Notes under the pieces: model-generated
What the model saw: the letters and a program-made list of their open reading frames with translations, nothing else
The model's database searches: none
Told to the model about the DNA's origin: nothing
Source: SAR116 cluster bacterium AG-390-L20
GTDB lineage: Bacteria > Pseudomonadota > Alphaproteobacteria > Puniceispirillales > Marisalimonadaceae
Direction of reading: 5' to 3'
Length of the DNA stretch: 64,000 nt
Assembly: GCA_003278095.1 (NCBI GenBank)
Contig: QCHB01000002.1
Location: 124,001 to 188,000 of the forward strand
Shown here: positions 1-64,000 of the stretch, one piece after another
How positions within the stretch are numbered: position 1 is the first letter of the stretch
Layout: every line of letters begins with the position of its first letter
Program-made: the position numbers and the translations under genes

Positions 1-305
1 AATGGCTAATTCAAAATAATTTAATTGATATAAAGTATGGTAAAAATATTGGTTTAATTGTTCAATCAGGCTGCAATTATTTTTCTTCTTTTCAATATCC
101 AGAAGAAATTGATGCGGGGATAAGAGTAACCAAAATTGGAAGTAGTTCGGTAAGATACGAAATAGGTTTATTTAATGAAAAAGATGAAATTTCTTCTGCG
201 GATGGTTTTTTTGTACATGTATATGTAGATAGAGAAACAAATACTCCAATACCTTTAAATTATGATTTTAAAAAAACCTTAGACACTATATTTGTAGAAC
301 TATAA
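1..305 (+). CDS. Acyl-CoA thioesterase-like protein, 3' part
   Basis: This is the end of a gene whose start lies before the window; the reading frame begins at base 3 and ends at TAA 303-305, leaving 100 residues. Visible parts resemble the second half of a hotdog-fold thioesterase of the 4-hydroxybenzoyl-CoA / YbgC-FadM kind: a strand with DAGIRVTKIGSSSVRYEI, then a strand carrying VHVYVD and a tail beginning TPIPL. In this family these strands form the acyl-CoA pocket and the enzyme hydrolyses acyl-CoA esters in the cytoplasm. The catalytic Asp, normally near the N terminus, is outside the window, so activity cannot be judged. The convergent cyclophilin-like gene ends 2 bases away. Confidence 0.7.
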   Translation, partial: WLIQNNLIDIKYGKNIGLIVQSGCNYFSSFQYPEEIDAGIRVTKIGSSSVRYEIGLFNEKDEISSADGFFVHVYVDRETNTPIPLNYDFKKTLDTIFVEL

Positions 306-307
306 AT

Positions 308-679
308 TTAAACTTTTTCTAAAATAATTGTTTCATTTTCTTTTATGTTTTCAATGTAACTTTTATCAAATTTGCAGTCTGCCCATATATTGCAAGGTGA
401 GATTAGTCTTATTTCGTTGCCATTAGAAATTGGAGTTTTTCCATATCCTATGGCTATAGCAGATCCACTATTCCAAAAAGCAATTTCACCAATATTTACA
501 ACTGATTTAGCGTTTTTTTCTAGTTCAATGCTTAGTCCAGTTTCAAAATAAATTTCTTCTCCCCATTTCTGTATTTTTGATTTTAGTGGTAATGAATTAT
601 AAATTATGTCAGCAGTTAAAGTATCTCTTAACTCGAAAACTAATTTTTTTCCCTTACATTTCAAAATAACTTTTCTCAT
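308..679 (-). CDS. Cyclophilin-like fold protein (DUF369 / TM1367 type)
   Basis: A 123-residue cytoplasmic protein with no signal peptide or membrane segment. It resembles the small cyclophilin-like family PF04126, known from the TM1367 structure. The family pattern is visible: E-x-Y-F near residues 42-45, then a turn with NIGEIAFWNSGSAIAIGYG and a TPIS segment around residues 62-86, and a closing VN-like strand (CNIWAD). Members have a cyclophilin barrel but lack established prolyl-isomerase activity, and their role is unknown. It is convergent with the thioesterase fragment (2-base gap) and its start lies 71 bases before the tRNA-Val gene on the other strand. The fold is fairly clear; the function is not. 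Confidence 0.65.
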   Translation of the reverse strand: MRKVILKCKGKKLVFELRDTLTADIIYNSLPLKSKIQKWGEEIYFETGLSIELEKNAKSVVNIGEIAFWNSGSAIAIGYGKTPISNGNEIRLISPCNIWADCKFDKSYIENIKENETIILEKV

Positions 680-750
680 GATTATTTAACTTTACATTTT
701 ATCTTTTAACATTATTTATATTAGTATCACATAATAAATAATTTGATAAT

Positions 751-825
751 GGGACTATAGCTCAGCGGGAGAGCACTTCGTTGACATCGAAGGGGTCACT
801 GGTTCAATCCCAGTTAGTCCCACCA
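751..825 (+). tRNA. tRNA-Val (GAC)
   Basis: A complete cloverleaf. The acceptor stem GGGACTA pairs with TAGTCCC, the D-arm is AGCTCAGCGGGAGAGC, the anticodon stem CTTCG/CGAAG encloses loop TTGACAT (anticodon GAC at 783-785), and the T-arm contains GGTTCAATCC. CCA is encoded at 823-825. It serves as a probable integration anchor, because part of its 3' end reappears near 3119-3134. Confidence 0.95.
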
Positions 826-840
826 TTTTTTGATAATGGT
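822..840 (+). repeat. Small inverted repeat that includes the tRNA-Val CCA end
   Basis: ACCATT (822-827) and AATGGT (835-840) form a 6-bp stem with a 7-base loop, starting inside the mature 3' end of tRNA-Val. A comparable but longer stem sits at the end of tRNA-Lys. A T-rich run follows only about 20 bases later, so a terminator role is uncertain. Confidence 0.4.
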
Positions 841-970
841 AAGATTTAATTTCTAGTAATTTTTTTTAGTAAAATAATTAAAAGTTTAATATATAAGCAT
901 TTTTCCTATGTAAAATATTGATGCTATCTTTATAAATTTTTATCTTATAAAGTATCTAATTGATACCCTT

Positions 971-1010
971 TTCTGTCTATTCTGTTATTGTGTAGTACAG
1001 AAAAAAACTT
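971..1010 (+). repeat. Left imperfect direct repeat flanking the acyltransferase gene
   Basis: This stretch contains TTCTGTCTA (971-979) and TAGTACAGAAAAAAACTT (993-1010), separated by extra bases. Both blocks recur at 3056-3080 on the same strand: the first 9 of 9, the second 16 of 18 bases identical. It lies 20 bases before the acyltransferase start. Together with the tRNA-Val fragment it suggests element ends or an old duplication. Confidence 0.5.
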
Positions 1011-1030
1011 TTAAGTTAAGGAATTAATTT

Positions 1031-3025
1031 ATGAATTATCGTTCTGAAATTGATGGTTTAAGAGCGTTTGCAGTAATTGGTGTAGTTTTATATCATATAA
1101 AGTTTTCTTTTTATCACATTGATTTTTTCAAAGGTGGTTTTTTAGGTGTAGATATTTTTTTTGTAATTAGTGGTTATCTCATTGGTGGTTTGCTTCTAAC
1201 AGAATTAAATAATAGAGGTTCAATTAATATGTTGTATTTCTATGAAAGAAGAGCTCGTAGAATTCTTCCTGTTTTATTTTTAGTAATTTTTGTTTTTTTT
1301 ATAGTTGCATCATTTTCTTTATTTCCAACAGATTTTCTTGATTATTCTAAGAGCGTAATAAGTTCTTTATTTATGGGATCAAACTTTTTTTTTTATTCAC
1401 GAAGCATTGAATATGGAGCGCCAGACTCACTTCTTTTTCCTTTGCTTCATACTTGGAGCTTAAGTATAGAAGAACAATTTTATCTTATAGCTCCCTTATT
1501 CGCGATAATTATTTTTAATTATTTTAGAAAGTATCTACTGACAATAGTTATTGCATTTATATTATTAAGCTTTCAATTTGCAATGTCAGTTTCAATGTTT
1601 GATGATAAACTAAATTTTTATTTTCCGTTTTCGAGAATTTGGGAACTTCTTATTGGAGTTTCGTTGGCATATTCTAAAATTTATCACCCAAAAACAGAAA
1701 ATAAATTATTAAAAAAAGTTTTTCCAATTTTTGGGTTTTACTTAATCTTACATTCATTTGTATTTTTCAATTTTTCGTCATCATTTCCTGGAATATTAAC
1801 TATAATTCCAATTATTGGTACATGCTTAATTATTATATTTTCCTCTAAAAATGATTTAGTCGGAATAATTCTAGGATCAAAAACCATATCAAGTATTGGT
1901 TTAATTAGCTTTTCTATTTATTTATGGCATTTCCCAATCTTTTTATTTTCTGGTTATTATTTTCCAGAACCAACTATGACAATAAAGTTATTTTTAATTT
2001 TTTTAACTTTTTTGATTTCTTTTATTTCTTTCAAATATATTGAAACACCATTTAGATCCAAGAATTTAATTAATACTAAGAATTTTTTAAGTATAATAAC
2101 TTTTACATTTATTTTTTTAATCATAACTGCATTAACAATCATTCGCTTTGAGGGTTTTGAAAATCGTCCTTTTTATAAAAAATATCAAGATTATTTTGTA
2201 AATTATGAATATGACCTTGGAAAACTTAAAAATGATAGAAAAGAATTCTTTAAATTAAATAAAAAGTACAATCCAGAAAAAAATGAAAAACCAGTTTTAT
2301 TAATTGTTGGAAACTCTCATGCAAAAGATTTATTTATTTCTTTATTACATTCAAAAAAGTTTTCTAACAAATTTGAAATAATTATTTCACCTGATATTCA
2401 GTTAGCTTGTTTTGATAATAGTGATTTAAAGTTATCTAATATTGCTTCTTCATTTTACTCTTCTGAAGCATATGCAAAAAGTGACATTATATTTATATCT
2501 TCTAGATATTATTTTGAAAATAAGTGCAAAAGAAGAAATCTAATTTTACCTATAAAAAGCGATTTTAAGGGTATGGATGCTCTTATTAAACAATCTAAAA
2601 CCGACAATAAAAAAATTGTATTATTTGGAAACATTCCTGAGTTTCCTTCATCTGGAGGATTTCCCTCGTTAACTGATAAAATCATGCATTCAATAAAAGA
2701 GGGTGAGAAAGATAAACTTGTCAAATCACCTATAAGATTTTTAAAAGACAAATTTGATAAGGAATTTTTTAATAACTTGAATACGAATAGAACCAACAAA
2801 ATCAACAAAAAAGTTAAAAAAATTGCAGATCTTAACAAGATTAATTATTTTGATTTCAAGGATATTTTTTGTAATTCTGCAGAAAAAGTGTGTTATTCAT
2901 TTAATACTGAAGGTAAAAGAATCTACATAGATTATGGTCACCGTTCTTTGTCTGGATCTCGTTTTTTTGCTAAAATAATTGATAATTCGAATCTTATATA
3001 TTTAACTGATGAAATAAGTGAGTAA
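1031..3025 (+). CDS. Membrane O-acyltransferase with C-terminal SGNH domain (OafA type)
   Basis: A 664-residue inner-membrane protein. The first roughly 365 residues are an acyltransferase-3 domain: it opens with the family's RSEIDGLRAFAV motif and early LYH histidine, and has about ten hydrophobic helices. The rest is a periplasmic SGNH-hydrolase domain, with GNSHA near residues 427-431 (nucleophile Ser) and a DYGH motif near 635 supplying the Asp-His pair. Proteins of this build transfer acetyl or other acyl groups across the membrane to surface polysaccharide, O-antigen or peptidoglycan. No glycan genes lie beside it, so the acceptor is unknown. It sits alone between tRNA-Val and a partial tRNA-Val copy, flanked by direct repeats, as in a small acquired islet. 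No clear Shine-Dalgarno sequence beyond AAGG precedes the ATG. Confidence 0.88.
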   Translation: MNYRSEIDGLRAFAVIGVVLYHIKFSFYHIDFFKGGFLGVDIFFVISGYLIGGLLLTELNNRGSINMLYFYERRARRILPVLFLVIFVFFIVASFSLFPTDFLDYSKSVISSLFMGSNFFFYSRSIEYGAPDSLLFPLLHTWSLSIEEQFYLIAPLFAIIIFNYFRKYLLTIVIAFILLSFQFAMSVSMFDDKLNFYFPFSRIWELLIGVSLAYSKIYHPKTENKLLKKVFPIFGFYLILHSFVFFNFSSSFPGILTIIPIIGTCLIIIFSSKNDLVGIILGSKTISSIGLISFSIYLWHFPIFLFSGYYFPEPTMTIKLFLIFLTFLISFISFKYIETPFRSKNLINTKNFLSIITFTFIFLIITALTIIRFEGFENRPFYKKYQDYFVNYEYDLGKLKNDRKEFFKLNKKYNPEKNEKPVLLIVGNSHAKDLFISLLHSKKFSNKFEIIISPDIQLACFDNSDLKLSNIASSFYSSEAYAKSDIIFISSRYYFENKCKRRNLILPIKSDFKGMDALIKQSKTDNKKIVLFGNIPEFPSSGGFPSLTDKIMHSIKEGEKDKLVKSPIRFLKDKFDKEFFNNLNTNRTNKINKKVKKIADLNKINYFDFKDIFCNSAEKVCYSFNTEGKRIYIDYGHRSLSGSRFFAKIIDNSNLIYLTDEISE

Positions 3026-3055
3026 TTCACAAAGTGACAATAAAAAGATGCCTAG

Positions 3056-3080
3056 TTCTGTCTAGTACAAAAATAAACTT
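3056..3080 (+). repeat. Right imperfect direct repeat flanking the acyltransferase gene
   Basis: TTCTGTCTA at 3056-3064 overlaps TAGTACAAAAATAAACTT at 3063-3080, matching the two blocks found at 971-979 and 993-1010. It begins 31 bases after the acyltransferase stop. The left copy has about 15 extra bases between the blocks. Confidence 0.5.
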
Positions 3081-3111
3081 AATGGTTTTAATAGTTTACA
3101 TAGCCATGCGA

Positions 3112-3136
3112 CAGTTTTAATCCAAGTTAGTCCCCA
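3112..3136 (+). repeat. Partial copy of the tRNA-Val 3' end (possible attachment-site remnant)
   Basis: Bases 3119-3134 read AATCCAAGTTAGTCCC and match 15 of 16 bases of the tRNA-Val T-arm and acceptor end at 806-821. Similarity continues weakly upstream (10 of 13 bases). The rest of the tRNA is not present. A displaced tRNA 3' end in the same orientation is the typical mark of a tRNA-targeting integration event; no integrase remains. Confidence 0.5.
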
Positions 3137-3148
3137 ACATAAACTAAA

Positions 3149-4201
3149 TTAATTATTCAACAATCTTCCTTGTATAACCATATTTGAGGCAGTCTTATAA
3201 GTTACTTTAGTATCTTTAAATCCTGCTTGATTTAATATAGAAAATAATTTTTTTGGGCCTGCTTGAGCTCCAAGTGCTAATCCAACTTCTTGAGATTTAG
3301 ATGCTGGAATACATGCAATTGTAGAAAATGAATAGTACATTTGTCCTATTAGATTAAAGTTATTTTCTGGCAGATCATCAGCTGTAGGCTCAACAAGCAT
3401 AATTATTCCATTTGCATTAAGCTTTGTTTTTGCATATTGGATTGCTCCAATTGGATCACCCATATCGTGAAGACAATCAAAAAAAGCAATTATGTCGTAT
3501 TTTCCTTTATAATTTTTAGCATTATTTACTCTAAATTCTAAATTTTTAAGGTTTGTATTATTTTTTTTTGCTTCTATAATTGAAGGTTCATGCGGATCAA
3601 TTCCTATTACTCTTGAATTATTATATTTTTCAGCTATTAACGAAGTTGAATATCCGTGGCCACAGCCAATATCTGCAAAACTAGCACCTTTACTAAGCAT
3701 TTCGTCTACTCCATCAAGACTAGGTATCCATTTTTTAATTAAAAAAATAGAATACGATGGCTTAAAAAATCTTGCAGATCCAGATAAACAACATGGATGT
3801 AGATTTCCCCAACCTGTTCCTTTACCATTTTTAAAATTGTCTTTTATGATATCTATATTATGAATTGCTCCTACTAAATTTTCGAAACCTCCAATCATAA
3901 GAGAAATACTATTTTCATCTCCTAAGACTGCAAATTGCTCTTCACTTAGAAAAAATTCCTGATTTTGTTTATCGTAATTTATATATCCAGCAGCCGCTAA
4001 CGAAAGTAACCATTCTCTTATATATCTATGATCCATTTTAACTTGAGCGCTAAATTTGTCTGAGGTACATGGACCTATCTTAAATAAAGTCTTAAACAGA
4101 TTGAGCTCATCTCCAATTCTCATCATGGGTATTAGTGCACCTGCTGCCATATCTTGCATAATTTTGTATTGTAACTTTCTTGTTTCTTCAATATTTGCCA
4201 T
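3149..4201 (-). CDS. Class I SAM-dependent methyltransferase with N-terminal winged helix
   Basis: A 350-residue protein starting at the ATG at 4201, which has GGAG 8 bases upstream; a further in-frame ATG at 4249 lacks such a site. Residues about 20-95 look like a winged-helix dimerisation domain (DELNLFKTL, then RYIREWLLSLAAAGYI). The SAM-binding domain follows: motif I FADIGCGHG near residues 175-183, an acidic GIDPHEP loop, and FFDCLHDMGDP as motif IV. This layout resembles the Rv2258c group and O-methyltransferases of natural-product type, whose substrates are mostly unknown. The gene stands alone, ending just beside the tRNA-Val remnant and divergent from the thiolase-like gene. The substrate cannot be inferred. 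Confidence 0.75.
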   Translation of the reverse strand: MANIEETRKLQYKIMQDMAAGALIPMMRIGDELNLFKTLFKIGPCTSDKFSAQVKMDHRYIREWLLSLAAAGYINYDKQNQEFFLSEEQFAVLGDENSISLMIGGFENLVGAIHNIDIIKDNFKNGKGTGWGNLHPCCLSGSARFFKPSYSIFLIKKWIPSLDGVDEMLSKGASFADIGCGHGYSTSLIAEKYNNSRVIGIDPHEPSIIEAKKNNTNLKNLEFRVNNAKNYKGKYDIIAFFDCLHDMGDPIGAIQYAKTKLNANGIIMLVEPTADDLPENNFNLIGQMYYSFSTIACIPASKSQEVGLALGAQAGPKKLFSILNQAGFKDTKVTYKTASNMVIQGRLLNN

Positions 4202-4363
4202 ACATAAACTCCATAAATATATAAAAATTGTACTATCTGTTTTTTTCAATACAATTAATAAATTAAATTATTAATCTTTAGAACTATGTTATATAATTTT
4301 CATAATTGTGAGTGTTTAACAATTATATTTAGCCTATATAGATAATAGATATGAGGCTTACAA

Positions 4364-5899
4364 ATGGATGAAACAAGAATACCAATATTAGTTGGTAGTG
4401 GTCAAATTACTCAACGTGAAATAGATCCTTTAATTGCTCTTTCTCCAATGGATCTTACTGCTTCAGCTGGAATTAAAGCAGCTGATGATACTCATATTGG
4501 TAAATCCATCTTAAAAAAGTTAGATACTATTGTTGTTATTCGTTCATTTTCAGATACGAGTTGGCGTTTTAGGTGCCCATTTGGAAAATACAGCAATCCA
4601 CCACTTTCATTATCAAAACGTTTGGGTGCAGAAAAAGTTAATCGTTTAATTTATACTTATCCAGGGGGAAATATGCCTCAGTGGTGTGTAAATAGAATGT
4701 TTGAAATGGTTACTCGAGGAGAGCTAGAGATTGGCATAATTGCAGGTGGGGAGTCATTAGCCACCCAAAAAAGAGCTGAACGTGCTGGTATTTCTCTTGA
4801 TTGGAATGAAGATCCTGGAGGTAAATACGAAGAGTGGGGCGTTGAAAAACGTGGATGGTCAGAAATTGAGGATAGACATCACATGGCTGGAGCAATATTT
4901 GCTTACCCAATGATCGAAAATTCCATTCGAGGAAAAAAAGGTCGAACAATCAAAGATCATTCCTTAGAAATGGGCAAACTTTTTTCTGGTTTCGCTTCAG
5001 TTGCTACCAATAATTTGTTAGCTGACAGAAGGCAGGGTTTTACCCCAGAACAAATAGCTAATGTTAATCCTAACAATCCATACATAGGTTTTCCATATAC
5101 AAAATTGATGAATTCCAATGCATTTATAGATCAATCAGCAGCGATAATATTAACGTCAGTTGCCAAAGCAAAAGAGTTAGGTATACCAAAAAATAAATGG
5201 GTGTATTTACAAGGATGTGCTGATGCTTATGATCATTGGTACTTAAGTGATAGAGTAAATTATTATTCTTCCGCTGCTATGAGGATTGTTGCTCGTGAGA
5301 CGTTCGAAATGGCTGGTTGTATAATCAGCGACATTGATGCTTTTGACTTATATAGTTGTTTTCCCTCTGCAGTTCAGATTGCTTGTGATGAAATGGGGAT
5401 TTCCTTAGACGATCCCAGAGGTTTGACTATTACTGGAGGACTTCCTTATTTTGGTGGTCCAGGAAATAATTATGTAACACACTCAATAGCTGAGATGATG
5501 AATAAAGTTAGGGCTCAACCTGGTATAAAAGGGTTGGTTACGGCCAATGGAAATTATATAACAAAGCAATCAGCAGGAATTTACTCAACAGAACCTTTAC
5601 AAAAATTATTTTCTCCAAAAGATCCAAGTGCTTATCAAGTTGAAATTAATACACAAAAAGGACCCGTTTTTTCGGAATTTGCTGAAGGAAATGCCATAAT
5701 AGAAACTTATACAATTATGCATGATCGAACGGGTCCTTCATTCGGAATTGTATTTGGAAGACTTAATAATGGAAGTAGATTTATAGCAAATATACCTGAT
5801 GATAAAAGCTTAATGAATGAAATGGTTTTAGAAGACTACCTAGGTAAAAGTGGAAAAGTAAAAAGTTTACTAGGGGTTAATATTTTTACACCAGATTAA
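4364..5899 (+). CDS. Thiolase-like protein type 1 (acetyl-CoA acetyltransferase family)
   Basis: A 511-residue cytoplasmic protein. It opens with the thiolase-superfamily strand RIPILVGSGQ and has a late glycine-rich block GGLPYFGGPGNNYVTHSIA (residues about 361-379) carrying the C-terminal His of the fold. The last about 90 residues (YTIMHDRTGPSFGIVFGRL) look like the OB-like extra domain of thiolase-like protein type 1, PF18313. Canonical thiolases are near 390 residues, so the length also fits TLP1. In mycobacterial TLP1 this class was reported to lack ordinary thiolase activity; a role with other acyl-CoA or lipid substrates is inferred. Arginine codons are often CGT/CGA here, whereas neighbouring genes prefer AGA, which hints at separate ancestry. 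Monocistronic. Confidence 0.75.
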   Translation: MDETRIPILVGSGQITQREIDPLIALSPMDLTASAGIKAADDTHIGKSILKKLDTIVVIRSFSDTSWRFRCPFGKYSNPPLSLSKRLGAEKVNRLIYTYPGGNMPQWCVNRMFEMVTRGELEIGIIAGGESLATQKRAERAGISLDWNEDPGGKYEEWGVEKRGWSEIEDRHHMAGAIFAYPMIENSIRGKKGRTIKDHSLEMGKLFSGFASVATNNLLADRRQGFTPEQIANVNPNNPYIGFPYTKLMNSNAFIDQSAAIILTSVAKAKELGIPKNKWVYLQGCADAYDHWYLSDRVNYYSSAAMRIVARETFEMAGCIISDIDAFDLYSCFPSAVQIACDEMGISLDDPRGLTITGGLPYFGGPGNNYVTHSIAEMMNKVRAQPGIKGLVTANGNYITKQSAGIYSTEPLQKLFSPKDPSAYQVEINTQKGPVFSEFAEGNAIIETYTIMHDRTGPSFGIVFGRLNNGSRFIANIPDDKSLMNEMVLEDYLGKSGKVKSLLGVNIFTPD

Positions 5900-6120
5900 T
5901 CTTATTTGATATTTTTCTAAATTGTAAATGAGTGGTTCAATTTCAGTATTTAGTGATAACTTTTAATTACATTCTATCATTTGCCTAAATAATATTCATT
6001 TTTATAATTATATTAATTAAATGGCTAATTATTAGTCATGTATCTGAATGTCGATGATTTTAGGTTGTTAAGATTATTATTAATATATCTCTTTAGAATG
6101 GTTGCAAGTGGGGGTGTTTT

Positions 6121-6795
6121 TTGTTTGATTTTCGTTTTTTTGAAATATATAGATCATCAGAATATTTACATTTAATTCTCGATGGAATTTTAATAAGTTC
6201 AAGTTTAACGATTGCTTCAGGGTTTTTGGGTTTTGTTATTGCCTTTTTCTTAGCGGCAATGATTTATTGGAAATTTTTTCCTTTAAATTTTTTTTCAATT
6301 TGTTGGATTGATTTTATTAGAAACACTCCATTAATAGTTCAATTGTTTTTCGTCACTTTTGGTTTACCACTTATATTTGAGTATGTATGGCCATTTTGGG
6401 CACACGCATTGCTGGCATTAACTATTAATTTTACTGGTTATTTTGGAGAAATTTTGAGATCAGGTTATAATTCAACTCCAATAAATCAGCTAGAAGCTGC
6501 ATATTCTTTAAATTTAAATAAAATAACTATTTTTAGGAAAATTGTTCTTCCACATACACTCATTAAAATGTTTCCTTCATTATCAAGTCAATTTATTTTT
6601 ATATTTTTAACAACAGGAATTATCTCTGAAATAGGAGTTAACGATCTTACTCACGCAGGTCTATATATAGATAGTAGAACTTTTAGGACGTTTGAAATAT
6701 TTATTATTTTATCAATTTTATATGTGACGCTTTCTTTATTATTTAAATCTTCATTAGAAATTATTTTCAATAGAACATTAAAAAAGAGAATGTAA
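6121..6795 (+). CDS. Polar amino-acid ABC transporter permease (HisM family)
   Basis: A 224-residue integral membrane protein with about five helices. The EAA loop that contacts the ATPase is visible as EAAYSLNLNKITIFRKIVLP, and RNTPLIVQLFF is the usual HisM/GlnP signature before it. It starts at TTG, with GGGGG 6 bases upstream. Its TAA is followed at once by the TTG of the second permease, and a binding protein follows, so these three genes form one operon. The partner ATPase is not present here, unlike in the standard operon; AapP encoded at 19711-20472 or an ATPase elsewhere could serve. Substrate is probably a polar amino acid, inferred only from family. Confidence 0.88.
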   Translation: MFDFRFFEIYRSSEYLHLILDGILISSSLTIASGFLGFVIAFFLAAMIYWKFFPLNFFSICWIDFIRNTPLIVQLFFVTFGLPLIFEYVWPFWAHALLALTINFTGYFGEILRSGYNSTPINQLEAAYSLNLNKITIFRKIVLPHTLIKMFPSLSSQFIFIFLTTGIISEIGVNDLTHAGLYIDSRTFRTFEIFIILSILYVTLSLLFKSSLEIIFNRTLKKRM

Positions 6796-7479
6796 TTGCA
6801 AGATTTATTAATAAACATATTTGATAAACCATTGGGAATAATTTTAACTCAATTGATATTAGCTACTAGATTTACAATTTATTTATCATTAATTGCTTTT
6901 CTGGGGGGGGGATTAGTTGCTGTAATTATAACTTTTTTAAGAATATATCCATCTAAAATTCTTAACTATATAAGTTTTTGTTATACATGGTTGTTTCAAT
7001 CTCTTCCTCTTTTAATGTTGTTATTTATAATTGGGCTTGGTATTCCAAGGTTTATTGGTCAAGACTTTGATCCTTGGTACGCAGCAAGCATATCATTGAT
7101 AATATTTACCTCAGCCTACTTATCAGAAGTTTGGAGAGGCGCAATTATGGCAATCCCTTCTGGTCAATGGGAGGGAGGAGTAGCTCTTAATCTAAATTTT
7201 ACTCAGACGTTAAGGTTTATTATTATACCCCAAGTTTATAAGTATAGTATTGCTCCTACAGTAAGTTTTCTTATTCAAATTATAAAAGGAACTTCTCTTG
7301 CTTATATAATTGGCTTCCAAGATTTAATGTTATTAGGAAAAAGGTGGGCTAACGCTCCTGTCATAGGTTCAGAACCATTTATAATTTTTCCTATAATGGC
7401 AGTTTTGTATTTCTGCCTATGTTACCCTCTGGCCATTTATGCCAAATATTTAGAAAAAAAATACATCATTGAAAATTAA
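6796..7479 (+). CDS. Polar amino-acid ABC transporter permease (HisM family), second subunit
   Basis: A 227-residue inner-membrane permease, paired with the preceding one; heteromeric permease pairs are normal in this family. The EAA loop reads GGVALNLNFTQTLRFIIIPQ, and QSLPLLMLLFIIG is the conserved preceding segment. It starts at TTG directly after the upstream stop codon, so its translation is likely coupled. Near the N terminus a run of nine G (6903-6911) encodes Gly-Gly-Gly; this is the longest G tract seen in the window and is striking in such AT-rich DNA. A gain or loss of one G would truncate the protein. The binding-protein gene follows after about 20 bases. Confidence 0.88.
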   Translation: MQDLLINIFDKPLGIILTQLILATRFTIYLSLIAFLGGGLVAVIITFLRIYPSKILNYISFCYTWLFQSLPLLMLLFIIGLGIPRFIGQDFDPWYAASISLIIFTSAYLSEVWRGAIMAIPSGQWEGGVALNLNFTQTLRFIIIPQVYKYSIAPTVSFLIQIIKGTSLAYIIGFQDLMLLGKRWANAPVIGSEPFIIFPIMAVLYFCLCYPLAIYAKYLEKKYIIEN

Positions 7480-7498
7480 TTAATTGAAAGGAAAAAAA

Positions 7499-8284
7499 AT
7501 GTTTTCAAAAAAAATAATTTATAGTTTTTTATTAAGTCTATTTTTTCTAAGTTTTTCAGCTAATTCCGCTGACCTTAATGGTATATTAAAAAGTGGTGAA
7601 GTTAAAATAGCTGTACCAGAGGCTTTTGCTCCTTTTGGCTCAGTAGGGAAAACAGGTGAACATGAAGGTTATGATGTTGACGTTGCAAAACTTATTGCAA
7701 AAGACTTGGGAGTCAAACTTAAAATAGTACCTGTCGTTTCAAAACAAAGAATACCTTTTCTTGAAACAGATAAAGTTGATTTAGTCATATCTACAATGGG
7801 GGCTAATCCTTCAAGAGCTAAGTCAATTAATTTTTCTAGTGCTTATGCACCATTCTACTCAGGAGTATTTGCTCCCTCTACAATTAAAGTTTCTTCGTAC
7901 AAAGATTTAGATGGTCTTACAATAGGAGTAACTGGAGGAACTCTAGAGGATTTAGAACTTACTAAAATGGCTCCTAAAGGTGCTAAAATTACAAGATTTG
8001 GTGATAATGCTGCTACCTTAAGCGCTATTAAATCAAAACAAGTACAAGTGCTAGTTGCAGGTAATACTGTTGCAGCTTCTGTAACTGAAGCAAATCCAGA
8101 TTTTGATTTAGAAAGGAAGTTCATTATTAAAGATAGTCCTTGTTTTATAGGTGTTAAAAAGGGAAATGAAGATTTATTGAGATGGGTAAATGTTTTTATA
8201 CTTCATAAAAAGCTGGGAGGGGCTTTAAATAAAATCTCTCAAAAATGGCTTGGTCAAGATCTTCCTACATTACCATCATTATAA
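7499..8284 (+). CDS. Amino-acid ABC transporter periplasmic substrate-binding protein
   Basis: A 261-residue secreted protein. The ATG at 7499 is preferred over the upstream TTG at 7484, because AAAGGA sits 7-8 bases before it and the signal peptide (MFSKKIIYSFLLSLFFL then SANSA) starts there. The mature part has the SBP_bac_3 layout: strand GEVKIAVPEAFAPFG, then HEGYDVDVAKLIAKDLG, and a hinge segment DLVISTMGANPSRAKSINFS. In this family it captures a polar amino acid and hands it to the two permeases encoded just upstream. The gene is last in its operon and is followed by a strong terminator. Confidence 0.88.
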   Translation: MFSKKIIYSFLLSLFFLSFSANSADLNGILKSGEVKIAVPEAFAPFGSVGKTGEHEGYDVDVAKLIAKDLGVKLKIVPVVSKQRIPFLETDKVDLVISTMGANPSRAKSINFSSAYAPFYSGVFAPSTIKVSSYKDLDGLTIGVTGGTLEDLELTKMAPKGAKITRFGDNAATLSAIKSKQVQVLVAGNTVAASVTEANPDFDLERKFIIKDSPCFIGVKKGNEDLLRWVNVFILHKKLGGALNKISQKWLGQDLPTLPSL

Positions 8285-8293
8285 AAAACTAAT

Positions 8294-8340
8294 ATATGTC
8301 TGATAGGACTTGTTTTTGTCAGACATATTTGTATTTTTTT
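8294..8340 (+). terminator. Rho-independent terminator after the amino-acid ABC operon
   Basis: A perfect 10-bp stem (ATATGTCTGA 8294-8303 with TCAGACATAT 8319-8328), a 15-base loop and a T-rich run to 8340, starting 10 bases after the binding-protein stop codon. Confidence 0.85.
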
Positions 8341-8691
8341 CTATTTTTATTTAAATCTTTCCTTTGAATAATCTTGGATTAAGATATGTACCTTAATTAT
8401 TAAATTTTTATATAGTATGCTATTACATATAATTATAGTAATTAATCTCATCTACTTAGAATAAGATAATTGGCTTGGTTAAGAAAAAAATAATAGTTTT
8501 TATCTATCATGGTTAGCTTAAATTTAATATAACAGTTCATCAATATTGTTTTAATTATAGTTGTAGAATTTAACTTTATTCCATTAGCTTAAGTTTAAAA
8601 CCAATTGTTTAAAAAGACTATTCTTGAATAAAGTTGAACTTCTCATAATAAAATAATTGAACTGGTAATTATTAAAAGTTTTACTTAGACA
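8341..8691. other. Non-coding, AT-rich stretch
   Basis: About 350 bases without a supported gene between the ABC operon terminator and the convergent end of the PP-loop gene. The only structure I see is a 14-of-15-base direct repeat, TTAGCTTAA(A/G)TTTAA, at 8513-8527 and 8584-8598. No RNA gene or promoter can be supported. Confidence 0.5.
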
Positions 8692-9945
8692 TTACTTTTC
8701 ATATGTTAATTCAGGTTTAGAATCTACATATTTTATTTTATAACCAGGTCGATCCCTCATAACTGTGGTATTATTAAAGTAATCATCATATTTAAAATTT
8801 AATTCGCTAAACCATTTTAAAAAAGTAAGCGTTCCAGGTATGAATTCTTTCATATCATCGACATTTTTAGGAATGTTTTTGTGAGCATTTTGCCAAGTCC
8901 AAAAGTCAGATTTTCTTCCAAAATAAGTTAAAGTATCTAGCGATTCCTTTATCCACAAAAAAGTTTTATTTGTGACATTAAAACCAAATTTCCTTGGATC
9001 AAGCTCTTCTATGGCTAATGCAACTATACATTGTGCGCATTTAGCACATTTTGAGCAGTTATACTCATTTTTTTTTCTGGCATATGAATTACAAACTAGT
9101 AATGGAGGATAAAAAGAGTTTTCTATCACATAAGGTTTTATTATTTTTTTTAATTTATCTTGTCTAGAAAAATTATAGTCTTGATGTGATACTTTCAGAT
9201 TTGACCAACACATTAAGTTATCAGTTTTTGGATCTGAGCCCCAACTATCTTTGAATGTATCATCATGAGTTGAAGCAATGTAGATTATTTTAGATTTTAA
9301 ATGATATGTTATTGGCGCTGTAAGTCCTATTAGGCCCATACCATGCTGAACTCCTCCCCACCAACTTCCATCAGTATAAGTACCAAAGTCATTATCAAGC
9401 TTTTTTCTATTTAAGAAGGAATATATATTTGTTCTGGCAACAGTTCCGTTACCATATATATTTTTTGCCCAATTAATTATATCTTTATGAATTCCAGCTG
9501 GTTCAAAATCAATTATTGCTAAAGTACTTTTTGTTTTTATATTTTTGATACATGTAGCAGTTGAATCGAGGCCACCACTAAATAATTGAATAATTCCATT
9601 TTCACCAAAGGCTTCATATTTTAAATTTTCATATTGTATAATAGAACTAAAATCTAAATTCTTAAAATTTTTTTTAAATATTTCCCTGATATTATTTAAT
9701 GCTTTTAATAATGTATGATCAATGTCCTTGATATAAACATTACTATTCGTAAACCAAGCTACTTGAATAATATTGCTCAAGGCAGGGATTGTAAGTATAT
9801 AATCTGGTATTAAATCAATATTAAAATCATATTCTACAAATATTTCTTTTTCGTTAAAATATTTTTTTATTGAATCTGAACATGAAAATTTTATGAGTAC
9901 AATATTCTCAAATTTTTCAACCTTATTAATCTGAATATATGTCAT
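8692..9945 (-). CDS. PP-loop ATPase family protein, QueC-like, function unknown
   Basis: A 417-residue cytoplasmic protein. An N-terminal section of about 115 residues shows no known motif. The PP-loop pyrophosphatase motif SGGLDS follows at residues 123-128, and a cysteine cluster (Cys285, 297, 300, 303, 306) has the spacing of the zinc site in QueC/ExsB proteins. Real QueC enzymes are about 220-240 residues and make preQ0 from CDG; this protein is nearly twice as long, with both extra ends unexplained, and no other queuosine gene is nearby. PP-loop enzymes activate a carboxylate or amide with ATP as an adenylate. It is the second gene of a two-gene operon with the nagB homologue, 10 bases downstream of it, suggesting an amino-sugar-linked substrate (inference). 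Confidence 0.6.
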   Translation of the reverse strand: MTYIQINKVEKFENIVLIKFSCSDSIKKYFNEKEIFVEYDFNIDLIPDYILTIPALSNIIQVAWFTNSNVYIKDIDHTLLKALNNIREIFKKNFKNLDFSSIIQYENLKYEAFGENGIIQLFSGGLDSTATCIKNIKTKSTLAIIDFEPAGIHKDIINWAKNIYGNGTVARTNIYSFLNRKKLDNDFGTYTDGSWWGGVQHGMGLIGLTAPITYHLKSKIIYIASTHDDTFKDSWGSDPKTDNLMCWSNLKVSHQDYNFSRQDKLKKIIKPYVIENSFYPPLLVCNSYARKKNEYNCSKCAKCAQCIVALAIEELDPRKFGFNVTNKTFLWIKESLDTLTYFGRKSDFWTWQNAHKNIPKNVDDMKEFIPGTLTFLKWFSELNFKYDDYFNNTTVMRDRPGYKIKYVDSKPELTYEK

Positions 9946-9955
9946 CTAAATAAAA

Positions 9956-10687
9956 TCATTTTAACTCAGAAGATGCCTCTTTATCTAGCATCCATACAAC
10001 ATTTTTATGATTGAGAAGAATAGAAGCAGGTACTTTAGAAGAAATAGGTCCTTCTATTGCCTTATTTACAGCACTAGCTTTTCTTTGTCCATTGGCTAGC
10101 ACTAATATTTTTTTTGCATTTATAATTGTTTTCATGCCCATAGTAAGGGCTTGTTTTGGAACCTCTTCTTTATTCTTAAAAAATCGTCCATCAGAATTTT
10201 GCTTGATAGTTTCGTCACTCAAATTAACTAAAGACGTCTCTGAGTCAAAACTTGAATATGGCTCACAAAATCCAATGTGTCCATTTACACCAATCCCTAG
10301 AATTTGTAGATCCAGATAACCAAGTGATTTAATTTTCGTCTCATATTTTTTACATTCAATAATAGGATCATTCGCAAGACCATTAAGAAAGTTTATATTT
10401 TTTTTTGGTAAATTTATATGTTTAAAAAAATGGTTATCCATAAAATATCTATAACTTAAACTATAATCAGGATTTATTTTATAATATTCATCTAGATTAA
10501 ATGTATTAACAAGTGAAAAGTCTATTTTACTAGATTTATAAGCTTTTACCAATTCGTGATATAAGCGTATTTGAGTACTACCTGTGGCCAATCCAATATT
10601 GTAATATCCTTTTCCTAAAAGTTTGATAAATAAATCACAAGCTTTCTTAGAGGTTTCTAAGTGATTGTTACTAATTATAATTTTCAA
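9956..10687 (-). CDS. nagB: Glucosamine-6-phosphate deaminase (NagB-like)
   Basis: A 243-residue cytoplasmic enzyme of the NagB / 6-phosphogluconolactonase family. NagB signatures are present: the phosphate loop LATGSTQIRLY near residues 34-44, FNLDEYY with the general-base Asp near residue 70, and LGIGVNGHIGFCEP holding the active-site His. The reaction expected is glucosamine-6-phosphate to fructose-6-phosphate and ammonia. Length is a little under the 260-266 residues of typical NagB, with a short C terminus. It is the first gene of an operon with a QueC-like PP-loop gene. No nagA, nagK or sugar transporter is nearby, so it may have been recruited to a pathway other than ordinary amino-sugar use. 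Confidence 0.82.
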   Translation of the reverse strand: MKIIISNNHLETSKKACDLFIKLLGKGYYNIGLATGSTQIRLYHELVKAYKSSKIDFSLVNTFNLDEYYKINPDYSLSYRYFMDNHFFKHINLPKKNINFLNGLANDPIIECKKYETKIKSLGYLDLQILGIGVNGHIGFCEPYSSFDSETSLVNLSDETIKQNSDGRFFKNKEEVPKQALTMGMKTIINAKKILVLANGQRKASAVNKAIEGPISSKVPASILLNHKNVVWMLDKEASSELK

Positions 10688-11418
10688 TCTACATCTCGGG
10701 TTTACTATTTTGTAATTGAACTTAATTAATCAAATTAATATATTTAACACATTAACTAATTAGTTTGATAGTAATAAACATCTTATAAATATCAACATAA
10801 AACTAAATTTTTATATTATTTGTTCATAAAATATATTTACATTCTACATGGTATTTTTCAAATGAAGTTTTATAATTTTTATAAAATTTTTTGTTTTATA
10901 AAGATATGATTAAGTTATGTTCCAACAAGATTTAAATTGATTTCAAATGTTAGTAAATTAAAACAAGAGGATATTTAATTATTGTATTGAAAAATTAAGT
11001 TAAATTAACAATTGAAGTAATTCAGGGTGTTACAAAAAAAGATTAGGAAACCAATAAATTATCCTAAAATGAATAATTCAGAATATTGTAATAGGTGAAT
11101 TAAAAATACTCATTTATGTGTCAATTCGATTAAAACAGAAAAGATTAAATAAAAAATTTATCATACTAAAATAGACAAATATTTCAAAATAGATTTTTTT
11201 AATTATGGGATTACCTTTTTCAATGTATGGATTAATACTGTTACACAGTTAGGCAATTTATACTTTAATCAATAGTAAAAATATTGCTATGTATCAGTAA
11301 ATCTTTGAAACAACTTATTTACACTTAACCAAATCACACTTAACAATCTTTTGAAGATATTTAAATAAAATTTTTATATTTATATATTTTACTGTATTTT
11401 TTTACTATCACTAAATAT
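10688..11418. other. Long non-coding stretch between nagB and tRNA-Pro
   Basis: About 730 very AT-rich bases without an open frame I can support, in a genome where genes are usually separated by a few to a hundred bases. I see a repeated 9-mer ACACTTAAC at 11321-11329 and 11336-11344 but no tRNA, strong hairpin or recognisable gene remnant. It must carry the promoters of nagB (reverse) and tRNA-Pro (forward). Confidence 0.5.
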
Positions 11419-11495
11419 CGGGCCATAGCGCAGCTTGGTAGCGCGTCCGTCTGGGGGGCGGAAGGTCGTGGGTTCAAATCCCGCTGGCCCGACCA
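11419..11495 (+). tRNA. tRNA-Pro (GGG)
   Basis: Full cloverleaf: acceptor CGGGCCA with TGGCCCG, D-arm GCGCAGCTTGGTAGCGC, anticodon stem TCCGT/GCGGA (one T-G pair) with loop CTGGGGG giving anticodon GGG, T-arm GGGTTCAAATCCC, encoded CCA at 11493-11495. Confidence 0.93.
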
Positions 11496-11531
11496 TAAAT
11501 CATCAAAAAAGATTTCGAATGAAAACTACAT

Positions 11532-12416
11532 ATGTTACTAACGAATAATAATTCAAATATTCCTCTTGGAGTTTCCTTTTCCATAACTGAAGTTATATGC
11601 ACGATAACTATAGCCAGTTTAGTAAAACTGATAGCAGGCGATCTTTCAGTTTTTATGGTTTTATTTTTTAGATATTTGTTTTGTATCCCTTTACTAATGA
11701 TAATTGCATATTTTCAACGTAAATTATATGCTTTTCAAATAGAATCCAAGTCTGGTCTGATGATTAGGACTATAACTGGTTTAGCCTCTTTTGGATGCTT
11801 GTTTGCGGCACTACAATTTATAGATCTAAGCCTTATGACCACTTTATTTCAAACAATGCCAATATTTATTACCTTACTTGCACCTATTGTCATAAAGGAA
11901 GTTGTTGGATGGTTTAGACGAATAATAGCTTTAATTGGATTTATAGGAGTAATATTAATACTTGATCCTTTAAAAGAAAATTGGTTTAACTATGGATTAG
12001 TGTTAGGTGTTTTTTCACCTTTTTTTGGAGCACTTATGACGCTATCTGTTAGAAAACTTGGTCAAACAGATCATCCTGCAACTACAGCATTATGGTATAA
12101 TATATTCGGAGCCATAGTTTTCTTAGTTATTTGTGTGTTAATCAAAACTGAATGGCCTAATTATGATGAGGTTCTAATTATTTTGATTGTTATTGGTGTG
12201 GTTTCTAGCTTGCAACAAATTTGTTTAGCATATAGCCTGAAGTTAGCACCAGCAAGTCTGTTGGCTCCTTTAAGATATATATCAGTTCCAATTGGTATTT
12301 TGATAGGTGTTCATTTATTCAATGAATCCTTAACATCAACTTTTTATATTGGAACTTTAATAATAATTTCCTGTTCATTAATTATTATAAGAAGAGAAAC
12401 TCAAAAAAAATCATAA
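11532..12416 (+). CDS. EamA/DMT-family membrane transporter
   Basis: A 294-residue inner-membrane protein with about ten hydrophobic helices in two halves, as in drug/metabolite transporters with two EamA domains. The halves are visible as RYLFCIPLLMIIAYFQRK and the ISVPIGILIGVHLFNESL segment near the end, the latter being the usual EamA pattern around a conserved Glu. Such proteins export amino acids, nucleobases or other metabolites; the substrate cannot be told. It lies 36 bases after tRNA-Pro and is followed after about 40 bases by a secreted histidine phosphatase gene on the same strand. Confidence 0.85.
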   Translation: MLLTNNNSNIPLGVSFSITEVICTITIASLVKLIAGDLSVFMVLFFRYLFCIPLLMIIAYFQRKLYAFQIESKSGLMIRTITGLASFGCLFAALQFIDLSLMTTLFQTMPIFITLLAPIVIKEVVGWFRRIIALIGFIGVILILDPLKENWFNYGLVLGVFSPFFGALMTLSVRKLGQTDHPATTALWYNIFGAIVFLVICVLIKTEWPNYDEVLIILIVIGVVSSLQQICLAYSLKLAPASLLAPLRYISVPIGILIGVHLFNESLTSTFYIGTLIIISCSLIIIRRETQKKS

Positions 12417-12456
12417 AAAAGTTTGTAGGTTTTAAAATGATTTGTATTTTAAAGTA

Positions 12457-13020
12457 ATGTTCAGATCACTTTTAATATCTATTTTTTGCATTTTATTAGG
12501 CAACAACACTCATGCAAGTGAAGATTACATTTTAATAGAAAACTTTAAAAAAGCCAGTCACAACAAAATAATTTTTATGAGACATGCTTTGGCACCTGGA
12601 AACGGAGATCCTTCAAATTTTAAGATTGATGATTGTTCTACTCAAAGAAATCTTGATGTGAATGGGATTTACCAAAGTGAGATGATAGGAGAAATTTTTA
12701 AAAAATTTCAAATAACATTTACAAAAATTTTTTCAAGTTTTTGGTGTAGGTGTAAAGATACTGCATCATTCTTAAAAATAGGTAAATTTTTTACTCACAA
12801 AGGTCTTAATTCTTTTTACCAAGGACATGTTAATAGAGATGAAACGCTAGCTGAGCTAAATAAATTGATTAGCAAACTCCAAATAATAAAAGGCACTTAT
12901 TTGATGGTTACTCATTATGTGGTAATACAAGCTTTTACTGGGATTTCATTACCAAGTGGGGGAATGGTAGTTTATGATATGGAAACAAAAAATTCATACC
13001 TTTTAAAATTAAATGATTAA
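12457..13020 (+). CDS. Secreted histidine phosphatase family protein
   Basis: A 187-residue protein beginning with a signal peptide (MFRSLLISIFCILLG, cleavage probably after THA), so it acts in the periplasm. The ATG at 12457 is chosen over an in-frame TTG at 12442 because the signal peptide then starts with its charged residue. The phosphoglycerate-mutase fold is shown by IFMRHALAPG (phosphorylated His of the RH motif), the family's STQRNLDVNG segment, and the second catalytic His in MVTHYVV. Members dephosphorylate small molecules or act as phytase-like enzymes; the substrate here is unknown. The stop overlaps by 4 bases the end of the convergent hypothetical gene. Confidence 0.78.
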   Translation: MFRSLLISIFCILLGNNTHASEDYILIENFKKASHNKIIFMRHALAPGNGDPSNFKIDDCSTQRNLDVNGIYQSEMIGEIFKKFQITFTKIFSSFWCRCKDTASFLKIGKFFTHKGLNSFYQGHVNRDETLAELNKLISKLQIIKGTYLMVTHYVVIQAFTGISLPSGGMVVYDMETKNSYLLKLND

Positions 13021-13493
13021 CTTTTATTTTTATCATTTTCATTAATAATCTCATAATCTCCATCAATTACTTCATTATTTTGAGATTTAGTTTTAAATCT
13101 TTTCATAGTCTGTTGTCTGTTAGTATTAGTATACACATTAAAATCATTATCTTTCTTTTCTGTTTTTTTTGCACTCATTTTAAAGTTAAGAATTTGTTTA
13201 GGAAAAATAAAAAGAAGACTTGGTAAAGTGAATAAAATAGCAAATATTAGATGCCACTCTAGTACGTTTATGATACCGAAAAAAACACCAATAGTTAAAA
13301 GTAAAAAAGTAAACCTATAAAAAATACCAAATAAAATAATCACCCAGGCGAAAAAAGTCCCATATTTATATGGTTCCATAATATATTGTATACCTAGAAA
13401 TCCAACTATCACATAAAAACAAAAAAGAGCTATTATTATCCCAATTGTTATTAATCCAAATTTAAGTAAGTTTGTTTGTCTTAATATATACAT
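13017..13493 (-). CDS. Hypothetical membrane protein
   Basis: I do not recognise this 158-residue protein. Residues 1-110 contain three or four hydrophobic helices (for example LKFGLITIGIIIALFCFYVI and a second around WVIILFGIFYRF), followed by a charged, lysine- and asparagine-rich cytoplasmic tail of about 50 residues that includes VIDGDYEII, an acidic motif often seen at the tails of small alphaproteobacterial membrane proteins. It ends overlapping the convergent phosphatase gene and starts 14 bases after the stop of another hypothetical gene read in the same direction, so the two are probably co-transcribed. Confidence 0.6.
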   Translation of the reverse strand: MYILRQTNLLKFGLITIGIIIALFCFYVIVGFLGIQYIMEPYKYGTFFAWVIILFGIFYRFTFLLLTIGVFFGIINVLEWHLIFAILFTLPSLLFIFPKQILNFKMSAKKTEKKDNDFNVYTNTNRQQTMKRFKTKSQNNEVIDGDYEIINENDKNKS

Positions 13494-13506
13494 AATATTC
13501 CATTGA

Positions 13507-13992
13507 TTATTTCTTAAATATTAATTTACCATCGTATTTTTTTAAATAGAAAACTTTTTTACCTGCCCAGAAGCACTTTTTTTTATCAGGTTTAGCTTCA
13601 ACGTAGTCTATTTTATTTTTTAGGTGAAAGACTTGACCGCAACCTAAAAAGGTTAATATTAACTTACTATTTTCAAACTTTACTTTGTCCTCTCTACCTT
13701 GTCTTATAGTAATAAAGCTTAAGTTGCTTTGAAAACATTGACCAATTTTATTTTTTTTACAATTTGTTTCCTGACTATCAATTACTGATATATGTGCCGC
13801 AATATTGTTCGAAAAAATGAAACCGTCATTATCTAGCATGTTACAATTATCAGTTGGCTCACTAGTTTTACCAGAGAATTCACATTCAAACCATGCACCA
13901 TCTAATTTATCAATGCCAAACACGTTAAAGCTTAAATTTAAAAATAACAACGTTATTAATAGTAATAATTTATTAGTTTTCACAAAATACAT
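13507..13992 (-). CDS. Hypothetical secreted protein
   Basis: A 161-residue protein of no family I recognise. It begins with a basic stretch and a hydrophobic core (KLLLLITLLFLNLSF) compatible with a signal peptide, then a mature domain with six cysteines that could form periplasmic disulphides (in CEFSG, NCNML, NCKKN, QCFQS, GCGQV and KCFWAG). It lies directly upstream of a hypothetical membrane-protein gene on the same strand, 14 bases apart, and its start is divergent from the dioxygenase gene. A small lipoprotein or binding protein is possible; nothing in the sequence fixes a role. Confidence 0.55.
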   Translation of the reverse strand: MYFVKTNKLLLLITLLFLNLSFNVFGIDKLDGAWFECEFSGKTSEPTDNCNMLDNDGFIFSNNIAAHISVIDSQETNCKKNKIGQCFQSNLSFITIRQGREDKVKFENSKLILTFLGCGQVFHLKNKIDYVEAKPDKKKCFWAGKKVFYLKKYDGKLIFKK

Positions 13993-14088
13993 AAATTTAA
14001 CTCTTTTGATTTTACAACTTAGTTTTTATAATTAATTATACACATATAGCCATATATTTATTAAAAAAAAATAAATTTGGAGATTAAC

Positions 14089-14973
14089 ATGATTATTGAA
14101 ACAAGAACTAAATACCCAGACTTTGTTGGGTTTGTTTCTGGGGTGGATTTAAAAAAAGATTTGGATAATAAAATTGTAAAAGAGATTGATAATGCTATTA
14201 ATAAATTATCTGTTTTAGTTTTTAGAAATCAAAATATAGATGATGATGAACAGGTAAAATTTACTAAATATTTTGGTAAAATCGAGGCTTCTGGAAATAA
14301 ATCTAACATTACTAAAGCGAAAGATAGACGATTATCTACAGATTTAGCAGACGTATCTAACCTTGATAAAAACAATAAACCCTTTACTCAAGATGATCCA
14401 AGAAGAATATTTAATTTAGGTAATCGTTTATGGCATACCGATAGTTCTTTTAAACAAATTCCTGCAAAATATTCTCTTTTGTCAGCTAGAAACATATCTA
14501 AAGTAGGAGGTAATACAGAGTTTGCGGATATGAGAAATGCTTATGATAGTTTAGATGATAAAACCAAAACTAAAATTGACACAATGATTTGTGAACATTC
14601 TTTAATATATTCTCGCCAAAGATTAGGGTTTGATATGGTTAAGGAATTATCATCTGAAGAAATTACAAATTTCACTCCTGTTGAACAGCCTCTCGTTAGA
14701 AAAAATAAAGTAACAAATAGAAAAACAATATTTCTCTCAAGCCATATAGGTAAAATAAAAAATTGGATAAGGCCAGACTCAATGTGTTTTATTGATGATT
14801 TGATTGAATATGCTACTCAATTAAAATTCAAGTATATACATGAATGGTCCCAAAATGATCTAATAATATGGGATAATAGACAAACCATGCACAGAGCGAG
14901 GGCATATGATGATTTGAAAGAAAATAGAGATATGAGAAGAACAACGGTTTTAGGAGAAGAAAAACTGATATAA
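14089..14973 (+). CDS. TauD/TfdA-family Fe(II)/2-oxoglutarate dioxygenase
   Basis: A 294-residue cytoplasmic enzyme starting at the ATG at 14089, with GGAG 6 bases upstream; an in-frame TTG at 14077 includes that ribosome-binding site and is rejected. The metal ligands are visible: His116 and Asp118 in WHTDSSF, and the distal His near residue 268 in MHRARAYDD, followed by RRTTV whose Arg holds 2-oxoglutarate. Closest in build to TfdA (2,4-D dioxygenase) rather than taurine dioxygenase, because of the NLGNRLWHTD context. Such enzymes hydroxylate sulfonates, aryloxyacids or similar organic acids; the substrate here is not known. It stands next to metC in a sulfur and amino-acid region, which would suit a sulfonate or sulfate ester. 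Confidence 0.82.
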   Translation: MIIETRTKYPDFVGFVSGVDLKKDLDNKIVKEIDNAINKLSVLVFRNQNIDDDEQVKFTKYFGKIEASGNKSNITKAKDRRLSTDLADVSNLDKNNKPFTQDDPRRIFNLGNRLWHTDSSFKQIPAKYSLLSARNISKVGGNTEFADMRNAYDSLDDKTKTKIDTMICEHSLIYSRQRLGFDMVKELSSEEITNFTPVEQPLVRKNKVTNRKTIFLSSHIGKIKNWIRPDSMCFIDDLIEYATQLKFKYIHEWSQNDLIIWDNRQTMHRARAYDDLKENRDMRRTTVLGEEKLI

Positions 14974-14984
14974 TTAACTGAAAA

Positions 14985-16166
14985 CTAAATAAAATTTTTT
15001 AAGTTTTTAAAGCCTAAATTTAAATCCTTTATTAAGTCTTCAATTTGTTCTGAACCAGTATAAATCCTTAAATATTGACCACTTGGTATATAACTTGACT
15101 TTATATTTCTATTTGCAGAAATATCCATTGTTGATAGTAAGCTGGAATAGCCTCCCCAAGATGCACCTATTCCGAAAATTTTACAGCTATCAGCTAATAT
15201 ATCGATGCATTTTTCTGGAATATTATTTTCAAATTCAATTGCAAAAAGACCTGAGGCACCTTTAAAATCTCTCTTCCATAGTTTATGATCTGGGTGTTGA
15301 GACAATGCTGGATGAATTACTTTTTTTACTTCTTTTTTATTTTCTAAAAATTCAGCTATTGCGATACTATTATCTGATGATTGTTTTAATCTTAAAGGTA
15401 GTGTTCTTAGGCCTCTTAATGAGAGGTAAATATCATCAGGGCTGACGTAAGTGCCAGAGTTTTTTGTCCAACGCTCTAGAGCTATCAAATTGGCGTCATT
15501 ACCTACAACGGCTCCCATCATTATATCAGAATGACCTGAGATATATTTAGTAATAGCCTCAATTACAATATCAACTCCAAATTCAAGGGGGTTAAAGTAA
15601 AGGGCTGTTGCCCAGGTGTTATCAATGATTGATTTTAAATTATATTTCTTACAGATATTTACTACTTTTTTTATATCTATTATTTCAAATGTATATGTAC
15701 CAGGGCTCTCAAGATAAATAGCTGACGTATTATTTTTAATTAAAGTTTTAAGATGTTCTAAATCTCTCGAATTATAAAATTCAAAGTCAATATTAAGTCT
15801 TGGAAGTTCTTCTTTAACAAATCTTCGTGTAGACCCATAAACAGAATCAGGTATTAAAATATGATCATTAGCTTTTAAAATAGACATTAAGCCCGTGGTA
15901 ATCGCAGCCATTCCAGATGGAGCAAGCACACAACCATGAGCATTATACAAACTTGCAATTGAATATGTAAGTGACTCTGAAGTAGGCGTTCCATTTCTAC
16001 CATATGTATATTTACCACTTTTATTCCTATACGTTTGCATATCAGGACTTAAAATTGTACTAGTCCTATATAAGGGTGGAGCTGGAATACCGTGATTTTC
16101 ATCAGCGTTCTTACCTAAATGAGAAGTAAGAGTTTCAGTTTTAAAATTTTCAAGTCTTTTCTTCAT
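14985..16166 (-). CDS. metC: Cystathionine beta-lyase
   Basis: A 393-residue PLP enzyme of the Cys/Met metabolism family. The cofactor lysine is Lys207 in ITKYISGHSD, Asp182 (IDNTWAT) holds the pyridine nitrogen, and the YTYGRNGTPT segment near residues 53-62 is the usual start of the substrate site. In methionine synthesis it splits cystathionine to homocysteine, pyruvate and ammonia. The neighbourhood, metC divergent from aapJ, is a conserved alphaproteobacterial arrangement and supports the beta-lyase assignment over gamma-synthase. It lies convergent with the dioxygenase gene, 11 bases apart. Confidence 0.85.
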   Translation of the reverse strand: MKKRLENFKTETLTSHLGKNADENHGIPAPPLYRTSTILSPDMQTYRNKSGKYTYGRNGTPTSESLTYSIASLYNAHGCVLAPSGMAAITTGLMSILKANDHILIPDSVYGSTRRFVKEELPRLNIDFEFYNSRDLEHLKTLIKNNTSAIYLESPGTYTFEIIDIKKVVNICKKYNLKSIIDNTWATALYFNPLEFGVDIVIEAITKYISGHSDIMMGAVVGNDANLIALERWTKNSGTYVSPDDIYLSLRGLRTLPLRLKQSSDNSIAIAEFLENKKEVKKVIHPALSQHPDHKLWKRDFKGASGLFAIEFENNIPEKCIDILADSCKIFGIGASWGGYSSLLSTMDISANRNIKSSYIPSGQYLRIYTGSEQIEDLIKDLNLGFKNLKNFI

Positions 16167-16332
16167 TTTTTTATTTTCTAATTAAAAAAAAATTTATTTA
16201 ATAAATTATATATGATGCTTAAATCACAAAGTATCTTTTTTTTTAATTTTTATCTTGAAACTATACTAAATAAGAACGAAAGTACTAACAAAATCATGGT
16301 TATCATGAAAATTTTAATAGTGGAGAAATAAT

Positions 16333-17355
16333 ATGAAAACAAAAATACTTTTAGCAGCTGCGACTGCTGGAGTGATGTTTGCTGGATCAGTTTTAGCAAG
16401 CACTTTAGACGACGTGAGAGCAAGAGGTAAGTTAAACTGTATTATTAATACTGGTTTAGCTGGTTTTGCTGCACCTGACGATAAAGGAAAATGGACTGGC
16501 TTTGATGTCGACTTTTGTAGAGCAGTAGCAGCAGCTACATTAGGTGACGCAGATAAAGTCAATTACACGACTGCAACTGGTAAAACACGTTTTACAAAAT
16601 TAGCTGCAGGTGAAGGTGAAATACTTTCAAGAAATACAACATGGACTTTTTCAAGAGATGTTGATTTATCGCAAACTTTTGTAGGTGTTAGTTATTATGA
16701 TGGTCAAGGTTTTATGGTTCCTAAAGCTTTAGGTGTTAAATCTGCTAAAGGTTTGGACGGAGCATCAGTATGTATTCAAACTGGTACAACCACAGAATTA
16801 AACCTTGCTGAATTCTTTGCTGGAAATGGAATGAAATATAATCCTGTTCCTATCGAAACTAATGCTGAAGCACAAGAATTATATAAAGCTGGAAGATGTG
16901 ATGTGTATACAACTGATGCTTCAGGACTATATGCAACAATGTCAAGTTTTGATAATCCTGCTGACCATATGGTTTTACCTGAGATTGTATCTAAAGAGCC
17001 TTTAGGACCTGTTGTAAGACATGGTGATGATCAGTGGGCTGATATTGTAGCTTGGACTTTAAAAGCTATGATGGCTGGTGAAGAATTAGGTATAACTTCA
17101 GCTAATGTTAAGTCTTTGGCTGGAAAAGATAATAAAAACAAAGAAATTAACCGTTTGTTAGGTAAAGATCCTTTACAAGGTATTTCTAAGTTAGGTTTAT
17201 CTGCTGATTGGGCTGTTAATATTATTGGTCAAGTAGGAAACTATGAAGAAGTTTTCGAAAAGAACCTTGGTATGAGCACACCTCTAAAAATTGCTAGAGG
17301 CATGAACCAACTTTACAGAGATGGTGGACTATTCTACATACCACCAATTAAATAA
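16333..17355 (+). CDS. aapJ: General L-amino-acid ABC transporter, periplasmic binding protein
   Basis: A 340-residue secreted protein with a clear signal peptide (MKTKILLAAATAGVMFAGS, cleavage after VLA), preceded by GGAG 7 bases before the ATG. The mature protein begins TLDDVRARGKLNC, then GFDVDFCRAVAAA, and contains SRNTTWTFSRD; these and the length match AapJ/BztA rather than shorter HisJ-type proteins. AapJ has broad specificity for L-amino acids and feeds AapQM, powered by AapP; all four are encoded here in order. A terminator-like hairpin just after the stop would allow more binding protein than membrane components to be made. Confidence 0.93.
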   Translation: MKTKILLAAATAGVMFAGSVLASTLDDVRARGKLNCIINTGLAGFAAPDDKGKWTGFDVDFCRAVAAATLGDADKVNYTTATGKTRFTKLAAGEGEILSRNTTWTFSRDVDLSQTFVGVSYYDGQGFMVPKALGVKSAKGLDGASVCIQTGTTTELNLAEFFAGNGMKYNPVPIETNAEAQELYKAGRCDVYTTDASGLYATMSSFDNPADHMVLPEIVSKEPLGPVVRHGDDQWADIVAWTLKAMMAGEELGITSANVKSLAGKDNKNKEINRLLGKDPLQGISKLGLSADWAVNIIGQVGNYEEVFEKNLGMSTPLKIARGMNQLYRDGGLFYIPPIK

Positions 17356-17361
17356 GACTTT

Positions 17362-17401
17362 AAAAAAAAGCTGTGTTTGTATTTCAGATACAGCTTTTTT
17401 T
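17362..17401 (+). terminator. Terminator-like hairpin between aapJ and aapQ
   Basis: A 12-bp stem with sequence A7GCTGT (17363-17374) and its complement ending in seven T (17390-17401), loop 15 bases. It starts 7 bases after the aapJ stop. It can act as a partial terminator, reducing transcription of the permease and ATPase genes relative to aapJ. Confidence 0.8.
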
Positions 17402-17428
17402 ACTCTTAATTAGATATAGAATTCATAA

Positions 17429-18592
17429 ATGAGTTTTTTAAGCTACATATGGCGAAATGAAAAAAGCCGAGAAATAATTGTACAAATATTTGTTTTATTG
17501 TGCATCGGTTGGTTTTTATCATGGTTGATATCAAATGTTGATGCAAATTTTAAAGCTCTTGGGAAAGACATTAGTTTTGAATTTTTATTTATTCCAGCTG
17601 GCTACGATATAAATCAATACTTAATTGACTATAACAATAGAGATAGTCATTTAAGAGCAGGCATTGTTGGCCTTTTAAACACAGGTTTAGTTGCCGTATT
17701 TGGTATAATTCTAGCTACAGTTTTAGGAATTTCTCTAGGAATAATAAGATTATCCAAAAATTGGTTAGCCAGTAAAATCGCATACTGGTATATAGAATTT
17801 ACGAGAAATGTTCCTATTTTATTACATATACTTCTATGGCACGGTATAATAATAAATACTCTTCCACATCCAAGAAAAGCCTTAAACTTAGGTGATGTGA
17901 CTTTTCTTTCTAACAGAGGTTTTTATATTCCAAAGCCATTAACAGAAAATGGAATTGAACTTGTATATTTGTTTTTAGTGATTGCCATAATTTTTTCAGT
18001 TTTATTTTTCAAATATGCTAAGAAAAAACAAGATTTGACAGGTATACAGTATCCAGTCTTCTGGATTAATTTTTCTGTATTAATTTTATTACCTCTAATT
18101 GCTTTTTTTATTTCTGGAATGCCAATTTCTTTAGAGATACCTGCATTAAAGGGGTTCAATTTTAGGGGCGGTATGCACATGAGCCCTGAGCTTGCCGCAT
18201 TGACTTTTGCATTAGGTATTTATACAGCCGCTTTTATTGCAGAAATAGTAAGGGCTGGGATTTTGGCTGTTGACAAAGGTCAAAGAGAAGCTGCTGAATC
18301 AATTGGTTTGAAACCTTCCAAAGTAATGAAATTAGTGATTTTGCCTCAAGCTAGAAGAGTTATAATTCCGCCTTTAACCAGTCAGTATTTAAATTTAACA
18401 AAGAATTCTTCATTAGCAATTGCAATAGGTTATATGGATCTTGTAGCAACACTTGGTGGTATTTCTCTAAACCAAACAGGTAGGGAAATGGAGACAATGG
18501 TAATAGTTATGTTAATATATTTATCTGTTTCATTAAGTATTTCGGCTTTTATGAACTGGTATAATAATAAAGTTAAATTAGTGGGAAGATAA
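17429..18592 (+). CDS. aapQ: General L-amino-acid ABC transporter permease AapQ
   Basis: A 387-residue inner-membrane permease with about eight hydrophobic helices, longer than HisQ-type permeases, as is typical of AapQ/BztB. The segment EFTRNVPILLHILLWHG precedes the long insert, and the ATPase-contact loop is REAAESIGLKPSKVMKLVILPQ near residues 287-308. It is expected to pair with AapM to form the channel for L-amino acids delivered by AapJ. It follows the hairpin after aapJ and is separated from aapM by one base, so the two are translated together. Confidence 0.93.
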   Translation: MSFLSYIWRNEKSREIIVQIFVLLCIGWFLSWLISNVDANFKALGKDISFEFLFIPAGYDINQYLIDYNNRDSHLRAGIVGLLNTGLVAVFGIILATVLGISLGIIRLSKNWLASKIAYWYIEFTRNVPILLHILLWHGIIINTLPHPRKALNLGDVTFLSNRGFYIPKPLTENGIELVYLFLVIAIIFSVLFFKYAKKKQDLTGIQYPVFWINFSVLILLPLIAFFISGMPISLEIPALKGFNFRGGMHMSPELAALTFALGIYTAAFIAEIVRAGILAVDKGQREAAESIGLKPSKVMKLVILPQARRVIIPPLTSQYLNLTKNSSLAIAIGYMDLVATLGGISLNQTGREMETMVIVMLIYLSVSLSISAFMNWYNNKVKLVGR

Positions 18593-18593
18593 A

Positions 18594-19703
18594 ATGAGTA
18601 CAGAAATGTATAAACCAGGTTCATATCCAAATCTTCCACCTCCACCAGGGACTGTTGGCTTTTATGGTTGGATTAGAAATAATTTGTTTTCATCCATAAG
18701 TAATACTTTATTAACAATTGTTTCGGTAGTGCTGGTTTATTATTTAATAGACGGAATAATTGGTTGGTTCCTTTTTGATGCTGTGTTTGATGCAGATTCA
18801 AAAATAGAATGTAGAAAAATTAATGATGGTGCCTGTTGGGCAGTTATAACTAGAAGAGTAGGGCAGTTTGTTTATGGCTTCTATCCTGAAGCAGAAAGGT
18901 GGAGAATTGATATTTCATTTTTAACAATGTTTATCGCCTTTGCACCTTTATTATATCCAGACTTACCGAAAAGAAAATGGCTATTATGGTTTAGTGGAAT
19001 TTACCCTTTCTTTGCTTTTATTTTAATAAATGGCGGTTTTTTTGGGCTAGCTAAGATTGAATATAGTTTATTTGGTGGATTTATGCTTACTGTCATTCTA
19101 GGAGTTACGGGTATTGTGTGTTCACTGCCTATTGGTATACTTTTAGCTCTTGGTAGACAATCTAAATTAACGGTGGTTAGAACATTAAGTGTTTGTTTCA
19201 TAGAATTTATGAGAGGCGTCCCATTAATAACCTTACTTTTTGTAGCTTCTTCAATGCTTAACTATTTCATGCCCCCTGGCACTAATTTTAGTATCTTGGT
19301 TAGGGTTATCATCATGTTTACCTTTTTTTCAGCTGCCTATATTGCCGAAGTTATCAGGGGAGGGATCCAAGCAATTCCAAAAGGTCAATACGAAGCAGCA
19401 GACGCTCTAGGTATGAATTATTGGCAAACAACTAGATTTATAACACTTCCTCAAGCCCTAAAAATTTCAATCCCTGGTATAATGAATACTTTTATAGGGC
19501 TGTATAAAGATACAACACTTGTTGTAGTGATAGGGTTATTAGATCCTCTTGGTATAGGAAGAGCCGCATTAGCTGACACAAAATGGAATGGTTTATCTAC
19601 AGAAACATATTTGTTTGTGGCATTATTTTTCTTTGTAAGTTGCTTCGCTATGTCTAGATATTCTCTCTGGCTTGAAAATAAATTAAACACTGATCATAAG
19701 TGA
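18594..19703 (+). CDS. aapM: General L-amino-acid ABC transporter permease AapM
   Basis: A 369-residue integral membrane protein. An N-terminal proline-rich stretch ([16 protein letters not shown]) and the long loop with two cysteines before the core permease domain are typical of AapM. The core has [13 protein letters not shown] and the contact loop [22 protein letters not shown]. It should form the heterodimeric pore with AapQ. Its ATG lies one base beyond the aapQ stop, and aapP follows 7 bases after its own stop. Confidence 0.93.
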
Positions 19704-19710
19704 GATAAAA

Positions 19711-20472
19711 ATGGTAAAAAATAAAAACAAATCATCTAAACCAGTAATTGAAATTAAAGAAATGCATAAATGGTTTGGAACATTTCATGTTTTAAAAAAT
19801 ATTTCTCTGGGTGTTAATCAAGGAGAACGTATTGTTATATGTGGTCCGTCAGGTTCTGGTAAGTCAACACTAATTAGATGCATAAATCGTCTGGAAGTTC
19901 ACCAAAAAGGAGATATTATAGTTAATGACGTTGAACTTACCGGTGATTTAAAAAATCTTGAATCAATAAGAAGTGACGTTGGAATGGTATTCCAATCTTT
20001 TAATCTTTTTCCTCATTTAACTGTTCTTGAAAACTGTACTTTAGCACCAATCTGGGTCAAAGGTCTTCCTAAAAAAGAAGCAAATGAACTCGCTATGGAA
20101 TTATTAACACGTGTCAAAATACCAGAACAAGCTCTGAAATTTCCAGGTCAATTATCTGGTGGGCAACAGCAAAGAGTTGCCATAGCAAGATCATTATGTA
20201 TGCAACCTAAAATCATGCTTTTTGATGAACCAACCTCAGCTTTAGATCCTGAAATGATCAAAGAGGTTTTAGATACTATGATAGAGCTAGCTGAAACCGG
20301 AATGACAATGTTGGTTGTTACTCATGAAATGGGTTTTGCAAAAAAAGTTGCTGATAGTGTTATTTTTATGGATGAAGGGGAAATAATTGAACAAAATGAT
20401 CCTAAAAATTTCTTTAATAATCCTAAAAATGACAGAACAAAGTTATTTTTAAGTCAAATACTTAATCACTAA
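19711..20472 (+). CDS. aapP: General L-amino-acid ABC transporter ATPase AapP
   Basis: A 253-residue cytoplasmic ATPase. It has Walker [10 protein letters not shown] near residues 49-57, the Q-loop [11 protein letters not shown], signature [13 protein letters not shown], Walker [12 protein letters not shown] and switch His in VTHEMGFA, all intact. It drives import through AapQM. As the only amino-acid-type ATPase gene in the window, it could also serve the ATPase-less transporter encoded at 6121-8284 (inference). Its end faces the convergent sulfurtransferase gene, 18 bases away. Confidence 0.95.
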
Positions 20473-20490
20473 ATTTTGTAAGTGAGGTCA

Positions 20491-21354
20491 TTAAACACTA
20501 GTTTTTATTTCTTGTCCAGATGATGCCCACTCCGTCCAAGAACCGTCATAAATAGGGACATCCTCTTTACCTAAACAGTATAAAGCTATTGATATAACGC
20601 ATGCAGAAACTCCTGATCCACATGTAGCTATGATATCATCTTTTTTATCTATGCTTTTAGCTAAAAAATATTCGTTTAATTCTTCTAATGATTTCAAGTA
20701 ACCATCACTTGAAATTAAATCTGAGGCTGGAATGCTTTGTGAATTGGGAATATGACCTGAAGGTAATCCAGGTCTAGGTTCTTTTGCCTCACCCAAATAT
20801 CTTTTTTCTGACCTCGCATCTAAAATCAACTTAGTATTATTTTTTGATTCAAAGATCATTTGATTCAAATTAACTACAAGTTCTTTTCTTTCTACAATGG
20901 CTTCAAAATTACCTTGTTTTGGATTCGTTTTTTTACTTGATATAGCACCATTGCAATTTTTCCAGTTCTTAAGTCCACCTTTTAAAATTAAAATATCATT
21001 ATGGCCAAAGTACCTAAATAAAAACCAACCCCGAGAGGATGATAAAAAAGGAGAATTATCATAAAATATAATAACATCATCCTTGTTTACACCTAATTTT
21101 TGCATCATTGATGAGAACTCATTTTTTGAAGGGATCATATGTGGCAAGCTATTATCTGATGCAGCAATTTTATTTATATCAAAAAAAACTGAATTTTTTA
21201 TGTGTTCACCGTTAAACTCTTGTTCTGCATCAAGCCCAGAATTAGGTAAATAAAAGGTTGAATCAAGAATTTTATAACAAAAATTTGGATCATCATTGAT
21301 TTTCTTTATTAATTCTTTTGGTTCTATAAATATATTTGTATTTTTTGGATTCAT
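20491..21354 (-). CDS. sseA: 3-mercaptopyruvate sulfurtransferase
   Basis: A 287-residue protein made of two rhodanese domains. The active-site Cys is Cys245 in the loop CGSGVSA, which is the mercaptopyruvate form of the loop, rather than the CRKG-type loop of thiosulfate sulfurtransferases. The first domain has the usual FYDNSPFLSSSRGWFLFR segment without a catalytic Cys. It transfers sulfur from 3-mercaptopyruvate to an acceptor such as thioredoxin or cyanide. It lies 11 bases downstream of the cysteine synthase gene, so the pair is probably one operon for cysteine synthesis and sulfur turnover. Confidence 0.87.
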   Translation of the reverse strand: MNPKNTNIFIEPKELIKKINDDPNFCYKILDSTFYLPNSGLDAEQEFNGEHIKNSVFFDINKIAASDNSLPHMIPSKNEFSSMMQKLGVNKDDVIIFYDNSPFLSSSRGWFLFRYFGHNDILILKGGLKNWKNCNGAISSKKTNPKQGNFEAIVERKELVVNLNQMIFESKNNTKLILDARSEKRYLGEAKEPRPGLPSGHIPNSQSIPASDLISSDGYLKSLEELNEYFLAKSIDKKDDIIATCGSGVSACVISIALYCLGKEDVPIYDGSWTEWASSGQEIKTSV

Positions 21355-21365
21355 TTTTGCCTCTT

Positions 21366-22373
21366 TTATTCAAGCCAATATGGGACAACCAAATCTTTTG
21401 ATTTAAGAAATTCAGGATTCCATATTTTTGATTGATACCTTTGACCAGAGTCACATAATATAGTTACTATAGTGTTACCAGGTCCAAGCTCTTTAGCCAA
21501 TTGTATTGCTCCAGCCACGTTAATACCACTTGAACCACCAAGAAAAATTCCTTCTTCCTTTAGTAAATCAAAAATAATTGTAAGCGCATCATTATCATTA
21601 ATTCTAAAAGATAAATCAACAGGACAGTTTTCTAAATTTTTTGTAATTCTACCTTGTCCAATTCCCTCAGTTATTGAGTTACCTTCTGCCTTCATTTCAC
21701 CTTTTTGATAATGATTAAATAATCCTGAACCAAATGGATCTGACAAAGCTATTTTAATTTCTTTATTTTTATCTTTTAAAAATAAACCAGTCCCTGACAA
21801 AGTTCCACCAGTTCCAACAGCGCATGTGAAACCGTCAATTTTACCATTGGTCTGATTCCATATCTCAGGACCAGTTGAATTATAATGAGATATTTGATTG
21901 GCGATATTGTCAAATTGATTTGCCCATAAAACTCCAGAATCATGTGTTTTTGCAAGATTTTCTGCAATTTGTTGTGATTGTCTTATATAATTTCCAGGGT
22001 TGGAATATGGTAATGCAGGAACCAATTTCAATTCACACCCAATTAATCTCAAGGCATCTTTTTTCTCTTGGCTTTGTGTATCAGGCATTACAATTAATGT
22101 TTTATAACCAAGAGAGTTTCCTACTAAGCCTAAACCGATTCCAGTATTTCCTGCCGTACCCTCAACAATTAAACCTCCAGGGTGCAACTCTTTTTTGTTA
22201 ATGGCGTCTAGTACTATTCCTTTAGCAGCTCTGTCTTTAATAGAAGAACCTGGATTAAGAAATTCTGCTTTTCCATAAATATCACAACCAGTAAGTTCAC
22301 TTGCTTTATTTAATTTTATAAGTGGAGTGTTGCCTATAGTATCAATGAAATCTTCTTTAATATTTTTTTTCAT
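21366..22373 (-). CDS. cysK: Cysteine synthase family PLP enzyme
   Basis: A 335-residue type II PLP enzyme. GNTPLIKL opens the fold, Lys46 in GSSIKDRAA binds the cofactor, EGTAGNTGIGL is the substrate loop, and GTGGTLSGTG binds the PLP phosphate. It makes cysteine from O-acetylserine and sulfide. The loop reads TAGNTG rather than the TSGNTG of enteric CysK, a variant common in alphaproteobacterial cysteine synthase-like proteins, so a related activity such as cystathionine beta-synthase cannot be excluded. It is first in an operon with sseA and divergent from the ABC-F gene. Confidence 0.82.
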   Translation of the reverse strand: MKKNIKEDFIDTIGNTPLIKLNKASELTGCDIYGKAEFLNPGSSIKDRAAKGIVLDAINKKELHPGGLIVEGTAGNTGIGLGLVGNSLGYKTLIVMPDTQSQEKKDALRLIGCELKLVPALPYSNPGNYIRQSQQIAENLAKTHDSGVLWANQFDNIANQISHYNSTGPEIWNQTNGKIDGFTCAVGTGGTLSGTGLFLKDKNKEIKIALSDPFGSGLFNHYQKGEMKAEGNSITEGIGQGRITKNLENCPVDLSFRINDNDALTIIFDLLKEEGIFLGGSSGINVAGAIQLAKELGPGNTIVTILCDSGQRYQSKIWNPEFLKSKDLVVPYWLE

Positions 22374-22488
22374 AAATTTTACTTACTAATTATGTGTTTT
22401 TGTATATACAAATTAAATACTGCTTAAGCATAATATAACAATTGCTTCAAGAAAATAACTTAAATCTTTTAATTAAAAAATATTAATA

Positions 22489-24348
22489 ATGATAAATTTT
22501 AAAAATATTTCTTTTTCTATTGGAGGTGTTTCTCTTTTCGATGACACATCAGCTTTTGTTCCCACAGGTCATAAAATAGGTATAGTTGGAAGAAATGGGG
22601 CAGGAAAAACAACATTATTTAAACTAATTCTTAAAGAAATAACTCTAGATGGAGGAGTTATTGAAGTGCCTAGAAACTATACAATTGGAGCAGTTGCCCA
22701 AGAAGCACCATCTAATGAAGAAAAACTTATAGACACAGTATTAGCAGCAGACACTGAAAGGGCAAAACTATTGTCTGCATCAGAAATAGAAACTGATCCA
22801 AATAAAATCGCTAATATACATACTAGATTAGCTGATATTGATGCTTATTCGGCTGAAGCAAGAGCATCATCAATTTTAAGTGGTTTAGGTTTTAGTCAAA
22901 CTGATCAGCATAGTCCATGTTCAAGTTTTTCTGGTGGTTGGCGAATGAGAGTGGCACTTGCAAGCGTATTATTTTCAAATCCAGATTTGTTATTATTGGA
23001 CGAACCTACAAATTACTTAGATTTTGAAGGCACTGCATGGTTAGAAAATTATTTACAAAAATTTAAAAATACAGTTTTAGTTATTTCTCACGATAGAAAT
23101 TTACTCAACAAATCTGTAAATGGAATTTTACATTTATCTAGTAAGAAAATTCAGTTTTATACTGGAAATTATGATACTTTTGATAATGAAAGAAGAAGTC
23201 AATTAGAACAAAAAATTTCTCAAAAAAACAAACAAGACGTTCAAAGAGCTCATATACAAAGCTTTGTTGATCGGTTTAAAGCAAAAGCCTCAAAAGCTAG
23301 GCAAGCTCAATCAAGAATTAAAATTTTAGAAAAGATGAAACCTATTGTTATAGAAGAAGATCAAAAAATTCCTAAGTTTAAATTTGAAGATGTTAGTAAG
23401 TTTGCTCCACCATTAGTTACTATTGATCAGGCATCTGTTGGATACAATCAGGTAGAAGTTTTAAAAAACATAAATATACAAATTAATCCTGATGATAGAA
23501 TTGGGTTGTTAGGGGTAAATGGAGAGGGAAAATCTACGTTTTCTAAACTTATTGCAAAAAAAATTAATGTAATGAAAGGACATTTACTAATTCCTAAAAA
23601 ATTAAAGATAGGATATTTTGCTCAACATCAATTAGATGAGCTAAGACCCAACGAAACACCATTTCAACATTTATTTCTAAAACTAAATAAAGAAATTCCT
23701 TCTAAAATTAGAGCAAAGCTTGGTTCAGCAGGGTTTACTTCTGAAACAATGGATCTTGAAGTCAGAAGGTTATCTGGTGGGCAAAAAGCAAGGTTATTAA
23801 TGTTACTAGTTGTAATTGAAAAACCTGATTTATTAATTTTAGATGAGCCTACTAATCACCTTGATATAGAAAGTAGAGAAGCTCTTATCATGGCATTAAA
23901 TGATTATAAAGGTTCCTTAATATTAGTAAGTCATGATGCATTTTTGGTTGAAAGATTAGTTGATAGACTTTTAATTATTAAAGAGGGAAATGTATCTGAG
24001 TTCTCTGGTGATATTCATGATTATAGAAAATTGATATTAAATAATAATAGTAAGAAAAAAAAACAAGAAAGTATTTTAAAAAGCAAAAATTCAAATGTTT
24101 CAATTCCAAACTTCTCTATTTCAGATTTAAAAAAGAGCTTAACTTATTCAGAAAAGAAAATACTTGAATTTGAAAAACAAAAAAAGACACTAGAAATTGA
24201 AATGTTAAATCAAAATTTTTATTCATCTAATAATCAAAAACGCGCTCAAGAAGTAAACGTTAACCTCCAAAAAGTGTTAATACAGATAGCTGAAGAAGAA
24301 AAAGTTTGGGAAAAAATAGTTGAGAGTATCGAGTTAATAAGTAAATGA
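22489..24348 (+). CDS. ABC-F family ATPase
   Basis: A 619-residue soluble protein with two ABC domains and no membrane helices. Walker A motifs are GRNGAGKTT and GVNGEGKST, signatures FSGGWRMRVALA and LSGGQKARLLM, and Walker B LLLDEPTNYLD and LILDEPTNHLD. A lysine-rich linker with DRFKAKASKARQAQSR between the domains is the ABC-F crossing arm. The C-terminal 90 residues are probably coiled coil, as in Uup/YheS-type members. ABC-F proteins act on the ribosome, and some bind nucleic acid; which subgroup this is cannot be fixed by eye. Its stop overlaps by ATGA the start of the next gene. Confidence 0.88.
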   Translation: MINFKNISFSIGGVSLFDDTSAFVPTGHKIGIVGRNGAGKTTLFKLILKEITLDGGVIEVPRNYTIGAVAQEAPSNEEKLIDTVLAADTERAKLLSASEIETDPNKIANIHTRLADIDAYSAEARASSILSGLGFSQTDQHSPCSSFSGGWRMRVALASVLFSNPDLLLLDEPTNYLDFEGTAWLENYLQKFKNTVLVISHDRNLLNKSVNGILHLSSKKIQFYTGNYDTFDNERRSQLEQKISQKNKQDVQRAHIQSFVDRFKAKASKARQAQSRIKILEKMKPIVIEEDQKIPKFKFEDVSKFAPPLVTIDQASVGYNQVEVLKNINIQINPDDRIGLLGVNGEGKSTFSKLIAKKINVMKGHLLIPKKLKIGYFAQHQLDELRPNETPFQHLFLKLNKEIPSKIRAKLGSAGFTSETMDLEVRRLSGGQKARLLMLLVVIEKPDLLILDEPTNHLDIESREALIMALNDYKGSLILVSHDAFLVERLVDRLLIIKEGNVSEFSGDIHDYRKLILNNNSKKKKQESILKSKNSNVSIPNFSISDLKKSLTYSEKKILEFEKQKKTLEIEMLNQNFYSSNNQKRAQEVNVNLQKVLIQIAEEEKVWEKIVESIELISK

Positions 24349-24782
24349 ACGTTATTGAGGTATATGCTAGTCTTTTTATATCTTCCTTCCTTTCCTCTAC
24401 CATACTTCCGGGTCATTCAGAGATAATATTAACAGCATTTATTTTTTTAAAGAAATATCCGATTATAGATCTTATTTTTTTTGCAAGCATTGGTAATATT
24501 TTAGGTTCAATTTTAAATTGGTGTATAGGATATTTTCTAACAAACTTAAAAGATAGGAAATGGTTTCCTATAAATAAATTACAATCAACGAGAGCATCTT
24601 CATGGTTTTTAAAATATGGAAAATGGACATTGTTTTTAAGTTGGGTTCCTATAATTGGAGATCCACTTACAATAATTGCTGGTATTTTTCGCGTTCCAAT
24701 TCACACATTTATATTAATAGTTTCTTTGGCTAAAACAATGAGATACGTGTTTATATCTTTAGTTGTAACAAATGTTTTCTAG
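24345..24782 (+). CDS. YqaA-like small DedA/VTT-domain membrane protein
   Basis: A 145-residue inner-membrane protein with about four hydrophobic segments. It has the pattern of the short YqaA group of the SNARE-associated/DedA superfamily: LPGHSEIILTAFI near the N terminus, IGNILGSILNWCIGY, then YGKWTLFLSWVPIIGDPLTIIAG, the conserved re-entrant segment ending in GDP. These proteins are thought to move lipids or keep membrane potential; the exact role of YqaA is unknown. Its ATG overlaps the stop of the ABC-F gene, so translation is likely coupled. It ends 4 bases before the tRNA-Asn gene on the opposite strand. Confidence 0.8.
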   Translation: MNVIEVYASLFISSFLSSTILPGHSEIILTAFIFLKKYPIIDLIFFASIGNILGSILNWCIGYFLTNLKDRKWFPINKLQSTRASSWFLKYGKWTLFLSWVPIIGDPLTIIAGIFRVPIHTFILIVSLAKTMRYVFISLVVTNVF

Positions 24783-24786
24783 AGGA

Positions 24787-24861
24787 TGGCTCCCCGGGAC
24801 GGATTCGAACCGCCGGCCAGACGATTAACAGTCGTCTGCTCTACCGCTGAGCTACCGGGGA
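24787..24861 (-). tRNA. tRNA-Asn (GTT)
   Basis: On the reverse strand the acceptor TCCCCGG pairs with CCGGGGA, the D-arm is AGCTCAGCGGTAGAGC, the anticodon stem ACGA/TCGT region holds loop CTGTTAA (anticodon GTT), and the T-arm is GCGGTTCGAATCCGT. CCA is encoded at 24787-24789. Confidence 0.95.
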
Positions 24862-24949
24862 ATAATTTTAATAGCCACTTTATTAGATGTTTTTAATGTA
24901 AATAATATAAATTGCAACTAATTAATACTAGTATACAAAGAGTAAAATA

Positions 24950-25996
24950 CTAAATATCTTTGATTATAGAATTTGCAATTTTTGTGATTTCTGAAGAATT
25001 GAATGACAATGCTTTTATTTCCTTTATGACCTTTCTGTCATTTTTAATCGTATTTGAAGAATATGAGGGATCGTAGTGATTTTCCAAAAAGCTTGTTGTC
25101 AATTCGTGCCACTTTTTTTGGTTTATTAATTCTTTCCAACTATTTACTAATTGTTTACTTAACCTTTTTCTCAAGCCAAATATTATTGGATTTATCAATT
25201 CTGGATTTTTGCACATATACTCATAATCTTTTACAAGAAAATTAGACCTTAAATGAATATCTGCTTTTATTTCAATTCTTGGAGAAACTATCATTTTAGC
25301 CCAAATAGTTTTAGGTATATGAATATTTCCTATTTTACTACTCTCGGCCTCTACAAAAATTTGTTTTCTTAGATTTAGTTTTTTCAATTGATAATATAAT
25401 TTACTTTCAAAAAATTTTTGAGTAGGTTGATTAAAATTTGGCATTTTTCCTAATAGAGAACCTTTATGATTAGCTAGTCCTTCCAGGTCTAATATCTGAC
25501 CACCTTGTTGCTCAATACTGTGTAAAATTTTTGTTTTAGCCGACCCAGTTTTTCCACTTATTAAAATTATCTTAAGTTTAGAACCTATATTATCCATAAA
25601 CTCAAGAACATGATTTCTATATTCTTTATAACCTCCTTCTAATTGTTGAGTTCTCCAGCCAACTTCAGATAAAATAATTGCAAACGCTTTTGATCTTTGC
25701 CCACCCCTCCAACAGTAAACAAGAGGTTGCCAGGAGCCCTTATATTCTGAAAATCTTTCTTCAATATGTTTAGCTATATTTCTTGCAGTTAATGAAGAAC
25801 CAATTATTTTGGCTTTAAAAGTACTCTCTCTTTTGTAAATAGTACCAACTTTCTCTCTTTCTAAGTCGGATAAAACTGGACAGTTTATAGCCCCAACAAT
25901 ATGGTCCTCTTCAAATTCAGAAGGCGATCTGACGTCAATTATTGTGTCAAAATCTTTACATTTCCAATATTTTTTTATTTTATATTTCTTAAGCAT
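24950..25996 (-). CDS. mnmH: tRNA 2-selenouridine synthase
   Basis: A 348-residue cytoplasmic enzyme. An N-terminal rhodanese domain carries the active Cys95 in YCWRGGQRSKAF, and a P-loop domain follows with GKTGSAKT at residues 148-155; this order and the CWRGG loop are diagnostic for MnmH (SelU, YbbB). It replaces sulfur by selenium at the wobble uridine of tRNAs for Lys, Glu and Gln, by way of a geranylated intermediate, using selenophosphate. The selenophosphate synthetase gene lies just upstream on the same strand (5-base gap), so the two form a selenium operon. Confidence 0.92.
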   Translation of the reverse strand: MLKKYKIKKYWKCKDFDTIIDVRSPSEFEEDHIVGAINCPVLSDLEREKVGTIYKRESTFKAKIIGSSLTARNIAKHIEERFSEYKGSWQPLVYCWRGGQRSKAFAIILSEVGWRTQQLEGGYKEYRNHVLEFMDNIGSKLKIILISGKTGSAKTKILHSIEQQGGQILDLEGLANHKGSLLGKMPNFNQPTQKFFESKLYYQLKKLNLRKQIFVEAESSKIGNIHIPKTIWAKMIVSPRIEIKADIHLRSNFLVKDYEYMCKNPELINPIIFGLRKRLSKQLVNSWKELINQKKWHELTTSFLENHYDPSYSSNTIKNDRKVIKEIKALSFNSSEITKIANSIIKDI

Positions 25997-26001
25997 TATC
26001 T

Positions 26002-28209
26002 TTATAAAATTTCAATTTTATTTTCTAAATCATTCACATAACCAATTTCAGTAAAATTGATTTTATATTTCTTTAAGAGTTGAAATTGTTTCTCCTTTTC
26101 TTCTTTAGGTATTATAAAAGCTAGCCCCCCTACGGTTTGAGGATCATATAGTATTTCATCAACACTATCTTCATTTCGACTATAAACAATATTTTCTTTA
26201 GCTATGAGATAATTATTATCAAATAGTGATGACTTCACTCTTTTTTTTATTGCTTCCTTAACACCTTTAAATATTGGTATCTTTTTAGGAAATATAGTTA
26301 ATCCAGTTTTGCCATTATCTCTTTTAATTAAATTTAAAAGATGATTGGCAAGTCCAAAACCTGTTATGTCAGTCATAGATAAAATTTTTAATTTTTCAGT
26401 AATATTTCCAAAAGCTATATTACCGTCTTCCATTTGCTTAATAACTTCAATTTGAAAATAACTATCAATTAAATCATTATTAATTCCAGCAAAAACAATG
26501 CCTGTACCAATTTTATTAGTTAAAATTAAAATGTCATTAACTTTTATCTTTCTATTTATTTTTTTAAAATTTAAAGGTTTTTTTTGTTCACCAGTTATTG
26601 CAAATCCAATAACTGGATCTTGATCTTTTCCAATCATTGTATGTCCGCCATCAATAGAACAGTTGTAAGACTCGAAGATTTTATTTGCTCCATATGAAAC
26701 TTGTTCTAAATCTCTCGAATTGATAATAGATTTTGATAGAGGTAATTGTAAAATCATCATAGTAGAAATTATTTTAGAATTTACAGAAATAATATCACTT
26801 ATTGCATGATTTGCTGCAATTTTCCCTAAAACATAAGGGTCAGATATAATTGCATTTATCATATCAACACTTTGATATAAATTCGGATAATTATTAATAG
26901 GGGTAGCGTCTTCGGAAGTTGAGATTATTTTTTTTGACAAAGAATTTTTTAGAGCATTATATGGAACTTTTGCTGCACAACCTCTACATTGCATTTGGTT
27001 AATATTGTAATGTTTATAAACATTATTTATGTTAAAAATTTTATAAATATAACTTACAAAAATTCTCTTTATTTTAGAAATTTGGTTATGATTTAGTTCA
27101 TTAAATTTTTTAATAAATCTTTGATCAATATATTTTTTTAAATAAAAGTTCAGTTTTGTAGAATATGAAAAATTATATTTTGTAGCAATTGCTAATCCAT
27201 TTGAAAGTCCTATCAGAGCAAGATAATTTTTATTAAATTTGTATGTAAATTTTTTTTTATTAGAAATATAATTTTTTATACTTTTAGCTAGGGGTTTTCC
27301 TGATCTTACAGCGAAGACACCTGCTTTTTTTAAATTTTCTTTATTAAAATCAACAATGTCACCAGCAGCAAATATAAATTTGTGGTTAGTTTGAAATGCA
27401 TTATCAACAACTATAAAGCTATCTTTGTTTAATTTTAAATCTGATTGTTCAATCCATTTAGGAGCCATTGCGTTAGTAGATAAAATAGATTTGTCAATAT
27501 TTAAGAAAGTTCCATCTGACATTATTAACTTATTTGTTTTAACTTGAATGACTTCCTTGTTTTCTAATAGTTTTATGCCAACTTCCTTAAGAACATTTAA
27601 AGCAATTTGTTTTGTTTTCGTAGGAAAAGAGTTTAAAATTCCATTTTTTCCAGTAACAATAGTGATATCTAGACTTTTTTTTGTTTTATTGAAGCGTTTT
27701 TTAAGAGCTAAAGCCAACTCTACAGAGCCCGCTCCACCACCTATAAAAGCAATAGAATTAAAATTTTTAATTTCTTTTAAAAAATTGTTAGCTAATTTTG
27801 AAATAGGTTTAACTGGAACACAATTTTTTTGTGCTCCTTTAATTTTCTTATAATTACTTTCAATACCAGAATTAATTGATAAAACATCAAACTTTAATTT
27901 TGGTCGTCCTTTTAAATAGACTTCTTTGTCGATGGCAGAAATTTTAGTTACTTCAGCATGAATAAAACGAATATTTAATTTTATACATAATTTATATAGA
28001 TCTATGTGACTTTCTCGCCAAGAATATATACCTTCTATAAAACCCGGTATCATTCCAGAATAAGGTGTATCGATTTCGTTGCTTATTAAAGTAATTCTGT
28101 TACCTTTTAATGGTTTTTTAGATAGTTCCATAATTACTGACAAGTGTGAATGACCCCCGCCAATTAATACTAGATCATTTGTAATAGGTATTTCTTCGTT
28201 ATTAATCAT
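26002..28209 (-). CDS. selD: Selenide, water dikinase fused to an N-terminal FAD/NAD(P) oxidoreductase domain
   Basis: A 735-residue two-domain protein. Residues about 10-380 are a NADH dehydrogenase-like flavoprotein: dinucleotide-binding loops GGGHSH (17-22) and GGGAGS (157-162), and FAAGD (280-284) contacting FAD. Residues about 405-735 are SelD: CRGCAAK places Cys411 and Lys414 at the catalytic Cys17 and Lys20 of the E. coli enzyme, so this is the cysteine and not the selenocysteine form. SelD makes selenophosphate from selenide and ATP. The flavin domain may supply reduced selenium, for example by reducing selenium bound to a carrier (inference). First gene of the operon with mnmH; no selA or selB is in the window. 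Confidence 0.92.
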   Translation of the reverse strand: MINNEEIPITNDLVLIGGGHSHLSVIMELSKKPLKGNRITLISNEIDTPYSGMIPGFIEGIYSWRESHIDLYKLCIKLNIRFIHAEVTKISAIDKEVYLKGRPKLKFDVLSINSGIESNYKKIKGAQKNCVPVKPISKLANNFLKEIKNFNSIAFIGGGAGSVELALALKKRFNKTKKSLDITIVTGKNGILNSFPTKTKQIALNVLKEVGIKLLENKEVIQVKTNKLIMSDGTFLNIDKSILSTNAMAPKWIEQSDLKLNKDSFIVVDNAFQTNHKFIFAAGDIVDFNKENLKKAGVFAVRSGKPLAKSIKNYISNKKKFTYKFNKNYLALIGLSNGLAIATKYNFSYSTKLNFYLKKYIDQRFIKKFNELNHNQISKIKRIFVSYIYKIFNINNVYKHYNINQMQCRGCAAKVPYNALKNSLSKKIISTSEDATPINNYPNLYQSVDMINAIISDPYVLGKIAANHAISDIISVNSKIISTMMILQLPLSKSIINSRDLEQVSYGANKIFESYNCSIDGGHTMIGKDQDPVIGFAITGEQKKPLNFKKINRKIKVNDILILTNKIGTGIVFAGINNDLIDSYFQIEVIKQMEDGNIAFGNITEKLKILSMTDITGFGLANHLLNLIKRDNGKTGLTIFPKKIPIFKGVKEAIKKRVKSSLFDNNYLIAKENIVYSRNEDSVDEILYDPQTVGGLAFIIPKEEKEKQFQLLKKYKINFTEIGYVNDLENKIEIL

Positions 28210-28228
28210 TATGATTTTATCTATTAAA

Positions 28229-28302
28229 TGGAGGCCCGAAGCGGAATCGAACCGCTGTTAACGGCTTTGCAGGCCGCTGCATCACCACTCTGCCATCGGG
28301 CC
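28229..28302 (-). tRNA. tRNA-Cys (GCA)
   Basis: Reverse-strand cloverleaf: acceptor GGCCCGA with TCGGGCC, anticodon loop CTGCAAA giving GCA, T-arm AGCGGTTCGATTCCGCT, encoded CCA at 28229-28231. It lies 19 bases upstream of selD on the same strand, so tRNA and selD may share a transcript. Confidence 0.94.
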
Positions 28303-28501
28303 AATAGTTAGAATGATTTCTTTCTATAACTCTAGAATACCATACAAGCAAATAAAAAAAAATGTTATGGATATATATTTTTTTAATACTTAATACATTT
28401 AATAATATGTTTTATATCTTGAATAAGAATTTACTTTTCAATTATTTATTAAATGTTATTTAATACTATTTAATCTATGATGAACTATTTTTGAGGTCTC
28501 A

Positions 28502-29881
28502 ATGTTTATTTTTTCTAGAAGAAAAAATTTTTTCAGTATTATACTGATTTTCTTTGTATGTTTTAATGTATCCAAGGTCAAGAGCTCTGATTTTATATTT
28601 GAACACTCTATACATCTAGCCTTAAAAAATAGTCTTGAATTAAAAGCTCAAAATTATAGATTAGCAGCGGCAAAACATTCACTTGGAGAAGCCAATTCTA
28701 CAAAGGATTGGAAGAATTCTTTTTCTACAGTTTTTAATTCAACAAACAAAGATAGTAACTCTAATGGGTTTTTTGGTGAAGATGACACGACTACTTCAAC
28801 GATTTCTATAAGCAAAAATATATTTGACGGTGGGCAAGCATTTGAAAAGCACTCAATAGCTGAAGATAATTTAAAGTTACAGAGAGCTAACTTAATTAAA
28901 GTTAAGCAAAAGATAATTTTAGAGGCTATAAAAGCTTATTTGGACGTTTACTCAAATCAATCTGTTGTAAGATTAAGAAAAAGAAGTTTAAAAAGATTTG
29001 AAGAAAACGTTGAAGCTACAAAACTTAAACTTGAAGCAGGTACAGTTACCCCAACCGTTTTAGCAGAAGCTCAATCAAAATACGCAAAAGCAAAGTATGA
29101 GTTAATTTTGGCTGAGGGTAATCTTAATAATTATACATCTAAGTTAAAAAGTATAACTAAGTTAAAGAATGTACCTAGTGATCTAAAACTTCCTAAATTA
29201 AATTTCAAAATACCCAAAACAGTTAATAAGGCAGTTGAAGTATCATTAGAAAATAATCCTATAATTTTAGTTGCAAAACTAGAAAAAGATATAGCAAAAA
29301 AAAATGTTGATTTAAAAAAATCAAATAACCGACCTTCACTTAAAATGGAATTTTTTGGGAAAGATAGTCAGTCATCAGTTAACACATCAGCTAGTGACTA
29401 TCAGAGCTATGGTGCAAACTTAACTTTTAGTACACCTTTATTTTATAATGAGTCTACAAAAGATAATATTAGGCGGCTTGATAAATTATTCATTGCTACT
29501 TCTTTTGATTTATCAGAAAAAAATAGACAAGTAGAATTAAATGCGATTTCTTCTTATCAAAATTATAAAAGTACTTTAGCTAAAACTTCTGCCTCAAGAA
29601 GTGAAAAAATATCTTCCTTATTAGCTCTAAATGGAATTAAAAAAGAAGCCCAGTTTGGTATTAGAACTGTCTTAGATGTTTTAGATGCAGAAGTTGAGTA
29701 TTTAAACGCATCTACAAATGTAATTAAGAGTAAAGCAGACGAAATTTATAGTCAGTTTTATATAAAATCTATATTAGGTAACTTATCAATTAGGGATATT
29801 AATCATGAATATAAACTTAATCATGATTTAAAAGAAAATAATTTAGATTTTAAAATATTGGACTCTAAAGCTTTTAAATAA
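28502..29881 (+). CDS. tolC: TolC-family outer-membrane efflux protein
   Basis: A 459-residue protein with a signal peptide (basic RRKNFF, then SIILIFFVCFNVSKVKSS). The mature protein is made of long helices in two related halves, as in TolC: ALKNSLELKAQNYRLAAAKH near the start and a second copy around NPIILVAKLEKDIAKKNVDLKKS, plus AGTVTPTVLAEAQSKYAKAKYEL, a hallmark of the family. TolC trimers form the outer-membrane duct for type I secretion and multidrug efflux. Position directly before valS is conserved in alphaproteobacteria, but the small popZ/DUF2497 gene usual between them is missing; only 25 bases separate the two. Confidence 0.87.
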   Translation: MFIFSRRKNFFSIILIFFVCFNVSKVKSSDFIFEHSIHLALKNSLELKAQNYRLAAAKHSLGEANSTKDWKNSFSTVFNSTNKDSNSNGFFGEDDTTTSTISISKNIFDGGQAFEKHSIAEDNLKLQRANLIKVKQKIILEAIKAYLDVYSNQSVVRLRKRSLKRFEENVEATKLKLEAGTVTPTVLAEAQSKYAKAKYELILAEGNLNNYTSKLKSITKLKNVPSDLKLPKLNFKIPKTVNKAVEVSLENNPIILVAKLEKDIAKKNVDLKKSNNRPSLKMEFFGKDSQSSVNTSASDYQSYGANLTFSTPLFYNESTKDNIRRLDKLFIATSFDLSEKNRQVELNAISSYQNYKSTLAKTSASRSEKISSLLALNGIKKEAQFGIRTVLDVLDAEVEYLNASTNVIKSKADEIYSQFYIKSILGNLSIRDINHEYKLNHDLKENNLDFKILDSKAFK

Positions 29882-29906
29882 TTCAAAATCATGGATAAAT
29901 TAAAAT

Positions 29907-32546
29907 ATGATGGATAAAAGGTTTGATTCTAAATCTATAGAGGATAAATGGTATAAAATATGGTTAGATAGTGGAGCTTTCTCATCCGACAGTTCTTCAA
30001 CAAAAAAACCTTATGTTATTATGATGCCACCTCCTAATGTAACTGGTTCATTACACATTGGTCATGCACTAACTTTTACTATTCAAGATATATTAATAAG
30101 ATTTCATAGAATGCAAGGATTTGATGTTTTATGGCAACCTGGAACTGACCATGCAGGAATAGCTACTCAAATGGTTGTTGAAAGAGAGTTGGCCAAATTA
30201 AATCTTACTCGTCATAGTTTAGGTAGAGAAAAGTTTGTTGAAAAAGTATGGGAATGGAAGGAAAAATCAGGAGGGGAGATAACAAACCAGTTGAGAGCAC
30301 TTGGGGCATCACCTGATTGGGAAAAAGAACGTTTTACAATGGATGATGGATTATCCAAAGCTGTTAATCTTGTTTTTGTAAAATTATATAAAGAAGGTTT
30401 AATATATAGAGATAAACGTCTTGTTAACTGGGATCCAAAATTATTTACAGCAATATCTGACCTTGAAGTAGAACAAAAAGATATGCAAGGTAAGTTCTGG
30501 TATTTCAAATATCCTGTTGAAGATAGTGATGAATTTTTAACTATAGCTACTACTAGACCAGAAACTATGTTGGGTGACACAGCTGTTGCTGTTAACCCAG
30601 AAGATGACAGATATAAACATTTAGAAGGTAAAAATGTTATTTTACCAATTATGGATAGACCAATTCCTATAATTTTTGATAATTACTCTGATCCTGAAAA
30701 AGGCTCTGGAGTTGTAAAGATTACTCCTGCTCACGATTTTAATGATTTTGAGGTAGGAAAGCGACATAAACTAGAAATGATAAATATTTTTAATTCAGAT
30801 GCTTCTATTAATGAAAACGGTCCAAATGAATATGTAGGTTTAGATAGATTTAAAGCACGAAAAAAAATAATAGAGCAAATGAAATCGTTAAATTTGTTAG
30901 CAAAAGAGGAGAATATTACACATACAGTTCCACACGGTGATAGATCTAACGTAATAGTTGAACCTTGGCTTATGGATCAGTGGTATGTAGATGCAAAAAA
31001 ACTAGCTGTTCCTGCCATAAAAGCCGTAAAAAATGGTAACACTCAGTTTGTTCCTAAAAATTGGGATAAGACATATTTTGAGTGGATGAATAATATCCAA
31101 CCTTGGTGTGTTTCTAGACAACTATGGTGGGGTCATAGAATACCTGCGTGGTTTGGGCCAGATAAAAAAATATTTGTCGAAACCAATAAACAAGAAGCAG
31201 AAATAGCTGCTGAATTACACTATGGAAAAAAAGTAACTCTTAATCAAGACGAAGATGTTTTAGACACTTGGTTTTCTTCAGCTTTATGGCCTTTTTCTAC
31301 CCTTGGATGGCCCGAAAATACAGTTGACCTAAAAAAATATTATCCAACAGATGTCTTAGTGACTGGATTTGATATCATTTTCTTTTGGGTGGCAAGAATG
31401 ATGATGATGGGAATTCATTTTATGGATAAAAAAGTTCCTTTTAAAGAAGTTTATATTCATGCACTAGTAAGAGACGATAAAGGTCAAAAAATGTCAAAGT
31501 CAAAAGGTAATGTTTTAGATCCTTTAGACTTATCTGAAAAGTATGGAGCGGACTCTTTAAGATTTACTTTAACAGCAATGGCTGCTCAGGGAAGGGATAT
31601 TAAATTATCAGAGGAAAGGATTGCCGGTTATAGAAATTTTAGTACTAAAATTTGGAATGGATGTAAATTTCTAGAATTCAACAATTGTATTACTGAATTA
31701 GAAAAAGATTTACCTACTATTAACCTTGAAGTAAACAGATGGATAATTAACCTTTATAATGAGTTAAATTCAAGAGTTAAAACTTCTATTAAAAATTATA
31801 AGTTTAATGCTGCAGCGGATGCTTTATATCAATTTATTTGGAAAGATTATTGTGATTGGTATATTGAGTTTATTAAACCTATTTTAATAAATACTAATGA
31901 TTTAGACGCGCTTAATGAAACTAAAAACGTCTCTATAAATATAATGAAAAATGTTTTGTTAATGTTACATCCAATAATGCCGTATGTAACTGAAGAAATT
32001 TTTGAAAATCTTTTTCAATCATCTGAATTAGCAATTTTATCGCCATGGCCCAAAACTATTAAAAGTAAAGACACATTAGAAAATGGTATAAATTTATCAA
32101 TTCAATTAATTTCAGCAATAAGATCATTAAGAGTTGAAAAAAACATTCCTTTAAAATCTAGACCTTCCATTATACTTAAAAATGTAGATCCAGAAAAAAA
32201 GAAAATTATTATTGAAAATAAAAAACTAATAATTAATTCAGCAAGGTTAAATGATATAAAATTTTCTTCTGATAAAGTTTTCAATGAAAAATTTATTGTG
32301 ACTACTGTTGAAAATATTACTTTAATGCTTCCACTTGAAGGTTTAATTGATGTTAATGAAGAGAAAAATAGGTTAAATAAAGAGCTTACAAATATTAATC
32401 TTGAAATCGACATGATAAATAAACGATTAAATAATCCAATGTTTATAGAAAAAGCACCTTCGAATGTTATAAATGAAGTTAAAACTAAACAAAGCATTTA
32501 CACTCAAAGAAAATTTGAAATAGAAAAAGCCTTATTAAATATATAA
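29907..32546 (+). CDS. valS: Valine-tRNA ligase
   Basis: An 879-residue class I aminoacyl-tRNA synthetase. HIGHALTF near residue 50 is the HIGH motif and KMSKSKGN near residue 530 the KMSKS loop. The editing domain between them has the usual TTRPETMLGDTA, and the C-terminal 60 residues form the coiled-coil typical of ValRS (NEEKNRLNKELTNINLEIDM). It charges tRNA-Val, including the one encoded at 751-825. Two ATG codons are adjacent at the start, either being possible. It follows tolC closely, and the dehydratase gene follows 21 bases later. Confidence 0.96.
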   Translation: MMDKRFDSKSIEDKWYKIWLDSGAFSSDSSSTKKPYVIMMPPPNVTGSLHIGHALTFTIQDILIRFHRMQGFDVLWQPGTDHAGIATQMVVERELAKLNLTRHSLGREKFVEKVWEWKEKSGGEITNQLRALGASPDWEKERFTMDDGLSKAVNLVFVKLYKEGLIYRDKRLVNWDPKLFTAISDLEVEQKDMQGKFWYFKYPVEDSDEFLTIATTRPETMLGDTAVAVNPEDDRYKHLEGKNVILPIMDRPIPIIFDNYSDPEKGSGVVKITPAHDFNDFEVGKRHKLEMINIFNSDASINENGPNEYVGLDRFKARKKIIEQMKSLNLLAKEENITHTVPHGDRSNVIVEPWLMDQWYVDAKKLAVPAIKAVKNGNTQFVPKNWDKTYFEWMNNIQPWCVSRQLWWGHRIPAWFGPDKKIFVETNKQEAEIAAELHYGKKVTLNQDEDVLDTWFSSALWPFSTLGWPENTVDLKKYYPTDVLVTGFDIIFFWVARMMMMGIHFMDKKVPFKEVYIHALVRDDKGQKMSKSKGNVLDPLDLSEKYGADSLRFTLTAMAAQGRDIKLSEERIAGYRNFSTKIWNGCKFLEFNNCITELEKDLPTINLEVNRWIINLYNELNSRVKTSIKNYKFNAAADALYQFIWKDYCDWYIEFIKPILINTNDLDALNETKNVSINIMKNVLLMLHPIMPYVTEEIFENLFQSSELAILSPWPKTIKSKDTLENGINLSIQLISAIRSLRVEKNIPLKSRPSIILKNVDPEKKKIIIENKKLIINSARLNDIKFSSDKVFNEKFIVTTVENITLMLPLEGLIDVNEEKNRLNKELTNINLEIDMINKRLNNPMFIEKAPSNVINEVKTKQSIYTQRKFEIEKALLNI

Positions 32547-32567
32547 GATAGCAAATTGGAGGAAAAG

Positions 32568-34418
32568 ATGAAAAATTCTAAAACAGTTTTAATTGATAAA
32601 AATCCTGGAAGAAACTCTCAAACATTTGGAGTTGCGAGGAATTTAAATACTGACTTAGATTTAATTCACGAACCTTCAATTGGAGTTGTTGGTAATAAAG
32701 GTGATTCACAATGTTATTTTGGTGTAGAAGAAAAAGTTAGGACGATACATGAGTGTTTAAGATTAAGAATAGGACAAAAACCAGGTGATATTTTTATGCG
32801 TTTAGTTCAACCTGAATACACTGTAGCGACATCAGACGGCATAAGAAATGGTACAAAAGAAATGCGTTACTCCTTAATTGGGAGAGAAGTTACTAACGAT
32901 ACATTATGTGAACACCTCAGCGCATCAGGACTTGAAGGAACTATTGCTGTAGTTGCTTGTGATAAACCTCCTGTTGGAACCTTATCGGCTATTTTAGAAC
33001 ATAACAGGCCAGCAATAATTATGTCTGATGGATCTATTAGACCTGGAGTTGATTCAGTAACTAAAGAACCTATTGATTTAATTACAGCCTATCAACTTGC
33101 TGGAAGTGATGATGAAGTTTTAAAAAAAAGAATAGCATGTGAAGCATGTCCAGGTCATGGAAGTTGTGGAGGTATTTTCACATATAATACTATGCAGACT
33201 TTTATCGGTGTCGTTGGCATGCAACCCTTAGAAATGGTTTCACCTGCTTCTGAAGATCAAAGAAGGTTAGATGAGTTTCCAAATAAATTAATTACTTATT
33301 TAGATAATATGATCAAAAATGATATTAAACCTAGAGATATTGTTACAAGAGATTCTATACGAAATGCTATTATTGTCGCCATGTCTATAGGTGGTTCAAC
33401 TAATGTAATGCTACATGCGCCAGAATTAGCTCGTGCTGCAGGGTATAGTAACTTTAATGAAGATATTATGAGTTTTGAGGAATTTAATCATTTATCAAAA
33501 AATGTTGTTCCTGTTTTAGTTGATGCAAGACCTTTTGGTAAATATTCAATGGTCGATATAGATGCTAAGGGTGGTGTTCAAGTTTTTGTAAAAGATTTGC
33601 TAGATTCTGGTTTGTTAAATGGAAATACACTTACATGTACTGGCGAAACATTAAATGAGCAAATTACCAGACTAGACCCTAAAAGTCCTGATGGTAATGT
33701 TATATATCCTGTAAAAAAACCTTTTAAAGAAACAGGTGGCCTTAGGCTTCTAGGAGGTAACTTATCTCCTGAATATAGTTCAATTTTAAAGTTAGCAGGC
33801 GTTGAGGGCGGTCTAGAAAATAATGTATTTATAGGAAAAGCCAGGATTTTTGATGGTGAACAAAAACTACTTGATGCTCTGGAAAATGAACCAGAAAAAT
33901 TTATGAATAAAGATATGATAATAGTTAGATATGAAGGACCTGTAGGTGGCCCTGGTATGCCAGAAATGTTAGATTCAACTTCTAGAATAACTGCATTATG
34001 CAGAGAGAGGGATATTATTGTGGGCTTAATGACTGATGGCCGCTTTTCTGGAGGATCAGTTGGTCTTGTGATTGGTCATGTTGGTCCCGAAGCTGCTGTT
34101 GGGGGGCCTATTGGTCTAATTAAAGATAAAGATGAAATTGTTGTTGATCTAAATAAAAACACTCTAACCTGCACTCAATTATTAGATGAAAATATTTTGA
34201 GGGAAAGAAAAAATGATTGGAAAAAAATTGTTGATGACAACAATGGATTACACCCTGCAGTGGGGATTGCTGATACTAGACTATTAAATAGAATGAGGAG
34301 CTCAGCTGTTTCAGCTATATATGGGGCAGGGATGCACCCTGACAGAAAAGTTTGGATATCTGACCCACGTGAGATAAAAAAGTCAGATTTTATCCCAAAA
34401 AATATTTATAAAAATTAA
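32568..34418 (+). CDS. IlvD/Edd-family dehydratase, probably dihydroxy-acid dehydratase
   Basis: A 616-residue iron-sulfur dehydratase. The start is the ATG at 32568, with GGAGGA 5 bases upstream; an earlier in-frame TTG contains that site. Three cysteine motifs that can hold the cluster are visible: SQCYFG, VACDKPPVGT, and ACPGHGSCGG, followed by NTMQTFIGVVGM. The C-terminal half has the conserved GPVGGPGMPEM and TDGRFSGGS. Dihydroxy-acid dehydratase makes the 2-oxo acids leading to valine and isoleucine. The motifs read CDKPP and GGIFTYNTM where most IlvD have CDK(T/N)xPG and GGMFTANTM, and the C terminus is divergent, so a sugar-acid dehydratase of the same family is possible. It is convergent with xthA, one base apart. 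Confidence 0.8.
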   Translation: MKNSKTVLIDKNPGRNSQTFGVARNLNTDLDLIHEPSIGVVGNKGDSQCYFGVEEKVRTIHECLRLRIGQKPGDIFMRLVQPEYTVATSDGIRNGTKEMRYSLIGREVTNDTLCEHLSASGLEGTIAVVACDKPPVGTLSAILEHNRPAIIMSDGSIRPGVDSVTKEPIDLITAYQLAGSDDEVLKKRIACEACPGHGSCGGIFTYNTMQTFIGVVGMQPLEMVSPASEDQRRLDEFPNKLITYLDNMIKNDIKPRDIVTRDSIRNAIIVAMSIGGSTNVMLHAPELARAAGYSNFNEDIMSFEEFNHLSKNVVPVLVDARPFGKYSMVDIDAKGGVQVFVKDLLDSGLLNGNTLTCTGETLNEQITRLDPKSPDGNVIYPVKKPFKETGGLRLLGGNLSPEYSSILKLAGVEGGLENNVFIGKARIFDGEQKLLDALENEPEKFMNKDMIIVRYEGPVGGPGMPEMLDSTSRITALCRERDIIVGLMTDGRFSGGSVGLVIGHVGPEAAVGGPIGLIKDKDEIVVDLNKNTLTCTQLLDENILRERKNDWKKIVDDNNGLHPAVGIADTRLLNRMRSSAVSAIYGAGMHPDRKVWISDPREIKKSDFIPKNIYKN

Positions 34419-34419
34419 T

Positions 34420-35211
34420 TTAAAAATTTTCTATTTCAATCCAAATTGGAGTGTGATCACTAGGTTTTTCCTGTCCCCTAGGTCTTTTATCTATGCCAAC
34501 ATCAATTAAGGTATCTACTATTTCTGGAGAAATGAGAAAAAAATCAATTCTTATACCATTATCTTTTTGCCAAGCCCCAGCCTGATAATCCCAAAAACTA
34601 TACTCTTTTAAATTTGGATATTTTAACCTATACGAATCAACTAAACCTATATTTATTAACTTTTTCATGCATCTTCTTGTTTCTTTAAGATATAGAGCAT
34701 CATCTTGCCACTTTGAAAGATCATAACAGTCATTGTCTTCTTGAATGACATTAAAGTCTCCTCCTAAAATTAGAGGTTCATTTTTATCATATATTTCTTC
34801 TGTGTATTTTATAAGACGCTTCATCCAGGTGATTTTATAATCATATTTAGGGCCAGGAGCCGGATTACCGTTCGGTAAATATAAACAAATTATGTTTATA
34901 CTTTCAATTTTAACATGTAAAAATCTTGCTTGGTCATCTTCAATTATATCTTGATTATAAAAAGGTAGTATACGATTTATTTCATTGATCTTAAATTTAC
35001 TTGCAATTGCAACACCATTGTAAGATTTTTGTCCAGATGCTATTACGTCAAATCCTATTTCATTAAAATCTTTAAAAGGAAAGTTTTCGTCAACAGTCTT
35101 TGTTTCTTGCATCAAAATGATATCAATTTCACTTTGATCTATCCAATTGATTACATTTGGCAAACGCATTTTAATTGAATTAACATTAAAACTTGCTATT
35201 TTTAATGACAT
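34420..35211 (-). CDS. xthA: Exodeoxyribonuclease III
   Basis: A 263-residue enzyme of the endonuclease/exonuclease/phosphatase fold. Motifs in order are SFNVNSIKMRL (N-terminal Asn), MQETKT (metal-binding Glu), LGGDFNV (Asp-Asn), WDYQAGAWQ and PSDHTPIW (catalytic Asp-His). It cuts DNA at abasic sites and degrades 3' ends in base-excision repair. Length is standard. The Fe-S insertion gene lies 17 bases upstream on the same strand, an arrangement common in alphaproteobacteria beside dgt and argS. Confidence 0.94.
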   Translation of the reverse strand: MSLKIASFNVNSIKMRLPNVINWIDQSEIDIILMQETKTVDENFPFKDFNEIGFDVIASGQKSYNGVAIASKFKINEINRILPFYNQDIIEDDQARFLHVKIESINIICLYLPNGNPAPGPKYDYKITWMKRLIKYTEEIYDKNEPLILGGDFNVIQEDNDCYDLSKWQDDALYLKETRRCMKKLINIGLVDSYRLKYPNLKEYSFWDYQAGAWQKDNGIRIDFFLISPEIVDTLIDVGIDKRPRGQEKPSDHTPIWIEIENF

Positions 35212-35228
35212 TTATTTTTTTAATAAAA

Positions 35229-35576
35229 TCATATTGAAAAACTAGTTCCGCAACCACAGTTAGCTGTTGCGTTAGGGTTTTCTATTCTAAAATAGGCGCC
35301 GGCTAATTCAGATATATATTCTAAAGTACTACCATTAAGAAAATCCATTGATATTTTATCAACTAAATATTTAATTCCACTTTCTTTAAAAACTAAATCG
35401 TCGCTATTTGGTGAACTAACAAAGGAAAAATCATATTGGAAACCTGAACATCCGCCACCAAGCACAGAAATTCTAAAGTAAGAACCCTTTTCATTTTTCA
35501 ATAAAAACTTAATTCTATTTATAGCTTCTTTAGATAATTTAAAGTCTTGTTTACTGATTTCACTAACTTCATTCAT
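35229..35576 (-). CDS. erpA: Iron-sulfur cluster insertion protein (ErpA/IscA family)
   Basis: A 115-residue A-type carrier protein. The three conserved cysteines are present in GGCSGFQYDF and the C-terminal CGCGTSFSI. It takes Fe-S clusters from the assembly scaffold and delivers them to target enzymes. The ErpA assignment over IscA rests on its standing alone next to xthA and divergent from dgt, the common alphaproteobacterial place for erpA, and not in an isc or suf operon. It is transcribed towards xthA with a 17-base gap. Confidence 0.87.
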   Translation of the reverse strand: MNEVSEISKQDFKLSKEAINRIKFLLKNEKGSYFRISVLGGGCSGFQYDFSFVSSPNSDDLVFKESGIKYLVDKISMDFLNGSTLEYISELAGAYFRIENPNATANCGCGTSFSI

Positions 35577-35679
35577 TATAAAAACCTTGCAAAATTTACT
35601 AATTGAAAGAGCAAATACAAATGTTAAAGTATAAATATCATATAATCATATATAAATGAATTAATTATTGGAAATATTA

Positions 35680-36846
35680 TTGAAAAATAATGACGACAAT
35701 CGATATCTAAGTTCCTTTGCTTGTTATAGTTCTGAAAGTAGGGGGAGAATGTATACTGATGAACCTCTTATACTTGGACGCTCAGAATTTCAAAGAGATA
35801 GAGATAGAATTATTCATTCCGAGGCTTTTAGACGGTTAAAAGATAAAACACAAGTTTTTGTATATCACGATGGAGATCATTATAGAACTCGTCTCACTCA
35901 CACAATTGAAGTTTCCCAAATTGCAAGGTCAATTGCAAAAGCCCTTAAAATTAACGAAGACTTGGCTGAGACTATTGCATTAGCTCATGACTTAGGACAT
36001 CCTCCTCTTGGTCATAGAGGTGAAGATGTTCTGAAAAAACTAATGATAAAATGTGGTGGTTTTAATCATAATGATCAATCTATAAGAGTTGTAACATTGC
36101 TAGAAAAAAAATATCCTAAATTTAATGGCTTAAATCTTACATTTGAAACATTAGAAGGATTGATTAAACATAATGGACCATTCCGAGATAATAGAAAAAT
36201 ACCATACACTATTGACCAAATTAATAAAATATTTCCATTAGATTTAAATACTTATCCTTCTCTGGAAGGGCAGGTGGCAAATATTTCAGATGATATTGCT
36301 TACTTAACTCATGACTTTGACGATGGTCTTCGTGAGGGCCTATTTACAATAAATGATCTTCGTAAAATTAAAATTATTGATGAAATTCTACATAAGTTAA
36401 AAAAAGAATTTATAAATATTAAAATTGATATTTTAATTCATCAATTTATAAGGCATTTGATAAGCTATTTTATAAATGATGTAGTTTCGAACTCATTAGC
36501 TGTTATAAATGTTAATAATTTTGAAAATGTTAACCAAATTCGATGTTTTGAAAATAAAATAATTAAACTTAGTCCGACTGCTTATAGTAATATGGAAGAA
36601 ATTAGAAATTTTTTATTTAAAAATATGTACAACAACGATATTTTGAAAAATAAATTACAAAATAGTTGTTTAATGATAGAAAAGTTATTTTTTCTATTCC
36701 ACAAAGATATCAACTTGCTACCAGAACAGTGGAAAAATTTAAAAGGAAGGCTCTCGGAAACTAAACAATCACGAGTAATTACAGACTATATTGCAGGTAT
36801 GACAGATGGTTATTTAAAAAGAGAATACAAAAAATATTTTAAATAG
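35680..36846 (+). CDS. dgt: Deoxyguanosinetriphosphate triphosphohydrolase-like protein
   Basis: An HD-domain phosphohydrolase of about 388 residues. SRGRMY and SEFQRDRDRIIHS near the N terminus, RLTHTIEVSQIAR (first His) and ALAHDLGHPPLGH (His-Asp pair), and VANISDDIAYLTHD further on are the dGTPase family motifs. It removes triphosphate from dNTPs. Both possible starts are TTG: the one at 35680 has GGA 7 bases upstream, while the one at 35668 has no such site, so 35680 is preferred. It heads the operon dgt-argS-SPOR-scpAB and is divergent from erpA. Substrate range of the shorter alphaproteobacterial form may be wider than dGTP. Confidence 0.9.
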   Translation: MKNNDDNRYLSSFACYSSESRGRMYTDEPLILGRSEFQRDRDRIIHSEAFRRLKDKTQVFVYHDGDHYRTRLTHTIEVSQIARSIAKALKINEDLAETIALAHDLGHPPLGHRGEDVLKKLMIKCGGFNHNDQSIRVVTLLEKKYPKFNGLNLTFETLEGLIKHNGPFRDNRKIPYTIDQINKIFPLDLNTYPSLEGQVANISDDIAYLTHDFDDGLREGLFTINDLRKIKIIDEILHKLKKEFINIKIDILIHQFIRHLISYFINDVVSNSLAVINVNNFENVNQIRCFENKIIKLSPTAYSNMEEIRNFLFKNMYNNDILKNKLQNSCLMIEKLFFLFHKDINLLPEQWKNLKGRLSETKQSRVITDYIAGMTDGYLKREYKKYFK

Positions 36847-36860
36847 GAAAATTAAACTAT

Positions 36861-38597
36861 ATGAACATTTATAAAATTTATTTTAATCACACTATTGAAT
36901 TGCTTGATAAGTTTAAATTAGATTCTAATTATAACTTTGATAATACTGAAATACTTAAAAAGATTACATTAGAACCTCCTAAAAATACTATTAATGGAGA
37001 CATGTCTACTAATTTAGCAATGCTTTTGAGTAAAAATTTAAAGTTAAATCCAAAAGAAATTGCTAATAAACTTAAACCATATATCTCAAAGCTACCAAAT
37101 GTACTAACTGTTGATATCGCCGGACCTGGTTTTATTAATATTACATTAAAGCAAAAAACTTGGTCAGATTGCATAAAGAAAATACTTCTAGATCCTGATA
37201 ATTGGGACAAACAGGATCTTGGAAAGGGTAAAAGAATTAATTTAGAATATATCTCTGCTAATCCAACTGGTCCATTACATGCTGGTCACGCTAGAGGAGC
37301 TGTTTTTGGAGATGCACTTGCTTCTCTTTTAAATGAAGTTGGATATAAAGTTATAAGAGAATATTATATCAATGACTCAGGAAATCAGATAGAAAAATTA
37401 GTTGAATCTTCCTTGCTAAGATATGATGAATGTAATGGTAAAAATATAAAAGAAATTCCAGAAGGTCTTTATCCAGGCGAGTATTTACAAGAGGTTGGAA
37501 AAGCCCTTTTAAAAAAATATGGAAAAAACTTAAAACAAAATTCAAAAGAAGTTACTTTTAATTTAGTCAGAGAAGTTTCTTTAGAAATCATAATGAAAAT
37601 GATTAAAGAAGATCTTTATAAGTTAGGTATAGAAATGGATGTATTCACTAGCGAACATAATATCATTTCAGGAAATTTATTGACGGATATACTAACTATA
37701 CTTGAGGAAAAAAATCTGACTTATTATGGGTCTCTTGATCCTCCAAAGGGATCAGATCCAACAAAATGGGAAAAGCGAGAACAATTTCTTTTTAAATCTA
37801 CTGTTTATGGTGATGACTCTGATAGGGCCTTAAAAAAGTCAGATGGTAGCTGGACTTATTTTGCAACGGATATGGCTTATCATCTAGATAAAATTAATAG
37901 AACAAATGGAGATTTAATAAATGTCTTAGGTGCAGATCATACAGGATATATATCAAGAATTAATGCAGCAGTTAACGCTCTTTCGAATGGTTCAATTTCC
38001 ATAGATACAAAAGTATGTGCATTAGTTAACCTTATGGAAAATGGTAAGCCAATAAAAATGAGTAAAAGAGCAGGAAATTTTGTAACCCTTTCTGATATAA
38101 TCGATGCAGTTGGAAAAGACGTAATCAGATTTATAATGTTAACTAGAAGAAATGATCAATCTTTAGACTTTGATTTTAAAAAGGTTATGGAAAAGTCAAA
38201 AGAAAATCCAGTTTTTTATGTCCAATATGCACATGCTCGTTGCAATTCTATTTTTAAATCAGCAGAAATATTAGAAGAAAATCTTCATATTGAAAATACA
38301 GACCTATTAAGTGGAAAAGATGAAATTCAATTGATTAAATTTATTTCTCAATGGCCTAGAACATTAGAGTTGGCTGCTAAAAACCATGAACCTCACAGGA
38401 TTTGTTATTATTTAATAGAGCTTTCTAGTATGTTTCATTCTTTATGGAATAAAGGTAAAGATAATTTCAACGTTAAATTTATAGTTGAAAAAGATATTAA
38501 ATTAACTAATGCAAGATTGTTATTAGTTAAAGCAGTTGCTTTAACAATTAGAAAAGGTTTAAGTATTTTAAAAATAAAACCAATTTTTGAAATGTAA
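36861..38597 (+). CDS. argS: Arginine-tRNA ligase
   Basis: A 578-residue class I synthetase. The N-terminal additional domain of about 110 residues is present, then SANPTGPLHAGHARGAV with the HIGH-like HAGH, and KPIKMSKRAGNF as the KMSKS loop; the C terminus carries the DALR anticodon-binding helices. It charges tRNA-Arg. The gene follows dgt by 14 bases and its stop lies one base before the first ATG of the SPOR protein gene. Confidence 0.95.
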   Translation: MNIYKIYFNHTIELLDKFKLDSNYNFDNTEILKKITLEPPKNTINGDMSTNLAMLLSKNLKLNPKEIANKLKPYISKLPNVLTVDIAGPGFINITLKQKTWSDCIKKILLDPDNWDKQDLGKGKRINLEYISANPTGPLHAGHARGAVFGDALASLLNEVGYKVIREYYINDSGNQIEKLVESSLLRYDECNGKNIKEIPEGLYPGEYLQEVGKALLKKYGKNLKQNSKEVTFNLVREVSLEIIMKMIKEDLYKLGIEMDVFTSEHNIISGNLLTDILTILEEKNLTYYGSLDPPKGSDPTKWEKREQFLFKSTVYGDDSDRALKKSDGSWTYFATDMAYHLDKINRTNGDLINVLGADHTGYISRINAAVNALSNGSISIDTKVCALVNLMENGKPIKMSKRAGNFVTLSDIIDAVGKDVIRFIMLTRRNDQSLDFDFKKVMEKSKENPVFYVQYAHARCNSIFKSAEILEENLHIENTDLLSGKDEIQLIKFISQWPRTLELAAKNHEPHRICYYLIELSSMFHSLWNKGKDNFNVKFIVEKDIKLTNARLLLVKAVALTIRKGLSILKIKPIFEM

Positions 38598-38598
38598 A

Positions 38599-39255
38599 AT
38601 GATGAAAAAATACTTAAAAATTTCTATAATTTTATTTTTAAGTACGGGAGTTATTTCTTCATTAGGTTTGTTTGCGCTAAAAATAATTTTTGAAGAAAAA
38701 AATGAGAAAGAATTGATAGTTTTAGGTCCTGATAATAGAGATATCTTTACAATCCCTAAAGATGTTGGGGGAAAAAAAGTATCTAATCTTGATATAGAAA
38801 TATTGAACAATAAAAAAGCTTTTATTGCCGATGAGAAACTAAGACTGATTCCTGCTGAACCTGAACTTTTGCCTTTAGATATTAGTGAAGAAAAGGTTGT
38901 AAAAAAAACAGAAAAAATAAAAAAATCTGTAAATAATATTATTCCAGACAATCAGATAAAAGTCCAAAGTTCCAGCAAAATTAAAGAAAAATCAAAAAAA
39001 GAACTCGGATTGTACAGAGTACAATTTGGTTCATTTAGAAATTTAGATAAGGCAAAGTTTGCTAAAAATAGCATGAATAAAAAACATGTTAATTTATTGT
39101 CCAATAACAAGTTAGAAATTTATTCGTATACTAACAATGAAAAAGTGGTTTTTCATAGAGTTTGGACTTCTCCTTTGACTAAAGTTAATGGTCTTGACTT
39201 ATGTGACAAGTTTAAAAAACAAAATATTGTTTGTATTTTACAAGTAAATAAATGA
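38599..39255 (+). CDS. SPOR-domain membrane protein
   Basis: A 218-residue protein. One N-terminal membrane helix (ISIILFLSTGVISSLGLFAL), a lysine- and glutamate-rich periplasmic linker, and a C-terminal SPOR domain from about residue 140 (LGLYRVQFGSFRNLDKAKFAKNSM) that binds denuded peptidoglycan at the division site. Two ATG codons stand together at 38599 and 38602; either is possible. A SPOR gene after argS is a constant feature of alphaproteobacteria, where it is usually followed by nagZ and scpA; here scpA follows directly after 7 bases. Confidence 0.83.
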   Translation: MMKKYLKISIILFLSTGVISSLGLFALKIIFEEKNEKELIVLGPDNRDIFTIPKDVGGKKVSNLDIEILNNKKAFIADEKLRLIPAEPELLPLDISEEKVVKKTEKIKKSVNNIIPDNQIKVQSSSKIKEKSKKELGLYRVQFGSFRNLDKAKFAKNSMNKKHVNLLSNNKLEIYSYTNNEKVVFHRVWTSPLTKVNGLDLCDKFKKQNIVCILQVNK

Positions 39256-39262
39256 ACGAAAT

Positions 39263-40015
39263 ATGTCAGAATTAATTAATCCTAAAATAGACGTATTAAG
39301 CTTGAGCTTAGATGGATTTGAAGGACCTATTGATTTACTTTTGAGTTTAGCTAGAGATCATAAAATTGATTTGACTAAATTATCAATACTTAAATTAGCA
39401 GAACAATATTTAGAATTCTTAGATCATGCTATAAAAAAGGATATTGATATTGCCGCTGAGTACTTGGTAATGGGAGCTTGGCTTGCTTTTTTAAAATCAA
39501 AACTATTATTACCTGATGATAAAATTGAAAACTCGTATACTGCTGAAGAAATGTCGGAGTTATTAGAATTCCAAATAAAGAGGTTAGAAGGTATTCAAAA
39601 AGTATCAAAACTTCTTTTTAAAAAACATCAATTAGGAACTCATTTTTTTAAAAGAGGTGATCCAGAGTTTTTTAATAACAATAATAAAGTGCATTATGAG
39701 TTAAGTTTATATGATTTAATCAAAACTTATGGAAAAATTGTTACACAAGATAATAACAAATCAATAACTATTGCTGAAACAAAATTTTATTCTGTTGAAG
39801 ATGCTATAAATAGACTAAAAAGTTTTGTTAAAATATCTAATGGTTGGATAAATCTACTAGAATTTATTCCAAAAAATATAAAAGATAAGCTTGAGATAAA
39901 ATCTGCTTTAGCTTCACATTTTGTAGCATCTTTGGAACTAGTAAAAGAGGGTGATATATCCTTAAGACAGGATAATTTTAATGACAAAATTTTAATAAGT
40001 TTTAAAAACAAATGA
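39263..40015 (+). CDS. scpA: Segregation and condensation protein A
   Basis: A 250-residue cytoplasmic kleisin. The N-terminal FEGPIDLLLSLARDHKIDL is the hallmark of ScpA, followed by YLVMGAWLAFLKSKLLLP; the C-terminal part is the winged helix that docks to the SMC head. Together with SMC and ScpB it compacts and segregates the chromosome. The gene follows the SPOR gene by 7 bases, and scpB follows 43 bases later. In this gene order nagZ normally lies just before scpA and is absent. Confidence 0.92.
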   Translation: MSELINPKIDVLSLSLDGFEGPIDLLLSLARDHKIDLTKLSILKLAEQYLEFLDHAIKKDIDIAAEYLVMGAWLAFLKSKLLLPDDKIENSYTAEEMSELLEFQIKRLEGIQKVSKLLFKKHQLGTHFFKRGDPEFFNNNNKVHYELSLYDLIKTYGKIVTQDNNKSITIAETKFYSVEDAINRLKSFVKISNGWINLLEFIPKNIKDKLEIKSALASHFVASLELVKEGDISLRQDNFNDKILISFKNK

Positions 40016-40058
40016 AACATATATCTTAATAATATTTGACACATGATTTGGTGAATTT

Positions 40059-40646
40059 ATGAAAAATTTAAATAAAGATTATAAAAATATTGATTTTGGT
40101 TTAAAACAAAAGATTGTTGAGGCTTTGATTTTTTCTTCAGCTGAACCTGTTTCATATTCAGAATTACAAAAAATAATTACCGACAATGAACAACTTGATA
40201 AAATTTTAATTGCTTTAGAAAAAAAATATATGTCTAGTGGGGTAAATTTATACACAATAAGTAATTCTTATGCCTTTAGGACTTCCTCCGAAGTCTCAGA
40301 ATATTTGAACATAGAAAGAATAGTTCCTAAACCTTTATCTAGAGCAGCAACTGAAACCCTAGCAATTATTGCTTATCATCAACCAATTACTCGATCAGAA
40401 ATTGAAAATATAAGAGGTGTTTCTCTTAGCAGAGGTACAATAGATCTGTTATTAGAATTAGGTTGGATAAAACCTGGCCAAAGAAGAGCAACGCCTGGAA
40501 ACCCTCTAACTTGGAAAACATCCAATAATTTTTTAGATCATTTTGGTTTAAAAGAAATTAATGAACTTCCTGGTATTGAAGATTTAAAAAGTTCTGGGCT
40601 TCTTGATAAAAATAAAATAATTTTTAGTGATCAAACAATAGATTAA
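40059..40646 (+). CDS. scpB: Segregation and condensation protein B
   Basis: A 195-residue protein with the two winged-helix domains of ScpB: KIVEALIFSSAEPVSYSEL near the start, and LSRAATETLAIIAYHQPITRSEIENIRGV in the second domain, the best-conserved block of the family. It dimerises and binds ScpA in the SMC condensin complex. It is downstream of scpA and upstream of an ABC ATPase gene, which begins 35 bases on and may belong to the same transcript. Confidence 0.93.
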   Translation: MKNLNKDYKNIDFGLKQKIVEALIFSSAEPVSYSELQKIITDNEQLDKILIALEKKYMSSGVNLYTISNSYAFRTSSEVSEYLNIERIVPKPLSRAATETLAIIAYHQPITRSEIENIRGVSLSRGTIDLLLELGWIKPGQRRATPGNPLTWKTSNNFLDHFGLKEINELPGIEDLKSSGLLDKNKIIFSDQTID

Positions 40647-40681
40647 ATACTTATTTAACTTTTTTTAATATTAGGATTTTT

Positions 40682-41758
40682 TTGTTAGAATTTTTAAATA
40701 TATCTCATTCATATAATAAACAAAAAATTTTGAATGATTTCTCGATGAAGCTTGAATCAGGTGAAGTGGTTTCTTTATTAGGACCATCCGGATGCGGTAA
40801 AACCACCTTACTAAAATTAGCTAGTGGTATTGAAAAACTTCAGAATGGTGAGATTAAATTAAATAATGAAATAGTATCATCTCCCAATATTCATCTGAAT
40901 TCAGAAAAAAGAGGTGTTGGTTATGTTTTTCAAGACTGCGCTCTATTCCCACATTTAACAATATTACAGAATATTTTTTTTGGAATGAAATCAATTGAAA
41001 TAGAAAAACAGAAAAATAAAATACAAAGCTTGATGAAAGAAATTAATATTTCAAGTTTGTCAGGAAAATACCCACATGAATTGTCAGGAGGGCAACAACA
41101 GCAAGTAGCTCTGGTTAGAGCAATGGCGAGTGGTCCAAAAATTATTTTTTTAGACGAACCTTATTCAAACCTTGATTCAAGGTTGAAAGAGAAAATTAGG
41201 GACCAAATGTTACACATACTAAGAGAGCATAATATTTCTGCCTTACTTGTAACTCATGACCCAGAAGAAGCGATGTTTATGTCAGATAAAATTGGTATTT
41301 TAAATAATGGTTCTATCGAACAATTTGGAAGTCCGATAGATTTGTATTTGCGTCCTAAATCTGCTTTCATTGCAGAATTTTTTGGAGAGATTAATGTTTT
41401 TGAAGGAATAGTCGAGGATGGATATGTAAATACTGTTTTAGGTACTTTTAAATGTTCAAATAAATTCAATAAAAAAAAGGTAAAGATTGTTATAAGAAAC
41501 GAAGCAATTAATGTTTTTGCAGAAAATAAATTAAATTTAAAGAAGTATAAACAACCTAAATTTGTTACTTCACCTTATTTTGGCCATGTAATGGAAGCTA
41601 GATTATTGGCAGGGTCAACGTTAGTTCACTTATCTTTAAAGGTTAACCGATCAAATTTTCATATTCATGCTAAAATTCCAGGATTAAACTTCTTTAACAA
41701 AAATGAAAAAGTTTTTGTTACTAGTGATCCTTCACAGATTTTTGTTTTTCAGCAATAA
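40682..41758 (+). CDS. ABC transporter ATPase, iron(III)/spermidine type (FbpC/PotA-like)
   Basis: A 358-residue ATPase: Walker A GPSGCGKTT, Q-loop YVFQDCALFPH, signature LSGGQQQQVALVRA, Walker B FLDEPYSNLD and switch VTHDPEEAM, then a TOBE-type C-terminal domain of about 110 residues. These features match the CUT1/FbpC/PotA class that energises uptake of ferric iron, polyamines or sugars. The signature has Gln where most members have Arg (GGQQQR), which is seen in some FbpC proteins. It starts at TTG with AGGA upstream. No permease or binding protein is adjacent, so the cognate transporter must be encoded elsewhere. Confidence 0.82.
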   Translation: MLEFLNISHSYNKQKILNDFSMKLESGEVVSLLGPSGCGKTTLLKLASGIEKLQNGEIKLNNEIVSSPNIHLNSEKRGVGYVFQDCALFPHLTILQNIFFGMKSIEIEKQKNKIQSLMKEINISSLSGKYPHELSGGQQQQVALVRAMASGPKIIFLDEPYSNLDSRLKEKIRDQMLHILREHNISALLVTHDPEEAMFMSDKIGILNNGSIEQFGSPIDLYLRPKSAFIAEFFGEINVFEGIVEDGYVNTVLGTFKCSNKFNKKKVKIVIRNEAINVFAENKLNLKKYKQPKFVTSPYFGHVMEARLLAGSTLVHLSLKVNRSNFHIHAKIPGLNFFNKNEKVFVTSDPSQIFVFQQ

Positions 41759-41840
41759 TAATTTTTAATATAAAAAAAATAAAAATTACATATAATATTA
41801 AATAAGTTATAAGTAATTTATAATTTTAGGAGTAAATATT

Positions 41841-42092
41841 ATGGGTGCATTTAGTATTTGGCATTGGATTATCGTGTTGATAGTTGTTCTTATCTTATTT
41901 GGTGGGAAAGGTAAATTATCTAGCATAATGGGTGATTTTGGAAAAGGTTTAAAAAACTTCAAAGATCAAGTTAAATCTAATAAAGATAATGAAGAGGAAG
42001 TTGAGGTTATTTCTGAACAGAAAGTCACCCCAAAAAAGAAAACAGTGAAAAAATCAGCAAAAAAGAAACAAACTGTTAAAAAGAAATCGTAA
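41841..42092 (+). CDS. tatA: Sec-independent protein translocase subunit TatA
   Basis: An 83-residue protein with the TatA plan: an N-terminal helix in the membrane ([21 protein letters not shown]), an amphipathic helix ([16 protein letters not shown]) and a charged lysine-rich tail. The FGGKGKL hinge and [10 protein letters not shown] are diagnostic. TatA multimers form the pore for folded proteins exported by TatBC. It is preceded by AGGAG and starts the operon tatA-tatB-tatC-serS. Confidence 0.94.
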
Positions 42093-42112
42093 CATTTTTC
42101 AGAAAGTTCTAA

Positions 42113-42475
42113 ATGCTAGATATTGGTTTTCCAGAATTCCTTCTAATTTCTTTCGTATTACTTATTGTAGTTGGACCTAAAGATTTACCAAAAGTGTTAA
42201 GATCAATTACCACTTTTGTTAGAAAAATAAAAACAATGGCTTCTCAATTTCACTCTGGAATTGATGATTTAGCTAACGAATCTGAGATCTCTGACCTAAG
42301 AAAGGAAGTTAGTAAAATAGAAAATAATTCTATCATTGATTCTGAAATAAGCGATATCAAGGATTTTCAAAATGAGATAAACGTAAAATCTTTGAAGGAT
42401 GATGTTAATGAAATTAAAAACTCTCAAAATAAATCATTTAAACAAAACAAAACTTCTAAAATTGTTAAAAAATAA
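42113..42475 (+). CDS. tatB: Sec-independent protein translocase subunit TatB
   Basis: A 120-residue protein: MLDIGFPEFLLISFVLLIVVG then PKDLPKVLR is the TatB form of the membrane helix and hinge, with Glu8 that distinguishes it from TatA. A longer amphipathic and acidic region follows. It binds signal peptides together with TatC. It lies 20 bases after tatA and 16 before tatC. Confidence 0.93.
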   Translation: MLDIGFPEFLLISFVLLIVVGPKDLPKVLRSITTFVRKIKTMASQFHSGIDDLANESEISDLRKEVSKIENNSIIDSEISDIKDFQNEINVKSLKDDVNEIKNSQNKSFKQNKTSKIVKK

Positions 42476-42491
42476 TATTTAAGAATTTACT

Positions 42492-43268
42492 ATGGCAAAA
42501 GTAAAAAAATCAGAACATAATATGACACTATTAGATCACTTAATTGAATTAAGAAATAGGCTTTTAGTTTCTTTTTGTGCTTTTTTATTCCTGTTTTTTT
42601 TGTGCTTTATAAAATTTACAAGCGACAATCAAAATCTAGCTGATATTGTTTATAATTTTCTCCAAGCTCCTCTAGCATCGCAAATATTAGAAAACGGTGG
42701 TAGGATGATTTATACAGCATTACATGAAGGTTTTTTTACTCAGGTTAAAGTAGCTTTTTTTATATCTATATGTGTTTCATTACCAATTTTTTTAATACAA
42801 GTATGGCGTTTTGTAGCTCCAGGTTTATACAAAAATGAAAAAAAAGCTTTTCTTCCTTTCTTGCTTGCTACTCCAGTACTTTTTATAGCAGGTGCTGCGA
42901 TGGTTTATTATATTGTAATTCCATTAGCCTGGGACTTTTTCCTTTCATTCCAAGTTAGCAGTGTTGACGGTTCGTTACCTATTGAATTAGAGCCCAGGAT
43001 ATCTGAATATTTGTCTTTAATAATGAAATTAATTTTTGCTTTTGGATTATGTTTTGAATTACCCGTTATATTATTGTTACTTGTCAAGACTGGCATAATT
43101 ACTCCAGAAGATTTGGCTAGTAAGAGAAAATACGCAATTTTAACAGCTTTTGTGATTGCTGCAATTTTAACACCTCCTGATGTTATCTCACAAATTTTGC
43201 TTGCTTTACCTATTATTGCTTTATACGAAATTTCTATAATATTTTCAAAATTTCTAAGTACCAATTGA
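42492..43268 (+). CDS. tatC: Sec-independent protein translocase subunit TatC
   Basis: A 258-residue inner-membrane protein with six helices. HLIELRNRLLVS near residues 16-27 is the cytoplasmic signal-peptide-binding segment, and FFTQVKVAFFISICVSLPIFLIQVWRF and FGLCFELPVILLLLVKTGI are the family's other conserved segments, with the conserved Glu in the latter. TatC recognises twin-arginine signal peptides. Tightly placed between tatB and serS. Confidence 0.95.
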   Translation: MAKVKKSEHNMTLLDHLIELRNRLLVSFCAFLFLFFLCFIKFTSDNQNLADIVYNFLQAPLASQILENGGRMIYTALHEGFFTQVKVAFFISICVSLPIFLIQVWRFVAPGLYKNEKKAFLPFLLATPVLFIAGAAMVYYIVIPLAWDFFLSFQVSSVDGSLPIELEPRISEYLSLIMKLIFAFGLCFELPVILLLLVKTGIITPEDLASKRKYAILTAFVIAAILTPPDVISQILLALPIIALYEISIIFSKFLSTN

Positions 43269-43285
43269 ATTAGACGAGAAATATT

Positions 43286-44575
43286 ATGCATGATATTAAA
43301 TTTATAAGAAATTATCCTGAAGAATTTGAAAAACTAATGAGAAGAAGAGGTTTAGATTTAAAATCTTCGTTCATTCTTGAAATTGATACCTCAATACGAG
43401 GTTATCAAACAGAAATTCAAACGATACAGCAAAAAAGAAATACTGCTTCTAAGGAAATCGGAAAGTTATTATCAATTGGTTCAGATGTATCAAGTTTAAA
43501 ATTAAATTTAGAGAGTTATAAATCTGATTTAAGTCAATTAGACGATAAAATTAAAAAATTATCAAAGGACTTAAATGATATTTTAAAAGAACTGCCTAAT
43601 TATTTAGATGAAGATGTTCCAGATGGTGAAACTGAATTTCAAAATGAATTTGTTAAAGATTGGGGGAATAAGCCTGAATTCTCCTTTAAACCGAGAGATC
43701 ACGTAGAGATTGGTGAAATATTAAACGAACTAGATTTTAAGACAGGTGTAAAAATTTCCGGTTCGAGGTTTGTTTTATTAAGAGGTCAGTTAGCTTTGTT
43801 GGAGAGGGCACTTTCATCGTTTATGCTGGATACTCATTTAAGCGAATTTGATTTTGAAGAAGTTTCTCCTCCTTATATTGTTAGGGAAGACGCTATGTTT
43901 GGCACTGGACAGCTCCCAAAGTTTTCGGAAGACCTTTTTAACACAACAGATAATAGATGGTTAATACCTACAGCTGAGGTTCCATTAACTAATATTGTAA
44001 GTAATGAAATAGTTGATAAAGAAATATTGCCCTTAAGATTTGTGGCTAATACTCCTTGTTTTAGATCAGAAGCAGGTGCTGCTGGGGCAGATACAAGAGG
44101 AATGATCAGACAGCATCAGTTCTCTAAAGTTGAAATGGTTTTTATAACTAATCCTTTAGAATCTAATCATGAATTAGATCGTTTAGTTATATGTGCAGAA
44201 ACTATTCTTCAAAAATTAAAATTACCTTATAGAGTAATGAAATTATGTTCTGGAGATGTTGGTTTCTCTGCAAAAAAGACATATGACTTAGAAGTTTGGC
44301 TGCCTGGTCAAAACAAAGGTAAGGGTGCTTACAGAGAAATATCTTCTTGCTCTAATTGTGGAGATTTTCAAGCGAGAAGAATGAATGCAAAATTTAAGGA
44401 TAGAGAAACTAATAAAATTGATTTTTTACATACTTTAAATGGCTCTGGACTTGCTATAGGCAGAACAATAATAGCTATATTAGAAAATTATCAACAGATA
44501 GATGGATCTGTTTTAATACCTGATGTGTTAGTACCTTATATGAAAGGGACACTGAAAATTGACATTCCAAACTGA
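43286..44575 (+). CDS. serS: Serine-tRNA ligase
   Basis: A 429-residue class II synthetase. The N-terminal coiled-coil arm that grips the long variable arm of tRNA-Ser spans about residues 28-105. Class II motifs follow: motif 2 as TPCFRSEAGAAGADTRGMIRQHQF, here given only in its well-known parts FRSEAG and RGMIRQHQF, and motif 3 as NGSGLAIGRTIIAILEN. It also charges tRNA-Sec. The gene follows tatC by 17 bases in the usual alphaproteobacterial order, with surE next. Confidence 0.96.
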   Translation: MHDIKFIRNYPEEFEKLMRRRGLDLKSSFILEIDTSIRGYQTEIQTIQQKRNTASKEIGKLLSIGSDVSSLKLNLESYKSDLSQLDDKIKKLSKDLNDILKELPNYLDEDVPDGETEFQNEFVKDWGNKPEFSFKPRDHVEIGEILNELDFKTGVKISGSRFVLLRGQLALLERALSSFMLDTHLSEFDFEEVSPPYIVREDAMFGTGQLPKFSEDLFNTTDNRWLIPTAEVPLTNIVSNEIVDKEILPLRFVANTPCFRSEAGAAGADTRGMIRQHQFSKVEMVFITNPLESNHELDRLVICAETILQKLKLPYRVMKLCSGDVGFSAKKTYDLEVWLPGQNKGKGAYREISSCSNCGDFQARRMNAKFKDRETNKIDFLHTLNGSGLAIGRTIIAILENYQQIDGSVLIPDVLVPYMKGTLKIDIPN

Positions 44576-44580
44576 AATAT

Positions 44581-45339
44581 ATGAAAAAAAAATTAAATAA
44601 CATTCTTATAACAAATGATGACGGTTATAATGCTATTGGTATAAAAATATTGTTAGAAATTGCAGAAAAGCTTGGAAAAAATGTTTATGTAATTTCTCCC
44701 GAAAAAAATCAATCAGCAAAATCTAAGTCTATAACTATCAGGAATAACATTAATTATAAAAAAATATCAAATTATAATTGGATTGTAGATGGAACACCAA
44801 CAGATTGTATGATTTTTGCTTTAAATCATATTTTTAAATCGGATAAACCTGATCTAATTTTAAGTGGAATAAATGCAGGTAGTAACATTGGAGATGAGGT
44901 GTCTTATTCAGGTACTGTGGGTGCTGCTTGGGAAGGCGCAGTTAGAGGTATCAACTCTATTGCATTAAGTCAATTTGGTGGAGATAATAATATTTATTCC
45001 TACAAGAATTCTAAAAATAATGCTTTAAATGTTATAAATTATCTACTTGATTTAAATTTAGGTCATCCAAAATTTTATAATGTTAATTTTCCTTTTATAT
45101 TTTCTGAAATTATAAAAAGTAAAGATTATTTATTTACTGAGTTAGCTTCCCAAAAAAAGGCAGATGAAATTATTTTTAGTCAAGACAATAATTCTTTTAG
45201 CATAGGAAGAATGATAAATCACAATGAATGTATTTTAAATTCAGATTTAGAAACTTTAAAAAAAAATAAAATTTCAATAACTCCATTATTATTAAATTTA
45301 ACTAATAATATAATAATAAATAATTTGAAGATCTCTTAA
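44581..45339 (+). CDS. surE: 5'/3'-nucleotidase SurE
   Basis: A 252-residue cytoplasmic metal-dependent phosphatase. ITNDDGYNAIGI near residues 9-20 supplies the metal-binding Asp pair, SPEKNQSAKS the conserved Ser, and LSGINAGSNIGDEVSYSGTV the Asn and the rest of the site. It removes phosphate from nucleoside monophosphates. It sits 5 bases after serS and 1 base before pcm, the standard surE-pcm pairing for damage control. Confidence 0.93.
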   Translation: MKKKLNNILITNDDGYNAIGIKILLEIAEKLGKNVYVISPEKNQSAKSKSITIRNNINYKKISNYNWIVDGTPTDCMIFALNHIFKSDKPDLILSGINAGSNIGDEVSYSGTVGAAWEGAVRGINSIALSQFGGDNNIYSYKNSKNNALNVINYLLDLNLGHPKFYNVNFPFIFSEIIKSKDYLFTELASQKKADEIIFSQDNNSFSIGRMINHNECILNSDLETLKKNKISITPLLLNLTNNIIINNLKIS

Positions 45340-45340
45340 G

Positions 45341-45985
45341 ATGTTATATGAAAGCTCAATTCAAAAGGCTAATCTCATAATGGATTTGAGATCAATGGGT
45401 ATTTCATCTAATGATGTTCTTTCAGCCATAGAGAAAATTCCACGCGAAATTTTTTTACCAACTACATTTCAATCATATGCTTATGAAAATAATCCTTTAC
45501 CCATTGGTTTTGAGCAAACAATTAGTCAACCTTATATTGTCGCGCTTATGACTGAGGCTTTATCACTAAAGGGTAACGAAGTAATTTTAGAAATAGGTAC
45601 TGGTTCTGGTTATCAAACCTCAATTTTATCCCTTTTATCTAGAAGAGTTTACTCTATAGAAAGAATAAAGGCACTTCTTGTTAATGCCCAAAGTTGTTTT
45701 AAAAAGCTTAAGTTAACGAATATAATCTCTGAATTTGGAGATGGATTTTTAGGTTGGCCAAAATTAGCACCTTTTGATCACATGATTATAACATGTGCAG
45801 TTAAAAAAATAGATAATAGATTATTAAACCAAATTAGAGTTAATGGTTCATGTGTTGTACCAATAGGCAAAAGTATTACTCATCAAAGATTAAAGAAAAT
45901 TATAATAGGAAATGACAGAAATGAAGATGTTTGGGAAGATTTAGGTAAAGTTAGTTTTGTACCATTAATTACTGAAAAAGATTGA
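45341..45985 (+). CDS. pcm: Protein-L-isoaspartate O-methyltransferase
   Basis: A 214-residue SAM-dependent enzyme. TISQPYIVALMTEAL holds the active-site Ser region and the SAM motif is VILEIGTGSGYQTSIL. It methylates isoaspartate in aged proteins so that it can return to aspartate. It stands between surE and the LytM-type gene as in most alphaproteobacteria. Confidence 0.93.
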   Translation: MLYESSIQKANLIMDLRSMGISSNDVLSAIEKIPREIFLPTTFQSYAYENNPLPIGFEQTISQPYIVALMTEALSLKGNEVILEIGTGSGYQTSILSLLSRRVYSIERIKALLVNAQSCFKKLKLTNIISEFGDGFLGWPKLAPFDHMIITCAVKKIDNRLLNQIRVNGSCVVPIGKSITHQRLKKIIIGNDRNEDVWEDLGKVSFVPLITEKD

Positions 45986-46034
45986 ATAATTTTTAATTTT
46001 TTGAAACATTAATGATTTAGTATGGGGAATATGA

Positions 46035-46943
46035 TTGTTAAAACTTCATTTAATTATATTAGTTTTTTTTATGTTTGGTTGCCAAACAAAAAACTTGGTT
46101 GAAGGTTTAAAAAATGACTATGCACCAGAGACAAAAGCTATAGTTTTCAATAAATATGAAGAATTCATTAAAAACAACATACCTTTAAATGGTATGATAA
46201 TGGTAAAAGAAAATGAAACAATTTATAGTATTGCAAATAAATATAATGTTATTCCAAAAGACATTATTGAGGATAATAAGCTTTCAAAGCCCTACGATTT
46301 AAAGTTCAATCAAATTTTATTTTTAAGAAATAAAAATTTCTATATTTTAAAAAAGGGAGATACTATTGATAAAATTTCTATAAGGTTTGCTGTTAACAAA
46401 CTAGATATTATTAAACTTAATAAACTCGCAAAACCATACAAATTAATAGTGGGCAACAAAATTTTAATTCCAAAAATTAGAGACTATTCTGTTGTTGACT
46501 TAATAATTAGTGAAAAAGTTTATAAATCTAAATTAGTAGTCCCTAAATTTAACAAAAATAATAAAAACTTAATTAAAAATTCACCTAAATTTATTTGGCC
46601 AGCAAAAGGAACTGTTACTAAAAGTTTTGGTAAATTTGGGAAGGGACAATTTTATGATGGAATTGATATAAAATTAGGTGCAAATAGGCCAATATATTCT
46701 ACGTACGAAGGAAAGATTGCTTTTATTGGATCTCAAATTAAAAAATTTGGGAACCTTATTCTGGTAAAGCATGATAATGGCTGGTTATCAGCATATTCAA
46801 ATTTAGGTAGATATAATGTAAAACAAGGTGAAATAATTAAAAAAGGTGAAATTATTGCTTTTACTTCTGCAGATAGTGGATTATTTCATTTTCAATTAAG
46901 ATATAACAGAACTCCCGTTAATCCAGTAAATTATCTTAATTAA
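46035..46943 (+). CDS. NlpD-like lipoprotein: LysM domains and a degenerate LytM (M23) domain
   Basis: A 302-residue protein starting at TTG, with GGGG 7 bases upstream. A lipobox LVFFMFGC places the lipidated Cys at residue 16. Two LysM repeats follow (VKENETIYSIANKYNV and LKKGDTIDKISIRFAV), then a C-terminal LytM domain from about residue 185. Of the zinc ligands of active M23 peptidases, three positions look lost: the first His is Tyr (YDGIDI for HxGIDI), the HYSHL motif reads AYSNL, and the HxH motif reads LFHF. It is therefore probably an activator of cell-wall amidases in the style of NlpD/EnvC, acting in septum splitting. Position after pcm fits nlpD. Confidence 0.85.
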   Translation: MLKLHLIILVFFMFGCQTKNLVEGLKNDYAPETKAIVFNKYEEFIKNNIPLNGMIMVKENETIYSIANKYNVIPKDIIEDNKLSKPYDLKFNQILFLRNKNFYILKKGDTIDKISIRFAVNKLDIIKLNKLAKPYKLIVGNKILIPKIRDYSVVDLIISEKVYKSKLVVPKFNKNNKNLIKNSPKFIWPAKGTVTKSFGKFGKGQFYDGIDIKLGANRPIYSTYEGKIAFIGSQIKKFGNLILVKHDNGWLSAYSNLGRYNVKQGEIIKKGEIIAFTSADSGLFHFQLRYNRTPVNPVNYLN

Positions 46944-47806
46944 TATATTTTAATTTTATTTTTTCCAGCTAAATCTTGTATGAATTGCCATGCAACTCTT
47001 CCAGATCTAGCTCCTCTTGTAATTGACCATTCAAGTGCCTCTGATTTTAGAATATTTTTGTCTATTGATATTTTAAATTCATCACAATATCCATAAACTA
47101 TTTCTAGGAATGTATCTTGAGACATGTTATGAAATCCTATCCATAACCCAAATCTGTCTGATAAAGAAACCTTTTCTTCTACTGATTCAGATGGGTTAAT
47201 AGCTGTAGATCTTTCATTTTCCATCATATCTCTTGGCATTAAGTGTCTTCTATTAGATGTTGCATAAAAAATAACATTATTAGGCTTTCCTTCAATTCCG
47301 CCGTCTAATGCAGCCTTTAGACTTTTATAAGTGTTTTCTCCAGCATCAAAGGATAGATCATCACATAATAAGATGAATTTAAAATTTTTATTTTGAGATA
47401 ATAAGTAAAGTAATTCTGGAAGTTCAGAAATATCTTCACGATGAATTTCAACTAATTTTAAATCTGTAGATTTTGTCTTTAATAAAATTTCTGCATGTAC
47501 AGCCTTAACCAAAGACGATTTCCCTGTTCCTCTTGCTCCCCACAAGAGCGCATTATTAGCTGTTAAGTTTTGAGAAAAATTTAATGTGTTATCAAGAAGT
47601 AACTTTTTTTGTGGTTCAATGCCTTGAAGAAGTGAAATTGGAATACGATTAATACCTTCAATGGGTCTAATAAGACCTGTCTTTGAGTCATAAACAAACC
47701 CCTCGCTTTTGTGTAAATTATCTATTTTTTTTTCTGGTGGTGCCAATCTATCCAAAGCGTTCGCTATGCGTTCTAATAAAAAAATTGATTTGTCGTTATT
47801 AATCAT
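46940..47806 (-). CDS. AAA-type ATPase of the DUF815 family
   Basis: A 288-residue cytoplasmic P-loop protein. Walker A is GARGTGKSSLVKA, Walker B LLCDDLSFD, and later FYATSNRRHLMPRD is the sensor-1 segment typical of DUF815 (PF05673). The function of the family is unknown. The ATG at 47806 is preferred over the TTG at 47818, which would start inside its leader. It overlaps by 4 bases the end of the LytM-like gene, with which it converges, and lies next to yajC, an arrangement common in alphaproteobacteria. Confidence 0.85.
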   Translation of the reverse strand: MINNDKSIFLLERIANALDRLAPPEKKIDNLHKSEGFVYDSKTGLIRPIEGINRIPISLLQGIEPQKKLLLDNTLNFSQNLTANNALLWGARGTGKSSLVKAVHAEILLKTKSTDLKLVEIHREDISELPELLYLLSQNKNFKFILLCDDLSFDAGENTYKSLKAALDGGIEGKPNNVIFYATSNRRHLMPRDMMENERSTAINPSESVEEKVSLSDRFGLWIGFHNMSQDTFLEIVYGYCDEFKISIDKNILKSEALEWSITRGARSGRVAWQFIQDLAGKNKIKIY

Positions 47807-47925
47807 TTGATAGCCCAAACCGTTGAAGTTGTAATATATATGTTTTTTGGAATTTATCTATGGTCTTTCTTAGATTTTTTTTATATAAGTTGTTATCTTA
47901 ATTTTAGATTTTTATGGAGTTATCA

Positions 47926-48291
47926 ATGATTTCAAGTGCATTCGCTCAATCGGCAGCTGGGGGAGCCGGAGGATTTTCTTTACAAGGACTTCTCCCATTT
48001 GTTTTAATTTTTATAATTTTCTATTTTTTGTTAATAAGACCTCAACAAAAAAGAGTTAAACAACATAAATTAATGGTTGAAAGTTTAAAAAGGGGAAATA
48101 AAGTTTTGACAGCAGGAGGAATTCTTGGAGTTGTTACTAAAGCAATTGATGGTTCTGAAACAGTTAGTGTAGAAATTTCTTCAGGTGTAACCGTGGAATT
48201 GGCAAGACAAATGATTTCTGAAGTAAGAGGCGAAGAAAAAATTAAAGCAAAAGCAGTTGAAAATAAGACTAAACCAAAATCCAAAAAGTAG
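47926..48291 (+). CDS. yajC: Preprotein translocase subunit YajC
   Basis: A 121-residue inner-membrane protein with one helix (LLPFVLIFIIFYFLLIRPQQKR), the RPQQKR motif and a soluble domain with VLTAGGILGVV. The ATG at 47926 has GGAG 6 bases upstream; an earlier ATG at 47914 overlaps that site and is rejected. YajC joins SecDF in the Sec holo-translocon. First gene of yajC-secD-secF. Confidence 0.93.
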   Translation: MISSAFAQSAAGGAGGFSLQGLLPFVLIFIIFYFLLIRPQQKRVKQHKLMVESLKRGNKVLTAGGILGVVTKAIDGSETVSVEISSGVTVELARQMISEVRGEEKIKAKAVENKTKPKSKK

Positions 48292-48333
48292 CTAATTTTT
48301 TCACTCCTTAAATATGTAATAAAGTGATACAAA

Positions 48334-49896
48334 ATGAAAAGTTTATCTAAAATTAGGATTATTCTAATATTGTTTAGTGTATTTTTAGGTATTGTATATG
48401 CTGCACCTAATTTTTTTAATAGTTCTCTGCAAAATAATTCTGTTAATTTATTGCCAGGAAAAAAAATAAATCTTGGTTTAGATTTAAAAGGTGGATCATA
48501 TCTTTTGTTAAAAGCTGATATGGAGGTAGTATTTGCCGAAAAATTAGAATCGTTAATGTCTGATATTAGATCCTCACTTAGAAAATCCAAAATTGGTTAT
48601 AAGAAATTAAATGTAAAGGAAGATTTTGTCTCTTTTCAAATGCGGAAAGGAACATCTGTAGAAAAAATAAAATCTGTTATATTAGGCATAGATAAAAATT
48701 TAATTGTTAAGAATAATATTGATATTTTTCAAATTGAATTCTCTGATGCTAACAAGCAAAAAATTACTAAAACAACAATGATGCAAGCAATTGAAATAGT
48801 CAGAAGAAGAATAGATGAAACTGGAACTAATGAGCCTAGTATTCAGCAACAAGGTACTGATAGAATAATTGTTCAATTACCAGGCTTAGATGATCCAAGT
48901 CGTATAAAAAAGTTATTAGGAAAAACTGCTAAATTAAACTTTCAATTAGTTCATCCTACAATTTTATCTGAAGATATTAACAAAGACTCGAAATCTCCTC
49001 CAGGTTATATTGTGTTACCGGAAGATAAAAATCTTGATCGTTTTTATATGGTTAATAAGAGAGTAATGGTTTCGGGAGAAATGTTAAAAGATGCTAGTCC
49101 TACGTTTGATAGAAATAATAGTCCTTCTGTTTCATTCCAATTATCACCCTTAGGAGGTAAAAAATTTGGAAGAGTAACTGGCAAACATGTTGGTAGAGCT
49201 TTTGCAATTGTCTTAGACGGTAAAGTTGTTAGTGCACCTGTTATTCAAACTCAAATTTTTTCAACAGGTCAAATAACCGGGGCTTTTAGTGTTCAAGAAA
49301 CAAATGATCTAGCTTTAGTTCTTAGATCAGGTGCATTACCTGCACCAATGATTATTTTAGAAGAACGTTCAGTAGGACCAGGGTTGGGTAGTGATTCAAT
49401 ATCATCAGGTAAAATAGCCAGTATAATAGGCTTAATAGCCGTTATGTTTTTTATGTTAATAACTTATGGCGTATTTGGGATATTTGCTAATATTGCTCTA
49501 TGTTGTAACATTATTTTTATTATAGCTTTATTAAGCATGATTCAAGCAACTCTTACATTACCAGGCATTGCTGGAATAGTTTTAACAATGGGTATGGCGG
49601 TAGATGCAAATGTTTTGATTTTTGAACGTATTAAAGAAGAGTTTAATGCCGGAAGAAAAATTGTAGACGCTATTGAAGCTGGTTTTCAAAGAGCTATTTC
49701 AACAATTGTTGATGCTAATTTAACAACATTATTTGCCGCTCTTGCGTTGTTTTCATTTGGAAGTGGTCCTATTAAAGGTTTTTCAGTTACTTTGATGATA
49801 GGAATAGCCACATCTATGTTTACTGCGATTATTATAACTAAATATCTTGTTTTATTCTATTCAAAGAAAAAAGATATTAATAATATTTTATTTTAA
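48334..49896 (+). CDS. secD: Protein translocase subunit SecD
   Basis: A 520-residue membrane protein with one N-terminal helix, a large periplasmic part (LGLDLKGGSYLLL and RRIDETGTNEPSIQQQG), and five C-terminal helices including MGMAVDANVLIFERIKEE, the proton-path motif of the RND family. It pulls proteins across the membrane after SecA using the proton gradient. Separated from secF by 9 bases. Confidence 0.95.
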   Translation: MKSLSKIRIILILFSVFLGIVYAAPNFFNSSLQNNSVNLLPGKKINLGLDLKGGSYLLLKADMEVVFAEKLESLMSDIRSSLRKSKIGYKKLNVKEDFVSFQMRKGTSVEKIKSVILGIDKNLIVKNNIDIFQIEFSDANKQKITKTTMMQAIEIVRRRIDETGTNEPSIQQQGTDRIIVQLPGLDDPSRIKKLLGKTAKLNFQLVHPTILSEDINKDSKSPPGYIVLPEDKNLDRFYMVNKRVMVSGEMLKDASPTFDRNNSPSVSFQLSPLGGKKFGRVTGKHVGRAFAIVLDGKVVSAPVIQTQIFSTGQITGAFSVQETNDLALVLRSGALPAPMIILEERSVGPGLGSDSISSGKIASIIGLIAVMFFMLITYGVFGIFANIALCCNIIFIIALLSMIQATLTLPGIAGIVLTMGMAVDANVLIFERIKEEFNAGRKIVDAIEAGFQRAISTIVDANLTTLFAALALFSFGSGPIKGFSVTLMIGIATSMFTAIIITKYLVLFYSKKKDINNILF

Positions 49897-49905
49897 GGCT
49901 TAAAT

Positions 49906-50847
49906 ATGAAATTATTAAGATTAATTCCAAATAATACAAACTTTGATTTTTTACGTTTTAAAAAAATTGCTTTTATTTTCTCGGCTATAATAATTTCAGG
50001 AACTTTTGTAAGTCTACTAATTAATAATTTGAACTATGGTATTGATTTTAAAGGTGGAATATTATTAGAATTAAGAAGTAATAATTCAAATAATGGTAAC
50101 ATTGATGATCTAAGAAATAAAGTTTCCACTTTAAACGCTGGTGAAGTTTCAATACAAAACTTCGGAAAAGAAACAGATTTTTTAGTTAGAATTCAAAAGC
50201 AAGATGGTGACCAAAAACAACAAATTGCTATGATTGAAAAAGTTAAATCTGTTACAAATAAAGATTACAATGTAAGAAGATCTGAATTTGTTGGCCCAGT
50301 TGTTGGTGATGAGTTAAAAACTGCTGGAATGTTAGCTGTTTCTTTAGCTTTGTTATCAATCATGGTCTATATTTGGTTTAGGTTTGAGTGGCAATTTTCG
50401 ATTGCTGCAATTATTGCTTTAACTCACGATGTTTTAACTACAGTTGGCTTGTTTTCTATCCTCCAATTAGAGTTTAACTTAGCAACAATCGCAGCTATTT
50501 TAACTACTGCTGGATATTCCATAAATGATACTGTGGTTATTTTCGATAGAGTTAGAGAAAATTTAAGAAGATATAAGTCAAAAGACCATTACTTTATTTA
50601 TAATAAATCTATTAATGAGACCTTATCTAGAACTGTAATAACATCAGTTACTACTCTAATAGCTTTATTTATTATTTTCTTTTTTGGTGGTGCTGTATTA
50701 TCTGATTTTGCTCTTGCAATGATATGGGGAGTATTAATAGGAACATTTTCTTCAATTTTTGTTGCTGTTTCGTTATTGACCTTTTTTAATATTAATAAAG
50801 GAGATAAAGTAGAGGATCAACCAAATGTTCCAGAATATGAAAGATAA
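49906..50847 (+). CDS. secF: Protein translocase subunit SecF
   Basis: A 313-residue membrane protein with the SecF plan: N-terminal helix, periplasmic domain opened by GIDFKGGILLELR, the segment EFVGPVVGDELK, and the helix AGYSINDTVVIFDRVREN carrying the conserved Asp. It forms the SecDF complex with SecD. It ends directly against the convergent trmFO gene with no gap. Confidence 0.95.
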   Translation: MKLLRLIPNNTNFDFLRFKKIAFIFSAIIISGTFVSLLINNLNYGIDFKGGILLELRSNNSNNGNIDDLRNKVSTLNAGEVSIQNFGKETDFLVRIQKQDGDQKQQIAMIEKVKSVTNKDYNVRRSEFVGPVVGDELKTAGMLAVSLALLSIMVYIWFRFEWQFSIAAIIALTHDVLTTVGLFSILQLEFNLATIAAILTTAGYSINDTVVIFDRVRENLRRYKSKDHYFIYNKSINETLSRTVITSVTTLIALFIIFFFGGAVLSDFALAMIWGVLIGTFSSIFVAVSLLTFFNINKGDKVEDQPNVPEYER

Positions 50848-52206
50848 TTAAATATAAATTTCTTCTACCCAATTCTTAAATGAGTTTAACGCATTATTAG
50901 CTTGTATTTTTTTCTTTTCTCTTCCTTTTAAATGCTTTTTTTTATTCTGAATTGTTTCAGTAACGTTAATATCTGGCATTAGACCAAAATTAATGTTCAT
51001 AGGTTGAAAGGTTTCTGGATTTGCATTCATTGTAATATGTTTTAATAAAGCCCCATGAGCGGTATTATCTGGTGGGAGTTTGAAATCAATTTTTTTAAAA
51101 TCATGCGCAGCTACCATGCCTGAAATCAAACCTATTGCCGCTGATTCAACATAGCCTTCAACCCCAGTAATTTGGCCAGCAAAAATAATATTTGGAGATT
51201 TTTTTAAACGTAAATATTGATCTAATAATATGGGAGATTTTATAAATGTATTTCTATGAAGTCCTCCAAGCCTTGCAAACTCAGCTTCTTCTAAACCAGG
51301 AATTGTTTTAAAAACTTCTTTTTGTGCGCTATGTTTCATTTTAGTTTGAAAACCAACAATGTTAAATAATGTACCAGATTTATTATCTTGCCTTAATTGA
51401 ACTATAGCATACGGTTCTTCACAACTGTTAGGGTTTGTTAAACCTATAGGTTTCATAGGGCCATAACGCAGTGTTTCGTCACCTCTTCTAATTGTCTCTT
51501 CTATTGGCATACAACCTTCAAAAAAGGGGGTGTCTTCAAAATTTTTGAAATTCATTTTAGGAGCTTTTTTAACTTTTTCTATAAATTCATAATATTCCTT
51601 TTTTGACAACGGACAATTTATATAATCATCTCCATCACCCTTATCATATCTAGATTGTTTCCAAGCTATAGTCATATTTATTGTATCTTTGTATATGATC
51701 GGTGCTATTGCGTCATAAAATGCTAATGAATTTTCAGATGTTTTATTTTTAATATACTTTGTTAAATGACTTGACGTTAATGGACCTGTGCAAACAATTA
51801 CAATTTGATCATTAAATTCATCAAGATCTTTAACCTCTTTACATATAATGTTGATTTTTGAATTTCTTTTGATAGAATTATTTATTTCTTTTGCAAAATC
51901 ATCTCTATCTACAGCTAATGCTGATCCTGCTGGTACTTTATTCAAATCAGCCGTTTTCATAATTAAGGAGTCAGACATTCTTAATTCTTCGTGTAAAACT
52001 CCTACGGCATTATACTCTTTGTCGTCTGATCTAAAAGAATTAGAACACACTAATTCAGCTAAATATTCGGTATTATGAGCTTCAGTTTTGATATCTGGTC
52101 TCATTTCATAAAGGTCAACATAGATTCCTAATTTAGAAATTTGATAAGCAGCCTCACATCCAGCTAAACCACCTCCAACAATATTAATTTTATTTTGATT
52201 TTTCAT
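50848..52206 (-). CDS. trmFO: Methylenetetrahydrofolate-tRNA (uracil-5-)-methyltransferase TrmFO
   Basis: A 452-residue flavoprotein. The dinucleotide-binding loop NIVGGGLAGCEAAYQIS starts near residue 8; LVCSNSFRSDD holds a conserved Cys and GGLHRNTFI and GVEGYVESAAIGL are the other family blocks. It makes ribothymidine at position 54 of tRNA using methylene-THF and FADH2, replacing TrmA. It follows uvrA on the same strand by 1 base, so uvrA-trmFO is an operon. Confidence 0.94.
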   Translation of the reverse strand: MKNQNKINIVGGGLAGCEAAYQISKLGIYVDLYEMRPDIKTEAHNTEYLAELVCSNSFRSDDKEYNAVGVLHEELRMSDSLIMKTADLNKVPAGSALAVDRDDFAKEINNSIKRNSKINIICKEVKDLDEFNDQIVIVCTGPLTSSHLTKYIKNKTSENSLAFYDAIAPIIYKDTINMTIAWKQSRYDKGDGDDYINCPLSKKEYYEFIEKVKKAPKMNFKNFEDTPFFEGCMPIEETIRRGDETLRYGPMKPIGLTNPNSCEEPYAIVQLRQDNKSGTLFNIVGFQTKMKHSAQKEVFKTIPGLEEAEFARLGGLHRNTFIKSPILLDQYLRLKKSPNIIFAGQITGVEGYVESAAIGLISGMVAAHDFKKIDFKLPPDNTAHGALLKHITMNANPETFQPMNINFGLMPDINVTETIQNKKKHLKGREKKKIQANNALNSFKNWVEEIYI

Positions 52207-52207
52207 A

Positions 52208-55081
52208 TTATTTTTTATTTGCTAATATTCGTTTTAGGAAAACACCTGTATGACTTTCTTTTACTCTAGCAACTTCTTCAGGAGTGCCTTCAGCAACTAC
52301 ATATCCACCTTTGTCACCTCCTTCAGGTCCTAAGTCAATAATATGGTCTGCTGTCTTAATTACATCAAGATTATGTTCAATCACAATCATTGTATTTCCA
52401 TTATCTACAAGCTCTTGCATAACTTCTAAAAGCTTTTTTATATCGTGAAAATGTAGACCTGTTGTTGGCTCGTCTAATATGTAGATAGTTCTCCCTGTTC
52501 CTTTTCTTGATAACTCTTTAGCAAGTTTTATTCTTTGAGCTTCTCCGCCAGATAGCGTTGTAGATCGTTGACCAATTTTAATATACCCTAAACCAACTCT
52601 TTCTAATGTTTCCAATTTTTCATAAATTAACGGTACAGCCTTGAAAAGTTCCGCTCCTTCGGAAACCGTCATATCCAAAACGTCTGAAATAGATTTATCT
52701 CTCCACTTTACATCAAGTGTTTCTCTATTATATCTCATCCCTTTACATTGGTCACATTTTACATATACATCAGGTAAAAAATGCATTTCAATTTTTATTA
52801 CTCCGTCACCTTGACATGCTTCGCATCTTCCCCCTTTTACATTAAATGAAAATCTACCTGGTAAATAACCTCTTGCTTTTGCTTCAGGTAAACCTGCAAA
52901 CCAATCTCTAATATGGTTAAAAGCTCCAGTGTAAGTGGCGGGGTTTGATCTTGGAGTTCTTCCTATAGGTGATTGATCAATGTCTATGATTTTATCAATT
53001 TGTGATATACCATTTATGGATTTATAGGGTGAAGGTATTGAACTATTACCATTTAAGATTTTAGACAAACATTTTTGAAGTGTTTGTATTACCAAAGTAG
53101 ATTTTCCTCCACCAGAAACACCAGTAACACATGTAAGAATTCCAAGGGGAAACTCTACATCAATATTTTGAAGATTATTACCAGAGGCCCCTCTCAGTAT
53201 AATATGTTTATTTGGATTAATTTTTCTTCTTTTTTTAGGAACGTCAATTTTTTTAATACCAGATAAATAATTTCCAGTTATGCTATTCTTATTATTTTTT
53301 ATTTTTTGAGGTGTACCTTCAGCTATAATTGCTCCACCATTGATTCCAGCACCAGGGCCAATGTCTACAACATGATCTGCAATTAAAATAGCCTCTTCAT
53401 CATGTTCAACAACTATAACAGTATTTCCAAGATCTCTTAATTTTTGTAAGGTATGTAATAATCGTTCATTGTCTCTTTGATGTAATCCTATGCTCGGTTC
53501 GTCAAGTACGTATAATACTCCTGACAACCCAGAACCAATTTGACTAGCTAAACGTATCCTTTGACTTTCTCCTCCTGACAAAGTTCCACTATTTCTTGAA
53601 ATTGATAAATAAGAAAGCCCCACACTCGTTAAAAAACCTAGTCTGTCATTTATTTCTTTTAAAACCTGCTTCGAAATTGCTAATTCTTGTTCATTAAGTA
53701 CTGAATTTAGATTTAAAAACCATTCTCTTGCATCGTCTATTGTTAATCTCGAAACATCTGCGATATCTTTTTTATTAATTTTAATTGCTAAAGTTTCTAA
53801 TTTAAGTCTTTTCCCACTACATTTTTCACAATCTTTATCAGATTGAAATCTACCTAGTTCTTCCTTAACCCACTTGCTTTCACTCTCTTTTAGTCTTCTA
53901 GCCAAATTTGGAATTACACCCTCAAATGCTTTGTTAGATCTGTAAACTCTAGTTCCATCATTATAGACGATTTCAATTTTTTCTTCACCAGATCCATATA
54001 AAAGTTTTTGTTTTATATCATCTGAAAGATCTGAAAATTTACTATCAATATCGAATTTATAATGTTTTGCTAAAGATTGGAGTGTTTGAACGTATAGTTT
54101 ACTGGTATTTAAAGCCCAAGGGGCAATTGCACCATCTCTTAAAGAAATAGTTTCATCAGGAACTACTAGGTTAACATCAAATGCTACAGCATTACCTAAT
54201 CCGTCACATTTATCACAAGCACCTGCTGGATTATTAAAAGAGAAAATTCTAGGTTCAATTTCATCAATTGTAAAACCACTCTCAGGACAAGAAAAATTAG
54301 ATGAATAGATTTCTTTTTTATTTGTATCTACCTCTAACGTGTATAATAAACCGTCTGACAATTGTAATGAAAGTTCAACAGAATCTGCAAGCCTTTGAAG
54401 TAAATCTTTATTTTCTTGCTCATTAGTTTTTTTAATTATTAATCTATCAACAACAACCTCAATATCGTGTTTTTTATATCTGTCAAGTGTTGGTAATTCT
54501 TCTATATCATAAAATTCATTATTAATTCTAAGTCTTTGAAAACCTTTTTTTCTTAAGTCTATGAATTCTTTTCTATATTCCCCTTTTCTACCTCTTACAA
54601 TTGGGGAGAGTATATAAATTTTTGTGTTGTCTTCTTTTTTATAAATTTTATCAACCATTTGACTAACAGTTTGGCTTTCTATAGGTAAACCTGTCGCTGG
54701 AGAATATGGAATTCCTACCCTTGCCCATAGAAGTCTCATGTAATCATATATTTCTGTTACTGTGCCAACTGTAGACCTTGGATTTTTATTAGTGGATTTT
54801 TGTTCAATTGAAATTGCAGGTGACAAGCCTTCAATAGATTCCACATCAGGCTTTTGCATCATTTGTAAAAATTGACGTGCATACGCTGAAAGTGATTCTA
54901 CGTATCTTCTTTGACCTTCTGCATAAATTGTATCAAAGGCGAGCGAACTTTTACCCGAACCAGAAACTCCCGTCATAACAATTAATTTATTTTTAGGGAT
55001 ATTAATATCAACATTTTTTAAATTATGTTCATTAGCACTTCGAACTTTTAGAAATTGGTTTGGTTCAAGAGTTAAAGTCAT
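52208..55081 (-). CDS. uvrA: Excinuclease ABC subunit A
   Basis: A 957-residue DNA-damage recognition protein. Two ABC ATPase modules have Walker [10 protein letters not shown] and GVSGGGKST, signatures [12 protein letters not shown] and [12 protein letters not shown], and Walker [10 protein letters not shown] and ILDEPTTGL. The zinc modules are shown by CPES with CDKCDG, and CEACQG with CDQCKG. It scans DNA for bulky lesions and loads UvrB. Divergent from ssb across 148 bases; I could not find a clear alphaproteobacterial SOS box there. Confidence 0.97.
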
Positions 55082-55194
55082 TAGATAATCATATCCTCAT
55101 TAAAAGAAATTTAACTTTCCACTTAGTTAACTTTGAAACCCTAAAAGTCAATGAAAAAGATTAAATTATTGTTTTTTTTAATAGAATACTGTTC

Positions 55195-55200
55195 TATAAT
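55195..55200 (+). promoter_or_regulatory. Probable -10 element of ssb
   Basis: A perfect TATAAT lies 30 bases before the ssb start. The nearest -35-like hexamer TTGTTT (55169-55174) is 20 bases upstream, longer than ideal, so only the -10 is well supported. Confidence 0.4.
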
Positions 55201-55229
55201 AAACTCTGTTTTTTTATGGAGTTTAAATA

Positions 55230-55691
55230 ATGAGCGGAAGTGTTAATAAAGTCACTTTAGTAGGCAATTTAGGTCGAGATCCTGAAATTAGAGCTATGCA
55301 AAATGGTGATAAAATTGTCCAACTTAGCATCGCTACATCTGATAGATGGAAAGATAAAAATTCTGGTGAACAAAGAGAAAGAACTGAATGGCATAGAGTT
55401 GTTATTTTTAACGATGCTTTAGGCAAAATTGCAGAACAATACTTAAAAAAAGGAAGTACTGTTTATTTAGAAGGCCAACTTCAAACAAGAAAATGGACTG
55501 ACCAGCAATCTGGTCAAGATAAGTACACAACCGAGGTTGTTCTTCAAAGATACAGAGGAGAATTAACCTTACTTGGTTCTAGACCAGACAATCAAATTAA
55601 CAATGATTACAATAAATCTGAAATTGATCAGTTAAGTGAACCTTCTGTTTCCAATATTGCGTCTGATTTAGACGACGAAATACCTTTTTAA
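55230..55691 (+). CDS. ssb: Single-stranded DNA-binding protein
   Basis: A 153-residue protein. The OB fold is clear: NKVTLVGNLGRDPEIR near the start, TEWHRVVIF and YLKKGSTVYLEGQLQTRKW further on. The C-terminal tail ends in DLDDEIPF, the acidic tip that recruits repair and replication partners. GGAG lies 8 bases before the ATG. It is divergent from uvrA and upstream of gyrA, as commonly in alphaproteobacteria. Confidence 0.96.
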   Translation: MSGSVNKVTLVGNLGRDPEIRAMQNGDKIVQLSIATSDRWKDKNSGEQRERTEWHRVVIFNDALGKIAEQYLKKGSTVYLEGQLQTRKWTDQQSGQDKYTTEVVLQRYRGELTLLGSRPDNQINNDYNKSEIDQLSEPSVSNIASDLDDEIPF

Positions 55692-55800
55692 AATAAATTC
55701 AACACTCATTACAAAATAATACATATTGTTATATATACTAAAAACATATACAATATTTAGTAATCTTTTTTAATAAGAATATTATCCTTGGAGTCTTTTT

Positions 55801-58419
55801 TTGTCTGAAGAAAACAACAAACCTTCAAATCATTCTTTAATTTCTATTACTGACGAAATGAAAAAATCTTATCTAGATTATGCCATGAGTGTAATAGTTT
55901 CTAGAGCTCTGCCGGATGTAAGAGATGGGTTGAAACCTGTTCATAGAAGAATTCTTTATGCTATGATTGAAGGTGGTTATGATTGGTCAAAGCCTTATCG
56001 AAAATCTGCAAGAGTTGTAGGTGATGTTATGGGTAATTATCATCCCCATGGTGATACGGCTATTTATGATTCAATGGTAAGAATGGCCCAAGATTTTTCT
56101 ATGAGATTAATTCTAGTTGACGGTCAAGGTAATTTTGGATCCGTGGATGGAGATCCTCCTGCAGCAATGAGATATACTGAATCTAGGTTGGCCAAATCTT
56201 CTGAGAGTTTATTAAGAGATATTGATAAAGATACTATTGACTATATCCCTAATTATGATGAGTCGCAGTCTGAACCTTCTGTTTTACCTGCAGAATTTCC
56301 TAATATGTTAGTCAATGGGGCTGGTGGCATAGCAGTAGGTATGGCAACTAACATTCCACCTCACAATCCAGGAGAAGTTGTAAGAGCATGTAAAGCTTTG
56401 ATAGACAATCCAGAATTAAGTTTAGAGGAATTGATGGAAATAATTCCTGGACCAGATTTTCCTACAGCTGCTCTAATAATGGGCAGGTCGGGTATTAGGG
56501 AGGCTTTTAAATCTGGTAGAGGTAGCATAATTATGCGTTCTAGAGCAGAAATTATACAAACTGGTAAAAATGCTGATCGTGAAATGATAGTTATTACTGA
56601 AATACCATTTCAAGTTAATAAAGCTCTTGTTTTAGAAAAAATTGGAGAATTGATTAGGGATAAAACGATTGAAGGAATTTCTGATTTAAGGGATGAATCC
56701 GATAGAAATGGCATGAGAATTGTTATCGAGATAAAAAGAGATGTCCAAGGGGATGTGGTTTTAAATCAATTGTGGAGGCATACAAGACTGCAAACTAGTT
56801 TTCCAGTAAATATGCTCGCTTTAGATCGTGGACAGCCAAAGCAATTAGGACTGATTGAAATCCTAAAAGCATTTATAGATTTCAGGTTTGAAGTTGTAAT
56901 AAGAAGAACAAAGTTTCTTCTAAATAAAGCAAGAAATAGAGCTCATATTTTAGCTGGGTTAATGGTTGCTATAACAAGTATAGATGAGATAATAGAGCTT
57001 ATAAAATCGTCTACTGATCCAGAAAGCGCACGTAATCAATTATGTTCAAAAACTTGGCCTGCTAAAGAAGTTGAAGCCTTCATTAATTTAATCGATGACC
57101 CAAATCATCAAATAGTTGATAATAATTATACTTTGTCTGTTACTCAAGCTAAGGCAATTTTAGAGTTAAGGTTGCAAAGACTTACAGGTATGGAAAGAGC
57201 TAAACTAGAAAAAGAGACCCAGGAATTATCTGAACAAATTAATAAGTATTTAATAATTCTTTCGGATAAAAATAAATTAACTAATCTTATACAAACTGAA
57301 CTTGATGAAGTTTTAAGCCGAATTGATGATCCTAGACGTACTGAGATTAATGATAGTGCTGTAGACCATGACGATGAAGACCTTATTCAGAAAGAAGACA
57401 TGGTTGTAACGGTTAGTCATAGAGGTTACATAAAAAGGGTTTCATTATCTACATATAAAGCCCAAAGAAGAGGTGGAAAAGGTAGAGCTGGGATGAAAAT
57501 GAGAGACGAAGATACAGTAACCTCTCTATTTGTAACAAACACTCATACACCAATATTGTTTTTCACTTCATCAGGTATGGTTTATCAATTAAAATGCTAT
57601 AAACTACCCGAGTCTGCTCCTCAAGCGCTAGGTAAACCCATGATTAATTTGTTACCTATTGATCAAGACGAAAATATACACACTGTAATGCCTATGCCTG
57701 AAGATGAAGAAACTTGGCAAAATTTACAAATTATTTTTGCTACTAAAAATGGAAATATTAGAAGAAATCAACTGAGTGATTTTACTAATATCAGACAAAA
57801 CGGTAAAATTGCTATGAAGTTAAATGAGGAAGATGAACTGGTTTCAGTAATTCCGTGTGGTGATAAGGACAACATCCTTTTAGCTACCAGATTAGGAAAG
57901 GCAATAAGATTTGATGTGCATGATGTTAGGGTTTTTGTAGGTAGAGGCTCGTCAGGAGTAAGAGGAATTAGATTAAAGCCAAACGACTATGTTGTATCAA
58001 TGTCATTAATACCAAATTTAGAAAATAGATTTATACTGTCCGTTACCGAAAATGGTTTTGGAAAACGTACACCGATTGACGATTACAGGATGACTAATAG
58101 AGGGGGGCAAGGTGTAGCTAATATAGAATGTTCAGCGCGAAATGGCCCCGTTGTCGCTTCATACGTAGCTTCTGAAGATGATCAAATAATGTTAGTAACA
58201 AATTCAGGTAAATTAATAAGAATACGCGTTCACGGTGGAGAAGGTGATTCAATAAGAGTTGCAGGAAGAAAAACCCAGGGTGTAAGGTTGTTTGATGTTG
58301 AAGAAGGTGAAAAAGTAGTGTCAGTTGCATTGTTAAGTGAAAATGAAGATGAACAGGATGAAGAAAATTTAGAAGTTCTAGTTGAAAATAAAAAAGAAGG
58401 CAAAGAACTTGAAAGTTAA
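55801..58419 (+). CDS. gyrA: DNA gyrase subunit A
   Basis: An 872-residue subunit starting at TTG with GGAG upstream. The active-site Tyr is Tyr125 in RYTESRLAK. The quinolone-contact region reads [12 protein letters not shown], so the position of E. coli Ser83 is Thr86 here and that of Asp87 is Asp90. The C-terminal beta-pinwheel has the GyrA box RRGGKGRAG, and the protein ends in an acidic tail. With GyrB it introduces negative supercoils. coaD follows 21 bases later. Confidence 0.96.
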
Positions 58420-58440
58420 AATGTTAATCGAGGTTTGTGT

Positions 58441-58965
58441 TTGAAAAGAATAGCATTATATCCAGGAACTTTCGACCCTGTAACAAATGGTCATTTAGAT
58501 ATTATTCATAGAGCAAGTTCGCTTTGTGAAGTTCTTATAGTAGGTGTTGCAGAAAATATTGGTAAAAATCCTTTTTTTAACATTTCTCAAAGAAAATCTC
58601 TTATTGAAGAGGCAGTAAATACTAGTGACATTAAATCTAAAAGGAAACTGGGAGAGATTAAAGTTAAAAGTTTTGACAATCTGCTTATTGATTTTGCCAG
58701 ATCTAATTCAGTAACTATGATTATAAGAGGCTTAAGAGCTGTGTCAGATTTTGATTATGAGTTTCAAATGGCTGGTATGAACGCTAGGTTAGCAAATGAT
58801 ATTGAAACTGTATTTTTGACCGCTTCAGAGAGACATCAGTTTGTTGCTTCAAAATTTGTAAAAGAAATAGCTCTTTTAGGAGGAGATATTTCTTCTTTTG
58901 TTCCGCCTAATGTTGATCAAGCTATTGAAAACAAAAAAAACACTGAAATTAAACTTAAAACTTGA
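58441..58965 (+). CDS. coaD: Pantetheine-phosphate adenylyltransferase
   Basis: A 174-residue nucleotidyltransferase. YPGTFDPVTNGHLDII carries the TxGH motif for ATP binding, IIRGLRAVSDFDYE the pantetheine site, and ALLGGDISSFVPP the C-terminal signature. It makes dephospho-CoA in coenzyme A synthesis. The TTG at 58441 is preferred, since GAGG (58430-58433) lies 7 bases upstream; the TTG at 58435 would be too close. In many alphaproteobacteria ppiB, queA and tgt follow coaD, but here a tRNA-Lys and an accessory cassette do. Confidence 0.93.
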   Translation: MKRIALYPGTFDPVTNGHLDIIHRASSLCEVLIVGVAENIGKNPFFNISQRKSLIEEAVNTSDIKSKRKLGEIKVKSFDNLLIDFARSNSVTMIIRGLRAVSDFDYEFQMAGMNARLANDIETVFLTASERHQFVASKFVKEIALLGGDISSFVPPNVDQAIENKKNTEIKLKT

Positions 58966-58981
58966 TTATAATATTATAATC
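58964..58981 (+). promoter_or_regulatory. 18-bp perfect palindrome with probable tRNA-Lys -10 element
   Basis: GATTATAAT is followed directly by its complement ATTATAATC. The right half contains TATAAT (58975-58980), 22 bases before the tRNA-Lys start, the usual distance for a tRNA promoter with a short leader. It overlaps the end of coaD. Whether the symmetry matters is unknown. Confidence 0.4.
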
Positions 58982-59002
58982 ACATAGTTTCTTTTTATCT
59001 TA

Positions 59003-59078
59003 GGGCGCGTAGCTCAGTTGGTAGAGCAATTGACTTTTAATCAATGGGTCACAGGTTCGAATCCTGTCGCGCTCACCA
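59003..59078 (+). tRNA. tRNA-Lys (TTT)
   Basis: Cloverleaf with acceptor GGGCGCG/CGCGCTC (one mismatch-tolerant G-T pair), D-arm AGCTCAGTTGGTAGAGC, anticodon stem ATTGA/TCAAT with loop CTTTTAA (anticodon TTT), T-arm CAGGTTCGAATCCTG and encoded CCA at 59076-59078. Its wobble uridine is one of the known targets of MnmH, encoded at 24950-25996. Confidence 0.95.
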
Positions 59079-59100
59079 CTTTTCCTAATTTGAAAAGTGG
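59076..59100 (+). repeat. 9-bp inverted repeat beginning in the tRNA-Lys CCA
   Basis: CCACTTTTC (59076-59084) and GAAAAGTGG (59092-59100) form a perfect stem with a 7-base loop, beginning exactly at the CCA of tRNA-Lys. No T run follows, so it is not a standard terminator. It resembles the shorter stem at the end of tRNA-Val. Confidence 0.55.
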
Positions 59101-59267
59101 TAACAAATTTAATGACCTAGCTTATAATTCATTGAAAACATTATCTGATTTAAAATATCCTTAACTAAAACGCACCTATTTGGTTCTTAGGGTATACTTA
59201 TAAGTTAGGTCAGAATTCCTCCCAAAAGCATAAGGGGTCTTGTAAATTTTAAATTTAAATTTTAAAG

Positions 59268-59288
59268 TATGTAAAATTATTTAACATA
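59268..59288 (+). promoter_or_regulatory. Putative operator of the MarR-type regulator
   Basis: A 21-bp near-perfect palindrome, with outer half-sites TATGT and ACATA and inner AAA/TTT blocks; 18 of 21 positions are symmetrical, counting from a central T. It ends 13 bases before the regulator start. Size, symmetry and place fit autoregulation by a MarR dimer (inference). Confidence 0.5.
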
Positions 59289-59301
59289 TAGTGGCTATTT
59301 T

Positions 59302-59760
59302 ATGAATAAATCTGAAGTTTTATTTGATCATTTTTGTTTTGCTCAGGCGGCTTTTGAAAGCTCAAGACACGTTTATAGACGAGAACATAGTCCTGGTCAG
59401 GTTCGACGGTTATTTAATATTAGTTTTACAGCATTTGAGCTTCGTAGATACATGATGAATTTCTATTTTTCAAAGGGAAGCTTTACTATATCAGAACTTG
59501 TAAAGGTTTCTGATTTTAGTCGGCCAACAGTAAGTTCAACAGTTCATGAAGCCTTAAATCTTAAATACTTAGAGAAAATAAAGGGAAACAGAGACTCTCG
59601 TAGAAATGACTATCGTCCTACAAAGCCAATGCTTGATGCCTGGCGTAATTATTGTAATGCTCTTTTAGTAAATCCTAAATTTGATCACGCTTTAAGGCTT
59701 GCCCAAACAGTTATTTTAACTCGTGAATCAGAAAGCCAATCTTTAAAAAAAAATATGTAA
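59302..59760 (+). CDS. MarR-like winged-helix transcriptional regulator
   Basis: A 152-residue cytoplasmic protein. A helical start is followed by a winged helix: FTISELVKVSDFSRPTVSST is the helix-turn-helix (residues about 56-75) and YLEKIKGNRDSRRNDYRPT the wing with the Asp-Ser-Arg-Arg pattern typical of MarR. A palindromic site sits just upstream, and downstream genes encode a hydrolase and a peptide-type importer, which it probably controls in response to a ligand. Arg codons CGT/CGA/CGG are more frequent than in the core genes, as in the rest of this cassette. Confidence 0.75.
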   Translation: MNKSEVLFDHFCFAQAAFESSRHVYRREHSPGQVRRLFNISFTAFELRRYMMNFYFSKGSFTISELVKVSDFSRPTVSSTVHEALNLKYLEKIKGNRDSRRNDYRPTKPMLDAWRNYCNALLVNPKFDHALRLAQTVILTRESESQSLKKNM

Positions 59761-59854
59761 AATTTTTTACTCTATTTTTATTAATTTATGCGGTTTATTT
59801 TAAAATTTGATTTTAAAACGGATTATTGCTGTTTATAATTTTTAGGATAATTTT

Positions 59855-60706
59855 TTGTTAGAATTTAATGCACCAACATTAAAATATTTACCTCACAGAC
59901 ACGGACATATTGCTTATAGAGATACTGGTGTGGGCCCTACTTTATTTCTTCTTCATGGTATGAATGGTAACAGTAAAAGTTGGACTAATTTATTTCATTC
60001 ATTAAATTCTTCTTATAGATTAATTGCTTGGGATGCTCCTAGTTTTGGAAAGTCTGATGTGTTTGGTGATAGTATAGAAGAATATAAAAATGCGGCTAAA
60101 GCTTTAATTAGAACTCTAAAGTTAGAAAATATTATTTTAATTGGACATTCAATGGGTGGCTTAATAGCAACTCAATTAGCTAATGATCATGATGTTTCTA
60201 TTTCAGGTTTGATTTTATCTTCAACACATTTAGGCTTTGGGCGGCCAAAGGGTGATGTATTAATGGCACGTTACGCGAATAGGATTGAAACATTTAATTC
60301 AAAGCAGTCTAATATTGATTATTCCATAGAACGTGCGCAACGTAACACACCTGAGGGCACACCTCGGACGGTTATTGAGTTCCTTGCAAATGTTGCTTTA
60401 GGTATTCGTTTAGAAAGTATTCGTGATGGTGGTCGTATGAGCCAAGAAACCGACAATACGACCATTTGTAATAATCTCAAAGTGCCAGTACTTATTCTAT
60501 CTGGTGCTAAAGATACTGTAATTTCGACTGAAATGCATGCGTCTCTAATCGCAGCCCTTCCAGGAGCAACTGAAGTCGTCTTCCCCAAAGCGGGCCATGC
60601 CTCTTATGCTGAATACCCTGACCAATTTATTTTTGAGGTTACAGAGTTTGCTAAAAAAGTGTGGAATTTAAATGGGGCCGTTTTAACTAAAACTAAAATA
60701 AATTGA
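59855..60706 (+). CDS. Alpha/beta hydrolase
   Basis: A 283-residue cytoplasmic enzyme starting at TTG with AGGA upstream. The oxyanion segment FLLHGMNGN, nucleophile Ser99 in IGHSMGG, acid Asp in LSGAKDTVIS and catalytic His in KAGHASYAEYP are all present, so it should be active. The family includes esterases, C-C hydrolases and dehalogenases; haloalkane dehalogenase-type residues are not evident. The next gene, a peptide/oligomer binding protein, begins just after its stop, suggesting that the hydrolase acts on what the transporter brings in. Confidence 0.82.
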   Translation: MLEFNAPTLKYLPHRHGHIAYRDTGVGPTLFLLHGMNGNSKSWTNLFHSLNSSYRLIAWDAPSFGKSDVFGDSIEEYKNAAKALIRTLKLENIILIGHSMGGLIATQLANDHDVSISGLILSSTHLGFGRPKGDVLMARYANRIETFNSKQSNIDYSIERAQRNTPEGTPRTVIEFLANVALGIRLESIRDGGRMSQETDNTTICNNLKVPVLILSGAKDTVISTEMHASLIAALPGATEVVFPKAGHASYAEYPDQFIFEVTEFAKKVWNLNGAVLTKTKIN

Positions 60707-60717
60707 AAGGGAGAAAA

Positions 60718-62307
60718 ATGAATAAATCTTTTTTAAAAGTTGTGACATTTGTTGTAGCTATTTCGTCAGTGATAGGATTTTCATCGAGCTCTGTTTTGTC
60801 TGATGATTTAAAAGTCGCTCTAGCTGCAGAACCAACATCGATGGATCCGCATTATCAGAATTTAACTATAAACAACTCATTTGCAACTCAAGTTTACAAT
60901 GCTCTTGTTCTTCAGGATGTAAATCAAAAATTGTTGCCTGGATTAGCTAAATCTTGGAAACCAATTGATGAACTTACTTGGGAGTTCAAGTTAAGACCTG
61001 GTGTAAAGTTTCATAATGGTGCAGCATTTACCTCGGAAGATGTAACAGCTACTATGAAACGTGCCGCAAATGTACCAAATAGTCCCTCTAGTTTTGCTAC
61101 TTTCATTAAAGGGAAAAAGTTTGAAATTGTTGATGATTTAACTATTAGAATTTCTACAAAGAAACCTAATCCTTTTATTCCTAATGATATGTCTCGAATT
61201 GCTATTATAGATTCGGCATTTGTTAATTCTACTACAGAAGACTTTAACACTGGTGTTGCCTCATTTGGGACAGGGCCGTTCAAATTTTCTAAATGGTTAC
61301 CTGGAGATCTTATCGAAATAAAACGTAACAATGCATATTGGGGTGATAAAGTAAAATGGGATAATATAATCATACGACCAATAAAAGATGGAACTACTAG
61401 AACTGCAGCCTTAATCTCAGGTGATGTTGATTTTATTGAACGAGTTCCTCCATCTGATCTACCAAATTTAGAAAAGCGAAAAGGAATATCAGTATTTAAA
61501 TCAGTTTCTAACCGTTCTCTTTATTTAACACTACATATGACAGATAATCCAAGAAGACCATATACTATGGACAATAATGATAAACCTATTGCATCACCGT
61601 TCCAGGATGTTCGTATGCGTAAAGCTGTTTCTTTAGCAATTAATCGACAAGCTATTTCAGATCGTATAATGGATGGACTATCTTCACCAGCTGGTCAATT
61701 TTCTCCAAAAGGATATATTGGTTATTCACCTAATTTAAAACCTGATGTTTATAATCCAAAACGTGCGAAAGAATTAATGGCGGAAGCTGGATATTCAGAT
61801 GGTTTTAAATTAACTATTCATGGCCCAGCTGGTCGATACACTAACGACACTCGTATTCTTGAAGCTATTGCGCAAATGTTATCTAGTATAGGTATTCAAA
61901 CTAGTGTTGAAACTATGCCGGCGTCTGTTTTCTTTAAACGTTTTGCTCGTGGTGGAGCAAATAAGACCCCTGAGTTTACAGTGGCAATGTCTGGATATGC
62001 CAATGGATCAGGAGAGCCTTCCCATCCACTGCGAATATTTATACATACTAAACAGAAAAAGCGTGGATATGGGCCTGGTAATAGGAATGGATACAGTAAC
62101 GCTGAAGTTGATAAACTTATAGAAGATGGAAGAGCTTCGATGGACGTGTCTAAGGGTGAAAAGAAATTCATAAAAGCTACAGAAATAGCTATGCGTGAGT
62201 ATGCTTTACTTCCAATTCATCATGTTGTTGCTACTTGGGCAGCACGAGAAGGTATTACTTATGAGCAAGGTGCTCTAGATAGTACATTTTTACACTTCAT
62301 TCGCTAA
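60718..62307 (+). CDS. Peptide/nickel-type ABC transporter substrate-binding protein
   Basis: A 529-residue secreted protein (SBP_bac_5 family). The ATG at 60718 has AAGGGAG just upstream; the earlier TTG at 60703 is inside the hydrolase gene end. The signal peptide is MNKSFLKVVTFVVAISSVIG with cleavage after VLS. LAAEPTSMDPHYQNL is the family's opening motif, and LRPGVKFHNGAAFTSEDV follows. It binds peptides or other oligomeric ligands in the periplasm for the DppBC-like permeases downstream. A strong stem-loop lies between this gene and the first permease, which normally raises the amount of binding protein. Confidence 0.9.
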   Translation: MNKSFLKVVTFVVAISSVIGFSSSSVLSDDLKVALAAEPTSMDPHYQNLTINNSFATQVYNALVLQDVNQKLLPGLAKSWKPIDELTWEFKLRPGVKFHNGAAFTSEDVTATMKRAANVPNSPSSFATFIKGKKFEIVDDLTIRISTKKPNPFIPNDMSRIAIIDSAFVNSTTEDFNTGVASFGTGPFKFSKWLPGDLIEIKRNNAYWGDKVKWDNIIIRPIKDGTTRTAALISGDVDFIERVPPSDLPNLEKRKGISVFKSVSNRSLYLTLHMTDNPRRPYTMDNNDKPIASPFQDVRMRKAVSLAINRQAISDRIMDGLSSPAGQFSPKGYIGYSPNLKPDVYNPKRAKELMAEAGYSDGFKLTIHGPAGRYTNDTRILEAIAQMLSSIGIQTSVETMPASVFFKRFARGGANKTPEFTVAMSGYANGSGEPSHPLRIFIHTKQKKRGYGPGNRNGYSNAEVDKLIEDGRASMDVSKGEKKFIKATEIAMREYALLPIHHVVATWAAREGITYEQGALDSTFLHFIR

Positions 62308-62323
62308 TAATATTATATTATCG

Positions 62324-62353
62324 TTGGCCTGTCGCAATATTGTTGCAGGCCAA
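62324..62353 (+). ncRNA. Intercistronic mRNA stem-loop
   Basis: TTGGCCTG (62324-62331) pairs perfectly with CAGGCCAA (62346-62353), loop 14 bases with possible inner pairs, 16 bases after the binding-protein stop. It is GC-rich for this genome and has no T run after it, so it looks like a 3'-end-protecting structure within the operon mRNA rather than a terminator. Confidence 0.55.
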
Positions 62354-62372
62354 TTAGCGAAAGGAAAAAAAA

Positions 62373-63350
62373 ATATTTAGTTTCATTATTAAGCGTGTAA
62401 TACAAAGTTTTTTTGTAATACTTTTTATGTCATTAATTGTATTTTTTATGATCAACTTTGTTGGTGACCCTGTTGATATGTTAGTCAATCCTGAGAGTCT
62501 GCCAGAAGAAATCGAAAGGGTACGAAAAGATTTTGGCTTAGATCAACCAGCACATATTCAATATTGGAAATTTTTACAAGGTGCAATGAATGGGAATTTA
62601 GGTAATTCTTTCATTTTTGGGAGACCTGCACTTGCTCTTATTGTTGAACGTTTTCCAGCAACGCTTGAACTTGCTACATGTGCTTTAATTATAGCTATAA
62701 TAGTTGGTTTACCATTGGGTATTTTTGCAGGTTTAAAACCTAATAGTTTTGGAACTCGTATTATTATGAGTAGCTCGGTTCTTGGCATATCAATCCCAAC
62801 TTTTTGGCTTGGGCTTATGATGATTATAGTTTTCTCTGTAATTTTAGGTTGGCTACCAGTTTCCGGTCGTGGAGAAATAGGATCTTTTCTAGGTATTCAA
62901 AGTAGTTTATTTACTTATGATGGTTTACTTCATCTCATAATGCCTGCAACTAATCTTGCACTATTCAAAATAGCTATGGTGATACGATTAGCAAGAGCTG
63001 GAACTGAAGAGGTTATGAGTTTTGATTTTATAAAATTTGCTCGTGCAAGAGGGTTGCCTTCTAAAAGAATTGTTCGTTTTCATCTTCTTCCTAATATCCT
63101 CATACCTATAGTTACTGTTTTAGCGATTGAGTTTGGAACTCTTATAGCCTTTGCAACAGTTACAGAGACTATTTTTGCATGGCCTGGTCTAGGTAAACTA
63201 GTTATTGATGCAATTATAAATCTTGATCGCCCAATAGTTGTAGCATACTTGATGTTTGTTGTTACTTTGTTCCTAATTTTAAACTTGATTGTGGATATAA
63301 TGTACGCATTTCTTGACCCCCGTGTACGTGTAAAAGGAGAAGATCAATGA
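62373..63350 (+). CDS. Peptide/nickel-type ABC transporter permease (DppB-like), probable ATA start
   Basis: The first ATG in this frame (62427) gives 307 residues and cuts the first membrane helix. In frame upstream, codons from ATA 62373 read IFSFIIKRVIQSFFVILF, the standard opening helix of DppB proteins, and AAAGGA ends 7 bases before that ATA; no ATG, GTG or TTG occurs between the in-frame stop at 62355 and 62427. I therefore place the start at 62373 (325 residues). The rest is typical: six helices, and the contact loop FDFIKFARARGLPSKRIVRF. It should pair with the DppC-like permease downstream, whose start overlaps its stop (ATGA). Confidence 0.85.
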   Translation: MFSFIIKRVIQSFFVILFMSLIVFFMINFVGDPVDMLVNPESLPEEIERVRKDFGLDQPAHIQYWKFLQGAMNGNLGNSFIFGRPALALIVERFPATLELATCALIIAIIVGLPLGIFAGLKPNSFGTRIIMSSSVLGISIPTFWLGLMMIIVFSVILGWLPVSGRGEIGSFLGIQSSLFTYDGLLHLIMPATNLALFKIAMVIRLARAGTEEVMSFDFIKFARARGLPSKRIVRFHLLPNILIPIVTVLAIEFGTLIAFATVTETIFAWPGLGKLVIDAIINLDRPIVVAYLMFVVTLFLILNLIVDIMYAFLDPRVRVKGEDQ

Positions 63351-64000
63351 GCGAAATAAAGCTTATATCTGAAAACAAAATTAATATAGGAACAAACTCC
63401 AAAATTTTATTAAGAAAATTTACTAGGCCTTCTACTTTAATTTCTCTTGGTTTACTTTTTTTAATAATATTTTGTGCGTTATTTGCCTCTATTTTAGCAC
63501 CAACCAACCCATATGATTTAAAGGTTGTAAGTATTTTAGATTCTCGTCTCTCCCCAGGAGATAAAATGTTAAATGGAACTGTGGCTTGGTTAGGGACTGA
63601 TGGAGCTGGTCGAGATGTGCTAAGTGCAATTATTTTTGGACTTCGTACTAGTTTAGTTGTAGCTATTAGTAGTGCAGTTATAGCGTTAATTGTAGGTCTA
63701 TTTGTTGGACTAATTGCGGGATTTTATGGAGGTAAAATTGATGCATTTTTAATGCGCATTGTAGATATACAATTATCATTTCCTGCAATTTTAGTCGCAT
63801 TAGTGTTATTGGCCTTGTTAGGTAAGGGAATTGATAAGGTTATTATTGCATTAGCAATAGTACAATGGGCGATATATGCGCGAACAGTTCGAGCTGCTGC
63901 TATAGTTGAACGAAATAAAGAGTATATACAAGCAGCATCTTGTTTAGGCTTAAGTAATTCTCTTATCATTTGGAAACATCTTTTACCCAATAGCATTTCA
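63347..64000 (+). CDS. Peptide/nickel-type ABC transporter permease (DppC-like), 5' part
   Basis: The first 218 residues of an inner-membrane permease, cut by the window end. ATG 63347 overlaps the previous stop as ATGA, with GGAGA upstream. An N-terminal cytoplasmic stretch is followed by the helix SLGLLFLIIFCALFASILAP and the family signature LGTDGAGRDVLSAIIFGLRTSL, and near the end EYIQAASCLGLSNSLIIWKH is the ATPase-contact loop. ATPase genes (DppD/F-like) are expected beyond the window. Confidence 0.9.
   Translation, partial: MSEIKLISENKINIGTNSKILLRKFTRPSTLISLGLLFLIIFCALFASILAPTNPYDLKVVSILDSRLSPGDKMLNGTVAWLGTDGAGRDVLSAIIFGLRTSLVVAISSAVIALIVGLFVGLIAGFYGGKIDAFLMRIVDIQLSFPAILVALVLLALLGKGIDKVIIALAIVQWAIYARTVRAAAIVERNKEYIQAASCLGLSNSLIIWKHLLPNSIS

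Follow-up and report, generated by a model that had tools for sequence, protein, structure and literature searches.

Introduction

Aquatic bacteria have additive flexible genomic islands, described in Alteromonas (PMC5217437) and in the Methylophilaceae (PMC10872708), in which site-directed recombination adds or removes cassettes at one defined position; in the Methylophilaceae they are marked by the recurring last 20 bp of a tRNA-Lys gene (PMC10872708). The islands by themselves often do not reveal what moves their cassettes. Phage satellites (PICI, PICMI, VEIME and tycheposons; PMC11389934) are small elements at tRNA genes or other fixed sites that depend on a phage, and the known ones need satellite-encoded integrases for their excision (PMC10803314). 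Elements devoid of their enzyme are known for integrons (CALIN) and for insertion sequences (MITEs) (PMC11389934). In both cases the element provides recombination sites on which a related enzyme acts in trans. A further type, the cis-mobilisable elements (CIMEs), is flanked by att sites and has no integrase; these elements originate from ICEs, with which they move by accretion.

Here we describe an islet behind a tRNA-Val gene in a window of 64,000 nucleotides (the whole stretch analysed, positions 124,001-188,000 of contig QCHB01000002.1) from the SAR116 cluster bacterium AG-390-L20, and compare it with loci of its genus. As in additive islands, variable cassettes occupy one fixed tRNA whose 3′ end is repeated across strains; in contrast to these islands, the SAR116 cassettes have no integrase, and their ends go back to the attP arms of a phage family. 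The same two features, ends that copy the phage's own attP and the lack of an integrase, set them apart from phage satellites, which they resemble in size, in location and probably in phage dependence. Satellite integrase, replication and regulatory genes are absent and only cargo is present; in terms of tycheposons, the islet has the tRNA border and no tyrosine recombinase of its own. With CALIN, integron cassettes and MITEs they would share recombination sites without an enzyme, served in trans by a related one, except that a phage tyrosine integrase, a tRNA core and long arms take the place of attC sites or transposon ends. The arrangement fits a CIME-like structure as far as att sites and the missing integrase are concerned, with ends derived from a phage and not from an ICE. 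We found no precedent in open-licence papers for phage attP serving as cassette ends or for integrase-less satellites using the att sites of a helper. Because cassette ends can be matched to an uncultured phage family that is identifiable, the probable enzyme can be named and the question of what moves the cassettes can be put to the test. If our reading is true, an element that depends on a phage can be reduced to its cargo and the attachment site of that phage, and bacterial genes for surface and metabolic functions can be spread by a phage integrase although the phage itself does not stay in the genome.

Results

The islet extends from 827 to about 3140. It lies behind a tRNA-Val(GAC) gene identified by ARAGORN on the + strand (751-825 plus one base, to 826), whose last 25 nt plus a T form the attachment core (801-826, + strand); the same 3′ end is the core of the viral attP contigs described below. 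The initial annotation had reported a displaced copy of the tRNA 3′ end, and this copy is real. Positions 806-821 (AATCCCAGTTAGTCCC) recur at 3119-3134 as AATCCAAGTTAGTCCC with 15 of 16 bases identical, and the local alignment of the tRNA 3′ end against 827-4226 scored 28 while the best of 2,000 dinucleotide shuffles, the control that had been proposed, reached 25. The copy belongs to a decayed attR core at 3114-3140 (+ strand) with four mismatches plus an insertion. Immediately upstream, at 3042-3113 (+ strand), is a phage-type attP right arm (P arm) that carries integrase-type sites in tandem, a decayed one at 3048 and another at 3058-3068 (CTGTCTAGTAC). The left flank (827-1030, + strand) is where a phage left arm is expected from relatives; it is unrecognisable here, decayed or replaced, and its alignment to phage left arms was not significant, being beaten or equalled by 371 of 1,000 shuffles. 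Between the flanks lies an intact reading frame for a 664-aa membrane O-acyltransferase, a fusion of AT3 and SGNH domains (AT; 1031-3025, + strand). No integrase gene was found in the islet (827-3140), where the AT is the only sizeable forward gene. The first gene past the islet encodes a methyltransferase (3149-4249, - strand), and the variable region that begins at tRNA-Val reaches as far as tRNA-Pro(GGG) at 11419-11495 (+ strand), with conserved genes from 11532 on.

A second pair of direct repeats had been noted around the acyltransferase gene. The pair is present, 989-1010 and 3059-3080 being identical at 19 of 22 positions, and was matched by 6 of 5,000 shuffles of chosen stretches, which were selected after the fact, and by 21 of 5,000 shuffles of the whole intergenic stretches. 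Chance repetition in AT-rich DNA is ruled out by the shuffle tests. The two members do not carry the same weight, however. The right one, CTGTCTAGTAC at 3058, is a phage integrase-type site (P 0.0005 within the 93-bp flank), whereas the left one, TTGTGTAGTAC at 988, has the best arm-site score of the left flank and is weak on its own (P 0.08). It is situated 161 bp from the core, and phages have sites at +158 and +169; this possible decayed site (988-998, within the islet left flank) is only suggestive of an integrase arm site.

What the annotation had overlooked is that the islet end is, judged by its sequence, a phage attP arm, common to unrelated cassettes at this place and at tRNA-Lys. A search with the tRNA core yielded eight IMG/VR contigs that carry a joined attP, consisting of the right arm, the tRNA-Val 3′ end and the left arm, flanked in contigs of sufficient length by lysozyme-side genes on one side and by a gene for a 395-aa tyrosine integrase on the other. 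These contigs represent an uncultured family of temperate SAR116 phages; genes for terminase subunits, a tail fibre and replication proteins are present on sister contigs. In INPHARED the family has no close relatives: the integrases found there are remote (<60% identity), and a 390-aa virion protein had no match. Window positions 3042-3134 are 85% identical to positions -98 to -5 of phage contig L189, and the right arm without the core still scored 102 against the phages, with a shuffle maximum of 51. The phage arms contain tandem TGTCT[A/T]GT sites at -92/-82 (also near -166/-144) and at +158/+169. In all seven phages with the motif the A/T variant is identical in both arms, as expected for integrase arm sites, and we consider these sequences putative sites of this kind. 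All 18 viral contigs with arms also carry phage genes and none of them contains a cassette. Since IMG/VR selects for phage genes and would hardly list contigs without them, the fact that only phages were seen is no argument against packaging of cassettes.

In two related genomes (G012 and G023) tRNA-Val is followed at once by the methyltransferase gene. Because tRNA-Val directly precedes this gene in sister genomes, the AT islet is a true insertion; other genomes have other cargo at the same place. The alignment across relatives that had been suggested thus bears out the initial view of an insertion that is very small, bounded by a tRNA and devoid of an integrase gene, and the AT is far from universal, being missing at tRNA-Val in nearly all of 40 genus genomes. 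These relatives are partial genomes, about 50-100% complete, as is the genome from which the window itself was taken. The proposal that the islet is a mobile cassette holds for its structure, which is tRNA-bounded and integrase-less, but the copy in the window is probably no longer mobile and fixed in place, since the core and the right arm are decayed and the left arm is unrecognisable.

By alignment, displaced tRNA-Val 3′ ends in the genus have about 70 bp of flank upstream of the core in common. A sequence-only model (R1) built from nine arm fragments, the window's own included, recognised the arm at full length 15 times, in 12 genomes of the genus, and six of these copies were new. Across 136 genomes of the order, it matched nothing beyond the genus. 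It scored the arm at 3042-3113 with an E of 2.4e-21, the window sequence being part of the model. Besides the AT genome, the arm is thus seen in eleven other genus genomes, where it closes gene sets that are mutually unrelated: a TctA-type transporter operon with ComA-like genes (G001, G013, G016, G021, G042, G054), a SAM methyltransferase (G016, G018, G044), a gene with a class III cyclase domain (G023, G052), a B12/radical-SAM gene (G001) and a 1,399-aa STAND/NACHT protein (G047). Here as throughout, cargo functions are those of the family names only. Tandem pairs of cassettes, with one arm each, occur in G001 and G016. Right arms are thus found in the window and elsewhere, and in one locus (G042a) both arms match the phage attP arms.

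Two of these gene sets deserve a remark of their own. The cassette of G047 (L163:95-4944) encodes the 1,399-aa STAND protein, with SAM and NACHT domains, together with a 212-aa protein, ends in a phage arm that shares 92% identity with L190, and is a candidate defence cassette. A transporter operon at L113:3580-8457 includes two ComA-like genes (phosphosulfolactate synthase family) and may serve in sulfonate use.

The window contains a second attachment site, used by the sister phage group, at tRNA-Lys(TTT) (59003-59078, + strand). Directly behind it, at 59079-59245 (+ strand), is a phage-type left arm (attL) that has no phage genes behind it, is 81% identical to positions -27 to +169 of phage contig L198 and is recognised by the left-arm model with an E of 2.3e-28. 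Contigs of the sister phages encode a related integrase (51-59% identical) and have similar arms around a tRNA-Lys core. Most genus genomes examined show a left arm behind tRNA-Lys, followed by the cyclase, the TctA-type operon or other genes. Depending on the genome, the cyclase and TctA-type operon families are located at tRNA-Val or at tRNA-Lys, so the two tRNAs share cargo families.

The AT itself matches Pfam Acyl_transf_3 (4e-29) and SGNH (3.5e-16), and also PHROG 6705, 'O-antigen acetylase', a phage moron family (9.6e-125). The gene has a GC content of 24.8%, lower than the 30.0% of the window. A related AT (E 1e-30 or better) was found in only three others among the 40 genus genomes. 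The AT of G042, 48% identical over the aligned part, is the sole other AT at this tRNA-Val; it is in reverse orientation and is accompanied by a left arm of 224 bp, which shares 94% identity with a phage contig, plus a remnant of a right arm. A pattern-based search found no AT relatives in viral contigs, and by sequence there were none among solved structures at E 0.01. Going by the family names only (Acyl_transf_3 plus SGNH, and PHROG 6705), acylation by this enzyme might alter phage receptors.

Discussion

We have arranged these data in a model in which bacterial genes without an integrase are enclosed by the attP ends of a phage and mobilised in trans by the integrase of that phage, a reading that we favour as the probable one. 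The islet would be the decayed form of an integrated cassette, with the attP ends of a SAR116 temperate phage and a bacterial cargo of one O-acyltransferase gene. The phage integrase may bind the arm sites shared by phage and cassette, and excise and insert cassettes in trans. A fresh insertion at the tRNA would displace older cassettes downstream, so that arrays grow. The AT, if expressed, may acylate a surface glycan. In a wider form of the model, which we put forward more tentatively, the phage integrase would run an integron-like exchange: genes and operons framed by attP copies (a right arm of ~190 bp with the tRNA core and a left arm of ~243 bp) would be excised and inserted in trans at both tRNA genes. 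The resulting arrays would contain genes for metabolism, for the cell surface and possibly for defence, and no integrase of their own. Some observations count against trans-mobile cassettes: no excised circle and no packaged or moving cassette came to light, every viral contig with attP is a phage, the left arm of the window is unrecognisable, a short phage ORF persists in one locus (G042a), and in G042 a tRNA-Val core terminates an operon located at tRNA-Lys, an arrangement unexpected from site-specific insertion there. While the structure of the cassettes can be read directly from the loci, their movement in trans is what we infer from it, and its main rival is the repeated deletion of prophages.

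According to this rival explanation, phages integrated with or beside the cargo and all phage genes were subsequently deleted, leaving attL and attR scars, the AT being a lysogenic-conversion gene. The arms consist of phage DNA, bacteria commonly contain defective prophages, and the assignment of the AT to the moron family PHROG 6705 would suit such an origin. However, a tblastn search with 297 phage proteins against 35 host loci produced no hit, the phage integrase was found in none of the 40 genus genomes, and no prophage of the attP phage family was found in the genus. The host loci retain only the intergenic attP region of the phage and never its larger genes. Moreover, the edges are clustered: 11 of 19 right arms end at -177 to -197, just beyond the last phage ORF (34 codons), and 10 of 22 left arms at +235 to +247, immediately ahead of a promoter-like phage sequence, as tallied by hand with one BLAST setting and mostly from the best phage match per arm. 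Most pairs of phages remain similar well past both points, and the edges therefore belong to the cassettes. The 34-codon ORF is retained in G042a, the only such locus seen. Many independent deletions would have been needed, ending at nearly the same two points and sparing no large phage gene. In addition, cargo stands next to attP in no phage contig, and a transporter operon and metabolic genes would be odd cargo for a phage. Prophage deletion thus accounts for the arms, but neither for the edges nor for the missing phage genes, and we regard it as unlikely.

A second rival, which appears improbable, is that homologous recombination between strains alone swaps segments of the hotspot, the cassettes having been built once, long ago, and none of them moving now. 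The conserved flanks could indeed recombine, and cores and left arms are decayed in many loci. The case of G042 (C17; L166/L210) is instructive here: the TctA-type operon behind tRNA-Lys has a tRNA-Val core at its end and a further left arm after it, an arrangement more suggestive of homologous recombination in a shared left arm than of site-specific insertion. The cyclase and the operon could have moved between the two loci by ordinary homologous recombination of this kind. On the other hand, some host arms are 92-94% identical to phage contigs, and the methyltransferase cargo, 93-94% identical among genomes, is closed by differing phage-type arms in G016 and G044 compared with G018.

Finally, it is very improbable that the islet is an ordinary tRNA genomic island that was moved by the ~320-aa tyrosine integrases of relatives and later lost its integrase gene: several relatives do have such a gene immediately after tRNA-Val or its 5′ fragment (G009, G013, G014, G016, G020, G042 and G051 have them at tRNA-Val), but their elements have arm sites of the type TGTCACAC, partial tRNA copies (1-64 or 8-76) and ends dissimilar to the right arm of the islet, which matches phage attP instead, so that mobility through these integrases is ruled out on arm sequence.

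These integrase elements fall into two classes. In G009, G013, G016 and G020 (L117, L120, L123 and L127) they have TGTCACAC arm sites, only tRNA-Val 1-64 (or 1-53) left upstream and a full copy at the far end, and contain a conserved protein of ~470 aa that matches PHROG 4756, of unknown function. In G014 (L121/L122), G042 (L167) and G051 (L176) the full tRNA-Val lies beside the integrase gene, and the copy on the far side, whose 5′ end differs, corresponds to roughly tRNA-Val 8-76. Further phages appear to use tRNA-Val as well, as four viral contigs (L183, L185, L186 and L187) carry a longer tRNA-Val core, starting from about the anticodon, with different flanks.
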